Shown: positions 1 to 64,000 of the stretch, piece by piece
Layout of the letters: each line of letters begins with the position of its first letter
How positions within the stretch are numbered: the first letter of the stretch is position 1
NCBI RefSeq assembly: GCF_014636495.1
Contig: NZ_BMEM01000003.1
Coordinates: 186,001-250,000 of the forward strand
Reading direction: 5' to 3'
DNA length: 64,000 nucleotides
Source: Ornithinimicrobium tianjinense
GTDB lineage: Bacteria > Actinomycetota > Actinomycetes > Actinomycetales > Dermatophilaceae
Notes under the pieces: generated by a model
Told to the model about the DNA's origin: nothing
Database searches by the model: none
The model's input: the letters and a program-made list of their open reading frames with translations, nothing else
Program-made: the position numbers and the translations under genes

Positions 1-630
1 GTCGCTCTCGGCCAGGATCTCGCTGACCGTCTCCTCCGCGGCATAGTCGGTGAGGCCGTCGCTGCACAGCAGGAGCCGGTCGCCGAGGCGCAGCTCCCGC
101 ATGGACAGGTCCGGACGATCCTCCGGGCGGCCTGTCAGGACGCGGGTGACCAGCGAGCGCTGCGGGTGGTGCAGGGCCTCCTCCGGCCCGATGCGGCCCT
201 CGTCGAGCAGCTTCTGGACGAAGGAGTGGTCCTTGGTGATCTGGGTGAGCCGCCCGGCGCGGAGCAGGTAGGCGCGGGAGTCACCGATGTTGGCGACCGC
301 GAGCTTGCTGGCGGTGCGCAGCATGGCGATGCAGGTGGTCCCCATGCCGCTGGAGTCCGGATAGGCCTCCATGACGTCGGCGAGCCGGTCGTTGGCCTCC
401 TCGACCGCCTGCTCGAGGATGTCGAGGGCGTCGTCGGCGCCGTGCGACTCGCCGTCGAGGTGGACCAGCTCGCCCACGACGAGGGAGCTGGCGACGTCTC
501 CCGCGGCGTGCCCGCCCATCCCGTCGCAGAGCACGAGGAGCTCCGGCCCCGCGTAGGCGGAGTCCTCGTTGCGGGACTTGCTGCCCAGACCCTGGTTGGA
601 GCGGGCGGCGTAGCGGAACGCGATCGACAT
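1..630 (-). CDS. pstP: PP2C-family Ser/Thr protein phosphatase (PstP), C-terminus cut by window edge
   Basis: The 210 visible codons start at ATG 630 and run off the left edge. The protein dephosphorylates Ser/Thr-phosphorylated proteins, including the kinases PknA/PknB, in actinobacterial cell-wall and division control. Visible PP2C metal-binding motifs are the opening RSNQG..NEDS, LVLCDGMGGHAAGD, NIGDSRAYLL and LLLCSDGLTD; their aspartates coordinate two Mn/Mg ions. The membrane segment and extracellular tail expected in PstP lie beyond the edge. It follows fhaB by 3 bp in the conserved order fhaA-fhaB-pstP, so rodA, pbpA, pknA and pknB are expected further left. The identification is firm from motifs plus synteny. 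Confidence 0.95.
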   Translation of the reverse strand, partial: MSIAFRYAARSNQGLGSKSRNEDSAYAGPELLVLCDGMGGHAAGDVASSLVVGELVHLDGESHGADDALDILEQAVEEANDRLADVMEAYPDSSGMGTTCIAMLRTASKLAVANIGDSRAYLLRAGRLTQITKDHSFVQKLLDEGRIGPEEALHHPQRSLVTRVLTGRPEDRPDLSMRELRLGDRLLLCSDGLTDYAAEETVSEILAESD

Positions 631-633
631 CGG

Positions 634-1101
634 TCAGCGGCGCAGCTCGAGGACGGTCTGTCCGATGCGGATCTGGGCGCCCGGGTCGAGCCGGACGCCG
701 GTGCCGATCCGCCGACCGTTGACCTCGGTGCCGTTGGTCGAGCCGAGGTCGTCGGCATACCAGGCGTCGACGCCGGGGTAGATGCGCAGGTGCCGGCCGG
801 AGGCGTAGTCGTCGGTCAGCACCAAGGAGCACTCGGGATTGCGGCCCACCAGCAGCCCGGCGTCGTGCAGCGGGACGGAGGTGCCGCGCAGCCGGCCCTC
901 GGTGACGACCAGGTGGGTCGGGGAGTTCTTGCGCTGGCGGCGCTCGGAGCGGGTCTCCCGGGTGGCGCGGGCCGGTCCGGCGTTGTGGCTCACGCGGGTG
1001 CCGTAGAGGTCGCCGCGCAGGACGCCCACCACGGAGAAGACGAAGGCCCAGAGCAGGACGATGACCCCGAGACGCACGAGGTTGAGGGTCAGCTCACCCA
1101 T
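634..1101 (-). CDS. fhaB: FHA-domain membrane protein FhaB (FipA)
   Basis: A 155-residue protein with one N-terminal membrane helix (about residues 6-28) and a C-terminal forkhead-associated domain (about 75-150) that binds phosphothreonine. Key FHA motifs are visible: LLVGRNPECSL, SGRHLRI and DLGSTNGTEVNG. In mycobacteria FhaB/FipA links Ser/Thr kinase signalling to the division machinery; that role is family knowledge. The ATG at 1101 overlaps the TGA of fhaA by one base (TGATG), and GGAGGG at 1105-1110 inside fhaA serves it. A TTG three bases earlier would abut the ribosome site and is less likely. Translation is therefore probably coupled to fhaA. Confidence 0.93.
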   Translation of the reverse strand: MGELTLNLVRLGVIVLLWAFVFSVVGVLRGDLYGTRVSHNAGPARATRETRSERRQRKNSPTHLVVTEGRLRGTSVPLHDAGLLVGRNPECSLVLTDDYASGRHLRIYPGVDAWYADDLGSTNGTEVNGRRIGTGVRLDPGAQIRIGQTVLELRR

Positions 1102-1934
1102 CAACCCTCCATGCGGAAGGTCAGGTGGGTCCGTCCCAGGGTGATGCGGTCGCCGGAGCGCAGCTCCTCGCTGCCGACCTGCTCGCCGTTGAGGTAGGTG
1201 CCGTTGGTCGACCCGAGGTCGCGCAGCACGACCTGCAGGTGCGGTCCGTCGTGGCTGATGCGGATCTCGGCGTGGCGGCGCGAGACGCCCGGGTCGTCCA
1301 CCGGCAGGTCGGCGGAGGCGTCGCGACCGATGACGGTGACGGCAGCCGCGAGCGGGACGAGCCGGCCGTCGACCTCGAGCGCTGGTCGTGCGGAGCGGCT
1401 GCGTGCCGGGCGGACCGGGTCCGGGCTGAACTCCCGGGTCACGGGGCGACGCTCCTGCGGCGCCGGCGCCGGGGGGCCGGGCACTGCCGGGGCCCGTCCC
1501 TCGAGGCGCTCGTTGCGGGGGGTGGCCTGGGCGTACTCCTGGGCCTCACCCCGGCCGGACCGCCCGTCCTTGGCTGCCGGCCGGACCCGGAAGATCCCGG
1601 TCTCGAGGTCGTCGCCGGAGACGAGGCGCACCTCGAAGGGGCCGGGAGCGACATACCGCTGGGCGTCGGCGTGGTCCTCCGCCGCCGCGATGAGCTCGTC
1701 GGTGAGCGCGTGGGAGTAGGAGTCGAGGCGCTCGTAGTCGGTCTCGGCCAGCTCGATCGTGAAGACGTTGGGGACCATCGTGCGGCCGGGCCCGAGCACG
1801 GCGGCCCGGTCGTCCATCGACTTGCGCATCGCCGAGGCGATCTCGACGGGCTGGACCTCGGCCTTGAAGACGCGGGCGAAGGGCTGCTTGACGGCCCGCT
1901 CAAGCCCTCGCTCGAGCTTGTCGAACACTCCCAC
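1101..1934 (-). CDS. fhaA: FhaA, DUF3662 plus FHA domain protein
   Basis: A 277-residue cytoplasmic protein with an N-terminal DUF3662 domain (about 1-115), a Pro/Arg-rich linker and a C-terminal FHA domain (about 190-275). FHA signatures: VIGRDASADL, VSRRHAEI and DLGSTNGTYLNG. In mycobacteria FhaA binds phosphorylated MviN and controls peptidoglycan synthesis at the septum. I chose GTG 1934 because AGGAG sits 5-6 bases upstream and the protein then begins MGVFDKLERGLE, as in homologues; GTG 1940 overlaps that ribosome site. It is first in the fhaA-fhaB-pstP operon. The 135-bp gap upstream should hold the operon promoter, but I recognise no clear hexamers. Confidence 0.93.
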   Translation of the reverse strand: MGVFDKLERGLERAVKQPFARVFKAEVQPVEIASAMRKSMDDRAAVLGPGRTMVPNVFTIELAETDYERLDSYSHALTDELIAAAEDHADAQRYVAPGPFEVRLVSGDDLETGIFRVRPAAKDGRSGRGEAQEYAQATPRNERLEGRAPAVPGPPAPAPQERRPVTREFSPDPVRPARSRSARPALEVDGRLVPLAAAVTVIGRDASADLPVDDPGVSRRHAEIRISHDGPHLQVVLRDLGSTNGTYLNGEQVGSEELRSGDRITLGRTHLTFRMEG

Positions 1935-2069
1935 GGCCACTCCTCTCGGGGTTCTCTGCAGGTCCTCGCCGGCACAGCGGCAGGGACGGTCCGTTCGATC
2001 GTACTTGCCGGGCCTGCGAGGTCCCTGGAGGAACCGGTCGTGGGAGTGGCTCGCCGTGGAGCCGGGGAA

Positions 2070-2975
2070 TCAGGTCCAGCGGGCGTCGATCACGAAGTTG
2101 ACGCTGATCACCCCGTGGTCCTGACCGCCGTCGACCAGGGCGGTGTCGAGATCCAGGATCTGGGTGTACCGGCTCACGATGTCCTCACCGGTGTTGTCCG
2201 GGTAGGAGAAGAGGAGCCCGAGCGGCTGGTCGCGGAAGGACCAGAAGCCGTGGTCCTCGATGACGCGGCCGTGGGTCTCCGGCGTGTACTCACCCGCCAA
2301 CCGCACCGCGTGCTCGCTGCCGTAGCGCTCCAGCGTCGCCTGGTCCTCGTCGACCAGTGCCTGGTAGAACGCGTCGGCGTACTGGTTGTACAGGTTGTCC
2401 TCCACCCTGGTGAGGCTGTCGCCCGGCGTGGGCCCTGTTGTGAAGTCCGCACCCACGACACCGTCGGTGCTGCCGAGCGCGTCGACCTCGACGGTGACCT
2501 CGAGGCGGGCGCCGACCGGGTGGCCGTAGCGGACGACGTGCAGGCCCTCTCCGGCCTCGCCCACCCACGCCACGGAGCTGTCGTCGTCGTAGTTCCACCC
2601 GTCGTCGGTGGACCACGTGCCGGTCGCCGCCTCGACCTCCGGCACGGCGAGGTCCGCCACACGGCCGGTGTCCTTGGCGTGCCAGGCCGCGACGAAGGCG
2701 TCGGCGTAGGCGACCACCTCCGAGGGGTATGACACGACGTCATCCGTGCCGCTGGTGCCGCTGTCCGACGTCTCCTCGGTGGCGGCTGTCTCCTCCTCGG
2801 TGGCCTCGGGCGTGGTGGTCGACGTCGCCTCGTCGGTGGCGGCCGCAGGTGCCTCGGTGGTCACCGCGGCCGGGTCGGATGCTGTGGATCCCGCGTCGAG
2901 GGTCGACTCGTCGCACCCGGTCAGGGCGAGGGCGAGCGTCATACCAACGACGAATGTCAGGTGCGTGCGGTGCAT
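2070..2975 (-). CDS. Predicted lipoprotein, paralogue A
   Basis: A 301-residue putative lipoprotein. Residues 1-21 form a lipoprotein signal peptide with lipobox LALTGC and lipidated Cys21. A Ser/Thr/Glu/Ala-rich linker (about 22-80) probably spans the cell wall. The rest (about 83-301) is a mixed alpha/beta domain I cannot place in a family; it could be NTF2-like by its helix-rich start (YADAFVAAWHAKDTGRVADLA) followed by strands, but that is inference. GGGAGG lies 6 bases before the ATG. It lies 24 bp downstream of a same-strand paralogue with the same plan (Cys21, Ser/Thr linker, domain of similar size), so the two look like a diverged tandem duplication. Function unknown. Confidence 0.8.
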   Translation of the reverse strand: MHRTHLTFVVGMTLALALTGCDESTLDAGSTASDPAAVTTEAPAAATDEATSTTTPEATEEETAATEETSDSGTSGTDDVVSYPSEVVAYADAFVAAWHAKDTGRVADLAVPEVEAATGTWSTDDGWNYDDDSSVAWVGEAGEGLHVVRYGHPVGARLEVTVEVDALGSTDGVVGADFTTGPTPGDSLTRVEDNLYNQYADAFYQALVDEDQATLERYGSEHAVRLAGEYTPETHGRVIEDHGFWSFRDQPLGLLFSYPDNTGEDIVSRYTQILDLDTALVDGGQDHGVISVNFVIDARWT

Positions 2976-2999
2976 GGGTGCCTCCCTTTGGGGTGATGG

Positions 3000-3947
3000 T
3001 CATGCCCAGCGTTCGATGATGGGCCGGCCGATGCTCTTGATCGAGCCCTGTGTGGTGCGCTCGAGGACAGCCGGGTCGACGAAGATCACCGGGCGAGGCT
3101 CCATGTCACCAGCCTCTCGCCGCAGCGTGGAGTCGAAGGTGATGAAGAGGTCGGCTGGAATGTTCTGGTAGGCAGCCATCGACCCGAAGCCCCGCACCTC
3201 GTTGTCGGCGACCGTCATCCACTCGCGGTCGAGCAGGGACCAGTCGCCGTCGTCGCTGAGCATGGCGTCGAGAGCACTCGCGTCACCCTCGACCATGAGG
3301 TCGAGTGCCTCCGCGACGGGGCTGGCGAAGCAGTCGTCGCTCAGCGTGACGCTCCCCAGCGACCAGGACACGTCGAGGTTGACGACCGCGTCCGGACCCC
3401 CGAGGGCCGACCGGTCGAGAACGATGTAAGCCTCCGTGTAGTCCGGCCTCGTCACGTGGTCACTCGTGACATGGGTGATCATCAGATCGGGATAGCCGAT
3501 CGGCTCCAGGGAACCGAACGTCTCGTCCTCGCCCATGAGCACGTGCCATCGGATCCAGCCGTCGTTTCCGGCGAGGCAGCGGGCGACCGCCGCGGACTCC
3601 CGGCCAGCCATCGCGTCGATCGTGGCGAAGCTACCGGTGGACACGGCGTGGAAGAAGACGTCGACATAGTCAGCGGCGTTGTCGGGGTATGCCGGCTGCG
3701 CCGGCTCGGGCGGCTGCGTCGGCTCGGGGGCGGCGGTCGCCGGATCGGTGGGCTCGTCGGTCGGCGTGCTGCTGGAGCTGACGCTGGGAGCCTCCGTCGT
3801 CGTCGCCTCCTGGTCCGCCGGCGCAGGGGCCGCGGTGGTCAGGGCAGCGACGTCGGTGGTGCTCCCCTCGGATGTCACGCTGCCGCACCCGGTCACGGTG
3901 AGCGCGAACGTCATACCTGTGATGACGGTGGCGGTTGTGCCGCGCAT
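3000..3947 (-). CDS. Predicted lipoprotein, paralogue B
   Basis: A 315-residue lipoprotein with the same layout as its downstream neighbour: signal peptide with ALTVTGC lipobox (Cys21), a Thr/Ser/Pro/Glu-rich linker to about residue 85, then a globular domain starting DYVDVFFHAVSTGSF. Two cysteines in the domain may form a disulfide. GGGAGGAGGG stands 6-7 bases before ATG 3947, a strong ribosome site. It is first of the two-gene unit and lies between fhaA and tRNA-Leu, which are close neighbours in mycobacteria, so the pair looks like an insertion into that neighbourhood. No enzymatic motif was recognised. Confidence 0.78.
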   Translation of the reverse strand: MRGTTATVITGMTFALTVTGCGSVTSEGSTTDVAALTTAAPAPADQEATTTEAPSVSSSSTPTDEPTDPATAAPEPTQPPEPAQPAYPDNAADYVDVFFHAVSTGSFATIDAMAGRESAAVARCLAGNDGWIRWHVLMGEDETFGSLEPIGYPDLMITHVTSDHVTRPDYTEAYIVLDRSALGGPDAVVNLDVSWSLGSVTLSDDCFASPVAEALDLMVEGDASALDAMLSDDGDWSLLDREWMTVADNEVRGFGSMAAYQNIPADLFITFDSTLRREAGDMEPRPVIFVDPAVLERTTQGSIKSIGRPIIERWA

Positions 3948-4089
3948 CGTGGTCCCTCCTCCCGCGTTGCTGGGTTGTCACTGTGCACGACGCCGCTCCG
4001 TCCGACCTGGTTGGTCACGATCCGGTCACGGCTCCGGATCGGCAGATTTCGGGGTGACCCCGGGCGCGTGCTAATCTTGCTCGGCACTC

Positions 4090-4173
4090 GCGCGAGTGGC
4101 GGAATAGGCAGACGCGCACGGTTCAGGTCCGTGTGCCCGAAAGGGCGTGGGGGTTCAACTCCCCCCTCGCGCA
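4090..4173 (+). tRNA. tRNA-Leu (anticodon CAG)
   Basis: The cloverleaf can be folded by eye. The acceptor GCGCGAG (4090-4096) pairs with CTCGCGC (4166-4172), followed by discriminator A. The anticodon stem CACGG/CCGTG has loop TTCAGGT, giving anticodon CAG at 4124-4126, which reads CUG. A long class II variable arm with GCCC/GGGC is present, and the T arm is GGGGG-TTCAACT-CCCCC. The CCA end is not encoded. tRNA-Leu beside fhaA is also seen in mycobacteria. Confidence 0.97.
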
Positions 4174-4182
4174 CACAGCAGG

Positions 4183-4216
4183 AAGCCCCGGCCAGAGAGA
4201 TCTGGCCGGGGCTTCT
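4183..4216 (+). terminator. Intrinsic terminator after tRNA-Leu
   Basis: A perfect 14-bp stem, AAGCCCCGGCCAGA (4183-4196) with its complement at 4201-4214, and a GAGA loop, followed by a short pyrimidine/T stretch (CTTTG). It lies 10 bp after the tRNA. The stem is symmetric enough to act on the converging minus-strand side too. Confidence 0.85.
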
Positions 4217-4278
4217 TTGTGTGCTGAGTCGGTGCCTCTCCGCCCTCTGCAGGGTCTGTCCGCCGCCGTGGCCCTTGC

Positions 4279-4764
4279 TCAGGCGGCGAGGAAGTCGTCG
4301 ATCTGGTTGATCGCGGAGGTGGCGCCCTCCTCGACGCCCATGTCGAGCACCTGCTGCAGTGCCTCGGCGGTGTCGTACGTGGTCGTGAACACCGCGCGTG
4401 TCCCAGACTCGGTCGGCTCGAAGGCGTAGGTGTTGTAGGACACCGGCATCCCCTCAGCGGGGGCGTAGTCCGCGTCGGCGAAGCGGTCCTCGAAGGCGAA
4501 GCTCCTCGGCGCGTCGACGTCGGTGAGCTGCCAGGTGCCGTAGTACTTCTCCCCCTCGGGGCCGGTCATGTAGTACTTCGTGGTGCTGCCGACGGTCAGC
4601 TCGTGCGCGTCGAAGGTCGCAGGGTGGCTGGGCGGGCCCCACACCTTCTCCAGCTGGCGCGGGTCGGCATACAGCTCCCAGACCCGATCCACCGGGGCGG
4701 CGAAGTCGGCGGTGATGGTGAGCATGCGGTTGTCGAGGTCCTTGGTGATGTCGGTGACGGGCAT
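4279..4764 (-). CDS. SRPBCC (AHSA1-like) domain protein
   Basis: A 161-residue START/Bet v1-like protein. It opens with a short leader (MPVTDITKDLDNRML), then the typical TADFAAPVDRVWELYADPRQLEKVWGP stretch, strands carrying GTWQLTDVDAPRSFAFEDRF, and the C-terminal helix EALQQVLDMGVEEGATSAINQIDDFL. Such proteins bind hydrophobic ligands in a deep pocket; the ligand here is unknown. ATG 4764 is preceded by GGAGGAG. The gene starts 1 bp after the stop of an ArsR-family regulator, a very common actinobacterial pairing in which the repressor controls both genes. Confidence 0.9.
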   Translation of the reverse strand: MPVTDITKDLDNRMLTITADFAAPVDRVWELYADPRQLEKVWGPPSHPATFDAHELTVGSTTKYYMTGPEGEKYYGTWQLTDVDAPRSFAFEDRFADADYAPAEGMPVSYNTYAFEPTESGTRAVFTTTYDTAEALQQVLDMGVEEGATSAINQIDDFLAA

Positions 4765-4765
4765 G

Positions 4766-5092
4766 TCAGGTCTCCTCCAGGAGTGCGTCGATGCGGTCGA
4801 TGCGACCGCGCCAGATGTGCTCGAGCTCGGCGAGCATCGAGGTGACGGAGCGCACTGCCTCGACATCGCCACTGGCCAGCTGCTGCCGGCCGTGGCGACG
4901 CTTCGTGATCAGACCCGCGCGCTCCAGGACCGCGACATGCTTCTGCACGGCGGCGAAGCTCATGTCGTAGTTCCCTGCCAGGGCCGAGACGGAGTGCTCG
5001 CCGGCCAGCACGCGGCGCAGGATGTCGCGCCGGGTGCGGTCCGACAGGGCGTGGAACATGGCGTCAGCCCGGTCCTCGCTCGTCTCGTCCAC
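4766..5092 (-). CDS. ArsR-family winged-helix transcriptional regulator
   Basis: About 108 residues, of the ArsR subfamily that travels with SRPBCC proteins. It has the classic opening AMFHALSDRTRRDILRRVL, the HTH region SVSALAGNYDMSFAAVQKHVAVLERAGLI, a basic wing TKRRHGRQQL and a C-terminal helix DALLEET. No cysteine pair for metal is seen, so it is probably not a metal sensor. I chose GTG 5092 (VDETSEDRAD). A longer reading from TTG 5107 would place the start inside a palindromic operator. No good ribosome site precedes either start, so a leaderless transcript is possible. It heads the operon with the SRPBCC gene. Confidence 0.88.
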   Translation of the reverse strand: MDETSEDRADAMFHALSDRTRRDILRRVLAGEHSVSALAGNYDMSFAAVQKHVAVLERAGLITKRRHGRQQLASGDVEAVRSVTSMLAELEHIWRGRIDRIDALLEET

Positions 5093-5101
5093 GGGATCAA
5101 T

Positions 5102-5121
5102 ATACAACCAATCGGTTGTAT
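5102..5121. promoter_or_regulatory. Palindromic operator of the ArsR/SRPBCC operon
   Basis: ATACAACC-AATC-GGTTGTAT is a perfect 8-bp inverted repeat with a 4-bp spacer, AT-rich in an otherwise very GC-rich region, 9 bp upstream of the regulator's chosen start. Its size and position fit an ArsR-family dimer site for autorepression. Identification as the cognate operator is inference. Confidence 0.75.
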
Positions 5122-5164
5122 GTCGTCAAGGGCCTCCTGCCGCGAGCTTTGGGTGGCCTTGGGA

Positions 5165-5527
5165 TCAGGCCTCGGTGGTGCCCTCGTAGAGACCGACCGT
5201 GTTGCCGTCGGGGTCGCGGAAGACGGCCCACCAGCTCGTCTCGCTGATCGGCTCCTTGCCCCTGACCACCTCGCCGCCGAGCTGCGTCACCGTGGCCAGC
5301 GTCTCGTCGATCGAGTCGACCTCGACGTAGGAGCGCGGTTGTGAGAAGTCGTCCGAACGCGGGGACAGTCCGCCGCCGCTGATCTTGTTGGGGGCCTGCC
5401 ACATGGGGTAGCCCTCGTAGCCCGGCACCTCGGCGATCTGCCAGCCGAAGAGGCCGCTGTAGAACTCCGCTCCCGCCTTCAGGTCGCTCACCGGGATGTC
5501 GATATGGGTGATGTCGCCGTGCGCCAT
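5165..5527 (-). CDS. VOC-family (glyoxalase-like) protein
   Basis: A 120-residue protein with the paired beta-alpha-beta-beta-beta modules of the vicinal oxygen chelate superfamily. Visible hallmarks are THIDIPVSDL near the start, AEFYSGLFGWQIAEVPG, and FRDPDGNTVGLYEG near the end. The family includes glyoxalases, dioxygenases and antibiotic-binding proteins; nothing shows which applies here. ATG 5527 follows AGGAG at 6 bases. The gene stands alone, about 70 bp upstream of the ArsR operator and on the same strand, with no clear functional link to it. Confidence 0.88.
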   Translation of the reverse strand: MAHGDITHIDIPVSDLKAGAEFYSGLFGWQIAEVPGYEGYPMWQAPNKISGGGLSPRSDDFSQPRSYVEVDSIDETLATVTQLGGEVVRGKEPISETSWWAVFRDPDGNTVGLYEGTTEA

Positions 5528-5649
5528 GTCGCTCTCCTGCCCTCGGTGGTGTGCGCCGGCCCGTCCGTGCCGACGTCGTCAGCATGGCACCCAGCGCCGA
5601 CAAGGGTGACCGGAAGCGAGTCTGCCCAGGTCAGCAGCCTCTCGCGTGG

Positions 5650-6414
5650 TCACGGGTTCTGCCGAGGCTCCTCCGCGGCCTGGATGCGCCGGGAGATGGA
5701 GAGCATGAACAGCCCGCCCAGCAGGTCGAAGACGCCGATGACGATCACGAGCCAGGTCAGCCAGCCGGTGGAGCCGCCCGAGAGACGCCAGAAGCCGACG
5801 CCCGCGAGGAGCGCGCCGAGGATCAGGTAGAGCGTGCCGCGGCGCCGCAGGAACGCCGGGTCCTGCCGCGGGTCGGCCGGCCGCGTGGTGGCCGGGTCGG
5901 CCTCGGCGGCCTCTCCCGGCGCCACGGTGTGGCCCCCCTCGGTGGCCGCCCCCGCGCTCCGGAGCTGCCTCGTCGCCTCCCGGCCCGCCTCGTCGGCGAA
6001 GGTGCCGTCGAAGTCGGCCCCCGTCTGGGGGTCGTACACGTCATACCCCGTCTCCTCGGCGACCACGCGCACGGCCTGGCGGACCTGCTCGTGGAAGGAC
6101 TCGAGGTCCGCGTGCTCCCGGTAGGGATAGCTGACCGAGGCCGAGTCGGCGAAGAGCTCGACCTGGAGGCCCGTCGCCGGGTCGTTCAGCTCGCCGTAGA
6201 CGTCGCCGCCTGTCTCCTCGGCCTCCCAGGTCTCGAGGTCGCCCGGCAGCAGCTCGCGCAGCCGTGCCTCGATCCGGCGGAAGGTTGCCACGCCCTCCTC
6301 GAGCGCAGCGCCGTCCGTGAGCGTGGCGTCGTCGACCTCCTCCTCGGCGGCGGCGAGGACGTCGTCCCACGGCTGGTCGGGCGTGCGTGGGTGCAGCAGG
6401 AGGTCGTAGCTCAT
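5650..6414 (-). CDS. Hypothetical protein with two C-terminal membrane helices
   Basis: A 254-residue protein not assigned to a named family. Residues 1-135 form a soluble acidic domain starting MSYDLLLHPR. A Thr/Pro/Ala-rich linker follows (about 140-185). Residues about 193-212 (LYLILGALLAGVGFW) and 217-238 (WLTWLVIVIGVFDLLGGLFML) are two membrane helices with a very short connecting loop, so the soluble domain is probably cytoplasmic. It is transcribed divergently from the LexA-controlled HNH gene, with a shared 160-bp intergenic region. Function unknown. Confidence 0.75.
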   Translation of the reverse strand: MSYDLLLHPRTPDQPWDDVLAAAEEEVDDATLTDGAALEEGVATFRRIEARLRELLPGDLETWEAEETGGDVYGELNDPATGLQVELFADSASVSYPYREHADLESFHEQVRQAVRVVAEETGYDVYDPQTGADFDGTFADEAGREATRQLRSAGAATEGGHTVAPGEAAEADPATTRPADPRQDPAFLRRRGTLYLILGALLAGVGFWRLSGGSTGWLTWLVIVIGVFDLLGGLFMLSISRRIQAAEEPRQNP

Positions 6415-6512
6415 GCCCCCATCCTGCCGTGCGACTCCGGGTGGCCGGGGCAGGGCGGGTTGTCCACAGCCTGAGCGTGTCGGTGGCAGGGTTCGGTCTT
6501 AGCGTGTTAGCG

Positions 6513-6528
6513 TCGAACAACAGTTCGA
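6513..6528. promoter_or_regulatory. LexA/SOS box
   Basis: TCGAAC-AACA-GTTCGA is an exact match to the mycobacterial/actinobacterial LexA consensus TCGAAC-N4-GTTCGA. It lies 46 bp upstream of the DUF222-HNH start. In Mycobacterium tuberculosis, 13E12 repeat genes are likewise LexA-controlled, which supports DNA-damage induction here. Confidence 0.9.
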
Positions 6529-6574
6529 TTCAGATGTGTGGTGGGACGTCCGGGCCGAGGGGAGGGAGGTCGCC

Positions 6575-8686
6575 ATGGCGTGGCTGGGCAGTGAGCGGGT
6601 ATGCAGCGGTCGTCACCCTGGGTATGGCGTGGCGATCGGCCGGCGCGCCTCGGTCGGTGGAGCTCTGGAGCAGGCCTTCGACGACCAGCTCGCCGCGGAG
6701 ATGGCCGCGCAGCGGATGCGCGAGGCGGTGCGCCGCGCGATGCAAGGACAGGGCGAGCACGAGAGCCCTCCTCTCGACAAGGCTGCGGCGGACGGGCGGA
6801 CCGCGACGGATCCGTCGGTGACTCGACTGCGTGCCGTGGGAGCGGCGAGGGCGTGCGAGGACGCGCGGCTGCTCGAGGCTGTGCGGGAGGTGCATGCCGC
6901 TGTCCGGCTGCGGGTGCTGGAGCACAAGGATCTCTACGGGGTCACTCTCACCCGCACCCAGGAACGCGCGGTGGCGGCGGAGGTCCGCAGGCTCGCGGTG
7001 GCGGAGGTCGAGGTGGCCCTGGGCTTCACGGTCACGGAGGCGCAGCAGGCGGTCGGCGTCGCGACCGATGACCCGGACCTTCTCGTCCTCGTCCTGGGTG
7101 CGCTGCGCAGGGGCGAGACGTCGTGGGCCATGGTGAGAGCGTTCTGGAGGCGGTGCGCGGCGCTCACGACCGACCAGCGGATGCTGGTGGCGCTCGCCCT
7201 CTTCGGCACGGACCGGGCCCTGGCTGCGCAGGAGCGCCTCGACCCGGACGGTGAGCTCAGGGCAGGTCCCTGGGCGCGGTCGGACTTCGACGCGGCGCTG
7301 GCTCGGGAGGCGACCGCGTGCGAGGGCGCCGACGTGGCGGGCGAGCGTGAACGGCGACGCCGGGCGTACGCCCGCCGTCGCGCCTGGGTCCGCGTGCACG
7401 ATGACGGCACGGCGACCCTTGGGGTGAACGGCCCGGCCATCAGCGTCGTCGCCCTGGGCCAGCGCATCGAGAGGGCGGCGCGGGTGCTGCGGAAGGCCGG
7501 GGACGCCAGGACGCTCGACCAGCTGCGCTGCGACCTGACCATCGCGCTGCTGCTCTATGGCACCATCCCGTTCCGTCCCTCGACTGAGCCCTGCGACGGC
7601 ACGGCCGAGGTGGACGCGCTGGTCGACGACGCCCTCGCCCCCGACGACCTCGAGCGACTGGCCACGATCCTCAACGGCCAACCCACGGTGCACGCCCAGG
7701 TCGTCGTCCCGGTCGACGACCTGAGGCGGGGCCAGGCCTACTGTCCCGGGTGCGCCAGCCAGCTGGTGCCTGACTCAGAGTCACCGCCGCACCCCCCACC
7801 ACCGGCCCCGTCACCACCGTCATCGTCACCACCACGACCGTCACCACCACCACCATCGTCGCCGCCGCCACCACCACCACCATCGTCGCCGCCACCACCG
7901 CCACCATCGTCGCCGCCACCACCGCCCACGCCGCCGTCCTGGCCGCCGGGTCGAGACGATGCGCCCGGCCGAGGGCGGGTGGCTGAGGTCCTCGGTCCGC
8001 ACCCGTTCTTCCTCACGCCCGGGCATGCCCGGGAACTGGTCCTTCGTCCGGGCACCACCCTGTTCCGACTGCTGACCGACCGGCCGGACGGGCGACTGGT
8101 GGAGCGGTCCATCGGGGCTTACCGCCCGGACGCCGACATGCGTCGGCAGGTCGTGGCCGCCGACGTCTACAGCCGGGCGCCCGGTCCCCGCACTGGGCCG
8201 CATGCTGGGGAGCTCGACCACGTCGTGCCGTACGGCTGGGCCGGCGGACAGACCAGCGAGATCAACCTCGCGCTTCTCGCGCGGCGTCCGCACCAGTTCA
8301 AGACTGCCGGCTACTGGCACCTCGGCCTGGATGCGCGTCGCGACCTGACCGTCCGCACGGTGCTGGGCCAGGTGGTGACTGGGCGGGTGCACGACTACCG
8401 CCAGTACACCCACGTGCGGGACGGCGACGACCTCGAGGACGCCGTGCGCCGCATCCGCGAGGCGGAGGGGACCGAGGAGCAGCGCGACGTGGCGAACGCG
8501 CGCGTGCGCGATCTCCTGGCGCGTGACCCGCATCTTCGGCACGCGACCCCGCGCACCCGCAGCACCTTCATCACCCTGACCCACACCGGCGAGGACGGTG
8601 AACGACACCCGGGCGCCGGGCCGAGGCGAGGCCGACCAGACGAGCGAACCCGGGAGAGCGGCCAGGGGCAGGCAGGGGCGTCCTGA
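6575..8686 (+). CDS. DUF222/HNH endonuclease-domain protein (13E12 repeat family)
   Basis: A 703-residue protein of the abundant actinobacterial DUF222-HNH family. The N-terminal two thirds (about 40-390) are the helical DUF222 region. A low-complexity Pro/Ser segment follows (about 403-460). The C-terminal HNH nuclease contains ELDHVVPYGWAGGQTSEINL and ALLARRPHQFKT, with the LDH and H..K residues expected to bind metal and cut DNA. ATG 6575 was chosen for GGAGG five bases upstream; a GTG at 6536 lacks a ribosome site. A LexA box lies just upstream. Family members occur in many copies per genome and are often thought of as mobile or phage-like; their biological role is unsettled. At 703 residues it is longer than usual because of the proline tract. 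Confidence 0.9.
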   Translation: MAWLGSERVCSGRHPGYGVAIGRRASVGGALEQAFDDQLAAEMAAQRMREAVRRAMQGQGEHESPPLDKAAADGRTATDPSVTRLRAVGAARACEDARLLEAVREVHAAVRLRVLEHKDLYGVTLTRTQERAVAAEVRRLAVAEVEVALGFTVTEAQQAVGVATDDPDLLVLVLGALRRGETSWAMVRAFWRRCAALTTDQRMLVALALFGTDRALAAQERLDPDGELRAGPWARSDFDAALAREATACEGADVAGERERRRRAYARRRAWVRVHDDGTATLGVNGPAISVVALGQRIERAARVLRKAGDARTLDQLRCDLTIALLLYGTIPFRPSTEPCDGTAEVDALVDDALAPDDLERLATILNGQPTVHAQVVVPVDDLRRGQAYCPGCASQLVPDSESPPHPPPPAPSPPSSSPPRPSPPPPSSPPPPPPPSSPPPPPPSSPPPPPTPPSWPPGRDDAPGRGRVAEVLGPHPFFLTPGHARELVLRPGTTLFRLLTDRPDGRLVERSIGAYRPDADMRRQVVAADVYSRAPGPRTGPHAGELDHVVPYGWAGGQTSEINLALLARRPHQFKTAGYWHLGLDARRDLTVRTVLGQVVTGRVHDYRQYTHVRDGDDLEDAVRRIREAEGTEEQRDVANARVRDLLARDPHLRHATPRTRSTFITLTHTGEDGERHPGAGPRRGRPDERTRESGQGQAGAS
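7783..7940 (+). repeat. Pro/Ser-coding trinucleotide microsatellite in the HNH gene
   Basis: A tract of CCA, CCG, CCC and TCG/TCA triplets (blocks such as CCACCACC-ATCGTCGCCGCC repeated) encodes runs of proline punctuated by Ser-Ser. It sits exactly between the DUF222 and HNH domains, is in frame, and looks like a slippage-prone flexible linker. Confidence 0.85.
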
Positions 8687-8725
8687 CGTGCTGCGCCCGG
8701 CACCCACAGGTGGCACGATCGCTCC

Positions 8726-9109
8726 ATGCGCAACGTGCTCGGCGGAGAGCTCGAGGAGTGCGGCACCGACCCGGTGACCGGCTTCACCCGGACCGGCCGC
8801 TGCGAGGTCACGGTCGAGGACGTCGGCATCCACGGCATCTGCGTCGTCGTGACGGCTGACTTCCTTGAGCATCAGAGCGAGCTGGGCAACGACCTGGTCA
8901 CGCCTCGACCCGAGTGGAGCTTCCCAGGACTGCGCCCGGGCGACCGTTGGTGCGTCGTGGCCCTGCGCTGGGTGCAGTCCGCGAGCGCCGGCCGTGCCGC
9001 TCCGGTCGTGCTGGCCAGCACGCACGAGTCCGTCCTCCAGGTGGCCCCGCTCGAGCTGCTGCAGGCGTATGCCGTCGACGTCCCCGACGATCTGTCGGGG
9101 CTCGCCTGA
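8726..9109 (+). CDS. DUF2237 family protein
   Basis: A 127-residue protein that matches the DUF2237 pattern along its length: NVLGGELEECGTDPVTGF at the N-terminus, VEDVGIHGICVVVTADFL, GNDLVTPRPEWSFPGLRPGD, RWCVVALRW and ASTHESVLQVAPLELL. Three conserved-type cysteines are present (CGTDP, GRCEV, GICVV). No reaction is known for the family. The gene starts 40 bp after the HNH gene, with ATG 8726, and ends 10 bp before the methyltransferase on the same strand, so it may share a transcript with it. Confidence 0.9.
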   Translation: MRNVLGGELEECGTDPVTGFTRTGRCEVTVEDVGIHGICVVVTADFLEHQSELGNDLVTPRPEWSFPGLRPGDRWCVVALRWVQSASAGRAAPVVLASTHESVLQVAPLELLQAYAVDVPDDLSGLA

Positions 9110-9119
9110 GGTCGAGCTC

Positions 9120-9689
9120 ATGAGTGTCCGGGGCAGGGTCGCCGAGGCCATGACCTCCGTGACCCGGGCAGACTTTCTCCCGGCCGACCTGCGGGAGCAC
9201 GCCGCCGAGGACGTGCCGCTGCGGATCGGCCACGGTGCCACCAACTCCCAGCCCAGCACGGTGGCAGCGATGCTCGAGCTGCTCGACCCCCGACCAGGAG
9301 ACCGCGTGCTCGACGTGGGCGCGGGCTCGGGCTGGACGACCGCCCTCCTCGCCCACCTGGTCGGGGCCGGCGGCCAGGTGCTCGGCGTCGAGCTGGTGCC
9401 GGAGCTGGCCACCGCTGCCGCCGACCTGCTGGCCCGCCGAGGCGTCGGGACGGCGACCGTGGAGACCGCCCGGGTCGACGTGCTCGGAGCGCCCGGTCGC
9501 GGGCCGTTCGACCGGATCCTGGTCTCGGCCATGGCGCGCGCCGTTCCCGACGAGCTCGTCGACCAGCTCGCCGACGGTGGCCGCCTGGTCGTCCCTGTCC
9601 AGGGGCGCATGCTGGTCGTGGACCGCAGCGGTCAGCACGTCACCACGACGACGGCCCCGGGCTACTACCGCTTCGTCCCGCTGCGCTGA
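9120..9689 (+). CDS. Protein-L-isoaspartate O-methyltransferase (PCMT) family
   Basis: A 189-residue SAM-dependent methyltransferase that would repair isoaspartyl residues in damaged proteins. The family signature RIGHGATNSQPSTVAAMLEL contains the (T/N)-S-Q-P substrate motif. SAM motif I is RVLDVGAGSGWTTALLA, an acidic VLGVELVPEL follows, and DRILVSAMA and GGRLVVPV complete the fold. It is slightly shorter than the usual 205-220 residues. ATG 9120 lies directly after the DUF2237 gene, with GAGCTC as a weak ribosome site. Confidence 0.9.
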   Translation: MSVRGRVAEAMTSVTRADFLPADLREHAAEDVPLRIGHGATNSQPSTVAAMLELLDPRPGDRVLDVGAGSGWTTALLAHLVGAGGQVLGVELVPELATAAADLLARRGVGTATVETARVDVLGAPGRGPFDRILVSAMARAVPDELVDQLADGGRLVVPVQGRMLVVDRSGQHVTTTTAPGYYRFVPLR

Positions 9690-9761
9690 CCCGGGGACCG
9701 ACATAGGCCGATGACCGACAATGCCGATGACTTCTGTCGGTGCTCGGTGTCACAGTCAGGT

Positions 9762-11307
9762 ATGAGCTCCTCACCCACGACGACCACGTCGAGCCCGCCA
9801 GGTCTGGGCAGCACCTTCCTGCACCTGCTCGTCAACACGGCGGTGGCGGGGCTGACGACCAGCTTCCTGTGGTTCGCCCTCACCTTCTGGGCCTACCTCG
9901 AGACGCGGTCGGTGCTGGCGACCGGCATCATCGGCGGCGCCTACATGCTCTTCGTCTCGCTGAGCAGCATCATGTTCGGCTCCGTGGTGGACCATCACCG
10001 CAAGATCATGGTGATGCGCTTCTCGAGCGTGGTCACGCTCACCCTCTTCGCCGTCGCCGGCCTCTTCTACCTCAGCGTCCCCTCAGAGGCGATGACCGAC
10101 CTGTCGCGCCCGTGGTTCTGGCTGCTCGCGGTCCTCATCCTCGTGGGGTCGGTGGTGGAGCACATGCGCAACATCGCGCTGTCGACGTGCGTGACCATCC
10201 TGATCCCCGACGACCAGCGGGCCCGGGCCAACGGTCTCGTGGGCACCGCCCAGGGCATCAGCTTCATGGCGACGAGCTTCCTGTCCGGTCTCGCGGTTGG
10301 CCTGCTCGGGATGGGCTGGACGCTGGCGCTGGCGGTCGTCGCGGTCGCCCTGGGCCTGGCTCACCTCTCCGTGGTGCGGATGCCGGAGGAGCGTGAGCCG
10401 GCCGCCAGCCAGGACGAAGGTCGGGGCCGCGTGGACCTGGCGCGGCACGCTCAAGGTCATCCTGGCTCAGGCCGGACTGCTGGCGCTCATCCTCTTCGCA
10501 ACCTTCAACAACCTCATCGGCGGTGTCTACATGGCGCTGATGGACCCCTACGGCCTGGAGATGTTCCCGGTCGAGGCGTGGGGCGCGGTCCTCGGGGTGA
10601 CCTCGATCGGCTTCATCGTCGGTGGCGCGGTCGTGGCCAAGGTCGGTCTCGGCAGCCAGCCCCTCCGCACCCTGCTCCTCTGCGCGATCGCCATGGGCGT
10701 GCTCGGATCGCTGTTCACCATCCGCGAGTGGTGGTGGGTGTATGCCCTGGGCATCTTCCTCTACATGTGCCTGATCCCCGTGGCCGAGGCCGCCGAGCAG
10801 ACGATCCTGCAGCGGGTCGTTCCGCTGGAGCGTCAGGGCCGCGTGTTCGGCTTCGCGATGGCGGTCGAGACCGCGGCCGCGCCGCTCACGGCCTTCCTCA
10901 TCGCGCCGCTGGCCGACCGCTGGATCATCCCCTACGCCGGCTCGGCGGAGGGCCGCCGCGTCCTGGAGCCGCTGCTCGGCGTGGGCACCCCGGAGTCCCG
11001 TGGCATCGCCCTGGTCTTCGTCGTCGCCGGGATCGTCATGGTGCTCGCGGCGGTCGTGGCGATGCTGTCGCCGCCCTACCGCGCCCTCTCCCGCACGTAT
11101 GCCGTGTCCGCTCCCGCCCCCGACGCCGCCGCGGAGGAGGCTGACGGCTCCAGCCCGGGCGAGATCGTGACCACGGCCTCGGGCGCGGCGGCGACGGCGG
11201 CCCTGGGCTTCCTCGACGACAGCCTCGACGACAGCCTCGACGACAGCCTCGATGACAGCCTTGACGACGGGCCGGAGCTCACCGGCACCCCGACCCGAGG
11301 CGGGTGA
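9762..11307 (+). pseudogene. MFS transporter (DHA3-like), broken by a single-base frameshift
   Basis: Two overlapping frames together make one major-facilitator protein. The first frame (9762 to about 10439) encodes the N-terminal helices from STFLHLLVNTAVAG to LAHLSVVRMPEERE. The second (about 10441 to 11307) continues with RGTLKVILAQAGLLALILF, AEAAEQTILQRVVPLERQGRVFGFAMAVE and the remaining helices. The join falls at GTGGACCTGG-CGCGGCACG (10431-10449): dropping one G at 10440 restores VDL-RGTLKV. No slippery heptamer is visible, so this is a mutation or a sequencing error rather than programmed shifting. An Ala/Ser/Asp-rich C-terminal tail ends with LDDS repeats. The first part alone would give roughly half a transporter followed by unrelated residues. 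Substrate unknown. Confidence 0.85.
11212..11271 (+). repeat. 12-bp tandem repeat coding LDDS units
   Basis: CTCGACGACAGC is present three times exactly (11212-11247), then as CTCGATGACAGC and finally the degenerate CTTGACGACGGG. The 12-bp period keeps the reading frame and gives an acidic LDDS-LDDS tail near the C-terminus of the MFS protein. Confidence 0.93.
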
Positions 11308-11330
11308 TCCTCGGCCTGGCCGTGCGGCCC

Positions 11331-11663
11331 TCAGCCGTGGCTGCGCGGGATCGCAGCGAGCAGGGGCGGTGTCGCCGCGTCGACGTGTGAGGCCCACTCC
11401 TCCGTGTGCGTGTTGACGTACTTCTTCACGAACGGGCACACCGCGACGATCCGCAGCCCCTCCTGGGAGGTCTTCTCCAGCGCGTGCCGCACGAGCACCG
11501 TGGCCAGACCCTTGCCCCCGAACTCCGGCCCGATCTCGGTGTGGAAGAAGACCCGTCGGCCCTCCACGTCGACGAACATCGCGAAACCGGCGACCTCACC
11601 GTCGGCCACGATCTCGAACCGCTCGCCCTCCGGGCCCGTGTGCTTCCTCACGGTCGTCTCCAT
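11331..11663 (-). CDS. GNAT-family N-acetyltransferase, small YjdJ-type
   Basis: A 110-residue protein of the short Acetyltransf_CG (YjdJ) group. The acetyl-CoA motif is FHTEIGPEFGGKGLATVLVRHAL (Q/RxxGxG/A-like EFGGKGLA), followed by IVAVCPFVKKYVNTHTEEW, the characteristic C-P-[YF]-[VI] block of this family. Substrate unknown. ATG 11663 was chosen because homology begins there; the frame stays open upstream but reads through the divergent DUF5709 gene. It converges on the MFS gene (23 bp apart) and shares a 54-bp divergent intergenic region with DUF5709. Confidence 0.9.
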   Translation of the reverse strand: METTVRKHTGPEGERFEIVADGEVAGFAMFVDVEGRRVFFHTEIGPEFGGKGLATVLVRHALEKTSQEGLRIVAVCPFVKKYVNTHTEEWASHVDAATPPLLAAIPRSHG

Positions 11664-11717
11664 GACTCCAGCGTGCCACCGGTTGCCGACCGCCCGCACC
11701 CGGGGCACCGTGGGTCC

Positions 11718-12011
11718 ATGAGCACCGGACACGAGCCAGAGACCTACAGCGAAGACATCGCCGACCTCGACCTGGATCCTGACCAGGCCGAGCGCGCCGA
11801 GGTCGACCTCGACATGCCCGACTCCGTCGACGACGTGCCGTGGAGCCCGCCGGAGCAGCGGCCCATGGGGGCCGAGCTGGCCGATGCGGGCGACGCGACG
11901 GGTGGCGAGACGATCGAGCAGCGCATCCTGCAGGAGGAGCCGGAGCAGGGCACCGCCTACGGGGCCCCCGAGACGGGCGCCGACGAGCGAGCCGGGCGGG
12001 GTGACGACTGA
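11718..12011 (+). CDS. DUF5709 family small acidic protein
   Basis: A 97-residue, strongly acidic, probably disordered protein typical of actinobacterial DUF5709. Visible family features are the acidic start (EDIADLDLDPDQAE), VPWSPPEQRP (the Y/W-SPPE-RP block) and GGETIEQRILQEEPE. Function unknown. ATG 11718 fits the start of homology. Its TGA (12009-12011) is overlapped by the next gene, which starts at GTG 12001, so the two are probably translationally coupled. Confidence 0.85.
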   Translation: MSTGHEPETYSEDIADLDLDPDQAERAEVDLDMPDSVDDVPWSPPEQRPMGAELADAGDATGGETIEQRILQEEPEQGTAYGAPETGADERAGRGDD

Positions 12012-12996
12012 CGCCGATCCCCACGGCCGGGCGGATCGAGCACGCCTCGCCCGGCAGGTGGCGGCTGCCTTCGGCCTGGGACGGCACCCCAGCCTCGCCG
12101 ACCAGCCCGAGCACGGTCGACAGGGCCGCGTCTGGCGGCTGACCACCACCGCCGGCCGCTTCGCGATCAAGCTCCCGTATGCCGCCCCCGACCCGCGCTC
12201 CGTGGCGGCGGACGCGACATACCAGGACAGCCTGCTCACCCGCGGCGTCCGGCTGCCACCGGTCGTCCGGACCCCGGACGGGGAGGTGCTGCAGGAGATC
12301 GAGGGCTGGGGGGTGGTGCGGGTCTACGGATGGGCGGACGTCTGCCCGCCCGATCGTGGGCTCGACCCGGGCGCGGTCGGCCGGACCGTCGCGGCCGTGC
12401 ACGCCGTCGAGGTGCCGACCGAGGGGCCGCAGCACCCCTGGCACACCAGCCCCGTGGGCGCCGACCAGTGGCGCGCGCTCGCCGACCGGTCGCTGGCCGC
12501 CGGTGCCCCCTTCGGTGCCCAGCTCGCCGCGCTCGTCCCCGAGTTCGTGGCGCTCGAGGAGCTGATCAGTCCCCCGGGGCCCACGCGGCGGTGCCACTGC
12601 GACCTCTGGGCCGACAACGTGCGCGCGCCCGCGCACGACGAGGGTGGCCTCGTCGTCCTGGACTGGGAGAACTCCGGTCCTGCGGACCCCGTCGGGGAGC
12701 TCCCCATGGTGATGTTCGAGTTCGGCGCGGGCGACCCGGCGCGGATGAGCGCGCTGTATGCCGCGTATCTCACCGCGGGCGGGACCGAGCGGCTCACGGG
12801 GCCCGGCGACTGCTCCATGCTCATCGCCACGATCGGGCACATCGTCGAGCTCGGGGTGCTCCGCTGGCTCAACGAGACGGACGTGCGAGCCCGTGCCTCG
12901 CACGCCGCGTGGGTGGCCGAGGGCGTCGACGACCCGCTGACCCGAGCGGTGGTCGACGAGATCGTGGAGGCGGCGGTCACGGTCGGGAGCAGGTGA
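12001..12996 (+). CDS. Aminoglycoside phosphotransferase (APH)-fold kinase-like protein
   Basis: A 331-residue protein with the kinase-like APH fold. RFAIKLPYA holds the ATP-binding lysine, CHCDLWADNV is the catalytic loop (H-x-D....N), and VVLDWENSGPADP is the metal-binding D-W-E motif. Relatives phosphorylate small molecules such as choline, homoserine, sugars or antibiotics; the substrate here cannot be told and resistance should not be assumed. Start GTG 12001 has GGGCGGG immediately upstream and overlaps the end of the DUF5709 gene by 11 bp. Confidence 0.87.
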   Translation: MTTDADPHGRADRARLARQVAAAFGLGRHPSLADQPEHGRQGRVWRLTTTAGRFAIKLPYAAPDPRSVAADATYQDSLLTRGVRLPPVVRTPDGEVLQEIEGWGVVRVYGWADVCPPDRGLDPGAVGRTVAAVHAVEVPTEGPQHPWHTSPVGADQWRALADRSLAAGAPFGAQLAALVPEFVALEELISPPGPTRRCHCDLWADNVRAPAHDEGGLVVLDWENSGPADPVGELPMVMFEFGAGDPARMSALYAAYLTAGGTERLTGPGDCSMLIATIGHIVELGVLRWLNETDVRARASHAAWVAEGVDDPLTRAVVDEIVEAAVTVGSR

Positions 12997-13018
12997 GGGG
13001 CATGGGTACCCTGCACCG

Positions 13019-13945
13019 GTGCTCAGAGTCGCCACCGTCAACGTCAATGGGATCAGGGCCGCCCACCGGCGTGGGCTGGACGACTGGCTGGCCACCCGCG
13101 GCTGCGACGTGGTCGCGCTGCAGGAGGTCCGCGCGCCGGTCGCGGCCCTGCCGCCCGGGGCGTTCGGCGATTACCACGTGGTCTACGAGCCCGGCCAGAT
13201 CCCGGGGCGCAACGGCGTCGCCGTCCTCACCCGCGAGCGGCCGGTGGCCGTCCGCACCTGGGACGCCGAGGTTCTCCTTCGCGGGCCGGACGAGGACCAC
13301 CTTCACACCGAGCCGGCCCCCGACGACGTCCCGCTCGCCCGCGGCCTCGGACGGCACGCGCACGAGGGCCGCTACGTCGAGGTCGACCTGGCCGAGGCGC
13401 CGATCACCGTCGCCAGCCTCTACCTGCCCAAGGGCGGACTGCCCGCCCGGCTGCAGGTCCCGAGCCGGATGCGTGAGAAGCCCGACGGCGGCGCGCGCTA
13501 CGAGCGCAAGATGCGCTTCATGGACGCCTTCGCCCGTCAGCTGGCCCGCACCCGCCGCGCCGCCCGGGCCCGGGGTCGCGAGTTCCTGCTCATGGGCGAC
13601 CTCAACGTCGCGCACACCAAGCTCGACGTCGCCAGCTGGCGCCGCAGCCAGACGTCCGAGGGCTTCCTGCCCGAGGAGCGGGCGTGGATCGAGGCACAGC
13701 TCTCACCACGCACGCTCGTGGACGTGGTCCGCCGGCTGCACCCGGACACCGAGGGCCCCTACACGTGGTGGAGCTGGCTGGGCGAGGCCTACGCCAAGGA
13801 CGCGGGGTGGCGCATCGACTATCACCTGGCCACGCCGCGCCTGGCGCGCACGGCGACCGCGGTGGTCGTCGACCGCGACCACCGCGGGGTCCGCCTCTCC
13901 GACCATGCCCCCGTCGTCGTGGACTACCACTGGCCCGCTGTCTGA
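13019..13945 (+). CDS. xthA: Exodeoxyribonuclease III (AP endonuclease family)
   Basis: A 308-residue member of the exonuclease III / AP endonuclease family, which cuts DNA 5' to abasic sites and degrades 3' ends in base excision repair. Catalytic motifs are all present: VNVNGIRAA (Asn), ALQEVRA (Glu), SLYLPKGG, LLMGDLNVAHTKLD (Asp/Asn), WRIDYHLATPRL and LSDHAPVVVDY (Asp/His). It is somewhat longer than the common 255-270 residues because of an insertion around residues 85-120. Start GTG 13019. It precedes the DUF488 gene by 12 bp. Confidence 0.93.
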   Translation: MLRVATVNVNGIRAAHRRGLDDWLATRGCDVVALQEVRAPVAALPPGAFGDYHVVYEPGQIPGRNGVAVLTRERPVAVRTWDAEVLLRGPDEDHLHTEPAPDDVPLARGLGRHAHEGRYVEVDLAEAPITVASLYLPKGGLPARLQVPSRMREKPDGGARYERKMRFMDAFARQLARTRRAARARGREFLLMGDLNVAHTKLDVASWRRSQTSEGFLPEERAWIEAQLSPRTLVDVVRRLHPDTEGPYTWWSWLGEAYAKDAGWRIDYHLATPRLARTATAVVVDRDHRGVRLSDHAPVVVDYHWPAV

Positions 13946-13957
13946 GCCGAGCTGGTC

Positions 13958-14518
13958 ATGACCCCCGAGATCTGGACCCTGGGGCACTGGACCTGCCCGC
14001 CGGAGGTGGTGCTGGAGACCCTCGCGGTCCCCGACATCGAGCTGCTCGTCGACGTCCGGGCGCAGCCAGGGTCGCGCCGCAGCCCGCAGTTCAGCATCGA
14101 CGCCATGCCGGGCTGGCTGCACGAGGCGGGGATCGACTATCTGCACCTGCCCGAGCTCGGCGGTCGTCGACCCAGGCAGCACGACGTCGACCCTGACGTC
14201 AACGCCGCCTGGGCCAACCAGAGCTTCAAGAACTACGCCGACTACACCCTGACGCCCGCCTTCGAGCAGGGGCTGGCCCGGCTGACCGCGATGGCCGAGG
14301 AGCGGCGCACGACCGTCATGTGCGGGGAGCCCATGCCGTGGCGTTGCCACCGCCTCCTGGTCGCCAACACGCTGACCGCCCGGGGCTGGACGGTGTGGCA
14401 CCTCATGACGGGCGCCGCGCCGCGTCGGCACGAGCTCGGTCGCTGGGGGGCCGTCCCGTCCGTGGACGAGGACGGGATCGTGACCTATCCGCCGGACGGC
14501 GCGACGAGCCTGACCTGA
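13958..14518 (+). CDS. DUF488 domain protein
   Basis: A 186-residue DUF488 protein. Hallmarks: IWTLGHWTCPPEVV at the start, LLVDVRAQPGSRRSPQF, the LHLPELGGRRPRQ block, and the C-terminal TTVMCGEPMPWRCHRLLVANTL, where the two Cys and the His of CGEPMPWRCHR resemble a small metal or catalytic site. Function of the family is not established. It sits 12 bp downstream of exonuclease III on the same strand and may be co-transcribed. Confidence 0.9.
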   Translation: MTPEIWTLGHWTCPPEVVLETLAVPDIELLVDVRAQPGSRRSPQFSIDAMPGWLHEAGIDYLHLPELGGRRPRQHDVDPDVNAAWANQSFKNYADYTLTPAFEQGLARLTAMAEERRTTVMCGEPMPWRCHRLLVANTLTARGWTVWHLMTGAAPRRHELGRWGAVPSVDEDGIVTYPPDGATSLT

Positions 14519-14555
14519 GGTCCTCGGACGAGAGCGCGGGACGATCGCGCCGGTC

Positions 14556-14581
14556 GAGAGCGCCGGACGAGAGCGCCGGAC
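14556..14581. repeat. Two tandem copies of a 13-bp repeat
   Basis: GAGAGCGCCGGAC occurs twice head to tail, with further partial copies just upstream (GGACGAGAGCGC). It lies in the 75-bp gap between the convergent DUF488 and ybdD genes. No terminator hairpin is obvious there. Confidence 0.8.
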
Positions 14582-14593
14582 GAGGCCCGAGGC

Positions 14594-14827
14594 TCAGCAG
14601 CAGCGGGCGGTGGGGTTCGTGTCCTGGCGGTCCGTCTTGTCGCGCCAGAAGTCCTTCTTGCACTGCACCGGCTGGCCAGGGTGCACCCGCTGCTGGTGCT
14701 CGACATACACCTCGTAGGCGTCCGCACCCACCACGCCCCGGAACATGCTGCGCGCCTCCCGCAGACGACGACGCCACCCGACCTCCTCGGAGGAGGTGGG
14801 TGGCGTCGGCGTGGTGCGGGTCGTCAT
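14594..14827 (-). CDS. YbdD/YjiX-family small protein, CstA partner
   Basis: A 77-residue protein of the YbdD/YjiX (DUF466) family. The match covers FRGVVGADAYEVYVEHQQRVHPGQPV, then FWRDKTDRQDTNPTARCC with the invariant-type C-terminal Cys-Cys. Such proteins are encoded beside CstA and are needed for full transport by CstA/BtsT-type carriers. ATG 14827 is preceded by GGAGGT with almost no spacer; an ATG at 14848 is the alternative. It lies 58 bp downstream of cstA on the same strand. Confidence 0.9.
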   Translation of the reverse strand: MTTRTTPTPPTSSEEVGWRRRLREARSMFRGVVGADAYEVYVEHQQRVHPGQPVQCKKDFWRDKTDRQDTNPTARCC

Positions 14828-14885
14828 ACCTCCAGTGTGCCGGATCATCTGGTCCGGGACGAGATATGCCGTGCCCGCTCGGCGC

Positions 14886-17150
14886 TCAGCGGTGCCGCGC
14901 GGCAGCGGGACTCGGGTCGAGCCCGGCCTCCTCCCACTGCTGCAGGACAGCCTTCTCGCGCTCGGAGGGGATGAAACCGGAGGGTGCGAAGATCCGGGAC
15001 GGGACGTCCTCGGCCTCGCTCGTGGGCAGGCTGCCGGCCTTGATGGCCTTGACCCAGACGGCGATCGCCGCGGCCACCACGATGACCACCAGACCGGCGA
15101 AGACGATCGACATGATGCCCTGGATCATCGTGTTGGCGATGACCTGCTGCATGTCGCCGGCGTCCTTGGCCGGGCCGAGCACCTCACCCGCAGCGGCCGC
15201 CTCCTTGAAGCGGGTGTGCTGGGCGAAGTAGCCGATCTTCGGGTCGCCGCTGAAGATCTTCTGCCACGACGCCGACAGGGTGACGATGAGGTCCCAGGCG
15301 AGCGGCACGCCCGGGATCCAGGCGTACTTCAGCAGCCCCTGCTTGATGAGGATCGTCGTGACGACCGTCAGCGCGATGGCGGCCAGCAGCTGGTTGGCGA
15401 TGCCGAACAGCGGGAACAGCGTGTAGATGCCGCCCAGCGGGTCCGTGACGCCCATGACCAGGATCGAGCCCCAGCCGGCGACGACGATAATCGTGGCGAT
15501 CCAGGCGCCGACCGTCCAGGACGGGTCCTTGAACCGGCTCAGGCCCGGGATGTTGCCCAGTGCGTCGGAGAACATGAAGCGCGCCACGCGGGTGCCGGCG
15601 TCGACGGTGGTGAGGATGAACAGCGCCTCGAACATGACCGCGAAGTGGTACCAGAACGCCTTGAGCCCGGCGCCGCCGAGCGCGCCCGACATGACCTCCG
15701 CCATACCGAAGGCGAGCGTGGGAGCGCCACCGGTGCGGGACACGATCGACTCCTCGCCCACCGCCTGTGCCTCGGCGACCAGGGTCGCGGCGTCGATCGG
15801 GGGCAGCGGGGCCCCGCCGGGCGTGGTCAGGCCCAGGCCGTTGACGAACTCGGCGGCACCCTCGGGGGTGCCCTGGGTGAGCGCCTTGGCGGCGTTCATC
15901 GAGAAGTAGGTGCCCTGGTCGATGGTGATCGCGGCCACCATGGCCATGATCGCCACGAAGCTCTCGATGAGCATCGAGCCGTAGCCGATGAGGCGCGCCT
16001 GCGACTCCTTCTCGATGAGCTTCGGCGTGGTGCCCGAGGAGATCAGCGCGTGGAAGCCGGACAGGGCGCCGCAGGCGATGGTGATGAACAGGAACGGGAA
16101 CAGCGACCCGGCGAACGCGGGGCCTGCGCCGTCGCTGGCGAAGCGGGTCACGGCCGGCATCTGCACGACCGGCATCGCGACGAGGATGCCGACGGCGAGC
16201 AGGACGATCGTGCCGATCTTCATGAAGGTCGACAGGTAGTCGCGCGGGGCGAGGAGCAGCCACACGGGCAGGACCGCGGCGGCGAAGCCGTAGGCGATGA
16301 TCCACCAGGCCAGGGCCAGCGGGGAGAGGGTGAAGAACTCGGCCCACGAGGAGTTGGCGACCCAGCCGCCGGAGATGATGGCGAGGAGCAGCAGGACGAC
16401 GCCGATGACCGAGACCTCGGTGACGGCGCCGGGGCGCAGGTAGCGCAGGTAGACGCCCATGAAGATGGCGATCGGGATGGTCATCGCGATGGAGAAGACC
16501 GCCCAGGGCGACTCCGCCATCGCGTTGATGACGACGATGCACAGGACGGCGATCAGGATGAGCATGATCGCGAGCACGCCGACGATGGCGGCGATGCCAC
16601 CCACGCGCCCGAGCTCGTCGCGCGCCATCTGGCCGAGCGAGCGGCCACGGCGGCGGATCGACATGTGCAGGACCATGTAGTCCTGGACCGCCCCCGCGAG
16701 GACGACACCCACGATGATCCAGATCGTGCCCGGCAGGTAGCCCATCTGGGCGGCCAGGACCGGACCGACGAGCGGGCCGGCGCCGGCGATCGCGGCGAAG
16801 TGGTGCCCGAAGAGCACCCGCCGGTCCGTCGGCATGAAGTCACGGCCGTTCTCGAACTCCTCGGCCGGCGTCATCCGCGTGTCGCGCGGCTTGAGAACCT
16901 TCCACTCGATGAAGCGGGCGTAGAAGCGGAAGGCGATGAGGTAGGTGCAGACCGCGGCGAAGACGAACCAGACCGCGTTCACCTCCTCGCCCCGGACGAA
17001 GGCGATCATCGCCCAGCCGACGGCGCCGAGCGCCGCGATGATCGCGTACACGATGCGAGCCGTGGGGCTCATGGGGTCGGGGCCGCTGCTGCGGTCGACC
17101 GACACCGGTGGGAGGTCGGTGACCTCGGTTCGGGAGGGAGTTGTCGACAT
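14886..17150 (-). CDS. cstA: Carbon starvation protein CstA
   Basis: A 754-residue integral membrane transporter of the CstA family, which in E. coli imports peptides and pyruvate under carbon limitation. About 16-18 hydrophobic helices are visible. Conserved blocks: FGHHFAAIAGAGPLVGPVLAAQMGYLPG near residue 110, DYMVLHMSIRRRGRSLG, SGFHALISSGTTPKLI, and the C-terminal FGIANQLLAAIAL. ATG 17150 (MSTTPSRTEV) has AGGAG five bases upstream; the frame remains open far into the repeat region but without coding character. ybdD follows. The upstream region carries the unusual 22-bp repeat arrays. Confidence 0.95.
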   Translation of the reverse strand: MSTTPSRTEVTDLPPVSVDRSSGPDPMSPTARIVYAIIAALGAVGWAMIAFVRGEEVNAVWFVFAAVCTYLIAFRFYARFIEWKVLKPRDTRMTPAEEFENGRDFMPTDRRVLFGHHFAAIAGAGPLVGPVLAAQMGYLPGTIWIIVGVVLAGAVQDYMVLHMSIRRRGRSLGQMARDELGRVGGIAAIVGVLAIMLILIAVLCIVVINAMAESPWAVFSIAMTIPIAIFMGVYLRYLRPGAVTEVSVIGVVLLLLAIISGGWVANSSWAEFFTLSPLALAWWIIAYGFAAAVLPVWLLLAPRDYLSTFMKIGTIVLLAVGILVAMPVVQMPAVTRFASDGAGPAFAGSLFPFLFITIACGALSGFHALISSGTTPKLIEKESQARLIGYGSMLIESFVAIMAMVAAITIDQGTYFSMNAAKALTQGTPEGAAEFVNGLGLTTPGGAPLPPIDAATLVAEAQAVGEESIVSRTGGAPTLAFGMAEVMSGALGGAGLKAFWYHFAVMFEALFILTTVDAGTRVARFMFSDALGNIPGLSRFKDPSWTVGAWIATIIVVAGWGSILVMGVTDPLGGIYTLFPLFGIANQLLAAIALTVVTTILIKQGLLKYAWIPGVPLAWDLIVTLSASWQKIFSGDPKIGYFAQHTRFKEAAAAGEVLGPAKDAGDMQQVIANTMIQGIMSIVFAGLVVIVVAAAIAVWVKAIKAGSLPTSEAEDVPSRIFAPSGFIPSEREKAVLQQWEEAGLDPSPAAARHR

Positions 17151-17287
17151 GTCGCTCCTGTGACAGGCGATGAAGAGGGGACAGGTGAGTCCGTCGCGGA
17201 CTCTAGGAGCGGCCTCTCCCCAGGGCAAGAGGCGGGGTATGCCGTGCGCCGAGCGGTCCGGTCCGTGCGCCAGGCGGTCATCCCCCC

Positions 17288-17441
17288 ACCGGACAGGCGT
17301 TCCTGCCGGACCGGACAGGCGTTCCTGCCCGACCGGACAGGCCGCCGTGTCAGACCGGACAGGCCGCCGTGTCAGACCGGACAGGCGTTCCTGCCAGACC
17401 GGACAGGCCGTAGTGCCCAACCGGACAGGCGTTCCTGCCAG
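17288..17441 (+). repeat. Left array: seven direct 22-bp repeats
   Basis: Seven head-to-tail units start exactly at 17288, 17310, 17332, 17354, 17376, 17398 and 17420. Each begins ACCGGACAGG. Four are type A (ACCGGACAGGCGTTCCTGCC plus 2 nt), two are type B (tail CCGCCGTGTCAG) and one is type C (tail CCGTAGTGCCCA), in the order A A B B A C A. Each unit can fold as a small hairpin, for example CAGG-CGTT-CCTG. Confidence 0.97.
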
Positions 17442-17570
17442 ATGGCCGCAACACCGTGCACTGGCCACGGGAGATTGGTTGGCGACCGACGTCTTGACGT
17501 GCACGTCAGAGAGAAGTTGATAGTCCGACAGCGAGTTCCCGCTGACGTTGACGTCAACCGGCTCGGTCCC
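17442..17570. other. Core between the arrays, with two perfect palindromes
   Basis: A 129-bp segment of lower GC than its surroundings. It contains TGACGTGCACGTCA (17495-17508, perfect 14-bp palindrome) and GTTGACGTCAAC (17547-17558, perfect 12-bp palindrome), which share the half-site TGACGT. A promoter-like TTGACG (17494-17499) is followed 18 bp later by TGATAG (17518-17523); this is suggestive only. No ORF. Confidence 0.8.
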
Positions 17571-17724
17571 GGCAGGAACGCGTGTCCGGTCCGGCACTAC
17601 GGCCTGTCCGGTCCGGCAGGAACGGGTGTCCGGTCCGGCACGACGGCCTGTCCGGTGCAGCAGGAACGCCTGTCCGGTCTGGCAGGAACGCCTGTCCGGT
17701 CTGGCAGGAACGCCTGTCCGGTCC
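17571..17724 (-). repeat. Right array: seven 22-bp repeats in inverted orientation
   Basis: Units start at 17571, 17593, 17615, 17637, 17659, 17681 and 17703. Read on the minus strand from 17724 they give types A A A C A C A, aligning unit by unit with the left array, including the matching CCGTAGTGCC unit (left unit 6 against 17593-17614). The two arrays are thus arms of one roughly 154-bp inverted repeat. Confidence 0.97.
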
Positions 17725-17747
17725 GGTTGGGGGCGGTGGGGGACGGC

Positions 17748-19784
17748 TCAGGCGGGGGTGGGGGCGCCCTGTTCGTCGACCTCCACCGCGGCGCCGCGGA
17801 ACTGGGCGTCGTGGAGGCGGCGGTAGGCGCCGTCGCTCGCGAGGAGGACCTCGTGCGCCGAGCGGCCGGCGCCGCTGCGACCCTGCTGGACGATCCGGCC
17901 GTGCTCCATCACGAGGATCACGTCAGCGTCGCGGATCGTGGAGAGCCGGTGCGCGATGACGAAGGATGTGCGGTCGGCCCGCAGCCGCGCCATCGCCTCC
18001 TGGACGAGCAGCTCGGTGCGGGTGTCGACCGAGGAGGTCGCCTCGTCGAGGATGAGCAGGGAGGGCTGGGCGACGAAGGCACGGGCGATCGTGATCAGCT
18101 GCTTCTCGCCGACCGACACCGTGGAGCCCTCGTCGTCGAGCACGGTGTCGTAGCCGTCGGGCAGGTGCTGGACGAAGCGGTCCACGTAGGCGGCCTCGGC
18201 CGCGGCGCGGACCTCCGCGTCCGTCGCGCCGGGCCTCCCGTAGGCGATGTTGTCGCGGATCGAGCCCTCGAAGACCCACGCGTCCTGGAGCACCATCCCG
18301 ATGTGGGCGCGCAGCTGGCGCCGCGTCATCGTCGTGATGTCACGGCCGTCGAGGGTGATGCGCCCGCCGTCGAGCTCGTAGAAGCGCATGATCAGGTTGA
18401 CCAGCGTGGTCTTCCCCGCGCCTGTCGGCCCGACGATCGCGACGGTCTGCCCCGGCTCCGCGACCAGCGACAGGTCCTCGATGAGCGGCTCGGCGCCGTA
18501 GGAGAAGGAGACGTCCTCGAACTCGATCCGCCCGCGCGGGGCCTCCACCGGTGCGTCGCCGCTCGGGTCGGGCACCTGACGCGGCTCGTCGAGCAGCTCG
18601 AAGACCCGCTCGGCCGAGGCGACGCCCGACTGCAGGAGGTTGGCCATCGAGGCCACCTGGGTCACCGGCTGGGTGAACTGGCGGGAGTACTGGATGAAGG
18701 CCTGCACGTCGCCGAGGGACAGGGTGCCGTTGGCCACGCGCAGACCGCCGACGACGGCCACGAGGACGTAGCCGAGGTTCCCGACGAAGAACATCGCCGG
18801 CATGATGATGCCGCTGATGAACTGGGCCCTCCAGGTCACGTCGAAGAGCTGGTCGTTGGTCCGACGCATCGCCGCGGAGATCTCCTCGCGCCGGCCGAAG
18901 ACGGTCACCAGCTCGTGCCCGGTGAAGGCCTCCTCGACCTGGCCGTTGAGCGTCCCGGTGTGCGCCCACTGCGCGGTGAAGAGCTTCTGCGAGCGCTTGG
19001 CGATGAGCGCGGTGATGACCACCGAGACCGGGATGGTCAGCAGCGCGATGACGGTGAGCACCGGGGAGATCCACAGCATCATCGCGAGGATCGCGACCAC
19101 CGTGACCAGGGAGCCCAGCAGCTGCCCGAAGGTCTGCTGTAGCGACTGCTGGACGTTGTCGAGGTCGTTGGTGACGCGCGAGAGCACCTCGCCGCGGGGC
19201 TGCTTGTCGAAGAACGACAGCGGCAGCTGGTGCAGCTGCTCCTCGGCGTCGGCGCGCAGGTCACGCACCGTCCACATCGAGATCCGGTTGACGACGCGCA
19301 CCGAGACCCAGGTCAGGAGGGCGGCCACGGCATACAGCGCGACCACCTGGAGGATGACGCCGCCGAGCGCCTCGACGTCCACGCCCTGGCCGGGCACGAC
19401 GTGCGGCGTGCCCTCCACGAGGTCGGCGTAGGTGTCCTGGCCCTGCGCGCGCAGGTCGGCGACCACCTCGTCCAGCGGCACGCCGGCCGGGAGCCTGCGC
19501 CCGATGAACCCGGCGAAGACGTAGTCGGTGGCCCGACCCAGCACGCGCGGACCGAGGGTGCCCAGGACGACCCCGGCGATGCTGAGGAGCACCGCGAGCA
19601 CGACCCGCGCGCGGTAGGGAGCCAGCCGCCCGAGAAGGCGTCGCGCCGAGACGCCGAAGTTGCCGGCCTTCTCGACCGGCTGGCCGAAGGAGTGACCGCC
19701 CGGCCGGGGGCCGCGCGGTGGCTGCGGAGGACGACGGCTGGCGGCCGCGGTGGCCTCGTCGCTGGTGGTGGTCGGCTCGCTCAT
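17748..19784 (-). CDS. ABC exporter half-transporter, second gene of a heterodimer
   Basis: A 678-residue membrane-domain plus ATPase protein. Membrane helices occupy about residues 45-385 and the nucleotide-binding domain about 410-660. Walker A is GPTGAGKTTLVNL, Walker B LLILDEATSSVD with the catalytic Glu intact, and the H-loop is IAHRLST. The ABC signature is degenerate (VSVGEKQ instead of LSGGQ). Its start overlaps the stop of the upstream half-transporter by 4 bp, so the pair is coupled and should form a heterodimeric exporter of the TM287/288 or Rv1272c/1273c type. Substrate unknown; drugs or lipids are common for the family. The stop lies 23 bp from the right repeat array. Confidence 0.93.
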   Translation of the reverse strand: MSEPTTTSDEATAAASRRPPQPPRGPRPGGHSFGQPVEKAGNFGVSARRLLGRLAPYRARVVLAVLLSIAGVVLGTLGPRVLGRATDYVFAGFIGRRLPAGVPLDEVVADLRAQGQDTYADLVEGTPHVVPGQGVDVEALGGVILQVVALYAVAALLTWVSVRVVNRISMWTVRDLRADAEEQLHQLPLSFFDKQPRGEVLSRVTNDLDNVQQSLQQTFGQLLGSLVTVVAILAMMLWISPVLTVIALLTIPVSVVITALIAKRSQKLFTAQWAHTGTLNGQVEEAFTGHELVTVFGRREEISAAMRRTNDQLFDVTWRAQFISGIIMPAMFFVGNLGYVLVAVVGGLRVANGTLSLGDVQAFIQYSRQFTQPVTQVASMANLLQSGVASAERVFELLDEPRQVPDPSGDAPVEAPRGRIEFEDVSFSYGAEPLIEDLSLVAEPGQTVAIVGPTGAGKTTLVNLIMRFYELDGGRITLDGRDITTMTRRQLRAHIGMVLQDAWVFEGSIRDNIAYGRPGATDAEVRAAAEAAYVDRFVQHLPDGYDTVLDDEGSTVSVGEKQLITIARAFVAQPSLLILDEATSSVDTRTELLVQEAMARLRADRTSFVIAHRLSTIRDADVILVMEHGRIVQQGRSGAGRSAHEVLLASDGAYRRLHDAQFRGAAVEVDEQGAPTPA

Positions 19785-21523
19785 GCCACGGCCTCCACGT
19801 GCTCCTGCGACCGGACGATCTCCGCGTAGGTCGGGCAGTGCTCGAGCAGCTCGTCATGCGTGCCGGACCCCACGACCCGGCCCTCGTCGATCACCACGAT
19901 CTGGTCGGCGTCGATGATCGTGGACACCCGCTGGGCGACGACGATCACGGTGGCCTCCCTGGTCAACGGCCGTAGCGCGGCGCGCAGCCGGGCGTCGGTG
20001 GCCAGGTCGAGCGCGGAGAAGCTGTCGTCGAAGAGGTAGATCTGCGGTCGGGCCACCAGCGCGCGGGCGATGCACAGCCGCTGGCGCTGCCCGCCGGAGA
20101 CGTTGGTGCCGCCCTGCGCCACGGGGTGGTCCAGCCCCTCGGCGAAGTCCCCCACGAAGTCGTCGGCCTGGGCCACCCGGAGAGCCTCCCAGAGCTCCTC
20201 GTCGTTGGCGTCCGGCTTGCCCAGGCGCAGGTTGGTGGCCACCGTCCCGGAGAAGAGGTAGGGGCGCTGCGGCACGAGCCCGACCCTGGACCACAGCTCC
20301 GGCGGCGCGAGGTCGCGCACGTCCACCCCGTCGACGAGCACCTGGCCGGCCGTGGCGTCGGCGAGGCGCGGGACCAGCCGCAGCAGCGTGGTCTTGCCCG
20401 CACCGGTGCCGCCGATGATCGCGGTCGTGGTCCCAGGGCGGGCGACCAGCGACACGTCGTGCAGCACCGGGCTCTCCGCCCCGGGGTAGGTGTAGCCGAC
20501 GTCGCGCAGCTCCACGAGGCCGCGGTGCTCGGCGGGGCGCACCGGGTCGGTCGGCGCGACGACACTGGAGCTGGTCACGAGCACCTCGCCGATCCGCTCG
20601 GCCGAGACGCTCGCCCGCGGGATCATCGTCGCCACCATCGTGGCCATCATGATCGACATGAGGATCTGCATCAGGTAACTGATGTAGGCCGTGAGCGCCC
20701 CGACCTGCATCGCGCCGGAGTCCACCCGCTGGGCGCCGAACCAGATGACGCCGACGGTGGAGAGGTTCATCACCAGCATCACGAACGGGAACATGATCGC
20801 CATGAGGTCGCCGACCCGCAGGCCCACGTCGGTCAGCTCGGTGTTGGTGCGCCGGAACCGCTCGGTCTCCTCCGGCTCGCGCGTGAAGGCCCGCACCACG
20901 CGGATGCCGCTGATCTGCTCGCGCATGACCCGGTTGACGGCGTCGATGCGGGTCTGCTGCGCCCGGAACAACGGCACCATCCGGCGGATCACCAGACCCA
21001 TCCCGGTGAGCAGGACCGCGACGGCGACCGCGATGAGCCAGGACAGCCCGACGTCCTGGCGGACCGCCATGTAGACGCCCCCGAACCCGGTGATCGGCGC
21101 CGCCACGAGCATCACCATCCCCATGAAGGTCAGGGTCTGCACCTGCTGCACGTCGTTGGTGCTGCGCGTGATGAGCGTCGGCGCGCCGAAGTGCCCCAGC
21201 TCCTGCGCAGAGAAGCCGAGCACGCGGTCGAACACCGCCGCCCGCAGGTCCCGGCCGAGCCCCATCGCCACGCGGGCCGCCGCCCGGACCGCGGCGACCT
21301 GCGCCACCACCTGCACGGCGCTGACGGCCAGCATGATGGCGCCGACCCGCCAGATGTATGCCGTGTCGCCCCGGGCGATGCCGTGGTCGATGATGTCGGC
21401 GTTGAGCCGGGGCAGCCACAGGCTCGCGACCGCAGCGACGAGCTGGAGCACGAGCACCGTGATGACCAGCCCGGCGTAGGGCCGCAGCCGGCTGCGCAGG
21501 ATTCGGAGGAGCACGTGCTGCAT
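19781..21523 (-). CDS. ABC exporter half-transporter, first gene of a heterodimer
   Basis: A 580-residue half-transporter with six predicted helices (about residues 10-310) and an ATPase domain (about 335-570). Walker A is GGTGAGKTTLLRL and the signature is intact (VSGGQRQRL), but Walker B reads IYLFDDSFSALD with Asp where the catalytic Glu normally stands. Paired with the partner's degenerate signature, this predicts one dead and one active ATP site, the rule in heterodimeric exporters. I chose ATG 21523 (MQHVLLRILRSRLRPY), where homology begins, rather than an upstream start at 21550. It begins 40 bp downstream of the DUF305 gene. Confidence 0.93.
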   Translation of the reverse strand: MQHVLLRILRSRLRPYAGLVITVLVLQLVAAVASLWLPRLNADIIDHGIARGDTAYIWRVGAIMLAVSAVQVVAQVAAVRAAARVAMGLGRDLRAAVFDRVLGFSAQELGHFGAPTLITRSTNDVQQVQTLTFMGMVMLVAAPITGFGGVYMAVRQDVGLSWLIAVAVAVLLTGMGLVIRRMVPLFRAQQTRIDAVNRVMREQISGIRVVRAFTREPEETERFRRTNTELTDVGLRVGDLMAIMFPFVMLVMNLSTVGVIWFGAQRVDSGAMQVGALTAYISYLMQILMSIMMATMVATMIPRASVSAERIGEVLVTSSSVVAPTDPVRPAEHRGLVELRDVGYTYPGAESPVLHDVSLVARPGTTTAIIGGTGAGKTTLLRLVPRLADATAGQVLVDGVDVRDLAPPELWSRVGLVPQRPYLFSGTVATNLRLGKPDANDEELWEALRVAQADDFVGDFAEGLDHPVAQGGTNVSGGQRQRLCIARALVARPQIYLFDDSFSALDLATDARLRAALRPLTREATVIVVAQRVSTIIDADQIVVIDEGRVVGSGTHDELLEHCPTYAEIVRSQEHVEAVA

Positions 21524-21563
21524 CGTGCCACCGAGGGCTGACAACGGCACCCCGTTTGCCGGC

Positions 21564-22280
21564 TCAGCCCCGCAGCGTCGCGAGCAGCTCGGCCATCCGG
21601 TCGATCTCGGCGGTCTGCTCGACGTGCATCTCGTCCGACATCTCGCGCGCCTGCGCGTCGATGCCCTGCGTCCCGTGCTCGGTGGTCATCACCAGCGCGC
21701 CCTCGTGGTGCGCGGTCATGAGCTCCAGGAAGAGCACGTCAGCCGCGCGGCCGCTGGCCGTCCCCAGCGCCTCGAGCTGATCCGCGGTGGCCATGCCGGC
21801 CATCTCCTCGGCGTCGTGACCGGCATGCCCGCGCGACCGCGCACCCACCCGGCCACCCAGGCCCTTCACGTCCACGCCGGCTTCCACCGCCTCCTGCGGC
21901 ACCGGCTCGTCGTGCCGCACCAGCCACCCGACAAGTGCCCCCACCTCCGGTCCCTGCGCCGCGGCGATCCGCTCCGCCAGGCCGCGCACCGCCTGGTCCT
22001 CGAGCCCGTCGCGGGCGATCTCGACCATCTCCAGCGCCTGGGCGTGGTGGATGATCATCGCCTGCGCGAACCGCACGTCCGCCTCGTTCGGCTCCTCCAC
22101 CGGTATGGCGATCGGTCCCGTCAGCGTGGCGTTCGCCTCCCCCGGCCCGCCGGGCTGGATGACGGGCCGGTCCGGGGTGACCGTCACCGCCGTCGGGGTC
22201 TGCGACGCGGAGCAGCCGGCCAGCAGGGCGGCGCCGAGCACGAGGGAGACCAGCGACGCCGAGGCGGGGGGTGAGGGCAT
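21564..22280 (-). CDS. DUF305 lipoprotein
   Basis: A 238-residue secreted lipoprotein. The signal peptide has lipobox ALLAGC (Cys about residue 23). The DUF305 domain follows, with its paired helical motifs DVRFAQAMIIHHAQALEM and LFLELMTAHHEGALVM; these His/Met-rich segments resemble metal-binding (ferritin-like) helices, and some relatives are linked to copper. Function unproven. It is divergent from the LVIVD-repeat gene, a pairing often seen in actinobacteria, and may share regulation through the 165-bp region between them. Confidence 0.92.
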   Translation of the reverse strand: MPSPPASASLVSLVLGAALLAGCSASQTPTAVTVTPDRPVIQPGGPGEANATLTGPIAIPVEEPNEADVRFAQAMIIHHAQALEMVEIARDGLEDQAVRGLAERIAAAQGPEVGALVGWLVRHDEPVPQEAVEAGVDVKGLGGRVGARSRGHAGHDAEEMAGMATADQLEALGTASGRAADVLFLELMTAHHEGALVMTTEHGTQGIDAQAREMSDEMHVEQTAEIDRMAELLATLRG

Positions 22281-22445
22281 ACGGCATACCTCATCACGCG
22301 GACCCGGCCCCGCGACAGAGGTGACGGGTCAAGGACTGGTCAGGGTTCGGTATGGAGTTGGCAAAGTCTCCCCTGCGGGTACCCCCGCGCCCCTACTGTC
22401 TGGCTCACCACCCAGGCCCTCGCGGGCCCGACAGGAAGGTCCGGC

Positions 22446-23888
22446 ATGACACTGCACCCGCAACGACGCGGTCGCCGTGCGGCGCTCGCGCTGCTCGGCG
22501 CCGCCGCGCTGACCGTGAGCACTGCCACCGGCGTCCTCGCGACGCCCGACACGCAGGACCTGTCGGCGGCCGACGCCGCCGCGGCGCAGCTCGCCACGGG
22601 CGAGACGAGCATGAGCGAGAACATCACCCACCTGGCCAACCTGCCCATCCCGGCCGCGTTCAACAACGCGATCGGGTCGGACCTGGCCTTCCAGGGCGAC
22701 TACGCCTTCGTCGGCAGCTACGCCGGCTTCTGGGTCGCCGACATCTCCGACCCGGCCAACCCCTCCGTCGTCGCCGAGGTGCTCTGCCCCGGCGGCCAGG
22801 GGGACATCACGGTCTCGGGCGACCTGCTCTTCCTCTCGGTGGACGCGGCCCGCACCGACGACACCTGCCAGAGCTCGCCCAGCACCGCGGCGGAGGCGAC
22901 CGCCTGGGAGGGCATGCGCGTCTTCGACATCAGCGACGTGAGCGACCCGCAGTACGTCGCCGCGGTCCGCACCGACTGCGGCTCGCACACGCACACCCTG
23001 GTGCCGGCGAAGAACAAGAAGAGCGTCTACCTCTACGTCAGCAGCTACGGCCCACGCGCGACCCTCCCGAACTGCCAGCCGCCGCACGACTCGATCTCGA
23101 TCATCGAGGTCCCGGTGGCCGACCCGGCCGCTGCCGCGGTCGTCGCCACGCCCGACCTCTTCGCCGACGACGCCGGTGGCAACCCCGGCGGCAACGGGTC
23201 GGCGACCACGGCCGGCTGTCACGACATCACGGCCTACCCGGCGCTCAACATCGCCGCGGGGGCCTGCATGGGCGACGGCATCGTCCTGGACATCCTGGAC
23301 CCGCTGAAGCCACGGGTGATCGAGCGGGTCCGTGACACGGACAACTTCGCCTTCTGGCACTCGGCCACCTTCAGCCAGCTGGCCGACAAGGTCGTCTTCA
23401 CCGACGAGCTCGGCGGCGGCGTCGGCGCGACCTGCCTCGAGTCGCTGCCGGCCACGAAGGGCGCCAACGCGATCTACGACCTCAGCCGGCGCGGTGCGCT
23501 CACCCACCGGTCGTACTTCAAGATCCCGCGCACCCAGTCGACCACCGAGAACTGCGTGGCCCACAACGGCTCGCTCGTCCCGGTCATGGGCTCGGACATC
23601 ATGGTCCAGGCGTGGTACCAGGGCGGCGTGTCGGTCTGGGACTTCACCGACTCGACGTACCCGCAGGAGATCGGCTACTTCGAGCGCGGCCCGATCAGCG
23701 AGGAGCGCCTCGTCCTCGGCGGGTCCTGGTCGTCGTACTACTACAACGGCCACATCTACTCCTCCGACATCACCCGGGGTCTGGACGTGCTCCGTCTCGA
23801 CGACCCGCGCACGGACGCGGCCGCGTCGGTCCGCATGGGCACGCTCAACGTCCAGACCCAGCCGCTCTACCAGGGCAACGGCAACTAG
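22446..23888 (+). CDS. Secreted LVIVD-repeat protein
   Basis: A 480-residue protein with an N-terminal signal peptide (RRAALALLGAAALTVSTATGVLA) and beta-propeller-like LVIVD repeats, for example FQGDYAFVGSYAGFWVADIS, GMRVFDISDVSDPQYVAAV, GGVSVWDFTDSTYPQEIGYF and GHIYSSDITRGLDVLRL. Several cysteines suggest disulfides. Likely extracellular or cell-surface; ligand and role unknown. GGAAGG precedes ATG 22446. It is divergent from the DUF305 lipoprotein. Confidence 0.9.
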   Translation: MTLHPQRRGRRAALALLGAAALTVSTATGVLATPDTQDLSAADAAAAQLATGETSMSENITHLANLPIPAAFNNAIGSDLAFQGDYAFVGSYAGFWVADISDPANPSVVAEVLCPGGQGDITVSGDLLFLSVDAARTDDTCQSSPSTAAEATAWEGMRVFDISDVSDPQYVAAVRTDCGSHTHTLVPAKNKKSVYLYVSSYGPRATLPNCQPPHDSISIIEVPVADPAAAAVVATPDLFADDAGGNPGGNGSATTAGCHDITAYPALNIAAGACMGDGIVLDILDPLKPRVIERVRDTDNFAFWHSATFSQLADKVVFTDELGGGVGATCLESLPATKGANAIYDLSRRGALTHRSYFKIPRTQSTTENCVAHNGSLVPVMGSDIMVQAWYQGGVSVWDFTDSTYPQEIGYFERGPISEERLVLGGSWSSYYYNGHIYSSDITRGLDVLRLDDPRTDAAASVRMGTLNVQTQPLYQGNGN

Positions 23889-23912
23889 GAGGACGGCAAT
23901 GAGGAGGACGGC

Positions 23913-24515
23913 CTAGCGCGACCCGAGCACGTAGGGCACCCCGGTGCCCCGCGAGAGCCGCTCCAGCGCCCGCGTCAGCCGGAGGCGGCGCTGGGACGGC
24001 CCGGTGAGCAGCACGTCCGCCTCCCGCAGCAGCAGCACGCTGCGGGAGGCGGCGGCCTCCTCGAAGAGCTGCGCCAGCTGCTCCTCCGCCGCCGCCAGGT
24101 CCTGCGCCAGCACGGTGGCCAGGTCCACCCGGCGCACGACCGTGAGCCGCTCCCGGGCCAGCCGGGCCGCCTCGGCGACGGCGGCCGGTCGGTCCAGCAC
24201 GGGCACGTCCGGCGTGGTGCTCGTCTCCAGCACCAGGGTGTGCTCCTCCAGCTGACCAGGATGCTCCGGCGACAGCGCCACCCGGAGGACCACGCGCCCG
24301 GCCCGACGGTCCTCGTCGGTGCCGGTGCGCCCGTCGCAGCGCACGGCATACGCCTCCTGCGGGGTGGCGCCCTGCAGCTCGCCCGTCTCCCAGAGCCCGT
24401 GCAGCACCTCACGGGCCCGGCTGCGGACCAGGTCCTCCACCCCGGGATCGGGGCGGCGCCCCGCCACGAACGCCATCTCCTGCTCCAGCACCTCCAGCAC
24501 TCCCCGTGTGTCCAT
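23913..24515 (-). CDS. Orphan protein with tail-sheath C-terminal-like and AAA-like segments
   Basis: A 200-residue protein. Residues about 27-95 (RSRAREVLHGLWETGELQG, then ATPQEAYAVRCDG and a beta-strand region) resemble the C-terminal domain of contractile phage-tail sheath proteins. Residues about 125-195 resemble the middle of AAA+ ATPases found in extracellular contractile injection clusters: an alpha-helical DLAAAEEQLAQLFEEAA followed by a Walker-B-like SVLLLREADVLL and a helix. No Walker A is present, so ATP hydrolysis is unlikely. No other tail genes lie nearby. It converges on the LVIVD gene, 24 bp away. Domain assignments are by eye and need profile searches. Confidence 0.6.
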   Translation of the reverse strand: MDTRGVLEVLEQEMAFVAGRRPDPGVEDLVRSRAREVLHGLWETGELQGATPQEAYAVRCDGRTGTDEDRRAGRVVLRVALSPEHPGQLEEHTLVLETSTTPDVPVLDRPAAVAEAARLARERLTVVRRVDLATVLAQDLAAAEEQLAQLFEEAAASRSVLLLREADVLLTGPSQRRLRLTRALERLSRGTGVPYVLGSR

Positions 24516-24666
24516 AGGGCCATGCCACCGCCTCTCGGCGGTGGTGAACAGGCTGGTTGCAGATCGTTATCAAATCGTCATCTGGGAATCCGCTGGACGC
24601 CTCTAGGGTCAAAAGTGCCTGCGGGCCGCGCGGGCAGTGTTCGCGACGATCAAGGGAGACGTGCTG

Positions 24667-27600
24667 GTGAGACCGTTGATGGGGAACAGATCAAGGCGAG
24701 CCCTCGCGGGCGTCGCCGCGCTGACGATGACGGGGGCGCTGCTGTCCCCCGTCGGCGCCAGCGCTGCGGGTGGGGAGCAGATCGCTCCGGGCTCACCCGC
24801 GCCCGAGAGCAAGATCCAGGGCAACCTGCTGACCGACGTCACGATGGCGCCCGGCGCCTACTTCGTGCAGTTCGCCGGCGAGCCCACCAGCCGTGGCGGG
24901 TCGCTCACCGCGATCAAGGCCGAGCGCGCGCAGTTCCAGAACGACCTGCAGGACGCCGGGGTGGACGTCGAGGTCCGCCACGAGTTCGGCGCGCTGTGGA
25001 ACGGCGTCGCCGTCAACGTCTCGGAGAGCCAGCTCCTCAAGGTGGCCGGCTCGGAGGTCGTCGAGGCCGTCTTCCCGATCGGCGTGATCGACGCCCCGGA
25101 GGAGCCCGAGGCGCAGACCATCGACCCCGAGCTGTTCACGGCCATCACGATGACCGGCTCCGACGTGGTCCAGAGCGAGCTCGGCTTCGACGGCACCGGC
25201 ATCCGCGTCGGCGTCATCGACACCGGCATCGACATCGACCACCCGGACCTCGGCGGCTCCGGCACGCCCGGCACGACCGCGTTCCCCTCCGCGCGCGTCA
25301 CCAAGGGTTACGACTTCGTCGGCGACGACTACAACGCCAACCCCTCGACCGACGCCTACTCCCCGACCCCGGTCCCGGACGCGAACCCCGACGACTGCCA
25401 GGGCCACGGCACGCACGTGGCCGGGATCGTCGGCGCCGACGGCGTGGTCACGGGCGTGGCGCCCGGCGTCACCTTCGGCGCCTACCGCGTCTTCGGCTGC
25501 GAGGGCTCGACCGACGCCGACGTCATGCTGCGGGCCATGGAGCGCTCGCTGCACGACCGCATGGACGTCGTGAACATGTCCATCGGGTCGGCCTTCTCCG
25601 CCTGGGAGGAGTACCCCACCGCGCAGGCCTCCGACGCACTCGCCCGCGAGGGCGTCGTCGTGGTCGCCTCGATCGGCAACAGCGGCGCCGACGGCCTCTA
25701 CTCGGCCGGCGCACCCGGTGTCGGTGGCGACACGATCGGTGTCGGCTCGGTCGACAACATCGAGTTCATGGCCAACTTCTTCACCGACGAGACCGGCGCC
25801 ACGGTGCCCTACACCATCGGCACCCCCGCGCCCGAGCCCCCCACCGAGGGCACGGCCGAGCTCGTCGCCGTCGCGCCGCCCACCGACGAGCTGTCCAAGG
25901 GCTGCGCGCCCTACAGCGAGGCGGACGCCGCCACGATCGCCGGCCAGTGGGTCCTGGTGCAGCGTGGCGACTGCACCTTCCACCAGAAGGCCGTCAACGC
26001 GCAGGCCGCCGGCGCCATCGGCGTCGTGCTCTACAACAACGTCGCGGGCATGGTGAACCCCAGCCTCTCCGGCACCCCCGAGATCACCATCCCGCTCGTG
26101 GCGGTCTCCGCCGCCGACGGTCAGCGCCTCGTCACCGACGCGCTCGCCGACGGCAGCACGACCATCACTTGGTCCGCCGAGGAGACCTCGATCCCCAGCC
26201 CCACCGGCGGTCTGATCAGCTCGTTCAGCTCCTTCGGCACCACCGCCGACCTGCAGTACAAGCCGGACGTCTCGGCACCCGGCGGGCAGATCTACTCGAC
26301 CTACCCGCTCGAGATCCAGGCGCACGCCACCCTGTCCGGCACCTCGATGGCCTCCCCGCACGTCGCGGGTGCGGCCGCGCTGATGCTGCAGGCCGACCCG
26401 GGCCTGTCCGTGCACGACGTCAAGGTGCGGCTGCAGAACTCCGCCGAGCAGCTCCCGCTGAACCTCGCCCCGGCCGCCGGCCTGGAGGTCGTCCACCGCC
26501 AGGGCGCCGGCATGATCAAGGTCGACAAGAGCATCCTCGCCGACGTGGTCATCGAGCCCTCGTTCCTCCAGCTGGGCCAGCAGGTCGCCGGCTCCAGCAC
26601 GTGAGCAACACCACCGACGTCGCGGAGGTCTACACGCTGGGCCACCAGGCCGCCGTCGCCACGGCGGGCACCGGCAACGACTGGGGCTACTACCTCAGCC
26701 CGGCCGAGGTGACCTTCTCGGCCGAGCACGTCACGGTCCCGGCCGGCGGCAGCGCCACCGTCGACGTCACGGTCACCTCGCCCGAGGAGGGCTACCTCTT
26801 CGGAGGCTTCGTCACCGCCACGGGCACCGACGGCAGCAGCTACACGCTGCCCTACGGTGGCGCGTCGTTCGACCTGCAGGACGTCGAGGTGCTCACCGAC
26901 CTCGTGAACGGCGACGGGACCACCGCCGTGGAGCTTCCCGCTCTCGGCGTCCTCGAGTCGTGCGCTCGCTTCCTCGGCGTCGACTGCGTCGACCCCGACG
27001 GGACCTTCGACCTCGCCGGTGCGGACCACGTCTACACCATGGACCAGGGCGACGTGCCCCTCGTGCTCATCCACCTCGAGCACCAGGCTCGCGCGCTGGA
27101 CATGGAGGTCTTCGCGGCCAACGAGGACGGCACCAAGGGTGACTCCCTCGGCCTCGTCCGCGAGATCGACTACCTGGCCCGCCACGCCGGCATCAACGGC
27201 ATCGAGGCCTACAGCTGGGACGGCATGGTCGTCAACGAGTCCGGGGCCCGCGAGCGGGTCGCCGACGGCGACTACATCCTCGAGGTCGTCCTGACCAAGG
27301 CCAGCGCCTGGAACGACGACACCGCCCCGGCGACCGAGACCTGGACCAGCCAGGCCTTCGGCATCGCCTGGTCCGGCACCGGCCTCGTCGACGCCCCCAC
27401 GGTGTCCCGCGCCCAGGGCATCGACCGCTACTCCACGGCGGCCGAGCTCGCGGTGGAGAACTTCGACACGGGCGTGGAGACCGTGTTCGTCGCCTCCGGC
27501 GAGATGTTCCCGGACGCCCTGGCGGGCGGTGCGGTGGCGGGTGCCGAGGGTGCCCCGGTCCTGCTCGTCCGCAGCGGTGCCGTCCCGGCGCCGACCCGCA

Positions 27601-28298
27601 CGGCGCTGGGCATCCTGCAGCCGCAGCAGATCGTCGTCCTCGGCGGCGAGCAGGCGGTCAGCGAGGCGGTTCTCGACCGGCTCGCGGCCTACGCCCCGGT
27701 GACCCGCATCGCGGGCGCCAACCGCTACGAGACCTCCGTCGCGCTCTCCAGCGGGTATGCCGCAGGCGTCGACCTGGTCTTCCTGGCCAGCGGCGTGGAC
27801 TTCCCCGACGCGCTGTCCGCCTCCGCGGCGGCCGGCATGGAGGGCGCCCCCGTCCTGCTGACCAAGCCCGACAGCCTGCCCGGCGCGGTCCGGGCCGAGC
27901 TGGACCGGCTCGACCCGGCGGTCGTCGTCGTGGTCGGTGGCAAGGCGGCGGTGAGCGAGGCCGTCAAGGACGCCGTCGAGACCTACACCGACGACGTCGT
28001 CCGGATCGCTGGTGCCAACCGCTACGAGACCTCGGCGGCCATCGCCACGGAGTTCTTCCCGACGCCGGCCGACCACGCCATCGTGGCGACCGGGCTGAAC
28101 TTCGCGGACGCCCTGGCGGCCGGTCCCGTCGCGGCGGGCTATAACAGCCCCGTGCTCCTGACCAAGACCGACGTCGTGCCCAGCGCGATCCTCGGGGCGA
28201 TCACCGAGCTGCGGGTGCAGGAGATCACCATCGCCGGCGGCCTCGGCGCCGTCGCGATGGAGGTCCAGGAGACCCTGGAGGCGCTCGTCTACCCGTGA
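24667..28298 (+). pseudogene. Secreted subtilisin-like (S8) protease with cell-wall-binding repeats, split by a frameshift
   Basis: The first frame (24667-26604, 645 residues) has a signal peptide, an inhibitor-like I9 propeptide (about 50-140) and an S8 peptidase domain with Asp185 (GVIDTGIDIDHPDL), His247 (GHGTHVAGI) and Ser560 (GTSMASPHVAG), with a PA domain inserted at about 370-510. It ends at TGA 26602-26604. The second frame (from about 26601 to 28298, about 565 residues) continues with a fibronectin-like domain and three type 2 cell-wall-binding repeats (about 27405-28296; motifs RIAGANRYETS, FPDAL, VVLGG). Adding one G to AGCACGTGAGC near 26600 would fuse them. GTG 24667 is favoured by GGGAG eight bases upstream. 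As it stands, the protease part would be secreted without its wall anchor. Confidence 0.85.
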
Positions 28299-28322
28299 CC
28301 GGGTGAGAGCCACCAGGACAGC

Positions 28323-28362
28323 GGGAAGCCCCCGCACCGGTCAGCCGGTGCGGGGGCTTCCC
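28323..28362. terminator. Bidirectional intrinsic terminator
   Basis: A long GC-rich stem, GGGAAGCCCCCGCACCGG (28323-28340) and its complement (28345-28362), with a 4-nt loop (TCAG), between the convergent protease and DUF4097 genes. There is no strong T-run on either side. Confidence 0.85.
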
Positions 28363-28386
28363 CGTGCTCGCCGTCGCTGCTCGTCG

Positions 28387-29151
28387 CTACTCGTCGTCGA
28401 TCCGGATCGAGCCCACGTCCGTGCGCACGTCCACCCGGTAGGGCGAGGCGCTGGAGACGGGGACCCGGGTGACCGCCTCGTCGACGTCCGAGCTGGTCGT
28501 CACGTCCCAGGTGTGGCCGGGCGGCAGGGTGAGGTCGACCTCGCCCACGTTGTTGCGCACGACGACGCGGTCGGCCGGGGCCGAGAGGCGGGCGGTGATC
28601 GACCCGACGTTGGAGGTGAGGTCGAGCGTGCGCGGGGCTCCGGACACGCGGGTGTCCCCGACCGAGTTGCGGACGGTGACGTCCCCGGTCACCCCCTCCA
28701 GCTCGACCTCGCCCGCGGACGAGGTCACCGAGACGGCGAGGCCACGCGGCACCACGACGTCCCACTCGCCCGAGCACCGGGTGGCGAGGATCCCGCTGCT
28801 GCAGTCCAGCGACACCCTGGCCACGCCGTCCACCGCGGTCATCTCCACCCGAGGCTCGTCGAAGGACCACGTCTTCTCCACCGAGATCACCGGGTCGAGG
28901 CCCTCACCCTCGCGGACGACGACCTGGCCGACCGGGGCCACGACCTCGAGCCGGGTGGTGCCGGCCGGAAAGGCCAGCTCCTGCTCGGCCGTGCGCTGCA
29001 CCATCTCCGGGACGCTGCTGAGGACGCCGGCGCCGACAACGAGGGCGGTGACGCCCAGACCGACCGAGCGCAGCGCGCCGTAGCCGGCTCGTCGGGGTGG
29101 GGGCGCTGGGCTGCTCGGGGCCCGGGGGACGGTGTCCTGCGGCACGGTCAT
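28387..29151 (-). CDS. Membrane-anchored DUF4097-like (adhesin-like beta-helix) protein
   Basis: A 254-residue protein with a Pro-rich cytoplasmic N-terminus, one membrane helix (about 33-50, VGLGVTALVVGAGVLSSV) and a repetitive beta-rich C-terminal domain (VTSSAGEVELEGVTGDVTVRNSVGDTRV is the kind of short repeat seen), as in DUF4097 putative adhesins. The ATG at 29151 overlaps the stop of the response regulator by 4 bp (ATGA), so it is the third gene of a two-component operon and may be its output or a sensor accessory. Function unknown. Confidence 0.82.
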   Translation of the reverse strand: MTVPQDTVPRAPSSPAPPPRRAGYGALRSVGLGVTALVVGAGVLSSVPEMVQRTAEQELAFPAGTTRLEVVAPVGQVVVREGEGLDPVISVEKTWSFDEPRVEMTAVDGVARVSLDCSSGILATRCSGEWDVVVPRGLAVSVTSSAGEVELEGVTGDVTVRNSVGDTRVSGAPRTLDLTSNVGSITARLSAPADRVVVRNNVGEVDLTLPPGHTWDVTTSSDVDEAVTRVPVSSASPYRVDVRTDVGSIRIDDE

Positions 29152-29843
29152 CGCTCGGCCCCGCCGTGCTCGAGCCACTGCAGGACGGCCAGCACCCGTC
29201 GGTGGTCGTCACCCGTGGGTGGCAGGTCGAGCTTGAGGAAGATCGAGGAGACGTTCTTCTCCACCGCCCCCTCGCCGATGAACAGCTCTCGGCTGATCGC
29301 GCTGTTGGAGCGACCCTGGGCCATGAGCCGCAGCACGTCGTGCTCGCGCGGGGTGAGCCGCTCGAGCGGGTCGGCGTTGCGGGCGCGGGACATCAGCTGG
29401 GAGACCACCTCGGGGTCCAGCGCCGTGCCCCCGGCGGCGACCGTGCGCAGGGCGTCGATGAAGTCGCCGGTGTCGGCGACCCGGTCCTTGAGCAGGTAGC
29501 CGACGCCCCGGGCACGGCCGGCGAGCAGCTCGGTGGCGTAGCGCTCCTCGACGTACTGGCTCAGGACGAGGACGGCGACGTCCGGCAGCTCGGAGCGCAC
29601 GACGAGCGCCGCCTCGATGCCCTCGGAGGTGAAGGTCGGGGGCATCCGGACGTCGACGACGACGAGGTCCGGCACGTGCCGGCGCACGCTGGCCAGGAAG
29701 GTCGCGGCGTCCGGGCAGGCGTCGACGACCTCGAAGCCCGCGGCCTGGAGCAGCCGCACCAGCCCGTCGCGGAGCAGGACGGAGTCCTCGGCCAGGATGA
29801 CCCGCAGCGGGGTCGTGGGCGTGCTGGTGGTGGTGCCGGTCAT
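29148..29843 (-). CDS. LuxR/NarL-family response regulator
   Basis: A 231-residue regulator with a receiver domain (about 12-135) and a LuxR-type HTH (about 160-225). The phosphoacceptor is Asp64 in LVVVDVRMPP; the early acidic pair is ILAEDS, and the conserved Lys is in YLLKDRV. The HTH reads LTPREHDVLRLMAQGRSNSAIS. It overlaps the histidine kinase stop by 4 bp and is followed by the DUF4097 gene with another 4-bp overlap. Target genes are unknown, but the co-transcribed DUF4097 gene suggests envelope control. Confidence 0.95.
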   Translation of the reverse strand: MTGTTTSTPTTPLRVILAEDSVLLRDGLVRLLQAAGFEVVDACPDAATFLASVRRHVPDLVVVDVRMPPTFTSEGIEAALVVRSELPDVAVLVLSQYVEERYATELLAGRARGVGYLLKDRVADTGDFIDALRTVAAGGTALDPEVVSQLMSRARNADPLERLTPREHDVLRLMAQGRSNSAISRELFIGEGAVEKNVSSIFLKLDLPPTGDDHRRVLAVLQWLEHGGAER

Positions 29844-31216
29844 GCTGTCCTCCTGCCGCGCAGCGGCAACGCGATGGCGACGGTGGTCCCGCCGCCGCGG
29901 GGTGAGTGGACGTGGAGCTCGCCGTCGACCGCGGCGATCCGCTGGCGCAGGCCGGTGAGGCCGCTGCCGCCGCCGACGACCGCGCCGCCGCGGCCGTCGT
30001 CGCTCACCGTGATGGCCAGACGCTCCCCCTCCAGGGTCGGCGAGAGGCCCAGGTCGACCCGTGCGGTGGACGCGCCGGCGTGCTTGGCGACGTTGGTCAG
30101 CGCCTCGGAGATGCAGAAGTAGGCGATCGCCTCCACGGTCGGGTCGAGCCGCTCCCGGAGCCGGCTGGTGACCTCGACCGGCACCGGGCTGCGCACCGCG
30201 AGCGCGGACACCGCGGCGTCGAGCCCGCGGTCGGCCAGGATCGGCGGCACGATCCCGCGCGCCACCTGGCGCATCTCGACGATCGCCTCCTTGCTCGAGG
30301 CGTGCGCCTCGTCGAGCAGCGCCCGCGCGCTGTCAGCGTCGCTGTCGAGCAGCGTCCGGGCCAGGCCGAGGTTCATCGCGATGGAGACGAGCCGCTGCTG
30401 CGGGCCGTCGTGCAGGTCCCGCTCGATGCGCCGACGCTCGGCCTCGACCGAGTCCACCGCCTCCTCCCGCGTCGTGGTCAGCGTCTGCACCCGGCCGCGC
30501 ATGGCGCGCAGCTCGGACTGCGGGTCGGCGCCGACGAGCCAGCGGGCCAGCGCGATGTCGACGTTGGCCGTGCCGCGCGCCAGCCACGGGAGGACCAGGA
30601 AAGTGACGAGCCCGACCAGCCAGGTGACGGCATACTCCACGGGGCTGCTCACGCTGGCGAACCAGAGGACCTCGACCGTCTCGCTCCCGGCGAACGGCCG
30701 CAGCAGCGGCGTGGCGAGGAGGGTCAGCGAGGTGGTCAGCAGGGCCAGGACGACCGCGCTGGCCACGAGGGCCCAGACCCAGTGCAGGGCCGCCCAGCCG
30801 AGCGCTCGCAGCCGCACCATGTCCAGGCCGAGCGCGCGGCGCCAGGTCGGGGCGGGACTGACCGGCGACGGCCCGATGTCCGTGCCGGTGAAGGCGGCGA
30901 GCACGTGCCGCTCCGCCTGGCCCAGCGCCCAGGCGCCCCACAGTGCCGGGGTCAGCAGCATGATCCCGGTGCCGGCGGCGGTCAGCGAGAAGAAGCCCGC
31001 CACCGCCAGCGCGACGAGGACCAGTCCCGCCACCGAGGTGAGGAGGTCGAGGCCACGCAGCGCGACCGCCCACCAGCTCGTCAGCCACGAGCTCAGGGTC
31101 CGCCGGCAGAGGGGCCGGCGGGAGCGGCGCGGGGTCGTCGTCGCGCCCGGCAGCGGGGGTGCCTGGCGGGGCCCGAGGTCGCTCGGTCCGTCCACGAGCG
31201 CGGCGAGGATCGTCAT
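29840..31216 (-). CDS. NarL-type sensor histidine kinase with putative sensor domain
   Basis: A 458-residue kinase. The N-terminal half has about four to five membrane helices in the arrangement of the PF13796 'putative sensor' domain (about 45-215). The HisKA_3 dimerisation helix holds phosphoacceptor His269 in ERDLHDGPQQRLVS, and the ATPase domain has SEALTNVAKHAGA (N box), VSDDGRGG (G1) and GSGLTGLRQRI (G2). ATG 31216 directly follows GGAGGT. It is the first gene of the operon kinase-regulator-DUF4097, with 4-bp overlaps throughout. The signal is unknown, perhaps envelope stress. Confidence 0.94.
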   Translation of the reverse strand: MTILAALVDGPSDLGPRQAPPLPGATTTPRRSRRPLCRRTLSSWLTSWWAVALRGLDLLTSVAGLVLVALAVAGFFSLTAAGTGIMLLTPALWGAWALGQAERHVLAAFTGTDIGPSPVSPAPTWRRALGLDMVRLRALGWAALHWVWALVASAVVLALLTTSLTLLATPLLRPFAGSETVEVLWFASVSSPVEYAVTWLVGLVTFLVLPWLARGTANVDIALARWLVGADPQSELRAMRGRVQTLTTTREEAVDSVEAERRRIERDLHDGPQQRLVSIAMNLGLARTLLDSDADSARALLDEAHASSKEAIVEMRQVARGIVPPILADRGLDAAVSALAVRSPVPVEVTSRLRERLDPTVEAIAYFCISEALTNVAKHAGASTARVDLGLSPTLEGERLAITVSDDGRGGAVVGGGSGLTGLRQRIAAVDGELHVHSPRGGGTTVAIALPLRGRRTA

Positions 31217-31321
31217 ACCTCCACGGTAGTGATCGGGGGTCCGGCCACGAAGGGTGCGGTCTCCCCGAGTGTGGTGGGGATAACCCCCCGCGGGTCCGCC
31301 GGAAGGCATAGCGTGGACGCC

Positions 31322-32110
31322 ATGATCGTCAACGATGACACCTCGGTAGACAACGCCCACGAGCTCGGCCACGGAGGCCGGACCGTCATCTGCCTGCACG
31401 GCTGGTTCGGTTCCTCCTCCGGCTGGGGTGACGGGTTCGTGGGCGCGCTCGATCCGGAGCAGTTCCGCTACGAGTTCGTGGACTACCGCGGGTATGGCGA
31501 CCGCCGCGGGTCGGGTGGTCCGTACACGATCGACCAGATCGCCGCCGACGTGCTGGAGCTGGCGGACGACCTCGGCGTCGAGCGCTTCAGCCTGGTCGGC
31601 CACTCGATGGGGGCCTCGGCCGTGCTCCGCGTGCTGGCGCTGGCGCCGGAGCGCGTCGAGGCGGTCGTCGGGATCAACCCGGTGCCGGCCTCCGGCTCCC
31701 CCTTCGACGACGACGGGCGCCAGCTGTTCGAGTCGGCCGCGGCCGACGACATGGCGCGCGAGGCCATCATCGACATCACGACCGGCAAGCGGCTGTCGGC
31801 GTACTGGATCGACCAGGTCGTCGCCCACAGCCGCTCGCACAGCGACCAGGAGGCGTTCGGGGCCTACTTCGGCGCCTGGGCGGACACCGACCACGCGGCC
31901 GAGGTGCCGGTCGGGAAGGTGCCCGCGCTCGCGGTCGTGGGCGAGCATGACGCGGCCATCACGGACGAGGTCGTGCGCGGGACCTGGGGCGCGCTCTTCC
32001 CCGAGAGCGAGTACGAGATCCTGGCCAACGCGGGGCACTACCCGATGTTCGAGACGCCCGTGCGCCTGGCCACCCGGATCGAGGAGTTCCTCGCGTCGGT
32101 GCCCCGCTGA
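31322..32110 (+). CDS. Alpha/beta-hydrolase fold protein
   Basis: A 262-residue hydrolase. Visible features: oxyanion-hole region VICLHGWFGSS, a DYRGYGDRRGS loop, nucleophile elbow LVGHSMGASAV with the catalytic Ser, an acid candidate in ALAVVGEHDAAI, and the catalytic His in ILANAGHYPMFETP. Relatives include esterases, lactonases and haloalkane-type enzymes; substrate cannot be inferred. It starts at ATG 31322, divergent from the histidine kinase with 105 bp between them. Confidence 0.9.
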   Translation: MIVNDDTSVDNAHELGHGGRTVICLHGWFGSSSGWGDGFVGALDPEQFRYEFVDYRGYGDRRGSGGPYTIDQIAADVLELADDLGVERFSLVGHSMGASAVLRVLALAPERVEAVVGINPVPASGSPFDDDGRQLFESAAADDMAREAIIDITTGKRLSAYWIDQVVAHSRSHSDQEAFGAYFGAWADTDHAAEVPVGKVPALAVVGEHDAAITDEVVRGTWGALFPESEYEILANAGHYPMFETPVRLATRIEEFLASVPR

Positions 32111-32166
32111 GGGTCGGCGACGGGCGCAGCGCTGACAACCTCGCGCCGGAGGCGTAGGTTCGGGGT

Positions 32167-33909
32167 ATGGGGTTTCGTCGGGGCTGGTCCGTGGTCGTCG
32201 CGCTCGCCGCGCTGCTGGCGGCGGGAGGTGGTGCGTCCGCGCTGCCCGCCCAGGGTCAGGTCCCGGCCACGGACACGAGCACGGCGAGCACGGTCGTCGG
32301 GCCGCCGACCTCCCGGCTGGCGGGGCCCGACCGCTACGCATCGGCGGTGGAGATCTCGCAGTGGCGCTACCGCTACCCCTCGGCGGCGGACGTCGTCTAC
32401 CTCACCCGGGGTGACACCTTCGCCGACGCACTCGCGGCCGGAACGCTCAGCGACGGCCCGGTGCTGCTCACCAAGCCCGCCTGCGGCGCGCTGCCCAGCG
32501 TGGTCCGGGCCGAGATCGAGCGCATCGACCCCGACGCGGTCGTCGCGCTCGGCGGCCCGGCGGCCGTCTGCGACGAGGTGCTCGCCGACGCCGCGAACGG
32601 TCGGCCCACCGAGCGCATCGGTGGCGCCACCCGGCAGGAGACGGCCGCGCTCATCGCCGCCCGCGCCTTCCCCGAGGGCGCGGGCACGGCATACCTGACG
32701 ACGGGCGCGGTCGGTCCGGACGCCGTGGTCGGCGGCATGCTTCGCGACGGCCCGATCCTGCTCACGTCGAGCGACGGGCTGACCCTGCCCGAGGTCACGA
32801 GGACGGCGGTCGCCGAGCTCGGTGCGACCACCGTGACCGCGCTCGGCGGGTCGGTCGCCGTCCCCGACGCGGTGCTGGCCGAGGCCGCCGACGGTCGGAC
32901 GACGACCCGGCTGGCGGGAGCCAACCGCTGGGAGACCGCGGTCGCGATCGCCGCGCACGCCTACCCCGACCGCACCAGCCGGGTCTATCTCGCGCGCGGC
33001 GACGGGTCGAACTTCGTCGACGCGCTCGCCTCGGGGATGCTCGTCGACGGCCCGGTGCTGCTGACCAGCGGGCCGTGCGACCGGGTGGTCGGGGCGACCG
33101 ACCGGTTCCTGGAGCGGCGGCACCCCGACCGGGTGGTGGCCCTCGGCGGGGCGGCGGCCCTGTGCGGCTCGACCCTGTCCGGCGCCTCCATCGCCGCCCG
33201 GCCGGCCATCGACTGCGCGGTGACCAGGTGCGTGGCCCTGACCTTCGACGACGGGCCCTCCTGGCCCACCCCGACGCTGCTCGACACGCTCGCGAGCCAC
33301 CGCGTCCCGGCGACCTTCTTCCAGGTCGGCGCGCAGGTCGACGCCTACGCCCAGCACTCCCGCCGGGCCTGGGTCGAGGGGCACGACGTCGCCAACCACA
33401 CCTGGGACCATCCGCAGCTGCCGACGCTGACCTACGCCCAGCAGCTCCAGCAGGTGACGATGACCGACAACGAGCTCAACCAGCACGGCATACCCGACAC
33501 GAGGCTGCTGCGCCCGCCCTACGGTCTCTACGACACGGACACCCGCCGGCTCGGCTTCCCGCTCATCATCTGGGACGTCGACCCCCGGGACTGGGACGGC
33601 CCGCCCAGCACGGCGACGGTCCGTGCGCGCGTGGTCAACAACGTGCGTGACGGCTCGATCGTGCTGCAGCACGACGTGCACATCAACTCCGTCAACGCCG
33701 TCCCGGGGATCATCGCCGACCTCACCGCGATGGGCTACACCTTCGTCACCGTGCGCGAGCTCGTCCCGGACATGCAGGACGGCGACATCGTCCTCCGCCG
33801 TGACGACGTCCGCCCGTTCGGCACCTCCGAGGTCCCGACGGTCCTCGACGGGTCCGGGGTGCCCGGCCTGGCCCCCGACCTGAGCACCGACCAGCTCGAC
33901 GACGAGTAG
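32167..33909 (+). CDS. Secreted polysaccharide deacetylase with cell-wall-binding repeats
   Basis: A 580-residue exported enzyme. The signal peptide is residues 1-26. Three type 2 cell-wall-binding repeats cover about 45-345 (SRLAGPDRYASA, TFADALAAG and VVALGG in the first; TRLAGANRWETA in the third). A NodB-type deacetylase domain follows (about 350-545): ALTFDDGPSWPTP (metal/catalytic Asp pair), VANHTWDHPQL (two metal His), LLRPPYGLYD, and LQHDVH (catalytic His). It would remove acetyl groups from peptidoglycan or another wall glycan while held to the wall. Ribosome site GGGG is weak; ATG 32167. It ends 8 bp before ligB. Confidence 0.93.
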   Translation: MGFRRGWSVVVALAALLAAGGGASALPAQGQVPATDTSTASTVVGPPTSRLAGPDRYASAVEISQWRYRYPSAADVVYLTRGDTFADALAAGTLSDGPVLLTKPACGALPSVVRAEIERIDPDAVVALGGPAAVCDEVLADAANGRPTERIGGATRQETAALIAARAFPEGAGTAYLTTGAVGPDAVVGGMLRDGPILLTSSDGLTLPEVTRTAVAELGATTVTALGGSVAVPDAVLAEAADGRTTTRLAGANRWETAVAIAAHAYPDRTSRVYLARGDGSNFVDALASGMLVDGPVLLTSGPCDRVVGATDRFLERRHPDRVVALGGAAALCGSTLSGASIAARPAIDCAVTRCVALTFDDGPSWPTPTLLDTLASHRVPATFFQVGAQVDAYAQHSRRAWVEGHDVANHTWDHPQLPTLTYAQQLQQVTMTDNELNQHGIPDTRLLRPPYGLYDTDTRRLGFPLIIWDVDPRDWDGPPSTATVRARVVNNVRDGSIVLQHDVHINSVNAVPGIIADLTAMGYTFVTVRELVPDMQDGDIVLRRDDVRPFGTSEVPTVLDGSGVPGLAPDLSTDQLDDE

Positions 33910-33917
33910 GCCGCGCC

Positions 33918-35447
33918 GTGCAGCTCGTCGACGTCATCCGGACGTCCGCGGCCGTCGCCGCGACCCGTGCGCGCACCCGCAAGGTGGAGCTGCTCGCGCA
34001 GGCGCTGCGCACTGCCGCCGGGTATGCCGATCCGCGCCTCGTCGAGGTCGTCGCCGACTACCTCGCGGGCACCCTCCCCCAGCGCACCGTCGGGGTGAGC
34101 TGGCGGGGGCTGCGGGACCTGCCGGAGGCGTCGGCCGAGCCCTCGCTGGGGGTCCTGGAGGTCGACGACGCGCTGACCGCGCTGCGCGGCCTGTCCGGTC
34201 CTGGCTCGGTGGCGGCCCGGCGCGCGGTCGTCGACGGGCTCTTCGCCCTGGCCACGGCCGAGGAGCAGCGCTGGCTGGTGGGGCTGATCACCGGGGAGCT
34301 GCGGCAGGGCGCCTCGGACGGCGTGCTGCTGCCGGCGATCGCGGCGGCCGCCGACGTCCCCGAGACCCTCGTGCGGCGGGCGGTGATGCTGGCCGGCTTC
34401 CCGGGGCCGGTGGCCGTCGCCGCCCTGCTGGAGGGACCCGGTGCGCTGGAGGAGGTGCGCCTGGAGGTCGGCCGTCCGCTGCGCCCGATGCTGGCGGGCT
34501 CCGCGCCTGACGTGGCCGCGGCCGTGAACGGCACCCGGGAGCTGGCGGTCGACACCAAGCTGGACGGCATCCGCCTGCAGGCCCATCTCGACCGCGCCGC
34601 CACGCCGCCGGTGCGGCTGTTCACCCGGAGCCTCGACGAGATCACCGACCGGCTGCCCGAGGTCGTCGCCGCGCTGCTCGCCCTCCCGGCCGACACGGCC
34701 GTCCTCGACGGCGAGGTCATCGCTCTGCGGCCCGACGGTCGGCCGCACCCCTTTCAGGTCACCGGCGCCCGGACCGCCTCGAGCGCGGACCCGGCGGCGC
34801 TGGCGCGCACGACGCCGGTGACGACATACCTCTTCGACCTGCTCCACCTGGACGGGACCGACCTCGTCGACGAGCCGGCCGCCCGCCGCTGGGACGAGCT
34901 GGCCCGCCTCGCCCCCGGGCTCACCGTGGACCGGCTCCTGACGGCCGACCCGGGCGCGGCGGAGGACTTCTCGCAGGACGCGCTGCGGCGCGGGCACGAG
35001 GGCGTCGTCGTCAAGGACCCGCAGGCGCCCTACGCGGCCGGCCGACGTGGCGCGGGCTGGGTCAAGGTCAAGCCCCGGCGCACGGCCGACCTGGTCGTCA
35101 CCGGCGTCGAGTGGGGCAGCGGGCGGCGGGAGGGCTGGCTCTCCAACATCCACCTCGCCGCGCGGGACCCCGCGACCGGCGAGCTGGCGATGGTGGGCAA
35201 GACGTTCAAGGGGATGACCGACGCGCTGCTGGCCTGGCAGACCGAGCGCTTCCTCGAGCTGGAGACGGGGCGGGACGGCCACGTGGTCCACGTGCGGCCC
35301 GAGCAGGTGGTCGAGATCGCCTACGACGGCGTGCAGACCTCGCGGCGCTACCCCGGCGGGATCGCCCTGCGTTTCGCCCGGGTGCTGCGCTACCGCGACG
35401 ACAAGGGTCCGGACGAGGCGGACACCCTCGACGACCTCCGCGGGTGA
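33918..35447 (+). CDS. ligB: ATP-dependent DNA ligase (LigB type)
   Basis: A 509-residue ATP-dependent DNA ligase like mycobacterial LigB. It has an N-terminal DNA-binding domain (1-200), an adenylation domain with motif I VDTKLDGIRL (Lys214 forms the AMP adduct), motif III-like YLFDLLHLDG, motif IV HEGVVVKDP and motif V GWVKVKP, then an OB-fold with motif VI near FARVLRYRDDK. It is non-essential backup to NAD-dependent LigA in relatives and takes part in repair. Start GTG 33918, 8 bp after the deacetylase gene on the same strand. A GGCCTGTCCGGTCC stretch at 34188-34201 matches the repeat arrays by sequence but is in frame and probably chance. Confidence 0.93.
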   Translation: MQLVDVIRTSAAVAATRARTRKVELLAQALRTAAGYADPRLVEVVADYLAGTLPQRTVGVSWRGLRDLPEASAEPSLGVLEVDDALTALRGLSGPGSVAARRAVVDGLFALATAEEQRWLVGLITGELRQGASDGVLLPAIAAAADVPETLVRRAVMLAGFPGPVAVAALLEGPGALEEVRLEVGRPLRPMLAGSAPDVAAAVNGTRELAVDTKLDGIRLQAHLDRAATPPVRLFTRSLDEITDRLPEVVAALLALPADTAVLDGEVIALRPDGRPHPFQVTGARTASSADPAALARTTPVTTYLFDLLHLDGTDLVDEPAARRWDELARLAPGLTVDRLLTADPGAAEDFSQDALRRGHEGVVVKDPQAPYAAGRRGAGWVKVKPRRTADLVVTGVEWGSGRREGWLSNIHLAARDPATGELAMVGKTFKGMTDALLAWQTERFLELETGRDGHVVHVRPEQVVEIAYDGVQTSRRYPGGIALRFARVLRYRDDKGPDEADTLDDLRG

Positions 35448-35540
35448 TCGTCGCGTCGAGCGGGATATCCGCCGCTCTAGCGCGTGAGGTAGACACACCG
35501 AGACAGATGTAGCGGCCGCGATCCGCCGGCGAAGCCGGAC

Positions 35541-35556
35541 ACCGGACAGGCGTTCC
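35541..35556 (+). repeat. Solitary copy of the 22-bp repeat unit
   Basis: ACCGGACAGGCGTTCC repeats the first 16 bases of the type A unit from the 17.3-17.7 kb arrays, and then diverges (GGGCAGGA). It lies in the 124-bp gap between ligB and the acyl-CoA ligase, 15 bp before the latter's start; the variant tail supplies its ribosome site. Confidence 0.85.
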
Positions 35557-35571
35557 GGGCAGGATGTGCCC

Positions 35572-37074
35572 ATGAACGCCAACCTCGCCGTCAACGTCGA
35601 CGCCACGGCCACCACGCACCCCGACCGGCCCGCGATCATCCTGGACGACCTCGTCGTGACCTACGGGGACCTCGTCGCCTCGGTGCGCCAGCTCGCCGGC
35701 TGGCTGCGCGACCAGGGCGTCGGCCCCGGCGACCGGGTGGCCATCATGCTCCCGAACCTGCCCGCCTTCCCGGTGCTCTACTTCGCCGCGCTGCGTCTCG
35801 GCGCCGTCGTCGTCCCGATGAACCCGCTGTTCAGGCGGCGCGAGATCTCCTACTACCTCCAGGACTCCGGCGCGAAGGTGCTCGCCGCGATGCCGGGCGA
35901 GGAGGCCGAGGCGGCCGCCGAAAGCACCGGCACCCAGCTCATGACCGTGGGACCCGAGGGTCTGGTGGCCTACCTGCAGGGGTCCGAGCCGGTCGAGGAG
36001 ATCGCTCAGCGGGCGGGCGACGACACCGCCGTCATCCTCTACACCTCGGGCACCACCGGCCAGCCCAAGGGCGCCGAGCTGTCCCACGACAACCTGCGCA
36101 GCAACCTGGTCACCACCACCGAGACGCTCCTGCACCTCGACGAGACCGACGTCGTCATGGGCTGCCTCCCGCTCTTCCACGTCTTCGGGATGACGTGCGG
36201 CATGAACACCGCCTTCACCACCGGGGCCGCGCTGACCCTCATCCCGCGTTTCGACCCGGCCAAGGCGCTGGAGGTCATCCAGCGCGACCAGGTCACGGTC
36301 TTCGAGGGCGTCCCGACGATGTACAACGCGCTCCTCGCCGCGGCCGCGCAGGCGGAGCAGACGCCCGACCTGTCCAGCCTGCGCCTGGCGGTGTCGGGCG
36401 GCGCGAGCCTCCCGCTGGAGGTGATGCGCCGCTTCGAGGAGACCTTCGGCGCCACCATCCTCGAGGGCTACGGCCTGTCCGAGACCTCCCCCGTCGCCTC
36501 CTTCAACCACCCCGACCGGGAGCGCAAGGCGGGCTCGATCGGCATACCGGTCCGGGGCGTGGAGATGAAGCTCACCGCCCCCGACGGGAGCGACGTCGAC
36601 CCGGCCGACGGGGAGACCGTCGGCGAGATCTGCATCCGCGGCGAGAACATCATGAAGGGCTACTGGAACAAGCCGGAGGCCACGGCCGAGGTCATCGACG
36701 GGGACGGCTGGTTCCACTCCGGCGACCTGGCGCGGCGCGACGCGGACGGCTTCTACTTCATCGTCGACCGGACCAAGGACATGATCATCCGCGGTGGGCT
36801 CAACATCTACCCGCGCGAGATCGAGGAGGTGCTCTACGAGCACCCCGCCGTCGCCGAGGCCGCCGTTATCGGCGTGCCGCACCCGGAGCTCGGCGAGGAG
36901 GTCGCGGCGTATGTCGTGCGGCGGCCCGGCACCGCCGTCACCGAGGCGGACCTCGTCGAGCACGTGCGCGGCCTCGTGGCGCCCTACAAGTACCCGCGCA
37001 CCGTCACCTTCATCGACGAGCTGCCCAAGGGCGCGACCGGCAAGATCCTCAAGCGCGAGCTGCGCGGCAGCTGA
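35572..37074 (+). CDS. Long-chain fatty-acid-CoA ligase / AMP-binding enzyme
   Basis: A 500-residue member of the ANL superfamily that activates a carboxylic acid (probably a fatty acid) with ATP and transfers it to CoA. Motifs: P-loop YTSGTTGQPKGAELSH, ILEGYGLSETSPVASFN, WFHSGDLARRDADGF, hinge-region VDRTKDMIIRGGLNIYPREIEEVL, and the C-terminal catalytic lysine in LPKGATGKILKREL. ATG 35572 has AGGA eight bases upstream; a GTG at 35566 is a less likely start. A single 22-bp repeat unit sits in its leader. Exact chain-length preference is unknown. Confidence 0.93.
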   Translation: MNANLAVNVDATATTHPDRPAIILDDLVVTYGDLVASVRQLAGWLRDQGVGPGDRVAIMLPNLPAFPVLYFAALRLGAVVVPMNPLFRRREISYYLQDSGAKVLAAMPGEEAEAAAESTGTQLMTVGPEGLVAYLQGSEPVEEIAQRAGDDTAVILYTSGTTGQPKGAELSHDNLRSNLVTTTETLLHLDETDVVMGCLPLFHVFGMTCGMNTAFTTGAALTLIPRFDPAKALEVIQRDQVTVFEGVPTMYNALLAAAAQAEQTPDLSSLRLAVSGGASLPLEVMRRFEETFGATILEGYGLSETSPVASFNHPDRERKAGSIGIPVRGVEMKLTAPDGSDVDPADGETVGEICIRGENIMKGYWNKPEATAEVIDGDGWFHSGDLARRDADGFYFIVDRTKDMIIRGGLNIYPREIEEVLYEHPAVAEAAVIGVPHPELGEEVAAYVVRRPGTAVTEADLVEHVRGLVAPYKYPRTVTFIDELPKGATGKILKRELRGS

Positions 37075-37176
37075 CGGCGCTCAGCCAGCCTCGCGCTCGA
37101 GGAGCTCGGCCTCCTGCTCGTCCGCGAGACGCTCCAGCCGGGCCGCCCTCGTGCGGCACTCACCGGCGCACGATGC

Positions 37177-37974
37177 TCAGGCGCGGGCCGCACGGGTCCC
37201 GATGACAGGGTCCGTCGTGCGACGCAGCGGGCTCAGGTGCTCTCCTGGTATGCCGCTCGCGTCCGGCTGCGGGGTCCAGGCCAGCACGAGCGGGTGGGCG
37301 ACCACCTCGGCGGCCATCCCCTGCGCCGGGTAGCCGTCGGCGACCATCGCCTCCTCCATCGCGCGGACCAGGTCCGGGGCGTGACGACCGGCGAGGACCC
37401 AGCGGTCGAAGCAGGTGAGGTGCTCGTCGGCCCCGCGCCCCTCGCGGAGCAGCTGCTCGTTGACCGCCAGCCGCTCGTGCCCCGCCGGTGTGTCGTCGAG
37501 GCCGTTGACCAGCAGCGCGTGACCCAGCGTCTCGCCAGGCCGCAGCAGGCGTCCGGCGGCGATGCCGTGCCGGGTCAGCAGGTTGGCCCGGCGCAGCAAC
37601 CGGACCCGTCCGGGGTCGATGGTCGACCAGGGCACGGCATACTCGCCGCGACGACCCAGGACCAGACCGTGGCGGCACACCCGGTGCCGCTCTAGCCAGC
37701 CCCGGATCCAGAAAGCGCCCAGAGCGAGCTGCGCCAGGAGCCACACGACGACCGCCATCGTCACCTCGAACGTGCCGACGGTGACGCCGGGCAGCAGGAG
37801 GAGGGCGAACGCCAGCAGCGGCGTGAGCACGACGAACGCCGTGCCCTTCGCGCCTGGGACGGCGCGGAAGGAGACGATCTCGGGACCGAGGTCGGCGGCG
37901 CTCAGCTGGAGGCGTTGCCGGACCTGGTTCAGGGTGATCTCGTCGACCACGCTGAACTCGTCGAAGCGGCTCAT
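37177..37974 (-). CDS. Two-helix membrane protein with PH-like domain, last gene of T7-like cassette
   Basis: A 265-residue protein. Two membrane helices lie at about 53-71 (FVVLTPLLAFALLLLPGV) and 75-98 (FEVTMAVVVWLLAQLALGAFWI). A short domain after them (CRHGLVLGRRGEYAVPWSTIDPGRVRLLRR) has the look of a bacterial PH domain. The rest is soluble. ATG 37974 overlaps the stop of the upstream gene by 4 bp. Position at the end of a four-gene cassette with a membrane-active-looking effector makes an immunity or accessory role plausible, but that is inference. Confidence 0.75.
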   Translation of the reverse strand: MSRFDEFSVVDEITLNQVRQRLQLSAADLGPEIVSFRAVPGAKGTAFVVLTPLLAFALLLLPGVTVGTFEVTMAVVVWLLAQLALGAFWIRGWLERHRVCRHGLVLGRRGEYAVPWSTIDPGRVRLLRRANLLTRHGIAAGRLLRPGETLGHALLVNGLDDTPAGHERLAVNEQLLREGRGADEHLTCFDRWVLAGRHAPDLVRAMEEAMVADGYPAQGMAAEVVAHPLVLAWTPQPDASGIPGEHLSPLRRTTDPVIGTRAARA

Positions 37975-38798
37975 CCGTCCCGCCCGCCGGTCTCCCGGCC
38001 GCCGGCTGGCCGCAGCAGATCCTCGAGCACCGTGCGCAGCGCGTCCTCGTCGACGCTGCGGTAGGAGATCGTCGCCCCTCCCTCCGACTCCTCGGCGACC
38101 ACCGTGAAGCCGGGCGCCACGAGGACCCCGGCACCGGTGGTCGTGCCGTCGCCCCCGACCTCGATGCGGGTCAGCTGGGTCACGGCCCTGGCGTCGGCGA
38201 GCGGCGCCAGCGCCGTCTCGGAGCGCTCGACCAGGTCCTGGCGGGCCAGGGTGAGGGCGACCTCGCCCACGGCCGGCTCGAGCCCCGCCCGCAGCCGCAC
38301 CGCCAGGTCGGTGAGCGCCTGGTGCAGCGGCACGAGCGCGAAGTGGTGGAAGCCTGAGGGGTCGATGACCTCCTCGAGCCAGAGCCCCCGGGGCTGGGCG
38401 TGCAGGACCACCCAGTCGGTGCCGCCGGAGACGGTCCGCTCGGCGACGAGCACCGCGTCGGCACCACGGCGCATGGTCAGGAGGGCCGCGACGTGCGGCT
38501 CCACCCAGGTCTCGTAGGCGTCGTCGACGAGCTCGGCGTCGAAGAGCTGACGCGCCTTCAGCGAGCGCAGCCCCGCGCTGGTGGCGGCCTCCCGCTCCTC
38601 GTCCGTGAGCCCCGACAGCCACGGTGCGGGATAGGCAGGGCGCGTCGCCGTGGGATCGTCCAGCCCGTGCAGCTCCTCGTCGGTGAAGCTGCCGAACTCC
38701 CACGGCTCGCCGGCCGTCTCGACCGCGTCGTAGAGCTCCACGCGCACGCCGGCCGTCGTGAGGCCGCGCGAGGCCTCGAGCAGATGCTCAGTCCCCAC
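37971..38798 (-). CDS. EspG-like / hypothetical protein of T7-like cassette
   Basis: A 275-residue soluble protein. The middle (DAVLVAERTVSGGTDWVVLHAQ, LWLEEVIDPSGFHHFALVPLHQALTDLA) has the strand-helix rhythm of EspG-type chaperones, which bind type VII substrates in the cytosol, but similarity by eye is weak. It may instead be a specific partner or immunity factor. Start GTG 38798 overlaps the effector-like gene's end by 11 bp, so expression is coupled. Not recognised with certainty. Confidence 0.65.
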   Translation of the reverse strand: MGTEHLLEASRGLTTAGVRVELYDAVETAGEPWEFGSFTDEELHGLDDPTATRPAYPAPWLSGLTDEEREAATSAGLRSLKARQLFDAELVDDAYETWVEPHVAALLTMRRGADAVLVAERTVSGGTDWVVLHAQPRGLWLEEVIDPSGFHHFALVPLHQALTDLAVRLRAGLEPAVGEVALTLARQDLVERSETALAPLADARAVTQLTRIEVGGDGTTTGAGVLVAPGFTVVAEESEGGATISYRSVDEDALRTVLEDLLRPAGGRETGGRDG

Positions 38799-40140
38799 CC
38801 GAGAGCCACCCCCACACCTTCTTGGCGCCGTCGACGACGGCCCCGCCGACGTCCCGGGCGGTCTCGGCGATGGCCTCGCGGTTCTCGTAGGCCCACGCGC
38901 CCAGCGCGACCACGCTGCCGACGGCGATCACCGCGACCCCGACCGGGGTGGCCGCGATGAGCCCGAAGGCGATGGCGGTCGTCGCCGCACCGGCCGCGAC
39001 CGAGCCCACGCCCCCGATGATCCGGGAGGCGCGCACGTCCGTCGGCAGGGTGTCGTCGGCCAGGCCGGTGTAGATGTCGTAGCCGCCGAGCAGCACCGAC
39101 ACCGGCCCCATGATCTTGGAGGCGACCGGCCCCACGGCGCGGGAGATCCGGTTGATCCTCGTCATGAGCGGTCCGCGGAGCGGGCGGATCGAGTCGCCCG
39201 GCACGTTCGGGAAGCGCTGGTGGACGAGGTCCCAGGCCTTGTCCTTGCCGACCAGGCTCTCGTAGAGCCCGTAGAGGCGCTGGGCCTGCGAGGTCTGGGT
39301 GGCCGGCTGGGCGACGAGCCGCTGCAGCGCGGTGATGAGGTTCTGCTCGGCCCGCACCATCCCGCGCAGGTCGCCCGGGGTGCTCTGGGCGAGCTGGTAT
39401 GCCGCCCGCGCCGCCTGGTACTGCGCCTCGACGTTGCGGTTGAGGCGGGCCACGGTGGCGTAGCTGCCCAGCTGGTAGAGCTGCCAGCCCCGGGTGCCGG
39501 CGGCCTTGACCTTGTTGGCCTGGGTGGCGATCTGCTGGGCGTCGTCGGCGTTGACGCCGCGCCAGACCTGGCGGAGGACGGTCGCGTCGACACCGATCGA
39601 CGTCGGGACGATGGCGGCGCTCGCGGCCACCCATGCCTCGACGGGGGCGAGCGAGGAGGACCCGGGGACCCACAGCTCCGCCTCGCTGTTGAGGTCGCGG
39701 ACGGCGGCGCGGCGCGAGCGGCGGAACTCCTCGAGAGCGTCCTCGCCCACGCCCCGCTCCCGGCGCAGCTCGCCCTGGAGACGGTCGACCTCGGTCCAGT
39801 CCTCCTCCGCGCGGGCGGTGGAGATCTGACGCTGGATCGAGCCCAACCTGCGGTTGACGTCGCGGACCACGGCCTGGGCCCCGTCAAGAGAGTCGGCGTA
39901 GGTGCGCATGTGACGGGCGATCGCGGTCGCGCCGAGCGCGCCGCCCTCGAGGGCGGTGCCGGCGTCGCGGGACGCGGCCCGGAAGTCGCCGACGCGTCGC
40001 GTGGGCAGTGCGGCCAGCGCGGCGTCGCGGCGCGTGGTCAGGGTGTCCCTGCGGGTGACGACGTTGTCGGCGACCCGCGAGAGCGTGTCGGCACGCGCGG
40101 TCAACGAGGCCGGACTGCCAGCCGGGACGGTGAGACTCAC
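38788..40140 (-). CDS. Putative type VII-secreted effector with glycine-rich membrane-active C-terminus
   Basis: A 450-residue protein. The N-terminal 130 residues form a long helical hairpin (LTARADTLSRVADNVVTRR; DFRAASRDAGTALEG; ARHMRTYADSLDGAQAVV) like the putative T7SS secretion-signal/WXG-LXG-type domains of actinobacterial effectors. A helical middle (about 150-330) follows. The C-terminus (about 365-450) is Gly/Ala-rich and hydrophobic (IIGGVGSVAAGAATTAIAFG; TPVGVAVIAVGSVVALGAWA) and ends in an amphipathic helix and WGWLSGGD, which suggests membrane insertion. No catalytic motif was seen. Start GTG 40140 overlaps the upstream 92-residue gene by 4 bp. Assignment as an effector is inference. 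Confidence 0.7.
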   Translation of the reverse strand: MSLTVPAGSPASLTARADTLSRVADNVVTRRDTLTTRRDAALAALPTRRVGDFRAASRDAGTALEGGALGATAIARHMRTYADSLDGAQAVVRDVNRRLGSIQRQISTARAEEDWTEVDRLQGELRRERGVGEDALEEFRRSRRAAVRDLNSEAELWVPGSSSLAPVEAWVAASAAIVPTSIGVDATVLRQVWRGVNADDAQQIATQANKVKAAGTRGWQLYQLGSYATVARLNRNVEAQYQAARAAYQLAQSTPGDLRGMVRAEQNLITALQRLVAQPATQTSQAQRLYGLYESLVGKDKAWDLVHQRFPNVPGDSIRPLRGPLMTRINRISRAVGPVASKIMGPVSVLLGGYDIYTGLADDTLPTDVRASRIIGGVGSVAAGAATTAIAFGLIAATPVGVAVIAVGSVVALGAWAYENREAIAETARDVGGAVVDGAKKVWGWLSGGD

Positions 40141-40415
40141 CGTCCGGTGCCCGTCGCTGCGCGCAGCTGCTCCGCCGCGGTGCTGGCTCCGCCGGAGAGA
40201 CCGTCGACCAGTGCTGCGGTGCCGTTGAGCACCCCGCCGATCGCCGAGGCCGCGCGGCTCATCGCCTCGGCGACCTCGCCGTCGCCGGCAAACCCGCCCG
40301 CGTCCTTGCCCAGCCCCACGACGCGCAGTGCGTCCGTGCGGATGTCGGCGCCGAGCGCGGTCAGCAGCCGCGCCTGCGTCGACAGAACTGTCGGGTTCCC
40401 TCCCGAGTACGTCAT
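40137..40415 (-). CDS. Small helical WXG100-like partner protein
   Basis: A 92-residue protein of the length and helical pattern of WXG100/Esx proteins: helix NPTVLSTQARLLTALGADIR, a glycine-rich turn (GKDAGGFAGDG) and helix EVAEAMSRAASAIGGVLNG. The central Trp of WXG is absent and no YxxxD/E tail is visible, so it is at best a divergent member. ATG 40415 has GGAGAAG upstream. It heads the four-gene cassette and overlaps the next gene by 4 bp (GTGA), which fits a co-secreted or chaperoning partner. Confidence 0.7.
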   Translation of the reverse strand: MTYSGGNPTVLSTQARLLTALGADIRTDALRVVGLGKDAGGFAGDGEVAEAMSRAASAIGGVLNGTAALVDGLSGGASTAAEQLRAATGTGR

Positions 40416-40452
40416 CTCTTCTCCGTCCCTCCCAGATCAGACGCCCGCCATC

Positions 40453-41694
40453 CTAGGGGGTGGTGCGGGCGATCCACCCCTCGGCCGCGCGGCGGCCGCT
40501 GACCATCGCGCCCTGGATGGAGCCGGTGTCGGTGTGGTCGCCGGCGACGATGAGCCCCTCGTCGACGACGAGGTCCTCCCGGTCCACCAGCGGGGCCGGC
40601 TGGACCGGCAGCGCGTAGGGGATGTCGTCGCGGCGCAGGAGCTGCCAGCCCGAGGCGTCGACGTTCCACAGCTGCCCCACGTGGGCGCGCACCGCCTCGT
40701 CCTCCACCGGCGGCTGACCGGGGCGGAGCAGGCTGCTCGCCTGCACGAGGTGGCGACCCTCCGGCGCGTAGCCGGGGGCGGCGTTGCTCACCACGCAGGT
40801 GTTGATGACCGGGCCGTGCTCGTGGCGCTGGTCGACGACCAGCATGCGGTGGTCGGCGGGCGCCTCGTCCGTGGCGAACCAGTGCGTGGTGACGCCCTTG
40901 CCCGGCACCGACGGCCGGCCGGTGAGACGCTCCGCGGTCTCCGGGTCGGTCGAGACGACGACCAGACCTGCGTCGATGTTCTCCCCACCGGCGGTGCGCA
41001 CCCGGCCAGGACCGACCTCGACGACCTCGGTGCCCAGCTCGACCGGCTGCGAGAGCCGAGCGGCCAGCTGGGCGGGGAGCTGCTGCATACCCCCGGCAGG
41101 AAGGCCGATCCGGCCGGTGGCGAAGGAGCGCATGAGCAGGAGGGTGAACGCGTTGGAGGTCGACAGGTCGTCCTCGAGGAGGACCCCGGCGAGGAAGGTG
41201 TCCAGGAGGTGCCGGAGCGGTCCGACGAAGCTGGCGGCGTCCATCGCCTCGCCGCGCGTCACGTCCTCGCCGCTGTTGAGCACCCACTCCTCCCGCAGCG
41301 CGGGCGCGAGCCAGCGCGTGAGCGAGGCGACGCTGGCGGGGTGCAGCTTGCCCGAGCGCAGGGTCTGGGGGATGAGCTGGGGCTCGCGGCGCGGGTCGGC
41401 GACGACGAAGTGGTCCGGGCCGCGGTCGCTGCGCAGCGCCAGGCCGAGCGTGAAGGGCTGCAGGTCGAGGGCGTCCACGTCTACGAGATCCTTGACCATC
41501 GGGTAGGCGGTCTGGAGCACCTGGAAGCCGCGGTCGAGCAGGAAGCCGTCGACGCGGTCGGTGCGCACGCGCCCGCCCACGGCGTCGGAGGCCTCCAGGA
41601 CGCGGACCGGCACACCGGCCTCCTGCAGGGTCACGGCACAGGTCAGGCCGGCGATGCCGGCACCGACGACGATCACTTCACGGGAGTTCGCCAT
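40453..41694 (-). CDS. FAD-dependent oxidoreductase (amine oxidase / phytoene-desaturase-like)
   Basis: A 413-residue flavoprotein. The N-terminal dinucleotide-binding motif is [21 protein letters not shown], then [14 protein letters not shown] (the GG motif after the second strand) and a C-terminal FAD block [25 protein letters not shown]. This matches the amine oxidase/NAD(P)-binding Rossmann family with desaturase-like members. Substrate unknown; no carotenoid genes adjoin. It starts at ATG 41694, divergent from the symporter gene, with 193 bp between. Its stop is 37 bp from the start of the T7-like cassette, on the same strand. Confidence 0.9.
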
Positions 41695-41887
41695 GGCCCC
41701 TACGGTATGACGAGCCCCTCCGGACCGCTCGTTACTTAGGAGTCATCCGGGTGCGCGTCGACTTTCACCCGCAGATGTGCCCGAAGTCACCCCCATGTGG
41801 TAAAGGGAGCCTCCGGACGGGCCCTAGCCTTGCAGTGCCGGCGATGTTGCCGACTTCCGCACTCTCCATCCCTGAGGAGCCCCCTGC

Positions 41888-43114
41888 ATGTCCCTGCGCA
41901 AGGTCGGTCTGCTGCCGCAGATCGGCATCGCCATCGTCCTCGGCATCCTGCTCGGCCTCTTCGTGCCCGACTGGGTTGTCCGCGTCTTCGTGACCTTCAA
42001 CGGTCTGTTCGGCAACTTCCTGTCGTTCATCATCCCGCTCATCATCGTCGGGCTCATCACGCCGGCCATCTCCGAGCTGGGCAAGGGCGCCGGCAAGTGG
42101 CTGGGCATCACGGCCGCGATCGCCTACGGATCGACGATCTTCGCGGGCTTGATGGCCTTCGGCGTCTCGATGCTGCTCTTCCCGCGGATGCTCGAGCCCG
42201 GCTCGTTCAGCGAGGTCGGCAACCCCGAGGACGCGCTGCTGGGCGCGTACTTCACGGTGGACATGCCGCCGGTCTTCGGCGTCATGACCGCCCTGGTCCT
42301 CTCGTTCGTCATCGGCATCGGCCTCACGGTGCTGCCGACCGACACGATGCACCGCGGCTTCGTCGAGCTGCGCTCGATCATCGAGAAGGTCATCGCGGTC
42401 ATCATCATCCCGCTGCTGCCGCTCTACATCCTCGGCATCTTCATGAACATGACCGCCGCCGGGCAGGTCTGGGAGGTCGTCACGACCTTCATCGGCGTCA
42501 TCGTCCTGGTCTTCGCGCTCACCGTCGTGCTGCTGCTCATCCAGTACTTCGTCGCCGGTGCCGTCGCGCGGAAGAACCCCATCAAGGCGCTGATCACGAT
42601 GCTGCCGGCCTACGCCACCGCGCTCGGCACCTCCTCCTCCGCCGCGACGATCCCGGTCACCCTGCGCCAGGCGATCGAGGTCGGCGTGCGGCGTCCGGTC
42701 GCGTCGTTCGTCATCCCGCTGTGCGCGACCATCCACCTCGCGGGCTCCACGACCAAGATCACCGCGTTCTCCCTCGCGGTGATGTTCCTCTCCGGCCAGG
42801 ACATCAACGTCCCGGTGTTCATCGGCTTCATCTTCATGCTCGGCATCACGATGGTCGCCGCCCCCGGTGTCCCCGGCGGCGCGATCATGACGGCCGCCGG
42901 CCTGCTGACCTCGATGCTCGGCTTCACCGAGCCGCAGGTCGGTCTGATGATCGCCACCTACATCGCGATCGACTCCTTCGGCACCGCCACCAACGTCACC
43001 GGTGACGCCGCCATCGCGATGGTCGTCGACAAGCTCGCCGGCGACCAGATCCAGGACCACCACTTCGAGGAGACCCCCTCCGGGGAGCTCGTCGACGTGC
43101 CCGAGCCGGCCTGA
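41888..43114 (+). CDS. Dicarboxylate/amino acid:cation symporter (DAACS family)
   Basis: A 408-residue sodium- or proton-coupled carrier of the glutamate/C4-dicarboxylate family. Eight membrane helices and two re-entrant loops are recognisable. Conserved blocks: LPAYATALGTSSSAATIPVTLRQA (serine-rich hairpin 1), STTKITAFSLAVMFL, and VPGGAIMTAAGLLTSMLGF (hairpin 2), and IAIDSFGTATNVTGDA with the substrate-binding Asp and Asn. ATG 41888 has GGAG nine bases upstream. A strong hairpin terminator follows the gene. Confidence 0.93.
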   Translation: MSLRKVGLLPQIGIAIVLGILLGLFVPDWVVRVFVTFNGLFGNFLSFIIPLIIVGLITPAISELGKGAGKWLGITAAIAYGSTIFAGLMAFGVSMLLFPRMLEPGSFSEVGNPEDALLGAYFTVDMPPVFGVMTALVLSFVIGIGLTVLPTDTMHRGFVELRSIIEKVIAVIIIPLLPLYILGIFMNMTAAGQVWEVVTTFIGVIVLVFALTVVLLLIQYFVAGAVARKNPIKALITMLPAYATALGTSSSAATIPVTLRQAIEVGVRRPVASFVIPLCATIHLAGSTTKITAFSLAVMFLSGQDINVPVFIGFIFMLGITMVAAPGVPGGAIMTAAGLLTSMLGFTEPQVGLMIATYIAIDSFGTATNVTGDAAIAMVVDKLAGDQIQDHHFEETPSGELVDVPEPA

Positions 43115-43137
43115 TCCGTCAGCTGCTCCGGTCCCGG

Positions 43138-43167
43138 ACCGCCGGTCACCCACGGGTGACCGGCGGT
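43138..43167 (+). terminator. Intrinsic terminator after the symporter gene
   Basis: A perfect 14-bp stem, ACCGCCGGTCACCC (43138-43151) and its complement (43154-43167), with a tiny AC loop, followed by CCGCCGTTTCC. It separates the symporter from the polysaccharide locus. Confidence 0.8.
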
Positions 43168-43203
43168 CCGCCGTTTCCGCAGGGCGGGTGGCACGATGAG
43201 CCC

Positions 43204-44073
43204 ATGACCAGCGAGGGCGGGACAGCAGGGGTCCGCGACGTCGACCTCGCCGTGCGCGTCGAGCTGTGCCACGCCGCTCTGCAGCACCTGGCCGACCTGC
43301 ACGGGGTCGACCTCCTCCACGTCAAGGGAGTCGCCTTCGAGCCACGCTGGCGGTCGAGCACGACCGGCGGCAGCGACGCCGACGTGCTCGTCCGTCCGTC
43401 TCAGGTGCGCCGTCTCGTCCGGGCGCTCGAGGAGCGCGGCTGGCAGCGACGCTCCCGCTTCCACACCGGCTCCCCCTTCGGACACGCGCAGACCTACTGG
43501 CACGACCACCTCGGGTATGCCGACGTGCACCGCTTCTTCCCCGGCCTGGGTCGGGACGAGGGGACGTTCGACGTCCTCTGGTCAGCCCGAGACGTCCGGC
43601 TCCTCGGAGGCGTGCCCTGCCCGGTGCCCGACGAGGCCGGCCAGGCGCTGGTCTTCGCGGTCAACGAGGCCCGCAACGGTCGACCTCCTCGCGCGGCGGC
43701 GCTCGGCGGGACCGAGGCCGACGTGGAGACCGGCGTGCTCGACCTCGTTCCGCGCGTCCACGCCGAGGTGGCCTGGGCCGCGGCCCACGGCCGGCTCGAC
43801 GCCGTCCGCGACCATCGCGAGCACGACCTGTGGCGCGCCGTCACGCAGGACGGCGGCCGCGTCGAGGAGTGGGTGGCCCGGGTCAAGGCCGAGCGCACGC
43901 TCACCGGCAAGGCCCTCACCGTGCTGCGCGCGCCGCTCGTCAACACCGAGCACCTCGCCAACACCCGCGGTCACCGGCCCTCGCCCGTGGAGGTCGGCGT
44001 CGAGTTCGCGGACCGCGTCCGTCGCGCGGCCCTGGAGGTATGGCGCTCCCGTCGCCCAGGAGCAGGCCGGTGA
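43204..44073 (+). CDS. Nucleotidyltransferase-fold protein (NTP_transf_5-like)
   Basis: A 289-residue protein resembling the uncharacterised nucleotidyltransferase family PF14907. The core motif is LLHVKGVAFEPRW followed by GGSDADVLVRPSQVRRLVRALEERGW, where the SDAD acidic pair would bind metal. Members occur in exopolysaccharide and lasso-peptide loci with a PqqD-like partner. ATG 43204 was chosen; the upstream in-frame ATG 43156 overlaps the terminator region. It overlaps the next gene by 4 bp. Substrate unknown. Confidence 0.82.
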   Translation: MTSEGGTAGVRDVDLAVRVELCHAALQHLADLHGVDLLHVKGVAFEPRWRSSTTGGSDADVLVRPSQVRRLVRALEERGWQRRSRFHTGSPFGHAQTYWHDHLGYADVHRFFPGLGRDEGTFDVLWSARDVRLLGGVPCPVPDEAGQALVFAVNEARNGRPPRAAALGGTEADVETGVLDLVPRVHAEVAWAAAHGRLDAVRDHREHDLWRAVTQDGGRVEEWVARVKAERTLTGKALTVLRAPLVNTEHLANTRGHRPSPVEVGVEFADRVRRAALEVWRSRRPGAGR

Positions 44074-44381
44074 CGGGTCCGTCGGCGCACCCCGGCTGGG
44101 AGCTGGCTCCGGGGTGGGGTGCGGTGGACCGTCCTGGCGACGGTGACCACGGGGGCCGCCTCTACGTCGCCCCGCTGCTCAGCGGAGAGATCACCGTCCT
44201 GGAGGGCGCCGCCGCCAGCGTCGCGCGGGCGGCGCTCGCCGGGCACGGGCTCGCTCAGATCCCCGCCGCGGTGGCTGCCGAGCTGGGGGTGGAGGTGCCG
44301 GACGTGGAGACCGAGGTGGTGGGCGAGCTCCTCCAGGAGCTGGTGGAGCTGGGGGCACTCACGGTCCGCGACCGTTCCTGA
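44070..44381 (+). CDS. PqqD-like small protein
   Basis: A 103-residue winged-helix-like protein of the PqqD superfamily. Family traits: LAPGWGAVDRPGDGDHGGRL near the start, LLSGEITVLEGAAASVARAAL, and VVGELLQELVELGAL at the end (the 'L..L...G.L' tail). PqqD-fold proteins bind peptides, but partners of PF14907 proteins in polysaccharide loci are unstudied. Start GTG 44070 overlaps the previous stop (GTGA). It converges on the tyrosine kinase gene, only 4 bp away. I found no precursor peptide beside it. Confidence 0.78.
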   Translation: MTGPSAHPGWELAPGWGAVDRPGDGDHGGRLYVAPLLSGEITVLEGAAASVARAALAGHGLAQIPAAVAAELGVEVPDVETEVVGELLQELVELGALTVRDRS

Positions 44382-44385
44382 GCGG

Positions 44386-45894
44386 TCAGGGAGCCTCGTG
44401 ACGGCCGACGTTGAGCCGGCTGCGCAGGTCGACCTCGCCGCTGTCGCTGGTGCGCTGAGCCCTGGCCTTCGCGGCCGCGGACGCGTGGGGCTGTGCCTTG
44501 GCCATCCGGCGGTCGCGCGCGCCCGGCCTGCGGGACTTGGAGCGCGGGCCGTCGGGCTTGGTGGAGGCGTGCTCCCCGGAGTAGTAGGAGTAGTAGGCCG
44601 CCGGCTTGGCCGGCGCCTTGGTGAGCACGAAGCCCGCCACGTGCGACTCCGTCGTGCTGAGCACCCGCAGGGCCTCCTGGACGTGGCGCTTGCGGGTCTC
44701 GCCGCTCGCCACCACCATGAGGAGCCCGCCCGTCAGCTTCTCGATGACCATCGCGTCGGTGACGGGCAGCACGGGCGGGGCGTCGACGAGGATGAAGTCG
44801 TATTTCTCCGTCAGCTCCTCGAAGAGGGCATGCATCTTCGTCGACCCCAGCAGCTCGCTCGGGTTGGGCGGCACCTCGCCGGCGGTGAGCACGTGCAGGT
44901 TGGTCCCTCCCCACCGCTGGGTGACGTCCTCGACGTCGGCGTCGCCGAGCAGCACGGTGGTGAGACCGACCGCGCCCTCGAGCCCGAGGTTGGTCGCGAT
45001 CGAGGGGTGACGCAGGTCGGCATCGATGAGCAGCACCTTGGTGCCGGCGTCCGACATGGCCAGGGCCAGGTTGATCGCGGTCGTGGTCTTGCCCTCGCCG
45101 GGCAGCGTGGAGCTGATGACGAAGGAGTGCTTGCCGGTCGTGACGTCGACGAACATCATGTTGGTGCGCAGCTGGCGGACCGCCTCGGCCTGCGGGCCGA
45201 AGGGGTCCAGCTCGAGGTAGATCGCGTGCGCGTCGTCGTTGCGGCGGACCGGGATGCTGGCCAGCACCGGCCGGTCGCTCAGGGCCTCCAGGTCGCGGGT
45301 CTCGCGGACCCGCTGGTCCAGCGCCTGGCGGGCGAGCGCGAAGCCGATGCCCAGCATGAGGCCGGCCAGCGCGGCGAGGGCGAGGTTGCGGGTGACGTCC
45401 GGCTCGACGGGCGCGGACGGCACGGCGGCCGGCTCGACGACCTGGGCCGAGACGGCGGTGCCGCTCAGCTGCAGCATCGGGGAGAAGTCGCGGGCCACCG
45501 CGGCGAGCTGCTGAGGCACCGCCGTGGCGGCCTGCGCGGCGACCTGGGCGTCGTGCGCCCGGACGGTGACGTCCAGCAGCGGGGTGTCGCCGAAGCGCGT
45601 GGCGGAGACGTCGAGCATCGTGCCCGGCTCGAGGCCGAGCTCCTCCCGCACCGGATCGAGGACGATCGGGGAGGTCACGACCCTGATGATCGTCTCCAGC
45701 TCGGCGGCCGGCATGTTGTAGACGTTGGCCGACTCGGACTGGTTGTTGGCCAGGAGGTAGACCTGCGAGTGGGACTGGTAGACCGGTCTGATCTGCAGGG
45801 TGAGCCAGGCGGTCGCGGCGATGACGACGAGCATCGTGGCGACGACGATGCGCCAACGCTGCATGAGTGAGCTCAGCAGGTCGCGGACTGTCAC
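44386..45894 (-). CDS. Polysaccharide tyrosine kinase (BY-kinase) fused to Wzz domain
   Basis: A 502-residue protein combining a chain-length (Wzz) domain between two membrane helices (about 13-33 and 180-197) with a cytoplasmic tyrosine autokinase. Walker A is STLPGEGKTTTAIN, Walker A' LLIDADLRHP and Walker B FILVDAPPVLP. The phosphorylated tyrosine cluster is AAYYSYYSGEH near residue 435, followed by a basic tail. These proteins set polymer length and control export. GTG 45894 has GGAGG about seven bases upstream. It is divergent from the first glycosyltransferase, sharing a 51-bp gap. Confidence 0.93.
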   Translation of the reverse strand: MTVRDLLSSLMQRWRIVVATMLVVIAATAWLTLQIRPVYQSHSQVYLLANNQSESANVYNMPAAELETIIRVVTSPIVLDPVREELGLEPGTMLDVSATRFGDTPLLDVTVRAHDAQVAAQAATAVPQQLAAVARDFSPMLQLSGTAVSAQVVEPAAVPSAPVEPDVTRNLALAALAGLMLGIGFALARQALDQRVRETRDLEALSDRPVLASIPVRRNDDAHAIYLELDPFGPQAEAVRQLRTNMMFVDVTTGKHSFVISSTLPGEGKTTTAINLALAMSDAGTKVLLIDADLRHPSIATNLGLEGAVGLTTVLLGDADVEDVTQRWGGTNLHVLTAGEVPPNPSELLGSTKMHALFEELTEKYDFILVDAPPVLPVTDAMVIEKLTGGLLMVVASGETRKRHVQEALRVLSTTESHVAGFVLTKAPAKPAAYYSYYSGEHASTKPDGPRSKSRRPGARDRRMAKAQPHASAAAKARAQRTSDSGEVDLRSRLNVGRHEAP

Positions 45895-45945
45895 GGGGCC
45901 CTCCTCCCGTGAAGAAACAAGACGGTTGCGCCATAGTCTATGCGC

Positions 45946-47955
45946 ATGCGCGTCCTCCGGCTGTTCCACAGCGGGGTGATGACCGCATGGAGGGCGCGCG
46001 AGCGTGGGCTGAGGGGGCTCGGCCACGACGTGACGCTGCTCTCCGCCGCCCGGTGGAACGAGGGGGGTGCGGACGTCACCCTCTCCGTCGACCCCTCGGA
46101 CGCCCAGGAGCCGCCGGGCTCGGTCCGGCCGGTCCGCACGCTCGGTCGTCACCCGGCTCTCTTCGCCTACGACCCGCGCCCGCTGTGGCGCGCGCTCGGG
46201 CAGCGGTGGGACGTGCTCGACCTGCACGAGGAGCCGTTCGCCGTGAGCACCCTGCAGGCCCTGCTGATCCGGGCACTGCGGCGCAACCCGGCGCCCTACG
46301 CCCTCTACTCCGCGCAGAACATCGACAAGCGCTACCCGGTGCCCTTCCGCTGGATGGAGCGGTGGGCGCTCCGGCACGCGCGTGCGCTGATCGTCTGCAA
46401 CCGCGAGGCCGGCGAGATCTGCGTCCGCAAGGGCTTTCCCGGGGTCCCCGACGTCGTCCCGCTCGGTGTCGACGTCCAGCGCTTCGCCCCGGTCGACCGC
46501 GAGCCGCCCGCCCCCGGGGCACCCGTGCGCGTCGGCTACGTCGGCCGGCTCGCCCCCCACAAGGGGGTGACGGTCCTGCTCGAGGCGGTCGCGGCATACC
46601 CGGACCTGGTCCTGACCATCGTGGGTGCCGGGCCGCAGGAGGCGGAGCTGCGCACGAAGGCCTCCGGGCTGGGCGAGCGGGTGAGCTTCGCGGGGTCGGC
46701 GACGCAGGAGCAGCTGCCTGCGCTGCTCGGCGGGCTGGACGTGCTCGCGGTCCCGTCCCTGACGACGCCGGGGTGGGTGGAGCAGTTCGGCCGTGTCGTC
46801 GTCGAGGCGATGGCGGCCGGTGTCCCCGTGGTGGCGAGCGACTCCGGCGCGCTCCCCGACGTCGTCGGCGGCGCGGGCGTGCTCGTGCCCGAGGGTGACG
46901 CCGTCGCTCTCGGTGCCGCCCTCCTCCGGGTATGCCGTGAGCCGGGTCTGTGGGCGCGTCTGCGTGAGGCGGGGCTCGAGCGCGCCCAGGAGTGCTCCTG
47001 GCCCAGCGTCGCCGCCCGCTACGACGCGGCATACCGGCGGATGACGAGGACGGCACGCAGCGAGGTGGCGGACCGCAGCGACCCCGAGGTGGTCGTGGTC
47101 GCCTACGGCGCGCCGGAGCTGCTGCGCTCGGCGCTCGCGCCCGTGCGCGACCTGGCGGTGACCGTGGTCGACAACTCCTCGCTGCCGGAGATCCGTGAGC
47201 TGTGCGCGGAGCTGGGGGTCCGCTACCTCGACCCGGGGTGGAACGGCGGCTTTGCCGCTGGCGTGAACCACGGGCTGGCGCAGCGGGCGACGCCGGGCAC
47301 CGACGTGCTGCTGCTCAACCCGGACGCCGTGGTGGACGTGGACGGCATACGCGCCCTGCACCGGGCCCTCCGGGCCGAGCCCGACCTGGCGAGCGTGGCG
47401 CCCGCGCAGGTGGACGGGGACGGTGGACGGGCGCGGGTGGCCTGGCCGTTCCCCTCGCCTTGGGGGTCGTGGCTGGAGGCGGTCGGGCTGGGGCGTCTGA
47501 ACGACCGGCGCCAGGACTACGTGATCGGGTCGGTGCTGCTGCTGCGCGCGGAGGCGCTGGAGCAGGTCGGCGGGCTCGACGAGGACTTCTTCCTGTATGC
47601 CGAGGAGACCGACTGGGCCCGGCGCGCGGCGCTGATGGGGTGGCGGCACCGGCTGGTGCCGGAGGTCACCGCGGTGCACGTCGGGGCGGCGACGTCGAGC
47701 GACCCGGCGCGGCGGGAGACGCACTTCCACGCAGGGCAGGAGCGCTACCTGCGCAAGCACTTCGGCGCGGCCGGGTGGCAGGTGGCGCGGGCCGGTCAGT
47801 GGGCCGGGGCGACGGTGCGGTCGGTGGTGCTGCCCGGCGAGCGCGGCGCCGCGGCGCGGCGGCGGGCCGCGCTGCTGCGCCAGGGCCCGTGGGCGGTCGA
47901 GCGGGAGCGCTTCCCTCGACCGGAGCGGGTCGTGCGCGAGAAGGTGGGGCCATGA
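45946..47955 (+). CDS. Two-domain glycosyltransferase: GT4 fused to GT2
   Basis: About 669 residues. The N-terminal half (about 1-365) is a GT4 enzyme: RVGYVGRLAPHKGVTVLLEAV, EQFGRVVVEAMAAGVPVVASDSGALPD. The C-terminal half (about 375-669) is a GT2 of the rhamnosyltransferase type: VVVVAYGAPELL, TVVDNSS, LDPGWNGGFAAGVNHGL, LLLNPDAVVD and FFLYAEETDW. One chain would therefore make two glycosidic bonds in the polysaccharide repeat. ATG 45940 or 45946 could start it; no ribosome site is seen and CATAGT lies eight bases before 45946, so a leaderless mRNA is possible. It overlaps the next gene by 4 bp. Confidence 0.9.
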   Translation: MRVLRLFHSGVMTAWRARERGLRGLGHDVTLLSAARWNEGGADVTLSVDPSDAQEPPGSVRPVRTLGRHPALFAYDPRPLWRALGQRWDVLDLHEEPFAVSTLQALLIRALRRNPAPYALYSAQNIDKRYPVPFRWMERWALRHARALIVCNREAGEICVRKGFPGVPDVVPLGVDVQRFAPVDREPPAPGAPVRVGYVGRLAPHKGVTVLLEAVAAYPDLVLTIVGAGPQEAELRTKASGLGERVSFAGSATQEQLPALLGGLDVLAVPSLTTPGWVEQFGRVVVEAMAAGVPVVASDSGALPDVVGGAGVLVPEGDAVALGAALLRVCREPGLWARLREAGLERAQECSWPSVAARYDAAYRRMTRTARSEVADRSDPEVVVVAYGAPELLRSALAPVRDLAVTVVDNSSLPEIRELCAELGVRYLDPGWNGGFAAGVNHGLAQRATPGTDVLLLNPDAVVDVDGIRALHRALRAEPDLASVAPAQVDGDGGRARVAWPFPSPWGSWLEAVGLGRLNDRRQDYVIGSVLLLRAEALEQVGGLDEDFFLYAEETDWARRAALMGWRHRLVPEVTAVHVGAATSSDPARRETHFHAGQERYLRKHFGAAGWQVARAGQWAGATVRSVVLPGERGAAARRRAALLRQGPWAVERERFPRPERVVREKVGP

Positions 47956-49265
47956 CGCTCACGTGGCGTGACGTGGTCCAGCGCGCCGGGATCGGTGTGC
48001 TGGTCGCGGCTGCCGTCGTCCTGGCGCTCGGCGTGGCCTGGCTCGTGCCGAACCAGCCGATGCTGGCGCTCGGGGTCGCGGTGGTGGTGCTGGTCGGGAT
48101 CGCCGCGCTCGTGGAGCCGGCGACGCTGCCGGTCCTGGCGATGCCGCTGAGCGTGGTGGTCCTGCGGGTCTCGGCCGGAGGGACCGACCTGACGCTCTCC
48201 GACGCGGTCCTGGCGCTCGCCTTCTGGCCGGCGGTGCTGATGTCACCGAGGCCGTTCAGCAAGGAGCTGCGCGCGCTGCTGTGGCTCAACGTGGTCTACC
48301 AGGCCTTGACGATCTTCACCCTGATCGCCAACCCGTTCCTGGCTAACACGGTCGAGTGGTTCCACGCGTGGCTGCTGGTGTCGGGCGCGCTGATCGTCGG
48401 GTGGGCGGTCGGGGCGAGCGGCCACGCGCGGCTGGGGATCACGATGTTTCTCATCGCCTGCCTGCTCCTCGCCCTGCCGACCATCGCCCAGGCCGCGCTG
48501 CAGTACGCCGGCGGCAACTTCGGGGCGGTTTATCCCCGGTGGCCGTGGCCGATGCACAAGAACTTCATCGGGACGCTCCTGGTGTCCGCCGCGCTCGTCC
48601 TGTATGCCCGGCCGTCCTGGTTGGGATGGACGAAACGCTGGGCGGTGCCGGGTCTGCTCGTCCTCGTGGTCGCCATCGCCGTCTCGCAGTCCAGGCAGGC
48701 GCTCGTCGGGCTCGCGGTCGGTCTGCTCGTCATCTCACTACGTCGCCATGACGAGCGGCGTCGCGCGACGATCGCGCTCGCTGCCCTCTTGCCGATCGGC
48801 TACATCGTTCTCACCATGGTGCGCGACCAGATCGCCTCGGGCAACGAGCACAACTCCTGGTTCCAGCGACTCGAGTGGTATATCGAGTCGTACCGCATCT
48901 GGCTCCAGTCGCCCTGGTTCGGGCATGGACTGCGGTTCTGGACCCAGGAAGGTGCAGTGGCGCAGTTCCAGCCGCCGAACGCGTTCCTCGAGGTGGCCGC
49001 CTCGACCGGCGTGGTCGGGGTGCTCGGATTCGTCGTGCTCTGGGTGGGGGCGATCGTCGTGCTCTTCAGGATGGACCCCGCGTTTGGGACTCTTGCCCTG
49101 GCGCTCGCCGTGTCCCGCATCACCGTGAGCCAGTTCGACCTGTTCTGGGTCAGCATCTCGGTCTCCGTGCCGTTCCTGCTGATCGGCACCTGCATCGGCG
49201 TCAGCAGGGCCCGGCACTCAGCACCGGAGAAGAGCGAGGGCGGACGCCTGGTGACTGTCGCGTGA
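47952..49265 (+). CDS. O-antigen ligase/polymerase-like membrane protein (Wzy-like)
   Basis: A 437-residue protein with about 11-12 membrane helices and one larger extracytoplasmic loop (about 275-345) containing NEHNSWFQRLEWYIESYRIW and PWFGHGLRFWTQEG, in the manner of the Wzy_C/O-antigen ligase family with its conserved H/G and R residues (NAFLEVAASTGVVGVLG follows). It would polymerise or ligate lipid-linked repeat units outside the membrane. ATG 47952 overlaps the previous stop by 4 bp (ATGA), and its own stop overlaps the next GTG. Confidence 0.9.
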   Translation: MTLTWRDVVQRAGIGVLVAAAVVLALGVAWLVPNQPMLALGVAVVVLVGIAALVEPATLPVLAMPLSVVVLRVSAGGTDLTLSDAVLALAFWPAVLMSPRPFSKELRALLWLNVVYQALTIFTLIANPFLANTVEWFHAWLLVSGALIVGWAVGASGHARLGITMFLIACLLLALPTIAQAALQYAGGNFGAVYPRWPWPMHKNFIGTLLVSAALVLYARPSWLGWTKRWAVPGLLVLVVAIAVSQSRQALVGLAVGLLVISLRRHDERRRATIALAALLPIGYIVLTMVRDQIASGNEHNSWFQRLEWYIESYRIWLQSPWFGHGLRFWTQEGAVAQFQPPNAFLEVAASTGVVGVLGFVVLWVGAIVVLFRMDPAFGTLALALAVSRITVSQFDLFWVSISVSVPFLLIGTCIGVSRARHSAPEKSEGGRLVTVA

Positions 49266-50401
49266 TCATCCTTCAGATCTCTCCCGAGTTCGAGCCTGGG
49301 ACGGGGGTCGGTGGTGTGGCTGCGGCTCTGGAGGCTCGATGGCTGGACCTCGGTCACGACGTGCGCAGGTTCGGACCGCACGAGGCCGGCTGCGCCTTCC
49401 TCGCAGCGCCGGCTCCCGGAGTCCGCGGCCGGGCACGGCACGCCGCGCGGGTGATCTGGTTCTCCACGGTCGGAACGATCCGCGCACGTCGGGCGGTCCG
49501 CGCACTTCCCGAAGGCGCGGTGTCGATCTGCCACAACGACGCTCTCGCTGGTGACGTCTACGTGAACCATGGGGTGCTGACGTCCGCGATGAAGGCACGC
49601 GGGCACTTCGCGTGGCGCATGATGCGGAACCCGCTGCACCTGATCACCACCGTCCGGGACCTCTACCGTTATCGCGCAGGTGTCCATCAAGTTGTCGTCA
49701 ACCTCAGCGACTCTGACTGCCGCACCCTCGTCGGCTCCTACGGGCTGCCTCGTGAACGGGCGGTCGTCATCCCGAATGGGGTGCACCTCGCGAGGTTCGT
49801 TCCCGCCTCCCCCTCGGAGCGCGACAGCGCTCGGCAGGCGCTCGGCATACCGCGCGACGTCGCCGTCGCGGTCTTCGTCGGGCACGAGTTCGAACGGAAA
49901 GGTCTGCCTCTTCTCCTCGCTGCCGCTTCTGACCTCCCCGACCACCACGTCGTGGTCGTGGGCGGCACACCGCAGCAGATCGACTCGGCACGAGCCGACC
50001 TTTCGGCGGAGGTCGCTGCACGCGTGCACTGGACCGGACGGATCCCCGACCCGAGACGAGCCTTGGCTGCATCGGACGTGCTCGTGCTGCCCAGCGCCTA
50101 CGAGGCCAACCCCCTGGTCGTCCTCGAAGCTCTTGCGTCCGGCCTGCAGGTCGTCGCGACACCCGTGGGCTCGGTGCCCGACACTCTGGTGAACGACGAC
50201 GTGGCTCGGGTCGTGGACCTCAGTGTGGACGGGGTGCGGAATGGCTTGCGCGCGCTCGCCGCCAGCAGGCGCGTCACGCCGAGGATCGAATTGCAGGCCA
50301 GGGCTCGGGACCGCGCCGCTCCCACGAGCTGGGACCGGGTGGCCCAGTCCTACCTTGACCTCTTCGAGAACCTGCGCCCTCGACGGACGCCGACAGTATG
50401 A
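49262..50401 (+). CDS. GT4-family glycosyltransferase
   Basis: A 379-residue GT-B enzyme. N-terminal LQISPEFEPGTGVGGVAAALEARW is the usual GT4 acceptor-side start. The donor domain has VIPNGVHLARF, AVFVGHEFERKGLPLLLAA, LPSAYEANPLVVLEALASGLQVVATPVGSVPD (E-x7-E-like EANPLVVLEAL). Sugar and linkage cannot be predicted. GTG 49262 and its stop at 50401 both lie in 4-bp overlaps with neighbours. Confidence 0.9.
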   Translation: MIILQISPEFEPGTGVGGVAAALEARWLDLGHDVRRFGPHEAGCAFLAAPAPGVRGRARHAARVIWFSTVGTIRARRAVRALPEGAVSICHNDALAGDVYVNHGVLTSAMKARGHFAWRMMRNPLHLITTVRDLYRYRAGVHQVVVNLSDSDCRTLVGSYGLPRERAVVIPNGVHLARFVPASPSERDSARQALGIPRDVAVAVFVGHEFERKGLPLLLAAASDLPDHHVVVVGGTPQQIDSARADLSAEVAARVHWTGRIPDPRRALAASDVLVLPSAYEANPLVVLEALASGLQVVATPVGSVPDTLVNDDVARVVDLSVDGVRNGLRALAASRRVTPRIELQARARDRAAPTSWDRVAQSYLDLFENLRPRRTPTV

Positions 50402-51399
50402 GGATCTTGCATGTGGTGCGATCCGACGGATTCTCTGGGGTGGAGCGGCACATCGCCACCCTTGCGCGTGCGCAGGCCGAGGCTGGTCACGACGTTACCG
50501 TCGTCGGTGGCAGCCAGGCTCGGATGCGGGTGGCCATGGCGGCCACCGGTGTGCGCACGCTGTCGGGCGACACGCTCCGTCAGGCAGCGGAGAGCGTCTC
50601 TCGGGCTGGCCACCCCGACGTGGTCCATGCCCACATGACGGCTGGCGAGCTGACAGCCTCCCTCGCCAGCAGGGCACCCCTCGTCGCCACCCGTCATTTT
50701 GCGCGTCGGCGCGGCGCCACGACGATCGGGCGTGCCTCGGCCATGGTGATCCGACGGAGGCTACGGCGCCAGATCGCCATCAGCCGCTTTGTGGCCAGTG
50801 CCATCGACGGCTCATCAACAGTCGTCTACCCCGGGGTGGGTACCGATAACGACGCCTCAACACACACACGACCAACCGCGCTCGTCGTCCAGCGACTGCA
50901 GCCGGAGAAGAACACCGATGTGGCTGTCCGCGGCTTCGCGGCAGGCGCACCCGCAGAGTGGACGCTCGAGATCGTGGGACGGGGTCCCGAGCTGAACATG
51001 CTGCAGGACCTGGTTCGAGACCTCGGCATCGCCGATCGGACGACCTTCCTCGGCTTCCGGGACGACGTGCCCGACCTGATGCGGTCCGCGTCCGTCCTCC
51101 TCGCACCGTGCGAGGTCGAAGGCCTGGGGCTCAGTGTCCTCGAGGCCATGTCGCACGGCCTGCCAGTCATCGCCAGCCGCGCAGGGGCCCACCCGGAGAC
51201 GGTCGGGCTGGCAGCCGACGCCCAGCTCTTCGAGCCGGGCGACGCGCAGGACGCGGCCTCGATGCTGGCGCGCATGTGCGCCGACGCCACCCTTCGGGCG
51301 AGGTATGGCGCGCAGCTCGCCCAGGTGCAGCGCACCAACTTCACCCCGCAGGCCCAAGCGGAAGCGACCGAGGCCGTCTACCAACAGGTGCTGGCATGA
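50398..51399 (+). CDS. GT4-family glycosyltransferase
   Basis: A 333-residue GT4 enzyme, opening MRILHVVRSDGFSGVERHIATLARA (donor/acceptor loop GVERH). The C-terminal domain has LVVQRLQPEKNTDVAVRGF, LEIVGRGPELNML, and the E-x7-E motif in CEVEGLGLSVLEAMSHGLPVIASRAGAHPE. It is shorter than most GT4 enzymes (about 350-400) but complete. ATG 50398 overlaps the upstream stop by 4 bp. Confidence 0.92.
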   Translation: MRILHVVRSDGFSGVERHIATLARAQAEAGHDVTVVGGSQARMRVAMAATGVRTLSGDTLRQAAESVSRAGHPDVVHAHMTAGELTASLASRAPLVATRHFARRRGATTIGRASAMVIRRRLRRQIAISRFVASAIDGSSTVVYPGVGTDNDASTHTRPTALVVQRLQPEKNTDVAVRGFAAGAPAEWTLEIVGRGPELNMLQDLVRDLGIADRTTFLGFRDDVPDLMRSASVLLAPCEVEGLGLSVLEAMSHGLPVIASRAGAHPETVGLAADAQLFEPGDAQDAASMLARMCADATLRARYGAQLAQVQRTNFTPQAQAEATEAVYQQVLA

Positions 51400-52535
51400 C
51401 CGATCTCGTGGTGATCTCACTCGAGGCGTGGGACGAGGTATGGCGTCGTAACCAGCACCTGGTCGCCGGTCTCCTGCGGACCGGCGCGGTGAGCAGGGTG
51501 CTGTTCGTGGAGCCACCTGTGGACACCCTTCATGAGCTGCGCAGCGGCCGCCGACCCCAGCTGGGGCGATCGGGGCTGCGGCAGGTGCATCTCGAGGGAT
51601 CATCCGGGCAGCTCTGGGCTCTGCGCCCCCACAAGCTGCTGCCCCGGAGGCTCGACCCCCGCGGCGACCACCGGCGCGCGCAGCACGTGGCGGCCGTCGC
51701 CGGTCGGCTCGGCATGTCGGAACCGGTCCTGTGGGTGAACGACCCTGGGGGCGCGGCCGTCCTCGACGTCACCGGCTGGCCGGCGCTGTACGACATCACG
51801 GACGACTGGCTCCTGGCAGACCGCCCCCAGACAGAGCTGGACCGCCTGCGAAGGCAGGAGGCCGAGCTGTTCGCGCGGTGCGGCGAGGTGGTCGTGTGTT
51901 CACCGGCCCTGCAGCGGACGAAGTCCGAGCAGCGCGACGTCGTGCTCATCCCCAACGCCGTCGATCTCGAGCCCTACCGGTCGCTCCAGCCCCGGCCTCT
52001 CGACCTCCCGGACTCCCCGGTCGCTCTCTATCTGGGGACCGCGCACCGCGACCGGGTCGACGTGGATCTCGTGGTGCGCACTTCCCGCGCGCTCGCGGAG
52101 CGCGACGGTGGGAAGGTCGTTCTCGTCGGACCGGCACCCCTGCCTCGGAACGACATCGAGGCCCTCGAGGAGGCCGGTGTCGTCCTCCTCGGCCCGCGCC
52201 CGAGCGGGGCGGTCCCGGCATACCTCCAGCACGCGGACGTGCTGCTCGTCCCGCACGTCCTCACCGACTTCACGGCGTCCCTCGACCCGATCAAGGCGTA
52301 CGAGTACCGCGCGGCGCGGCGCCCCGTCGTCTCGACGCCGGTGCCCGGCTTCGGCGATTCGGTGGACCCCCTGGTGCGTGCTGTCAACGCGGAGGACTTC
52401 CCGACGATGGTCGCGGAGGCGATGGGCGAGGTGGCGCCGTGGTCTGGAGACCTGCCGGACGACATACCGTCCTGGAAGCAGCGGGTCGACGAGATGGCCC
52501 AGGTCGTGGCTCGGGTGGCGGGGGGTCTCCGATGA
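51396..52535 (+). CDS. Glycosyltransferase, GT-B fold (GT4-like)
   Basis: A 379-residue protein of the group related to WsaF/TuaH-like glycosyltransferases. The start is MTDLVVISLEAWDEVWRRNQHLVAGLLRTG; PALYDITDDWLLADRP is a typical block (DITDDW); the donor part has LIPNAVDLEPYR, VALYLGTAHRDRVDVDLV, VLLGPRPSGAVPAYLQHADVLLVPH and PIKAYEYRAARRPVVSTPVPGF. TuaH of teichuronic acid synthesis shares such blocks. Linkage unknown. 4-bp overlaps at both ends keep it in the coupled chain. Confidence 0.88.
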   Translation: MTDLVVISLEAWDEVWRRNQHLVAGLLRTGAVSRVLFVEPPVDTLHELRSGRRPQLGRSGLRQVHLEGSSGQLWALRPHKLLPRRLDPRGDHRRAQHVAAVAGRLGMSEPVLWVNDPGGAAVLDVTGWPALYDITDDWLLADRPQTELDRLRRQEAELFARCGEVVVCSPALQRTKSEQRDVVLIPNAVDLEPYRSLQPRPLDLPDSPVALYLGTAHRDRVDVDLVVRTSRALAERDGGKVVLVGPAPLPRNDIEALEEAGVVLLGPRPSGAVPAYLQHADVLLVPHVLTDFTASLDPIKAYEYRAARRPVVSTPVPGFGDSVDPLVRAVNAEDFPTMVAEAMGEVAPWSGDLPDDIPSWKQRVDEMAQVVARVAGGLR

Positions 52536-53581
52536 GCACTCCGGAGGTCATCACCTTCGTCTCCCACACCAACAAACCGGGCGGTGGCGAGCTGGCGCTG
52601 CGGCGCTATCTCGAGGCGACTTCCCTGCCGGTGCGGCTGGTGACGCTGGAGGCCGGGGGTGTGTGGGAGGGCATGGCTGCTGAGGTCGTCCAGGCCCGGG
52701 GTCTGCCCGGGCTGCGAGCGTCGCTGGGGGGCGGCGGTCTGGTCGTCGCCAACTCGATGCGCGCCGCGTTCCTCACCGCCCTCGTGCTGCCGCGCCGGGC
52801 GAGGCTCGTCTACTGGGTGCGCGACGGGCTCACCGACAGTGCCATGTCGCCGCTCGCCCTGGCCCTGACGAGACAGGTCACGGCGCGCCGGACCAGCCAC
52901 TACATCGCGAACTCCGCGTGGACCGCCGGGACGGTCCGGGAGGCGCTGTGCGTCGCCGCGGAGCGCGTCGACGTGGTCCACAGCATGTGCGGCGTCACCG
53001 AGGAGATGCTGCAGCGCCCCCCGCGGACAGCTCCCCATGACCCGCTCAGGCTGCTCTTCCTGGGGCGGATCTCGCGGTGGAAGGCTCCGGACGTGGCCGT
53101 GCGGGCGCTCCCGCTGCTGCGCGACATGGGGGTCGAGGCGACCCTGACGATCGCGGGCGGGGTGCATTTCGGGGAGGACGACTACGCCGCCGAGCTGCGG
53201 GATCTGGTGGACGGTGAGCCGTCAGCGAGACTGGTGGGCCACGTGGACGACGTGCAGGCCCTCCTCGAGGAGCACGACATCCTGGTGCACTGCTCGACCG
53301 TGCCGGAGCCGTTCGGGCAGGTGATCGTGCAGGGACTGGCGACCGGGAAGCCCGTGGTAGCGACGGATGCCGGTGGGCCCCAAGAGATCCTAGACGGCGC
53401 ACCGGTGCCCCTGCTCTACCCGCCGGGCGACCCCGACGGGCTGGCCTCGGTCATCCAGGACGTTTCTGGACGCTTCTCGCGGACAAGTGCCTTCGTCTTG
53501 CAGAGAGCGGCTAGCTACCTCGATACCACCTCCGTGCGAGACGTCGACGAGATAGTCGCAGCGCTCAGGCCACGGGGCTGA
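52532..53581 (+). CDS. GT4-family glycosyltransferase
   Basis: A 349-residue GT4 enzyme. N-terminal VITFVSHTNKPGGGELALRRYLEA; donor domain LRLLFLGRISRWKAPDVAVRALPLL, LTIAGGVHFGEDDYAAEL and the E-x7-E region VPEPFGQVIVQGLATGKPVVATDAGGPQEI. Last gene in the tightly coupled run; a 54-bp gap follows. ATG 52532 overlaps the upstream stop by 4 bp. Confidence 0.92.
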   Translation: MSTPEVITFVSHTNKPGGGELALRRYLEATSLPVRLVTLEAGGVWEGMAAEVVQARGLPGLRASLGGGGLVVANSMRAAFLTALVLPRRARLVYWVRDGLTDSAMSPLALALTRQVTARRTSHYIANSAWTAGTVREALCVAAERVDVVHSMCGVTEEMLQRPPRTAPHDPLRLLFLGRISRWKAPDVAVRALPLLRDMGVEATLTIAGGVHFGEDDYAAELRDLVDGEPSARLVGHVDDVQALLEEHDILVHCSTVPEPFGQVIVQGLATGKPVVATDAGGPQEILDGAPVPLLYPPGDPDGLASVIQDVSGRFSRTSAFVLQRAASYLDTTSVRDVDEIVAALRPRG

Positions 53582-53635
53582 CCCCCGCAGCGTCGCAGAT
53601 TCCGGTGCGCAGACCAGCTCGCGTACCCTGCACGC

Positions 53636-54601
53636 ATGGGGCAAGCAGACCTTCCGACCCTCTCGGTGGTTATCGTGACGTACGGCCGCGCGACGTTCCT
53701 GGAGCGTTGCCTGCGGAGTCTCCACGGCGAAGGCGCGGACATCAGCCAGTTGGTGGTCGTCGACGCCTCCCCCGAACCGAGCCAGGAGCTCGCCGAGAAC
53801 GCCTATACCGGTCTTCTGTACCTGCACGCGCCGGAACTAGCCGGTCACATGACACGCGCTCGAAACCGTGCCCTGCTCCACGTGGAAGGAGACGTGATCG
53901 CGTACCTGGACGACGATGTCGTGGTGCACCCCGGGTGGGCGCGTGCCGTCCGCCTTGGTTTCCACGAAGAGGCAATCGATGCCCTGGTCGGCCGAACGCT
54001 GAACGGTCAGACGGGGGAGGAGGATCCCACGCAGCCGATCGGCACGCTGGAACGTGACGGCCGACTGACGGCGGGTTTCGCGGCCGCTGCTCCCGGGAGG
54101 CTGACGGTGGCACATGGGATCGGCGCCAACATGTCGTTCACCCGTGAGGCCCTGCGACGCCTGGGAGGATTTCGCGACGACTATCCAGGGACCGCGCTCC
54201 GAGAGGACACCGACATCTTTCTGCGTATTCAGCGGCTCGGGGGGGTCGCCATGTTCGATCCCGCTGCTGTCGTGGATCACCTGCCGGCCCCACACGTCCG
54301 CGGCAGACGCTTCGACACCAGGTACAAGCTCTACGGACGACGCAACCACATCGTTCTTCTGGCACGACATGGGGGGCTGGCCTCTGCGCAGCTGCGTCGT
54401 TGGATGCAGGGGCAGCTGGCGGACGTGATGAGGGTCCCGGGTGTGCGACGCAAGATCGAGCGGTTCGGCGTTACTACCCTGGGCCTGGTATGGGGCGTGG
54501 CCGCAGCATTTCGGCAGGCGGGACTTAGGCCCCTAGCCCCCGAGCGCAGCGGCGTCGACGCGTCGAGCATTCGAGCTTCGTTGCAGGATCCGGTGCACTG
54601 A
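53636..54601 (+). CDS. GT2-family glycosyltransferase
   Basis: A 321-residue GT-A enzyme. It begins LPTLSVVIVTYGRATFLERCLRSL, has LVVVDASPE for nucleotide binding and the metal-binding D-D-D motif in VIAYLDDDVVVHPGW; GIGANMSFTREALRRLGGFRDDY and LREDTDIFLRI (the ED motif acts as base) complete the catalytic core. The C-terminal part contains an amphipathic or membrane-associated segment. GC content begins to fall in this gene. ATG 53636 follows a 54-bp gap. Confidence 0.92.
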   Translation: MGQADLPTLSVVIVTYGRATFLERCLRSLHGEGADISQLVVVDASPEPSQELAENAYTGLLYLHAPELAGHMTRARNRALLHVEGDVIAYLDDDVVVHPGWARAVRLGFHEEAIDALVGRTLNGQTGEEDPTQPIGTLERDGRLTAGFAAAAPGRLTVAHGIGANMSFTREALRRLGGFRDDYPGTALREDTDIFLRIQRLGGVAMFDPAAVVDHLPAPHVRGRRFDTRYKLYGRRNHIVLLARHGGLASAQLRRWMQGQLADVMRVPGVRRKIERFGVTTLGLVWGVAAAFRQAGLRPLAPERSGVDASSIRASLQDPVH

Positions 54602-54605
54602 CGCC

Positions 54606-55562
54606 ATGTCGACTGCCTACCTCGTCATGAGCCACCACGATCTTCCCCAGGTCGAACGCCTCGTGCACGCGCTCGTTAGCCGCAGTGCCCAGGCCCACGT
54701 GTGCGTGGCTCACGACGACAGGCGGTACCCAGCCCCGGACATCCGCCATCCGCGGGTGCAGGTGTGGCGACATGGACTCAAGACCGACTGGGGATCCTGG
54801 GAACTGGTGCAGGTCACGCTCGACGGTCTGCGTCGACTTCGCGACTGGGCGCACCCGTCGATGGTGGCACTCGCCTCCGGCCAGGACTACATCTGCGGCG
54901 ATCTCTCGGCCTGGGAAAGCAGTTTCATCGCTGGAGGCGGAGGTTGGGTGGGCTCCGCGTATCCGCTGCACTATGAACCTCGATGGGGAAAGCGGCGTGG
55001 GCAGGGAGATGACAACTGGAACCGGTATCACTTTCGATGGTTCGATATTCCTCGCTTTGTGCCGAACCTAGCGGGAGGGCGAGGAAAGAAGTTCGAGGCC
55101 AGGCTGAGGGACGCAGTCATGCTTCGGATGGAGCCCATGATGGGCTACCGAGTGATGCGGCGCGCAGACAGGCGGGTCGTTGGGATCCGTACTCAGGTCC
55201 CGACGGCCGGGGGTCGGCCTGTGTACAAGGGGCAACAGATGTTGGCTATGGACGCCCGAATGCTGGACCATCTCCTTGCGACCTGCGCCCAGAACTCACC
55301 GTTGGTGAGACACTACCGACACACCGTGATTCCAGATGAATCTCTCATCCAGACCGTTCTGTCGTGGGAGCAGGCACCGCGAGAGGACCTGTCCCTGACC
55401 TACATCGGCTGGGACACGACAAGCGACGGGGCTCGCTACCTCGACATCGCCGACCTGCCCGACCTGTTGTCGAGCGACGCGGTGTTGTGCAGGAAGGTCT
55501 GCAGTCGTACGGGAGGGGACCTGTGCGATGCCCTTGACGCCCTGTACGGCGCGGCGTCATGA
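54606..55562 (+). CDS. GT14-like beta-1,6-N-acetylglucosaminyltransferase (core-2/I-branching family)
   Basis: A 318-residue protein resembling bacterial members of GT14. It opens MSTAYLVMSHHDLPQVERLVHAL, then VWRHGLKTDWGSWELVQVTLDGLRRL (the typical WGSWSLVQATL-type block), ASGQDYIC (core-2/I family LSGQDYPL), GGQQM-like KGQQMLAMDARMLDHLL, and IPDESLIQTVL (the P-D-E motif). It would add a branching or linear sugar to the polymer. Its stop overlaps the next gene by 4 bp. Ribosome site and start as given by ATG 54606, 4 bp after the GT2 gene. Confidence 0.85.
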   Translation: MSTAYLVMSHHDLPQVERLVHALVSRSAQAHVCVAHDDRRYPAPDIRHPRVQVWRHGLKTDWGSWELVQVTLDGLRRLRDWAHPSMVALASGQDYICGDLSAWESSFIAGGGGWVGSAYPLHYEPRWGKRRGQGDDNWNRYHFRWFDIPRFVPNLAGGRGKKFEARLRDAVMLRMEPMMGYRVMRRADRRVVGIRTQVPTAGGRPVYKGQQMLAMDARMLDHLLATCAQNSPLVRHYRHTVIPDESLIQTVLSWEQAPREDLSLTYIGWDTTSDGARYLDIADLPDLLSSDAVLCRKVCSRTGGDLCDALDALYGAAS

Positions 55563-56467
55563 CTCTGCAGAGGCGGGTGCGGCACGCGCTCTACTACGGG
55601 AACCGTCCTCGCAGACTGGCTCGGCGTTTTCACCGGTACTCTAGCGCGGTTCTTACGCCTGCGAACTATCCCCGCGCGCGCGTGGTCAATGCCTATTGGT
55701 TTGATCAGTTCCTCAACTTCGGTGATGCTCTGACGCCGATGCTGCTCGCGCGTGCAGGGTACGTTCCACGCCTGGCGCCGCTCAAAGACGCCCAATTTTT
55801 GGGCGTGGGGAGCATTCTTGAGATGGCGCCGACAGGATATTCTGGGTCCGTCTGGGGTTCTGGGCTGCTCTATGGTGAGGCAATAGCACTACCGCATGCG
55901 ACGTGGCTCGCCGTCCGCGGTGCCCTGACACGCGATCTTGTTGGGGCGCCCTCCGTCACGGCTCTGGGCGACCCGGGACTTCTAGCGTCAACCGTCGTCG
56001 TTGCAGGTCGTCCGTCAAGGTCGCTGGGCATCGTTCCGCACCACGCTCATCGTTCGCTCCCAATATGGGGAGAGATTCAGCGCCGCGTGCCCGGCAGTGT
56101 CGTCATTGACCCGGCGCAACGTCCCTCACGAGTCTTCCGCCAGATTTCCGCATGCTCCACGGTCCTGACAACCTCCCTTCACGGCCTGATCACCGCTGAC
56201 TCGTACGGAATTCCAGCCATGTGGCTGACCGTGGACGAGATCCCCCTCCGCGGCGGCAGCTTCAAGTTTGATGACTACGAAAGTTCCCTCAACTTGAGGA
56301 CTGTGCGCAGAGCCAAGGCCGGCGCGGCTGAGGATGTGCTGGGACAAGTGCGTGCTGGCGCCTCCTCGCCTGCGGCCGAAGTGGTGTCGAGCCTGCAGTC
56401 TGGGCTGCTCAAGGCCGTTTCGGCGCTGACTGACTTCAGATCCATGTCGCCGGTGAGGAGCTACTAG
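55559..56467 (+). CDS. Polysaccharide pyruvyl transferase family protein
   Basis: A 302-residue member of the PS_pyruv_trans family (GumL/CsaB-like), which transfers pyruvate from PEP to form ketals on sugars and adds acidity. Family motifs: WFDQFLNFGDALTPMLLARAG, FLGVGSILEMA, WGSGLL, RGALTRDL, LGDPGLL, and the C-terminal TTSLHGLITADSYGIPAMWL. GC is clearly lower than in surrounding genes and TAT/ATT codons are frequent, a sign of recent acquisition. ATG 55559 overlaps the upstream stop by 4 bp. Confidence 0.92.
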   Translation: MTLQRRVRHALYYGNRPRRLARRFHRYSSAVLTPANYPRARVVNAYWFDQFLNFGDALTPMLLARAGYVPRLAPLKDAQFLGVGSILEMAPTGYSGSVWGSGLLYGEAIALPHATWLAVRGALTRDLVGAPSVTALGDPGLLASTVVVAGRPSRSLGIVPHHAHRSLPIWGEIQRRVPGSVVIDPAQRPSRVFRQISACSTVLTTSLHGLITADSYGIPAMWLTVDEIPLRGGSFKFDDYESSLNLRTVRRAKAGAAEDVLGQVRAGASSPAAEVVSSLQSGLLKAVSALTDFRSMSPVRSY

Positions 56468-56468
56468 C

Positions 56469-57566
56469 GTGACGGACCCAGAAGGACCCATCGGAGGTCA
56501 TCTCGACTACTCGGTCGTTGTCCCTAGTCGCGGGCGAAGGAGTCTCCTGCTCGCAGCGCTCGAAAGCGTGTACGCACAGACCCTTCCAGCACGGGAAGTC
56601 ATTGTCGTGCTCGATGGAGATGTGGACGGTTCAGGAGAAGCGGTGCGGGCTTCATATCCGGGCACGTTGATCATCGCACACGATCGTTCACTGGGGCCGG
56701 CACGCGCACGTTCAACCGGCCTTCGCGCGGCTACATCCACGTGGGTGTGCCTGCTGGATGACGACGACATATGGCACCACGACAAGCAACGTCAGTTCGC
56801 ATCATACATCGAGAAAAATCCAGAGTGTGGCGCGGTGCGGTCCGCCTACTGGCAGTTTTCCCCGAATCAAGATGCGATTCAACTGAACGGCTTCCGGACG
56901 GAACTCTTCGAGGCAGGAGACAGGCGCAATCTGGAAAGGCTCGCCGCGACCTCGACCCCGCTGAACGACTTCGGGTACCTGGATATTCAGGGGCGTAGTC
57001 TCCAGGAGATGTTGAAGCGTAACTCGGGCGTGACCTCTTCGACCATGGTTCGCCGGGACGTTCTGGATCAGGTCCCGGATGTCCCCGATGCGTTGCGCAG
57101 TGCCCAGGACTGGCTACTGTTCGTCTACATAGCGAGCATCGTCGAGTGGCATCTGGTCCCGGGGCGATGGTTTTTCTATCGCGTGCATGGCGAACAGATC
57201 ACCAGCGACGTCACCATCCCCAAGTGGGAGAGCCGCGTGCTGGCCTGGGGCGAGGCTTGGAGGAACGTCGGCAGGCCGATGGGCTTCCACTTACGCGACT
57301 ATGAGGCCGAGTATGCGTCGGAGCTTCACCAATGGGTGTGGGCGGCGCTGCGTCGGGGAGACCGCGATCAGGCGAGGCGCATCTACGCAGCAGGCTCATC
57401 ATTCATGGTGTCGTGGCCGATTCGGTGGTCTGTGTGGCTGCCGCCGGCGCTGAGGTGGCGAGTCCGGCGACCGTTGGCATGGCTCGTGGCGAAGTCACCG
57501 CTCGGTCGGGGCGACGCGGGGGCGAATGACGCTGCACGCAATGGTGACTGGTGGCGTCGTCAATGA
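56469..57566 (+). CDS. GT2-family glycosyltransferase
   Basis: A 365-residue GT-A enzyme. YSVVVPSRGRRSLLLAALESVYAQTLPAREVIVVLDGDVD is the GT2 start, and WVCLLDDDDIWHHDKQ holds the metal-binding Asp run. SAQDWLLFVYIA likely contains the catalytic acid. The C-terminal 80 residues have a hydrophobic segment (SWPIRWSVWLPPAL). Start GTG 56469 lies one base after the previous stop. Relaxed GC, as in its neighbours. It overlaps the flippase start by 4 bp. Confidence 0.9.
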   Translation: MTDPEGPIGGHLDYSVVVPSRGRRSLLLAALESVYAQTLPAREVIVVLDGDVDGSGEAVRASYPGTLIIAHDRSLGPARARSTGLRAATSTWVCLLDDDDIWHHDKQRQFASYIEKNPECGAVRSAYWQFSPNQDAIQLNGFRTELFEAGDRRNLERLAATSTPLNDFGYLDIQGRSLQEMLKRNSGVTSSTMVRRDVLDQVPDVPDALRSAQDWLLFVYIASIVEWHLVPGRWFFYRVHGEQITSDVTIPKWESRVLAWGEAWRNVGRPMGFHLRDYEAEYASELHQWVWAALRRGDRDQARRIYAAGSSFMVSWPIRWSVWLPPALRWRVRRPLAWLVAKSPLGRGDAGANDAARNGDWWRRQ

Positions 57567-59113
57567 GCGGAGTGGACCCCGTGCCCCTGGGTCGAGGAGA
57601 TCTGCAAAGGCGTGCAGTGCGAGGGGCACTCTGGACCGTGGTTCACACTCTCGTCTCGCTACCGCTGGCCTTCGCGGTCAACATCGTCGTCGCACGTGTG
57701 CTCGACGTCGAGGGTTATGGGCGCCTGACGTTCTTGACCACCGTCATCGGGATCGTGGGGGTGGTCGCTGGAATGGGCGTGACCACTGCCTTAATCCAGT
57801 TCGGTGCCAAGGCGCATGCGGCGGGCCGAACACAGGAAGTTCGTCGCCTGCTGTCTGCGTCGCAAGGCTTCCGAATCGGCGTTTCTGGTCCTGTGACCGC
57901 GTTGGTTGTCCTGGCGGTCGTGCACGTGGACTGGTGGCTGTTGGTCCTCGCTCTCTTCTTCGGCGTGGGCGCCCCAGCGCTGCTTGGTGGTGCCGCACCG
58001 GCGCTGACGATCGAGAACCGCACGGACCGGTCTGCGCAGATCACCATGATCGGAAACATCCTGGTGCAAGGGGCCATCGTCCTTGCCGTGCTGACTCTCG
58101 GGACCGCCGATTCGGTGTGGAGCGCCCGTGTCGTCGCAGGGGGGCTGACCCTGGCGCTCCCACTGCTGAGCATCGCGAGGGAGTACCGGTCAGCTGTCCT
58201 GACGCCCGCGCCTCCGTGGAGGCTTCCTCGCGCATTCTGGAAGTTCGCTGTGCCGACGGGAGCCGCGGCAGTTCTGGGAGCCTTGGTGACCAACCGCACT
58301 GAGGTCGTGATTCTCGATTGGTTCAGTGACGAGCGGGCGATGGGTCTCTTTGGCCTGGCGTTTGGTCTGGCCGCACACGTCTACGCACCTGCCCAAGCCT
58401 TCATCGGCCCCCTTGTCCCAGCGATCTCAGGGTTGTCGGAGGTGGACCCAGCATCAGTAGGGCGTGCCTTTCTGAGGACGACGCGGGCCGGCTGTGTTCT
58501 GGCTGGGCTGCTCCTCGCCTCGGCGCTGCCGGCTCTGGCGGCGCTGGTGCCGGTGATCTACGGCGAGGGCTTTGCGGGCGCGTCTGACATGCTGATCGTG
58601 ATGGGTGTCGGCAGCGCGGTGCTTCTTGTCGGGTCCCCGCACATGGCCTTCTTGATGGCGCGCCTCGGTGGCCGCAGGATCTTGATGGTCAACGTCATCA
58701 GCCTCGCGTGCAACCTGGTGGCGGCTTTTGCCCTTATTCCCCTCTTCGGTGCATGGGGAGCGGTGGTTGCGTGTGTCTTGGGAATGTTGGTCAGGGCCGT
58801 GCAGATTTCGCTGGGTGAGGCTGCGGCCTGGGGGGTGCGGCTTTCCGAGCTGGGACGCAGCGCGGCTCCGATCGGGTCCGCTTCCCTGATCACGTTCTTG
58901 CTGTGGCTCGCCAGCAGGAACGTCGACTTGTCCCCGGTGCCTGTCGCGGTACTGACCGCGGCCGTGGGATTCCTGCTCTTCGTGGGAGCTACGAGGGTCA
59001 CCGGGACGGGTTTGACATCCGCCGACGTTCGGGCCATCAGCTCGGCACTCCCGTCACCGCTCATGAAGACCGGAGGGATGGTCCTGGGGCTGCTCCGGGG
59101 TAGGGGCGCCTAG
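57563..59113 (+). CDS. Polysaccharide flippase (Wzx/MATE-like, PST family)
   Basis: A 516-residue membrane protein with about 14 helices, of the MOP superfamily that flips lipid-linked repeat units across the membrane. Typical start ALWTVVHTLVSLPLAFAVNIVVARVLDVEGYGRLTFL, central NRTEVVILDWFSDERAMGLFGLAFG, and a C-terminal half with LVIPVIYGEGFAGAS-like sequence (LVPVIYGEGFAGA). It belongs with the Wzy-like gene at 47952 in a Wzx/Wzy pathway. ATG 57563 overlaps the GT2 stop (ATGA); an alternative in-frame start is at 57551. A hairpin follows the stop. Confidence 0.92.
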   Translation: MSGVDPVPLGRGDLQRRAVRGALWTVVHTLVSLPLAFAVNIVVARVLDVEGYGRLTFLTTVIGIVGVVAGMGVTTALIQFGAKAHAAGRTQEVRRLLSASQGFRIGVSGPVTALVVLAVVHVDWWLLVLALFFGVGAPALLGGAAPALTIENRTDRSAQITMIGNILVQGAIVLAVLTLGTADSVWSARVVAGGLTLALPLLSIAREYRSAVLTPAPPWRLPRAFWKFAVPTGAAAVLGALVTNRTEVVILDWFSDERAMGLFGLAFGLAAHVYAPAQAFIGPLVPAISGLSEVDPASVGRAFLRTTRAGCVLAGLLLASALPALAALVPVIYGEGFAGASDMLIVMGVGSAVLLVGSPHMAFLMARLGGRRILMVNVISLACNLVAAFALIPLFGAWGAVVACVLGMLVRAVQISLGEAAAWGVRLSELGRSAAPIGSASLITFLLWLASRNVDLSPVPVAVLTAAVGFLLFVGATRVTGTGLTSADVRAISSALPSPLMKTGGMVLGLLRGRGA

Positions 59114-59124
59114 ATCACGGGTGC

Positions 59125-59147
59125 AGGGCGCGGAGATGCTGCGCCCT
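59125..59147. terminator. Possible bidirectional terminator
   Basis: AGGGCGC (59125-59131) and GCGCCCT (59141-59147) form a 7-bp stem with a 9-nt loop between the convergent flippase and glycosyltransferase genes. It touches the stop codon of the latter and has no T-run, so support is modest. Confidence 0.4.
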
Positions 59148-60295
59148 CAGCCCTTCCGGCGCAGCCTTGCGTAGAGTTGAGAGTAGTCATTCGTGACTCG
59201 CGACCACGTATAGGACTTGACTGTTTCGCGTCCCGCGTCCGACAGTTGCTGAGCCTTCTCTGGAGCATCGAGCAGCTGATCAATCGCGTCAGCGAAAGGG
59301 ACCGTGTCGTGTGGATCGACGAGGATCCCGTCAACTCCATGGGTGATGAGATCGCCTGGACCGCCGCGATGTGTGGCGAGGACCGGCGTGCCGTTTGCCC
59401 ACGCCTCCAGGACCACGATCCCGAATGCTTCCTCACGGCTGGGCACCACCACCGCGTCGGCCCCAGCCATGAGGGTCTGTACCTCAGCCGCCGTACGTCG
59501 CCCCATGAAGCGGACCTGATGATCGACACCAAGGTCACGAGCGAGGGTTTCGAGCTTTTCCCGCTCTGCTCCATCCCCAACAAGCCAAATTTCTGGAGTG
59601 TGGTGAGCTTGGGCGGCGGCTTTGAGGAGTAGATCGAATCCCTTCTGGTGTACGAGACGGCCTGCGCCCATGATGACGTGCGTGCCTCCCGTCCGCACGG
59701 GAGTCACCGCCTTCCCGTCGTCTTCCCCGTGCGGATCCACCCCGTTGGGGATGATGTGAACAATCTTTGCGCCAAAGCGCGTTTGAAGATCCTTGGCGAC
59801 GATGCTCGAACAAGCGGTCAGCGTCGCCCTTCTCGCCGCGCTTCGCAGTGCAGCACGCAGCAACTGAGAGCGGTCGAATACGCCGTGCTCATCCGCGAAC
59901 GTTTCTCCGTGACTGGTGACGATCATGGGGGTCCGCATCACGAGGCCTAGGGCTTGGCCGTACACCCCATTGGGACCGAAGCACTGGACATGCAGCAGAT
60001 CGGGACGAAACTGCCGGTATGCCCGCAGCCATGCCAAAATGGCCTGTGGGCTGGCTAATAGGTAGCGGCCGAGGGACCGTGCTGAACGGGCGGGCAACGG
60101 GGTGGGCAGGTATCTGACACGACACCCCTCGATGAGTTCGTCCGTGAGTCCATCGCCGCGGTCGACGGTCCACACCTCCACCGGGTGCCCCCTCTCGAGC
60201 AACCCTCGCGCCACGTGACGTACGTGCTCCTCGACGCCGCCAAAGTGTGGGTAGTACGAGCTGGAGATCAGGGCGATCCGAGAGGGCGCGGCCAT
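59147..60295 (-). CDS. GT4-family glycosyltransferase
   Basis: A 382-residue GT4 enzyme. N-terminal IALISSSYYPHFGGVEEHVRHVARGLLERGHPVEV; donor domain IIPNGVDPHGEDD, VIMGAGRLVHQKGFDLLLKAA, EIWLVGDGAEREKLE, and the E-x7-E motif SREEAFGIVVLEAWANGTPVLATHRGGPGDLI. It runs opposite to the main cluster and converges on the flippase. ATG 60295 (MAAPSRIAL) was chosen as the usual start; GTG 60322 is possible. Lower GC than the flanks. Confidence 0.92.
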   Translation of the reverse strand: MAAPSRIALISSSYYPHFGGVEEHVRHVARGLLERGHPVEVWTVDRGDGLTDELIEGCRVRYLPTPLPARSARSLGRYLLASPQAILAWLRAYRQFRPDLLHVQCFGPNGVYGQALGLVMRTPMIVTSHGETFADEHGVFDRSQLLRAALRSAARRATLTACSSIVAKDLQTRFGAKIVHIIPNGVDPHGEDDGKAVTPVRTGGTHVIMGAGRLVHQKGFDLLLKAAAQAHHTPEIWLVGDGAEREKLETLARDLGVDHQVRFMGRRTAAEVQTLMAGADAVVVPSREEAFGIVVLEAWANGTPVLATHRGGPGDLITHGVDGILVDPHDTVPFADAIDQLLDAPEKAQQLSDAGRETVKSYTWSRVTNDYSQLYARLRRKG

Positions 60296-60329
60296 GGACC
60301 CAGCTTCCACTCCACCCGTCACGACTACC

Positions 60330-60342
60330 TAGGCTAGCCTCA
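60330..60342. promoter_or_regulatory. Candidate divergent promoter/operator with AGGCTAGCCT palindrome
   Basis: AGGCTAGCCT (60331-60340) is a perfect 10-bp palindrome in the 81-bp gap between two divergent glycosyltransferase genes. TAGGCT on the plus strand resembles a -10 element, and the minus strand offers a similar hexamer. No clear -35 was found; support is weak. Confidence 0.35.
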
Positions 60343-60376
60343 TCGACCGATGATCGCCCCCCCCTGGAGGATTGAC

Positions 60377-61432
60377 GTGCCTGAGCTGGCCATAGGGACG
60401 ACGGCCACGACGACACCGATGGGTGCCCAGGCCTACGCAGGGGCGATCACGAGTCGCGCGGAGCAGGCGCTGAGGGAGCTCGGCTTCGAGGACTGGCACG
60501 TCCGCTCGGTCGTCTCGAGATCCCTGCGGTCGCAGCTGGCCGGCGACCGAAGGCTGCCTATGGGTCGGCTTACATCCGGCTCACCCCGTGAGCGACGCCT
60601 CCTTGGGAGGCTCCTCTGGCCCCGCCAAGCTGTTGTTCACCGCATGGACCTCGTTCTCCCGCCGCCGTCTGGTCCCGACGTCGTGACGCTCCACGACGTG
60701 GTCTCGTGGAAGTTCGACGACGAGTCTGCCCCGGTAGCCGCAGCCTCGGCTGAACTGCGGAGCGCGGACGCGGTCATCTGTGTCTCACGGTTCACCGCTG
60801 ATGAGGCCGAGCGACTTCTCGGTCTGCGTGCCCCGATAGTGATTCCCAACGGCGTAGGCGATGAGTACTTCGCAGCAGCGCCATTAGACGCGGCGACGCT
60901 CTCCCATCTCGGGTTGCAGCGACCATTCGTCCTCTACGCCGGCGGATCAGCGGCGCGTAAGAACCTGCCGGCCCTGGCAGAGGCGTGGCGGCTCGTCCTG
61001 GACCGGATCCCCACCCATGACCTTGCCCTGGCGGGCCCCCGGAGCCCTGAGCGTGACCGGATCTTCGCGACAGTGCCACGGGTGATCCACCTTGGTCGCC
61101 TCCCGGACCGTCTGATGCCCGGGCTCGTCGCGTCAGCCTCAACCGTCGTGGTGCCCTCTCTATATGAGGGGTTCGGGTTACCAGCACTGGAGGCCATGGC
61201 GGCCGGCGTCCCGCTGCTGTCCAGCAACCGGAGCTCCCTTCCCGAAGTCGTCGGTGACGGGGGCACTCTTGTCGAGCCGACGGGTTCGGGGCTCGCTGAA
61301 GGCTTGGAGCATGTCGTGGCGGGAGGTGGAGACGTTGCTGCGGCTGCCCAAAGAGGCAGGCGACGCGCGGCGGAATTCACCTGGGACAGAAGCGCGCGTC
61401 GTCACGCAGAGGTCTGGACGTCGCTGATGTGA
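60377..61432 (+). CDS. GT4-family glycosyltransferase
   Basis: A 351-residue GT4 enzyme of the mannosyltransferase-like group. VVTLHDVVSWKF, AVICVSRFTADEAERLLGL, VIPNGVGDEYF, FVLYAGGSAARKNLPALAEAW, and the donor-site VVPSLYEGFGLPALEAMAAGVPLLSSNRSSLPEVVGDGG. Start GTG 60377 is chosen because GGAGG (60366-60370) stands six bases before it; ATG 60350 has no ribosome site. Divergent from the neighbouring glycosyltransferase at 59147-60295 and convergent with the GT25-like gene 9 bp away. Confidence 0.92.
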   Translation: MPELAIGTTATTTPMGAQAYAGAITSRAEQALRELGFEDWHVRSVVSRSLRSQLAGDRRLPMGRLTSGSPRERRLLGRLLWPRQAVVHRMDLVLPPPSGPDVVTLHDVVSWKFDDESAPVAAASAELRSADAVICVSRFTADEAERLLGLRAPIVIPNGVGDEYFAAAPLDAATLSHLGLQRPFVLYAGGSAARKNLPALAEAWRLVLDRIPTHDLALAGPRSPERDRIFATVPRVIHLGRLPDRLMPGLVASASTVVVPSLYEGFGLPALEAMAAGVPLLSSNRSSLPEVVGDGGTLVEPTGSGLAEGLEHVVAGGGDVAAAAQRGRRRAAEFTWDRSARRHAEVWTSLM

Positions 61433-61441
61433 GAATCGTGG

Positions 61442-62194
61442 CTAGATCTTCGTCTGGCGGGGGGCTCTCTCGGCCCAGACAATCCGGCCGCGCGAATCCG
61501 TCTGAAAGGGGCGCATTCCGCGACGGCCGGGGTCTACGGACGACTCCGAGGACGGCACTTGACCTGCCAAGGAGAAGCGGGAGCGACCGACCTCGCCAGG
61601 GAAGAGGGTGCGCAGGAGACGCATGTAGTGATCCAGCGGCTGAAGCATCGACCCTTCCAAGAATGTCGACACCTGGCCGGCGAAGTCGCCACGCACCATC
61701 AGACAGTGGGCGCCCCAGCCCCAAGCCGCGTCTACCACCTGTGGTGCCGGGACCTGCAGCCGTGGTCGAACGGACCTGGCCGCTCGGCGCACCAAGTGGG
61801 ACGCCACCGTCCGCTCGAGCGCCAGTTTCGCGCGATGGGGCCTAGCGGTCAGCGGCACCCAGCCAAGCTGGACGAGTCGCATGCCCCGCTGGTCGGCGTC
61901 CGTCATGGCTCGAGTCAGGGCGCCTGCGAAGCCGTCCCAGAACAGAACGTCATCCTCGAGGATGACGACCCAGTCCGTGCCGACCTCGGCGGCCTCGCGC
62001 ATGACTGCACGGTGCGACAGGAAGCATCCAACCTCGCCCTTCGTGAGGCCTCTGGCCTCGGGCGGCACCTGATCGATTCTGCGACCGTCGACGGCAGGGA
62101 AGACGCTCGAGTGCAGACCAGTCGTCGCCTCGCGAGCGCGGAAGGCGGCCAACCTTTCCGTAGCACCCGAAAGATTGATGACGAGGGAGCGCAT
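61442..62194 (-). CDS. GT25-family (LPS glycosyltransferase-like) protein
   Basis: A 250-residue GT25-type enzyme. It begins RSLVINLSGATERLAAFRA, has VFPAVDGRRID, then LTKGEVGCFLSHRAVMREAAEVGTDWVVILEDDVLF, where the E-D-D motif should bind metal, and VVDAAWGWGAHCLMVRGDF, LDHYMRLL later on (the D...Y block). Relatives add galactose or glucose to lipooligosaccharides. ATG 62194 has GGAG upstream. Divergent from the GT4 gene at 62289, with a 94-bp gap. Confidence 0.9.
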   Translation of the reverse strand: MRSLVINLSGATERLAAFRAREATTGLHSSVFPAVDGRRIDQVPPEARGLTKGEVGCFLSHRAVMREAAEVGTDWVVILEDDVLFWDGFAGALTRAMTDADQRGMRLVQLGWVPLTARPHRAKLALERTVASHLVRRAARSVRPRLQVPAPQVVDAAWGWGAHCLMVRGDFAGQVSTFLEGSMLQPLDHYMRLLRTLFPGEVGRSRFSLAGQVPSSESSVDPGRRGMRPFQTDSRGRIVWAERAPRQTKI

Positions 62195-62288
62195 GAGCTC
62201 CACATTAGTGGCGTCACACGGAGCCGCCCTACACCCGACCACGCCTGCGATAGGTTGTCGTTCGGGCGGACGACGCAGAAGGCAGGCC

Positions 62289-63425
62289 ATGGCAGGGGCA
62301 GCATCAACGATCGCGATCGCGCACGACTACCTCACGCAGCAGGGCGGCGCGGAGCGGGTCGTGCTGGCGCTCAGCCGCGCCTTCCCGGAGGCGCCGATCT
62401 ACACGACGCTGTACGACCCGGCGACGACGTTCCCGGAGTTCGGTGACCGGCAGGTCGTCACGAGCCCGCTCAACCGCCTCGCCTTTCTGCGGCGCGACCA
62501 CCGAGCGGCGCTCCCACTGCTGGCTCCCGCATCGAACGCCGTGAGGATCGACGCCGACGTCGTCATCGCCTCGAGCAGCGGATGGGCGCACGGCTTTCGC
62601 AGCACCGGGCGCACACTCGTCTACTGCCACAACCCGGCGCGCTGGCTCTACCAGACCGACCAGTACCTCGGCGACGCCGGCCGTCTGTCGCCCAAGCGGT
62701 TCGCGGTCACGGCGCTCGGGCCCGCGCTGCGTCGCTGGGACCGCAGGGCCGCCCACCGTGCTGACCGGTACCTGGCCAACTCCAACGTGGTGCGCGAGCG
62801 GATCGCCGCGGCATACGGAATCGAGGCAGACGTGGTCCCGCCGCCGCCCGGGCTCGGGACCGGCGGCGAGCAGTCGGCTCACCGAGAGCTGACGGACTGG
62901 CAGGACCGAAGGTTCTGGCTCGTGGTCTCGCGACTCATGCCGTACAAGAACGTGGATGTCGTCCTGGACGCCTTCCGTGACCGGCCGGACGACCGGCTCG
63001 TCATCGTCGGCGCGGGCCCCGAGCGGGAGCGGTTGGTGCAGATGCTGCCGCCGAACGCTCGGATCGTCTCGGGAGTGAGCGACGCCGAGCTGCGGTGGAT
63101 CTACGCCCACGCGGCCGGTCTGATCGCGCCGAGTCACGAGGACTTCGGCCTCACCCCGCTCGAGGCCAACTCTTGGGGACTCCCCGTCGTGGCCCTCCGG
63201 GCGGGCGGCTACCTCGACACGGTCGTGGAGGGCCGCAGCGGCCTCTTCTTCGAGGAGGTGCAGCCGGCAGCGGTCTCCCGTGCGCTCGATGCGGCCTCGG
63301 CACATGCGTGGCACCAGGAGGTCCTCAAGGCTCACGCCCAGGAGTTCGGGGAGGGTCGTTTCGCGGCACGGATCCGGCAGGAGGTCGAGCGCCTTCTCGA
63401 CGGTCCAGCCGCTCCCGGCCCCTGA
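62289..63425 (+). CDS. GT4-family glycosyltransferase (WbaZ-like mannosyltransferase)
   Basis: A 378-residue GT4 enzyme of the group that includes mannosyltransferases such as WbaZ. It has IAIAHDYLTQQGGAERVVLALSRAFPEAPIYTTLYDP, TLVYCHNPARWLYQTDQYL (strongly diagnostic), YLANSNVVRERIAAAYG, FWLVVSRLMPYKNVDVVLDAF, LVIVGAGPERERL and SHEDFGLTPLEANSWGLPVVALRAGGYLDTV. ATG 62289 has AGGCAGG nearby. GC and codon usage are back to the genome norm, so it probably belongs to the older part of the locus. Last gene of the polysaccharide locus. Confidence 0.93.
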   Translation: MAGAASTIAIAHDYLTQQGGAERVVLALSRAFPEAPIYTTLYDPATTFPEFGDRQVVTSPLNRLAFLRRDHRAALPLLAPASNAVRIDADVVIASSSGWAHGFRSTGRTLVYCHNPARWLYQTDQYLGDAGRLSPKRFAVTALGPALRRWDRRAAHRADRYLANSNVVRERIAAAYGIEADVVPPPPGLGTGGEQSAHRELTDWQDRRFWLVVSRLMPYKNVDVVLDAFRDRPDDRLVIVGAGPERERLVQMLPPNARIVSGVSDAELRWIYAHAAGLIAPSHEDFGLTPLEANSWGLPVVALRAGGYLDTVVEGRSGLFFEEVQPAAVSRALDAASAHAWHQEVLKAHAQEFGEGRFAARIRQEVERLLDGPAAPGP

Positions 63426-63592
63426 TGACCTCCTCCACCGCCGCCCGCTGACCTGCGAACTGCGGCCCTGGTCAGCGGCACCCGCTTGACGGACGGCATA
63501 CCCGCCTGAAGGGCCGCGACCCGCTGCGAGCACTCGGCCAGCCCATCATCGCGTGCTGGTCAGCGGCCGCGCCTAGGAGGAAACTCGGTGGC
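63426..63592. other. 167-bp intergenic region with a 12-bp direct repeat
   Basis: Between the last glycosyltransferase gene and the last partial gene. CTGGTCAGCGGC occurs at 63468-63479 and again at 63556-63567. No gene, terminator or promoter is convincing here. Confidence 0.6.
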
Positions 63593-64000
63593 ATGTTCAT
63601 CGAGCACGCCCGGAAGTCCACGGCCGAGGGTGACGTCGCGGCCTACCTCGAGGAGGAGGAGGGCGCCTGGGGGTTCGTGCCCGACTACGCGGGGTGCTTC
63701 ACCGCCCGCCCTGAGGTGGCCCGTGCCTGGCGCCGTCTCAACCTGACGATCCGCGAGGGCATGGACCGCCGCGACTACGAGCTCGCGTCGATCGCGGTGG
63801 CGCGGGCCCGCCGGTCCACCTACTGCACGGTCGCGCACTCGTCCTTCCTGCGGGACGTGTGCGGCGACGAGGAGAGCCTGCGGCTGATCCACGCCAACCC
63901 CACCGGGCACTCGCTGGCGCCACGGGACGCCGCGATCTTCCGCTACGCCACGAAGATCGCGGTCGACCCGTCCGCGGTCACTGAGGAGGATGTCGAGGAG
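63593..64000 (+). CDS. Carboxymuconolactone decarboxylase (AhpD-like) family protein, cut by window edge
   Basis: The first 136 codons of an alkylhydroperoxidase/CMD-fold protein. The helix ELASIAVARARRSTYCTVAHSSFLRDV contains the C-x3-H piece of the active-site pattern (C-x2-C-x3-H in AhpD; only one Cys here, TYCTVAH, so the redox Cys pair is incomplete and peroxidase activity is uncertain). The start ATG 63593 follows GGAGG by 12 bases, a longer spacing than usual. The C-terminus is beyond the right edge. Confidence 0.87.
   Translation, partial: MFIEHARKSTAEGDVAAYLEEEEGAWGFVPDYAGCFTARPEVARAWRRLNLTIREGMDRRDYELASIAVARARRSTYCTVAHSSFLRDVCGDEESLRLIHANPTGHSLAPRDAAIFRYATKIAVDPSAVTEEDVEE

Follow-up and report, generated by a model that had tools for sequence, protein, structure and literature searches.

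The closest described systems are the REPs, which, as far as the accessible part of one survey goes, are short, high-copy, extragenic sequences located mostly between convergent or unidirectional genes, often less than 20 bp from a 3′ end (PMC3733652). In that part of the survey, the end of the repeat can supply a TAG stop codon, opposed pairs occur, clusters are frequent in the GTAG families, and some REP families are species-specific (PMC3733652). The stems measure 5–13 bp in GTAG families and 8–9 bp in CGTC families, head-to-tail dimers are absent, rare or negligible, and RAYTs accompany the GTAG REPs (PMC3733652, in part). REP-like 3′-end repeats are described there mainly from Proteobacteria, as stem-loops, some of them apparently moved by RAYTs, and the word 'Actinobacteria' is absent from the portion of text available (PMC3733652). 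The dRS3 or NIME repeats of Neisseria, which correspond to CGTC-1 (PMC3733652, in part), are 20-bp repeats with 770 copies that cluster in intergenic mosaics, as the present repeats cluster between genes, but they have an 8-bp stem, are interleaved with other repeats and belong to another phylum (PMC2267715, in part). The TAACTGA repeats of Beggiatoaceae likewise form short direct-repeat arrays in many intergenic regions and have been proposed as binding sites, but their unit is 7 bp long and lies mostly just upstream of start codons (PMC4679880, in part).

The repeats studied here differ from REPs in their 22-bp head-to-tail arrays, their 4-bp half-sites and their actinobacterial host. The MIRU of mycobacteria are actinobacterial tandem repeats that overlap stop codons, with units of tens of bp located in operons, but they contain no 22-bp dyad. 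Iterons and the ends of Tn7-type elements are composed of ~22-bp direct or facing protein-binding repeats, sometimes accompanied by DnaA boxes, whereas here dozens of arrays are dispersed at gene ends and the genes between arrays look ordinary. No description of these repeats was found in the literature searched, the coverage of which is without most subscription papers and all bioRxiv preprints; two of the unit strings occur in two published papers, both unrelated by title.

The window, a stretch of 64,000 nucleotides from Ornithinimicrobium tianjinense, contains a pair of arrays with the following layout.

17571–17724, minus strand: minus array, seven 22-bp units running in the sense of the ABC exporter gene; its first unit lies 25 bp past the exporter stop codon
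17288–17441, plus strand: plus array, seven 22-bp units, facing the minus array; its outer end lies 137 bp upstream of the cstA start codon
17442–17570, no strand: core between the arrays, 129 bp
17494–17508, plus strand: palindromic TTGACGTGCACGTCA motif, within the core; it occurs once in the 430,047 bases examined
17542–17557, plus strand: CTGACGTTGACGTCAA motif in the core; two occurrences in the 430,047 bases, the other in the core of the paired array L041 (4912)
17748–19784, minus strand: ABC exporter gene, upstream of the arrays (Pfam ABC_membrane/ABC_tran)
14886–17150, minus strand: cstA gene, downstream of the arrays (Pfam CstA)

The paired inverted arrays of seven 22-bp units described in the first-pass annotation are real and stand at the coordinates it gave, between the stop codon of the exporter (17748) and the start codon of cstA (17150), as it had placed them. 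Each unit comprises 20 bp and a 2-bp spacer, with starts at 17288, 17310, 17332, 17354, 17376, 17398 and 17420 in the plus array and at 17571, 17593, 17615, 17637, 17659, 17681 and 17703 in the minus array. The arms (17288–17439 and 17571–17722, 131 nt apart) align nearly unit by unit, in agreement with the same annotation, and are 88% complementary over 152 nt; the rare CCGTAGTGCC variant occupies matching places, being the second unit from the inside in either arm (17398 and 17593). Compared by reading and numbered from the outside, the unit type agrees between the arms at six of seven positions, one of the six only roughly, so the plus array probably derives from the minus array by inverted copying. 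As a gene-end array, the minus array belongs to the ABC exporter. The placement of the plus array is exceptional: it is located upstream of cstA and not behind the end of a same-strand gene. The 129-bp core is probably the upstream DNA of cstA.

The two core motifs (17494–17508 and 17542–17557) are both palindromic and GACGT-rich and look like regulator sites, possibly of the MerR type, and the palindromic TTGACGTGCACGTCA motif is a possible operator. The paired array L041, which shares the CTGACGTTGACGTCAA motif, is located between genes for a glycerate kinase and an amidohydrolase. Between 17100 and 17800, we found neither a match to a sigma-70-like promoter nor an intrinsic terminator with a GC hairpin and U tract. 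The window also holds a single degenerate unit, ACCGGACAGGCGTTCCGGGC, at 35541–35560, 93 bp behind a plus-strand gene and shortly ahead of the following one.

The window arrays belong to a genome-wide family. Searching the own genome (3,309,481 bases in 12 contigs) with the 20-mer unit at up to three mismatches gave 125 + 128 occurrences, while the reversed pattern gave 0, which excludes a chance origin of the unit and dispels the concern, raised in advance, that the unit might be absent elsewhere. At least 64 of the 20-mers are exact copies, and a BLAST search with the left array returned 67 matches. In 35 further stretches of the own genome, selected around matches for holding units, most units stand in runs of 2 to 12 and some are solitary; unit spacing is mostly 22 bp and otherwise mainly 32–33 and 40–43 bp, with the longer spacers C-rich and differing in sequence between loci. 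The spacer layout is not that of a CRISPR array: most units are 2 bp apart, and the longer spacers are alike within an array. The exact unit is absent from the viral contigs searched; the genome contigs searched, from which records near the own genome were possibly excluded, contain four single exact 20-mers in unrelated taxa, which we take as chance. A mobile cassette between facing arrays was considered and rejected: among 24 gaps of 250–2500 bp between neighbouring runs or units, 17 contain called genes, which on reading look ordinary and do not form one homologous set.

Being a draft in 12 contigs, the own genome has N runs within some of its arrays and contig ends that coincide with arrays or fall near them, as would fit inverted arms produced by misassembly. 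The window arrays, however, are without N, and tandem arrays are also present in the single-contig genomes G002, G004, G007, G012 and G025, making an assembly artefact extremely improbable. Assembly breaks or N runs in or near arrays are located at the start of contig C1, at the ends of contigs C3 and C5, and at loci L019, L026, L030 and L048; by eye, the array gap at L019 also contains an apparently ordinary hairpin terminator.

To describe placement, we classed runs of two or more units in the stretches of the own genome (G000) and of two other species of the genus, G004 and G012, whose stretches were taken from among the places listed. The three species gave 135 head-to-tail runs of 2–12 units, unlike the singletons and head-to-head or tail-to-tail pairs of REPs; 12 runs at a stretch edge or inside a called gene were dropped, leaving 123. 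With gene ends taken from a custom simple gene caller and not from an established annotator, the upstream neighbour is a same-strand gene in 95 of the 123 runs, and 76 begin within 30 bp of its end, at a median distance of 7, 4 and 6 bp in G000, G004 and G012, respectively. The other 28 runs, including the plus array of the window, are not behind a same-strand gene end. Sixty-four runs are between convergent genes, 48 between tandem genes and 11 between divergent genes, compared with 62 divergent gaps among 243 in the G000 stretches. The placement in convergent or tandem gaps (112/123) and within 30 bp of a same-strand gene end is thus REP-like.

The arrays also touch the stop codons themselves. 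For 101 runs, 29 lie at a distance of 0 or less from the stop codon, against a mean of 4.7 and a maximum of 12 in 5000 trials that placed the runs randomly within their gaps. The distances are quantised: a TGA stop shares its A with the unit in nine G000 runs and five G004 runs, a TAG stop lies inside the first unit in nine G012 runs and two G000 runs, and a TGA stop lies inside the first unit in three G004 runs. Where two opposed runs are separated by less than 400 bp, they point towards each other in 20 of 21 cases. Many other arrays are solo, and the close opposed ones face inward from two gene ends, so that the first-pass notion of one fold-back element proved too narrow. Solo arrays between tandem genes are sense in 21 cases and antisense in 11 (5 to 6 in G012 alone), which weakens a strictly polar role. 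A Rho-type C-rich leader was rejected, the C excess behind stops being about equal with and without the motif. Clustering near the origin seemed visible in G004 but not in G012 among the places listed.

In summary of the own genome, there are about 250 copies, mostly in head-to-tail arrays, most of which begin at a stop codon or immediately past it and run in the same sense as the gene. Their assignment to a family of REP-like extragenic repeats linked to gene ends is the best-supported part of our interpretation. The earlier statement that the layout matches no REP or BIME therefore fails for placement and stop-codon overlap, which are REP-like, and holds for the unit structure, the head-to-tail order and the RAYTs: the contiguous stem of the G000 unit is 4 bp and often broken, and RAYT (PF01797) has matches in 0 of 28 genomes, including the own genome, and in 5 of 14 control genomes. 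For comparison with the unpaired GTAG or CGTC tag at one end of REPs, the units of G000, G004 and G012 contain antisense CGTCCGGT/TGTCCGGT, and those of G007 contain GCGGCCGGT.

The unit itself has a common core. ACCGGAC carries 1.6–2.0 bits per base in G000, G004 and G012, and the information drops in the 3′ half in G012. What is mostly kept across species is ACCGG, five bases, CG, and then T two bases on; the units share ACCGG, a period of 22–23 bp and, in most cases, an imperfect dyad, ACCG-N6-CG(G/T)T, whose half-sites are spaced by 10 bp. The second half-site is absent from the G002 units among the matches listed, and ACCGG N5 CGNT pairs with other centres occur in G007, G026, G021 and G025. 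Spacings other than 22 bp are concentrated at steps of ~10 bp that keep phase with 22 (n = 40 locus-level values, p ~1.5e-4 against uniform, in a test chosen after the data had been seen). The period is not sharply defined, with a resultant of 0.52 at 10 bp, 0.51 at 9.5 bp and 0.50 at 10.5 bp, and off-phase spacings of 26, 27, 29, 34, 37 and 58 bp are present.

The helical phasing and the dyad half-sites suggest a DNA-bound dimer, and the position of the arrays at gene ends suggests a boundary against read-through. We therefore favour, at a probability of roughly 45%, a REP-like family of the genus in which the units are sites for a dimeric DNA-binding protein and the arrays are gene-end boundaries. 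Specifically, each unit would be a putative site for a dimer, with the half-sites ACCG and CG(G/T)T one helical turn apart; the units are two helical turns apart, and bound proteins would therefore line up on one face of the DNA. A filled array may then act as a transcription roadblock or terminator that insulates convergent and tandem neighbours. Arrays would grow by local tandem duplication, and units may spread between loci by copying or conversion. Local duplication predicts an excess of identity within arrays, and identity within arrays exceeds that between arrays in G000 and G012; G004 gave no such excess. The copy number, the placement, the scarcity of runs between divergent genes, the inward facing, the phasing, the information held in ACCGGAC, the recurrence of the paired motif with other centres, the identity excess in G000 and G012 and the arrays of the malQ–pepN region in five species count for the favoured reading. 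Counting against it are the 28 runs away from same-strand gene ends, the antisense solo arrays, the off-phase spacings, the G002 units with one half-site, the lack of an identity excess in G004, the apparent terminator at L019, the scarcity of positions common to distant species and the at least 64 exact 20-mers, which speak for copying more than for a short protein site. The first-pass guesses of a protein-binding array and of a terminator or insulator accordingly remain live.

The position of the arrays in sense behind stop codons would also suit structured RNA in 3′ UTRs, with hairpins that stop exonucleases or RNA polymerase, as proposed for REPs. The window region folded as one RNA strand has z = −22.6 against shuffles, an extremely good fold that is expected of any such inverted repeat. 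Single arrays are weakly structured: the median sense z is −1.0 in G000 (44 runs), −1.3 in G004 (18 runs) and −0.1 in G012 (33 runs), slightly below shuffles in the first two species, and the antisense values are −1.2, 0.5 and 0.0, so that the antisense strand folds at least as well as the sense strand in G000. Within single units, the hairpin CAGG-CGTT-CCTG ascribed to each of them can form in 7 of the 14 window units and not in the other 7, and the outer pairing, said to be kept by the variants, is lost in units 17332 and 17354, which end in TGTC, and in unit 17659, which ends in TGCT. The inner pairs fail in 31–45 of 85 distinct G000 units, and a single one of the 85, seen once, has changes at both positions of a pair with the pairing retained. 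In addition, Rfam gave no match at the gathering score in 16900–18100, the five matches there scoring 14–19 bits against cut-offs of 38–80. Conserved RNA hairpins in the units, and with them the earlier suggestion of selection on hairpin structure, are not supported, and we regard the structured-RNA explanation as unlikely.

Relatives have the same layout, each with its own species- or clade-specific unit. Among 58 genomes including the own genome, close copies of the unit are numerous, outside the own genome, only in G004 (21), another species of the genus with the unit ACCGGACGCGCGTTCCTGMC, and number 0 or 1 in the others. A looser tandem-pair pattern, run on 186 genomes of the family, gave many matches in G000, G004, G012, G017, G028 and G029 and fewer in G002, G024 and G030, and a family-wide scan for ACCGG N5 CGNT pairs added G007, G021, G025 and G026. 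The arrays of G007 and G025 are at stop codons, with units ACCGGCCGCACGGT... (22 bp) and ACCGGCGACACGGT... (23 bp), respectively; 200-kb samples of G001 and G006 contained no arrays of the G007 or G025 type. In total, four or more matches in at least one pair scan were obtained for 13 of the 31 genomes of the genus, and the other 18 have 0–2 in each, compared with 0–3 in 155 genomes of other genera and 0–1 in reversed controls. A stricter pattern, run on 396 genomes of the order, to which the genus contributes only two, matched only in the own genome. G007 additionally has other tandem repeats of 52–53 bp in convergent gaps (L212 10398–10498 and L215 11076–11198), hairpin-like by eye.

On an rpoB tree of 30 genomes (G005, G021 and G023 partial, G019 missing), the array-bearing species fall in one large subclade, apart from G024, the placement of which is weak; gaps in the distribution may reflect losses or units that escaped detection. 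Most array positions found are not common to distant species. Six region pairs match by both flanks when the 39 regions of G012 are compared with the 10 of its close relative G028; some of the stretches in these two (L119–L122, L135) were chosen with the same pattern, a choice that biases the figure towards shared positions. The malQ–pepN region contains arrays in G000, G004, G012, G024 and G029, each with its own species or clade unit. In the own genome, a gene lies between malQ and pepN (L027 4712–5614) with an array on either side; it has no Pfam match and could be a candidate array-binding protein.

Purely selfish extragenic repeats, copied to gene ends by some enzyme and tolerated at the least harmful 3′ flanks with no host function, explain much of the data nearly as well as the boundary reading. 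Consistent with such an origin, the unit is uniform and species-specific at mostly non-orthologous loci, presence on the rpoB tree is patchy, and few runs lie between divergent genes; furthermore, the TAG stops supplied by the first unit in G012 and G000 suggest that arrays ran into gene ends. Selfish copying does not predict the helical phasing, the inward facing or the arrays at one gene region in five species, and no Y1 transposase was found in the 28 genomes. We regard it as a serious contender, to be held tentatively.

The arrays might instead bind a replication or SOS protein that is already known. In G004, TTNTCCACAGG often comes after the innermost unit (34 matches at up to one mismatch with unit context, reversed control 0); this motif resembles a DnaA box and stands directly inside the innermost unit at loci L107, L051, L054 and L061. 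The G000 unit presumably resembles a LexA box (CGGAC-N4-GTTC). However, TTNTCCACAGG-type matches number 0–3 in the other 30 genomes of the genus and occur at few arrays in the own genome, and the GTTC half is missing from the units of G007 and G025 and from most G012 units among the matches listed, so DnaA or LexA sites seem very unlikely.

Returning to the boundary reading, its broadest form would be a genus-specific, DNA-level marking of gene ends, in which a putative dimer and its species-specific operator ACCG-N6-CG(G/T)T, set in phased arrays at stop codons, would stop or insulate transcription, with concerted change of the protein and its hundreds of operators from one species to the next. 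This broad form is doubtful. The family nevertheless presents, in an actinobacterial genus, the placement of REPs together with head-to-tail, apparently helically phased units and no RAYT found in the 28 genomes searched, and its unit is uniform within a species and different between species. An old question thereby becomes testable, namely whether gene-end repeats are selfish leftovers or a bound, functional boundary, and a further one is raised: how hundreds of dispersed copies change together.
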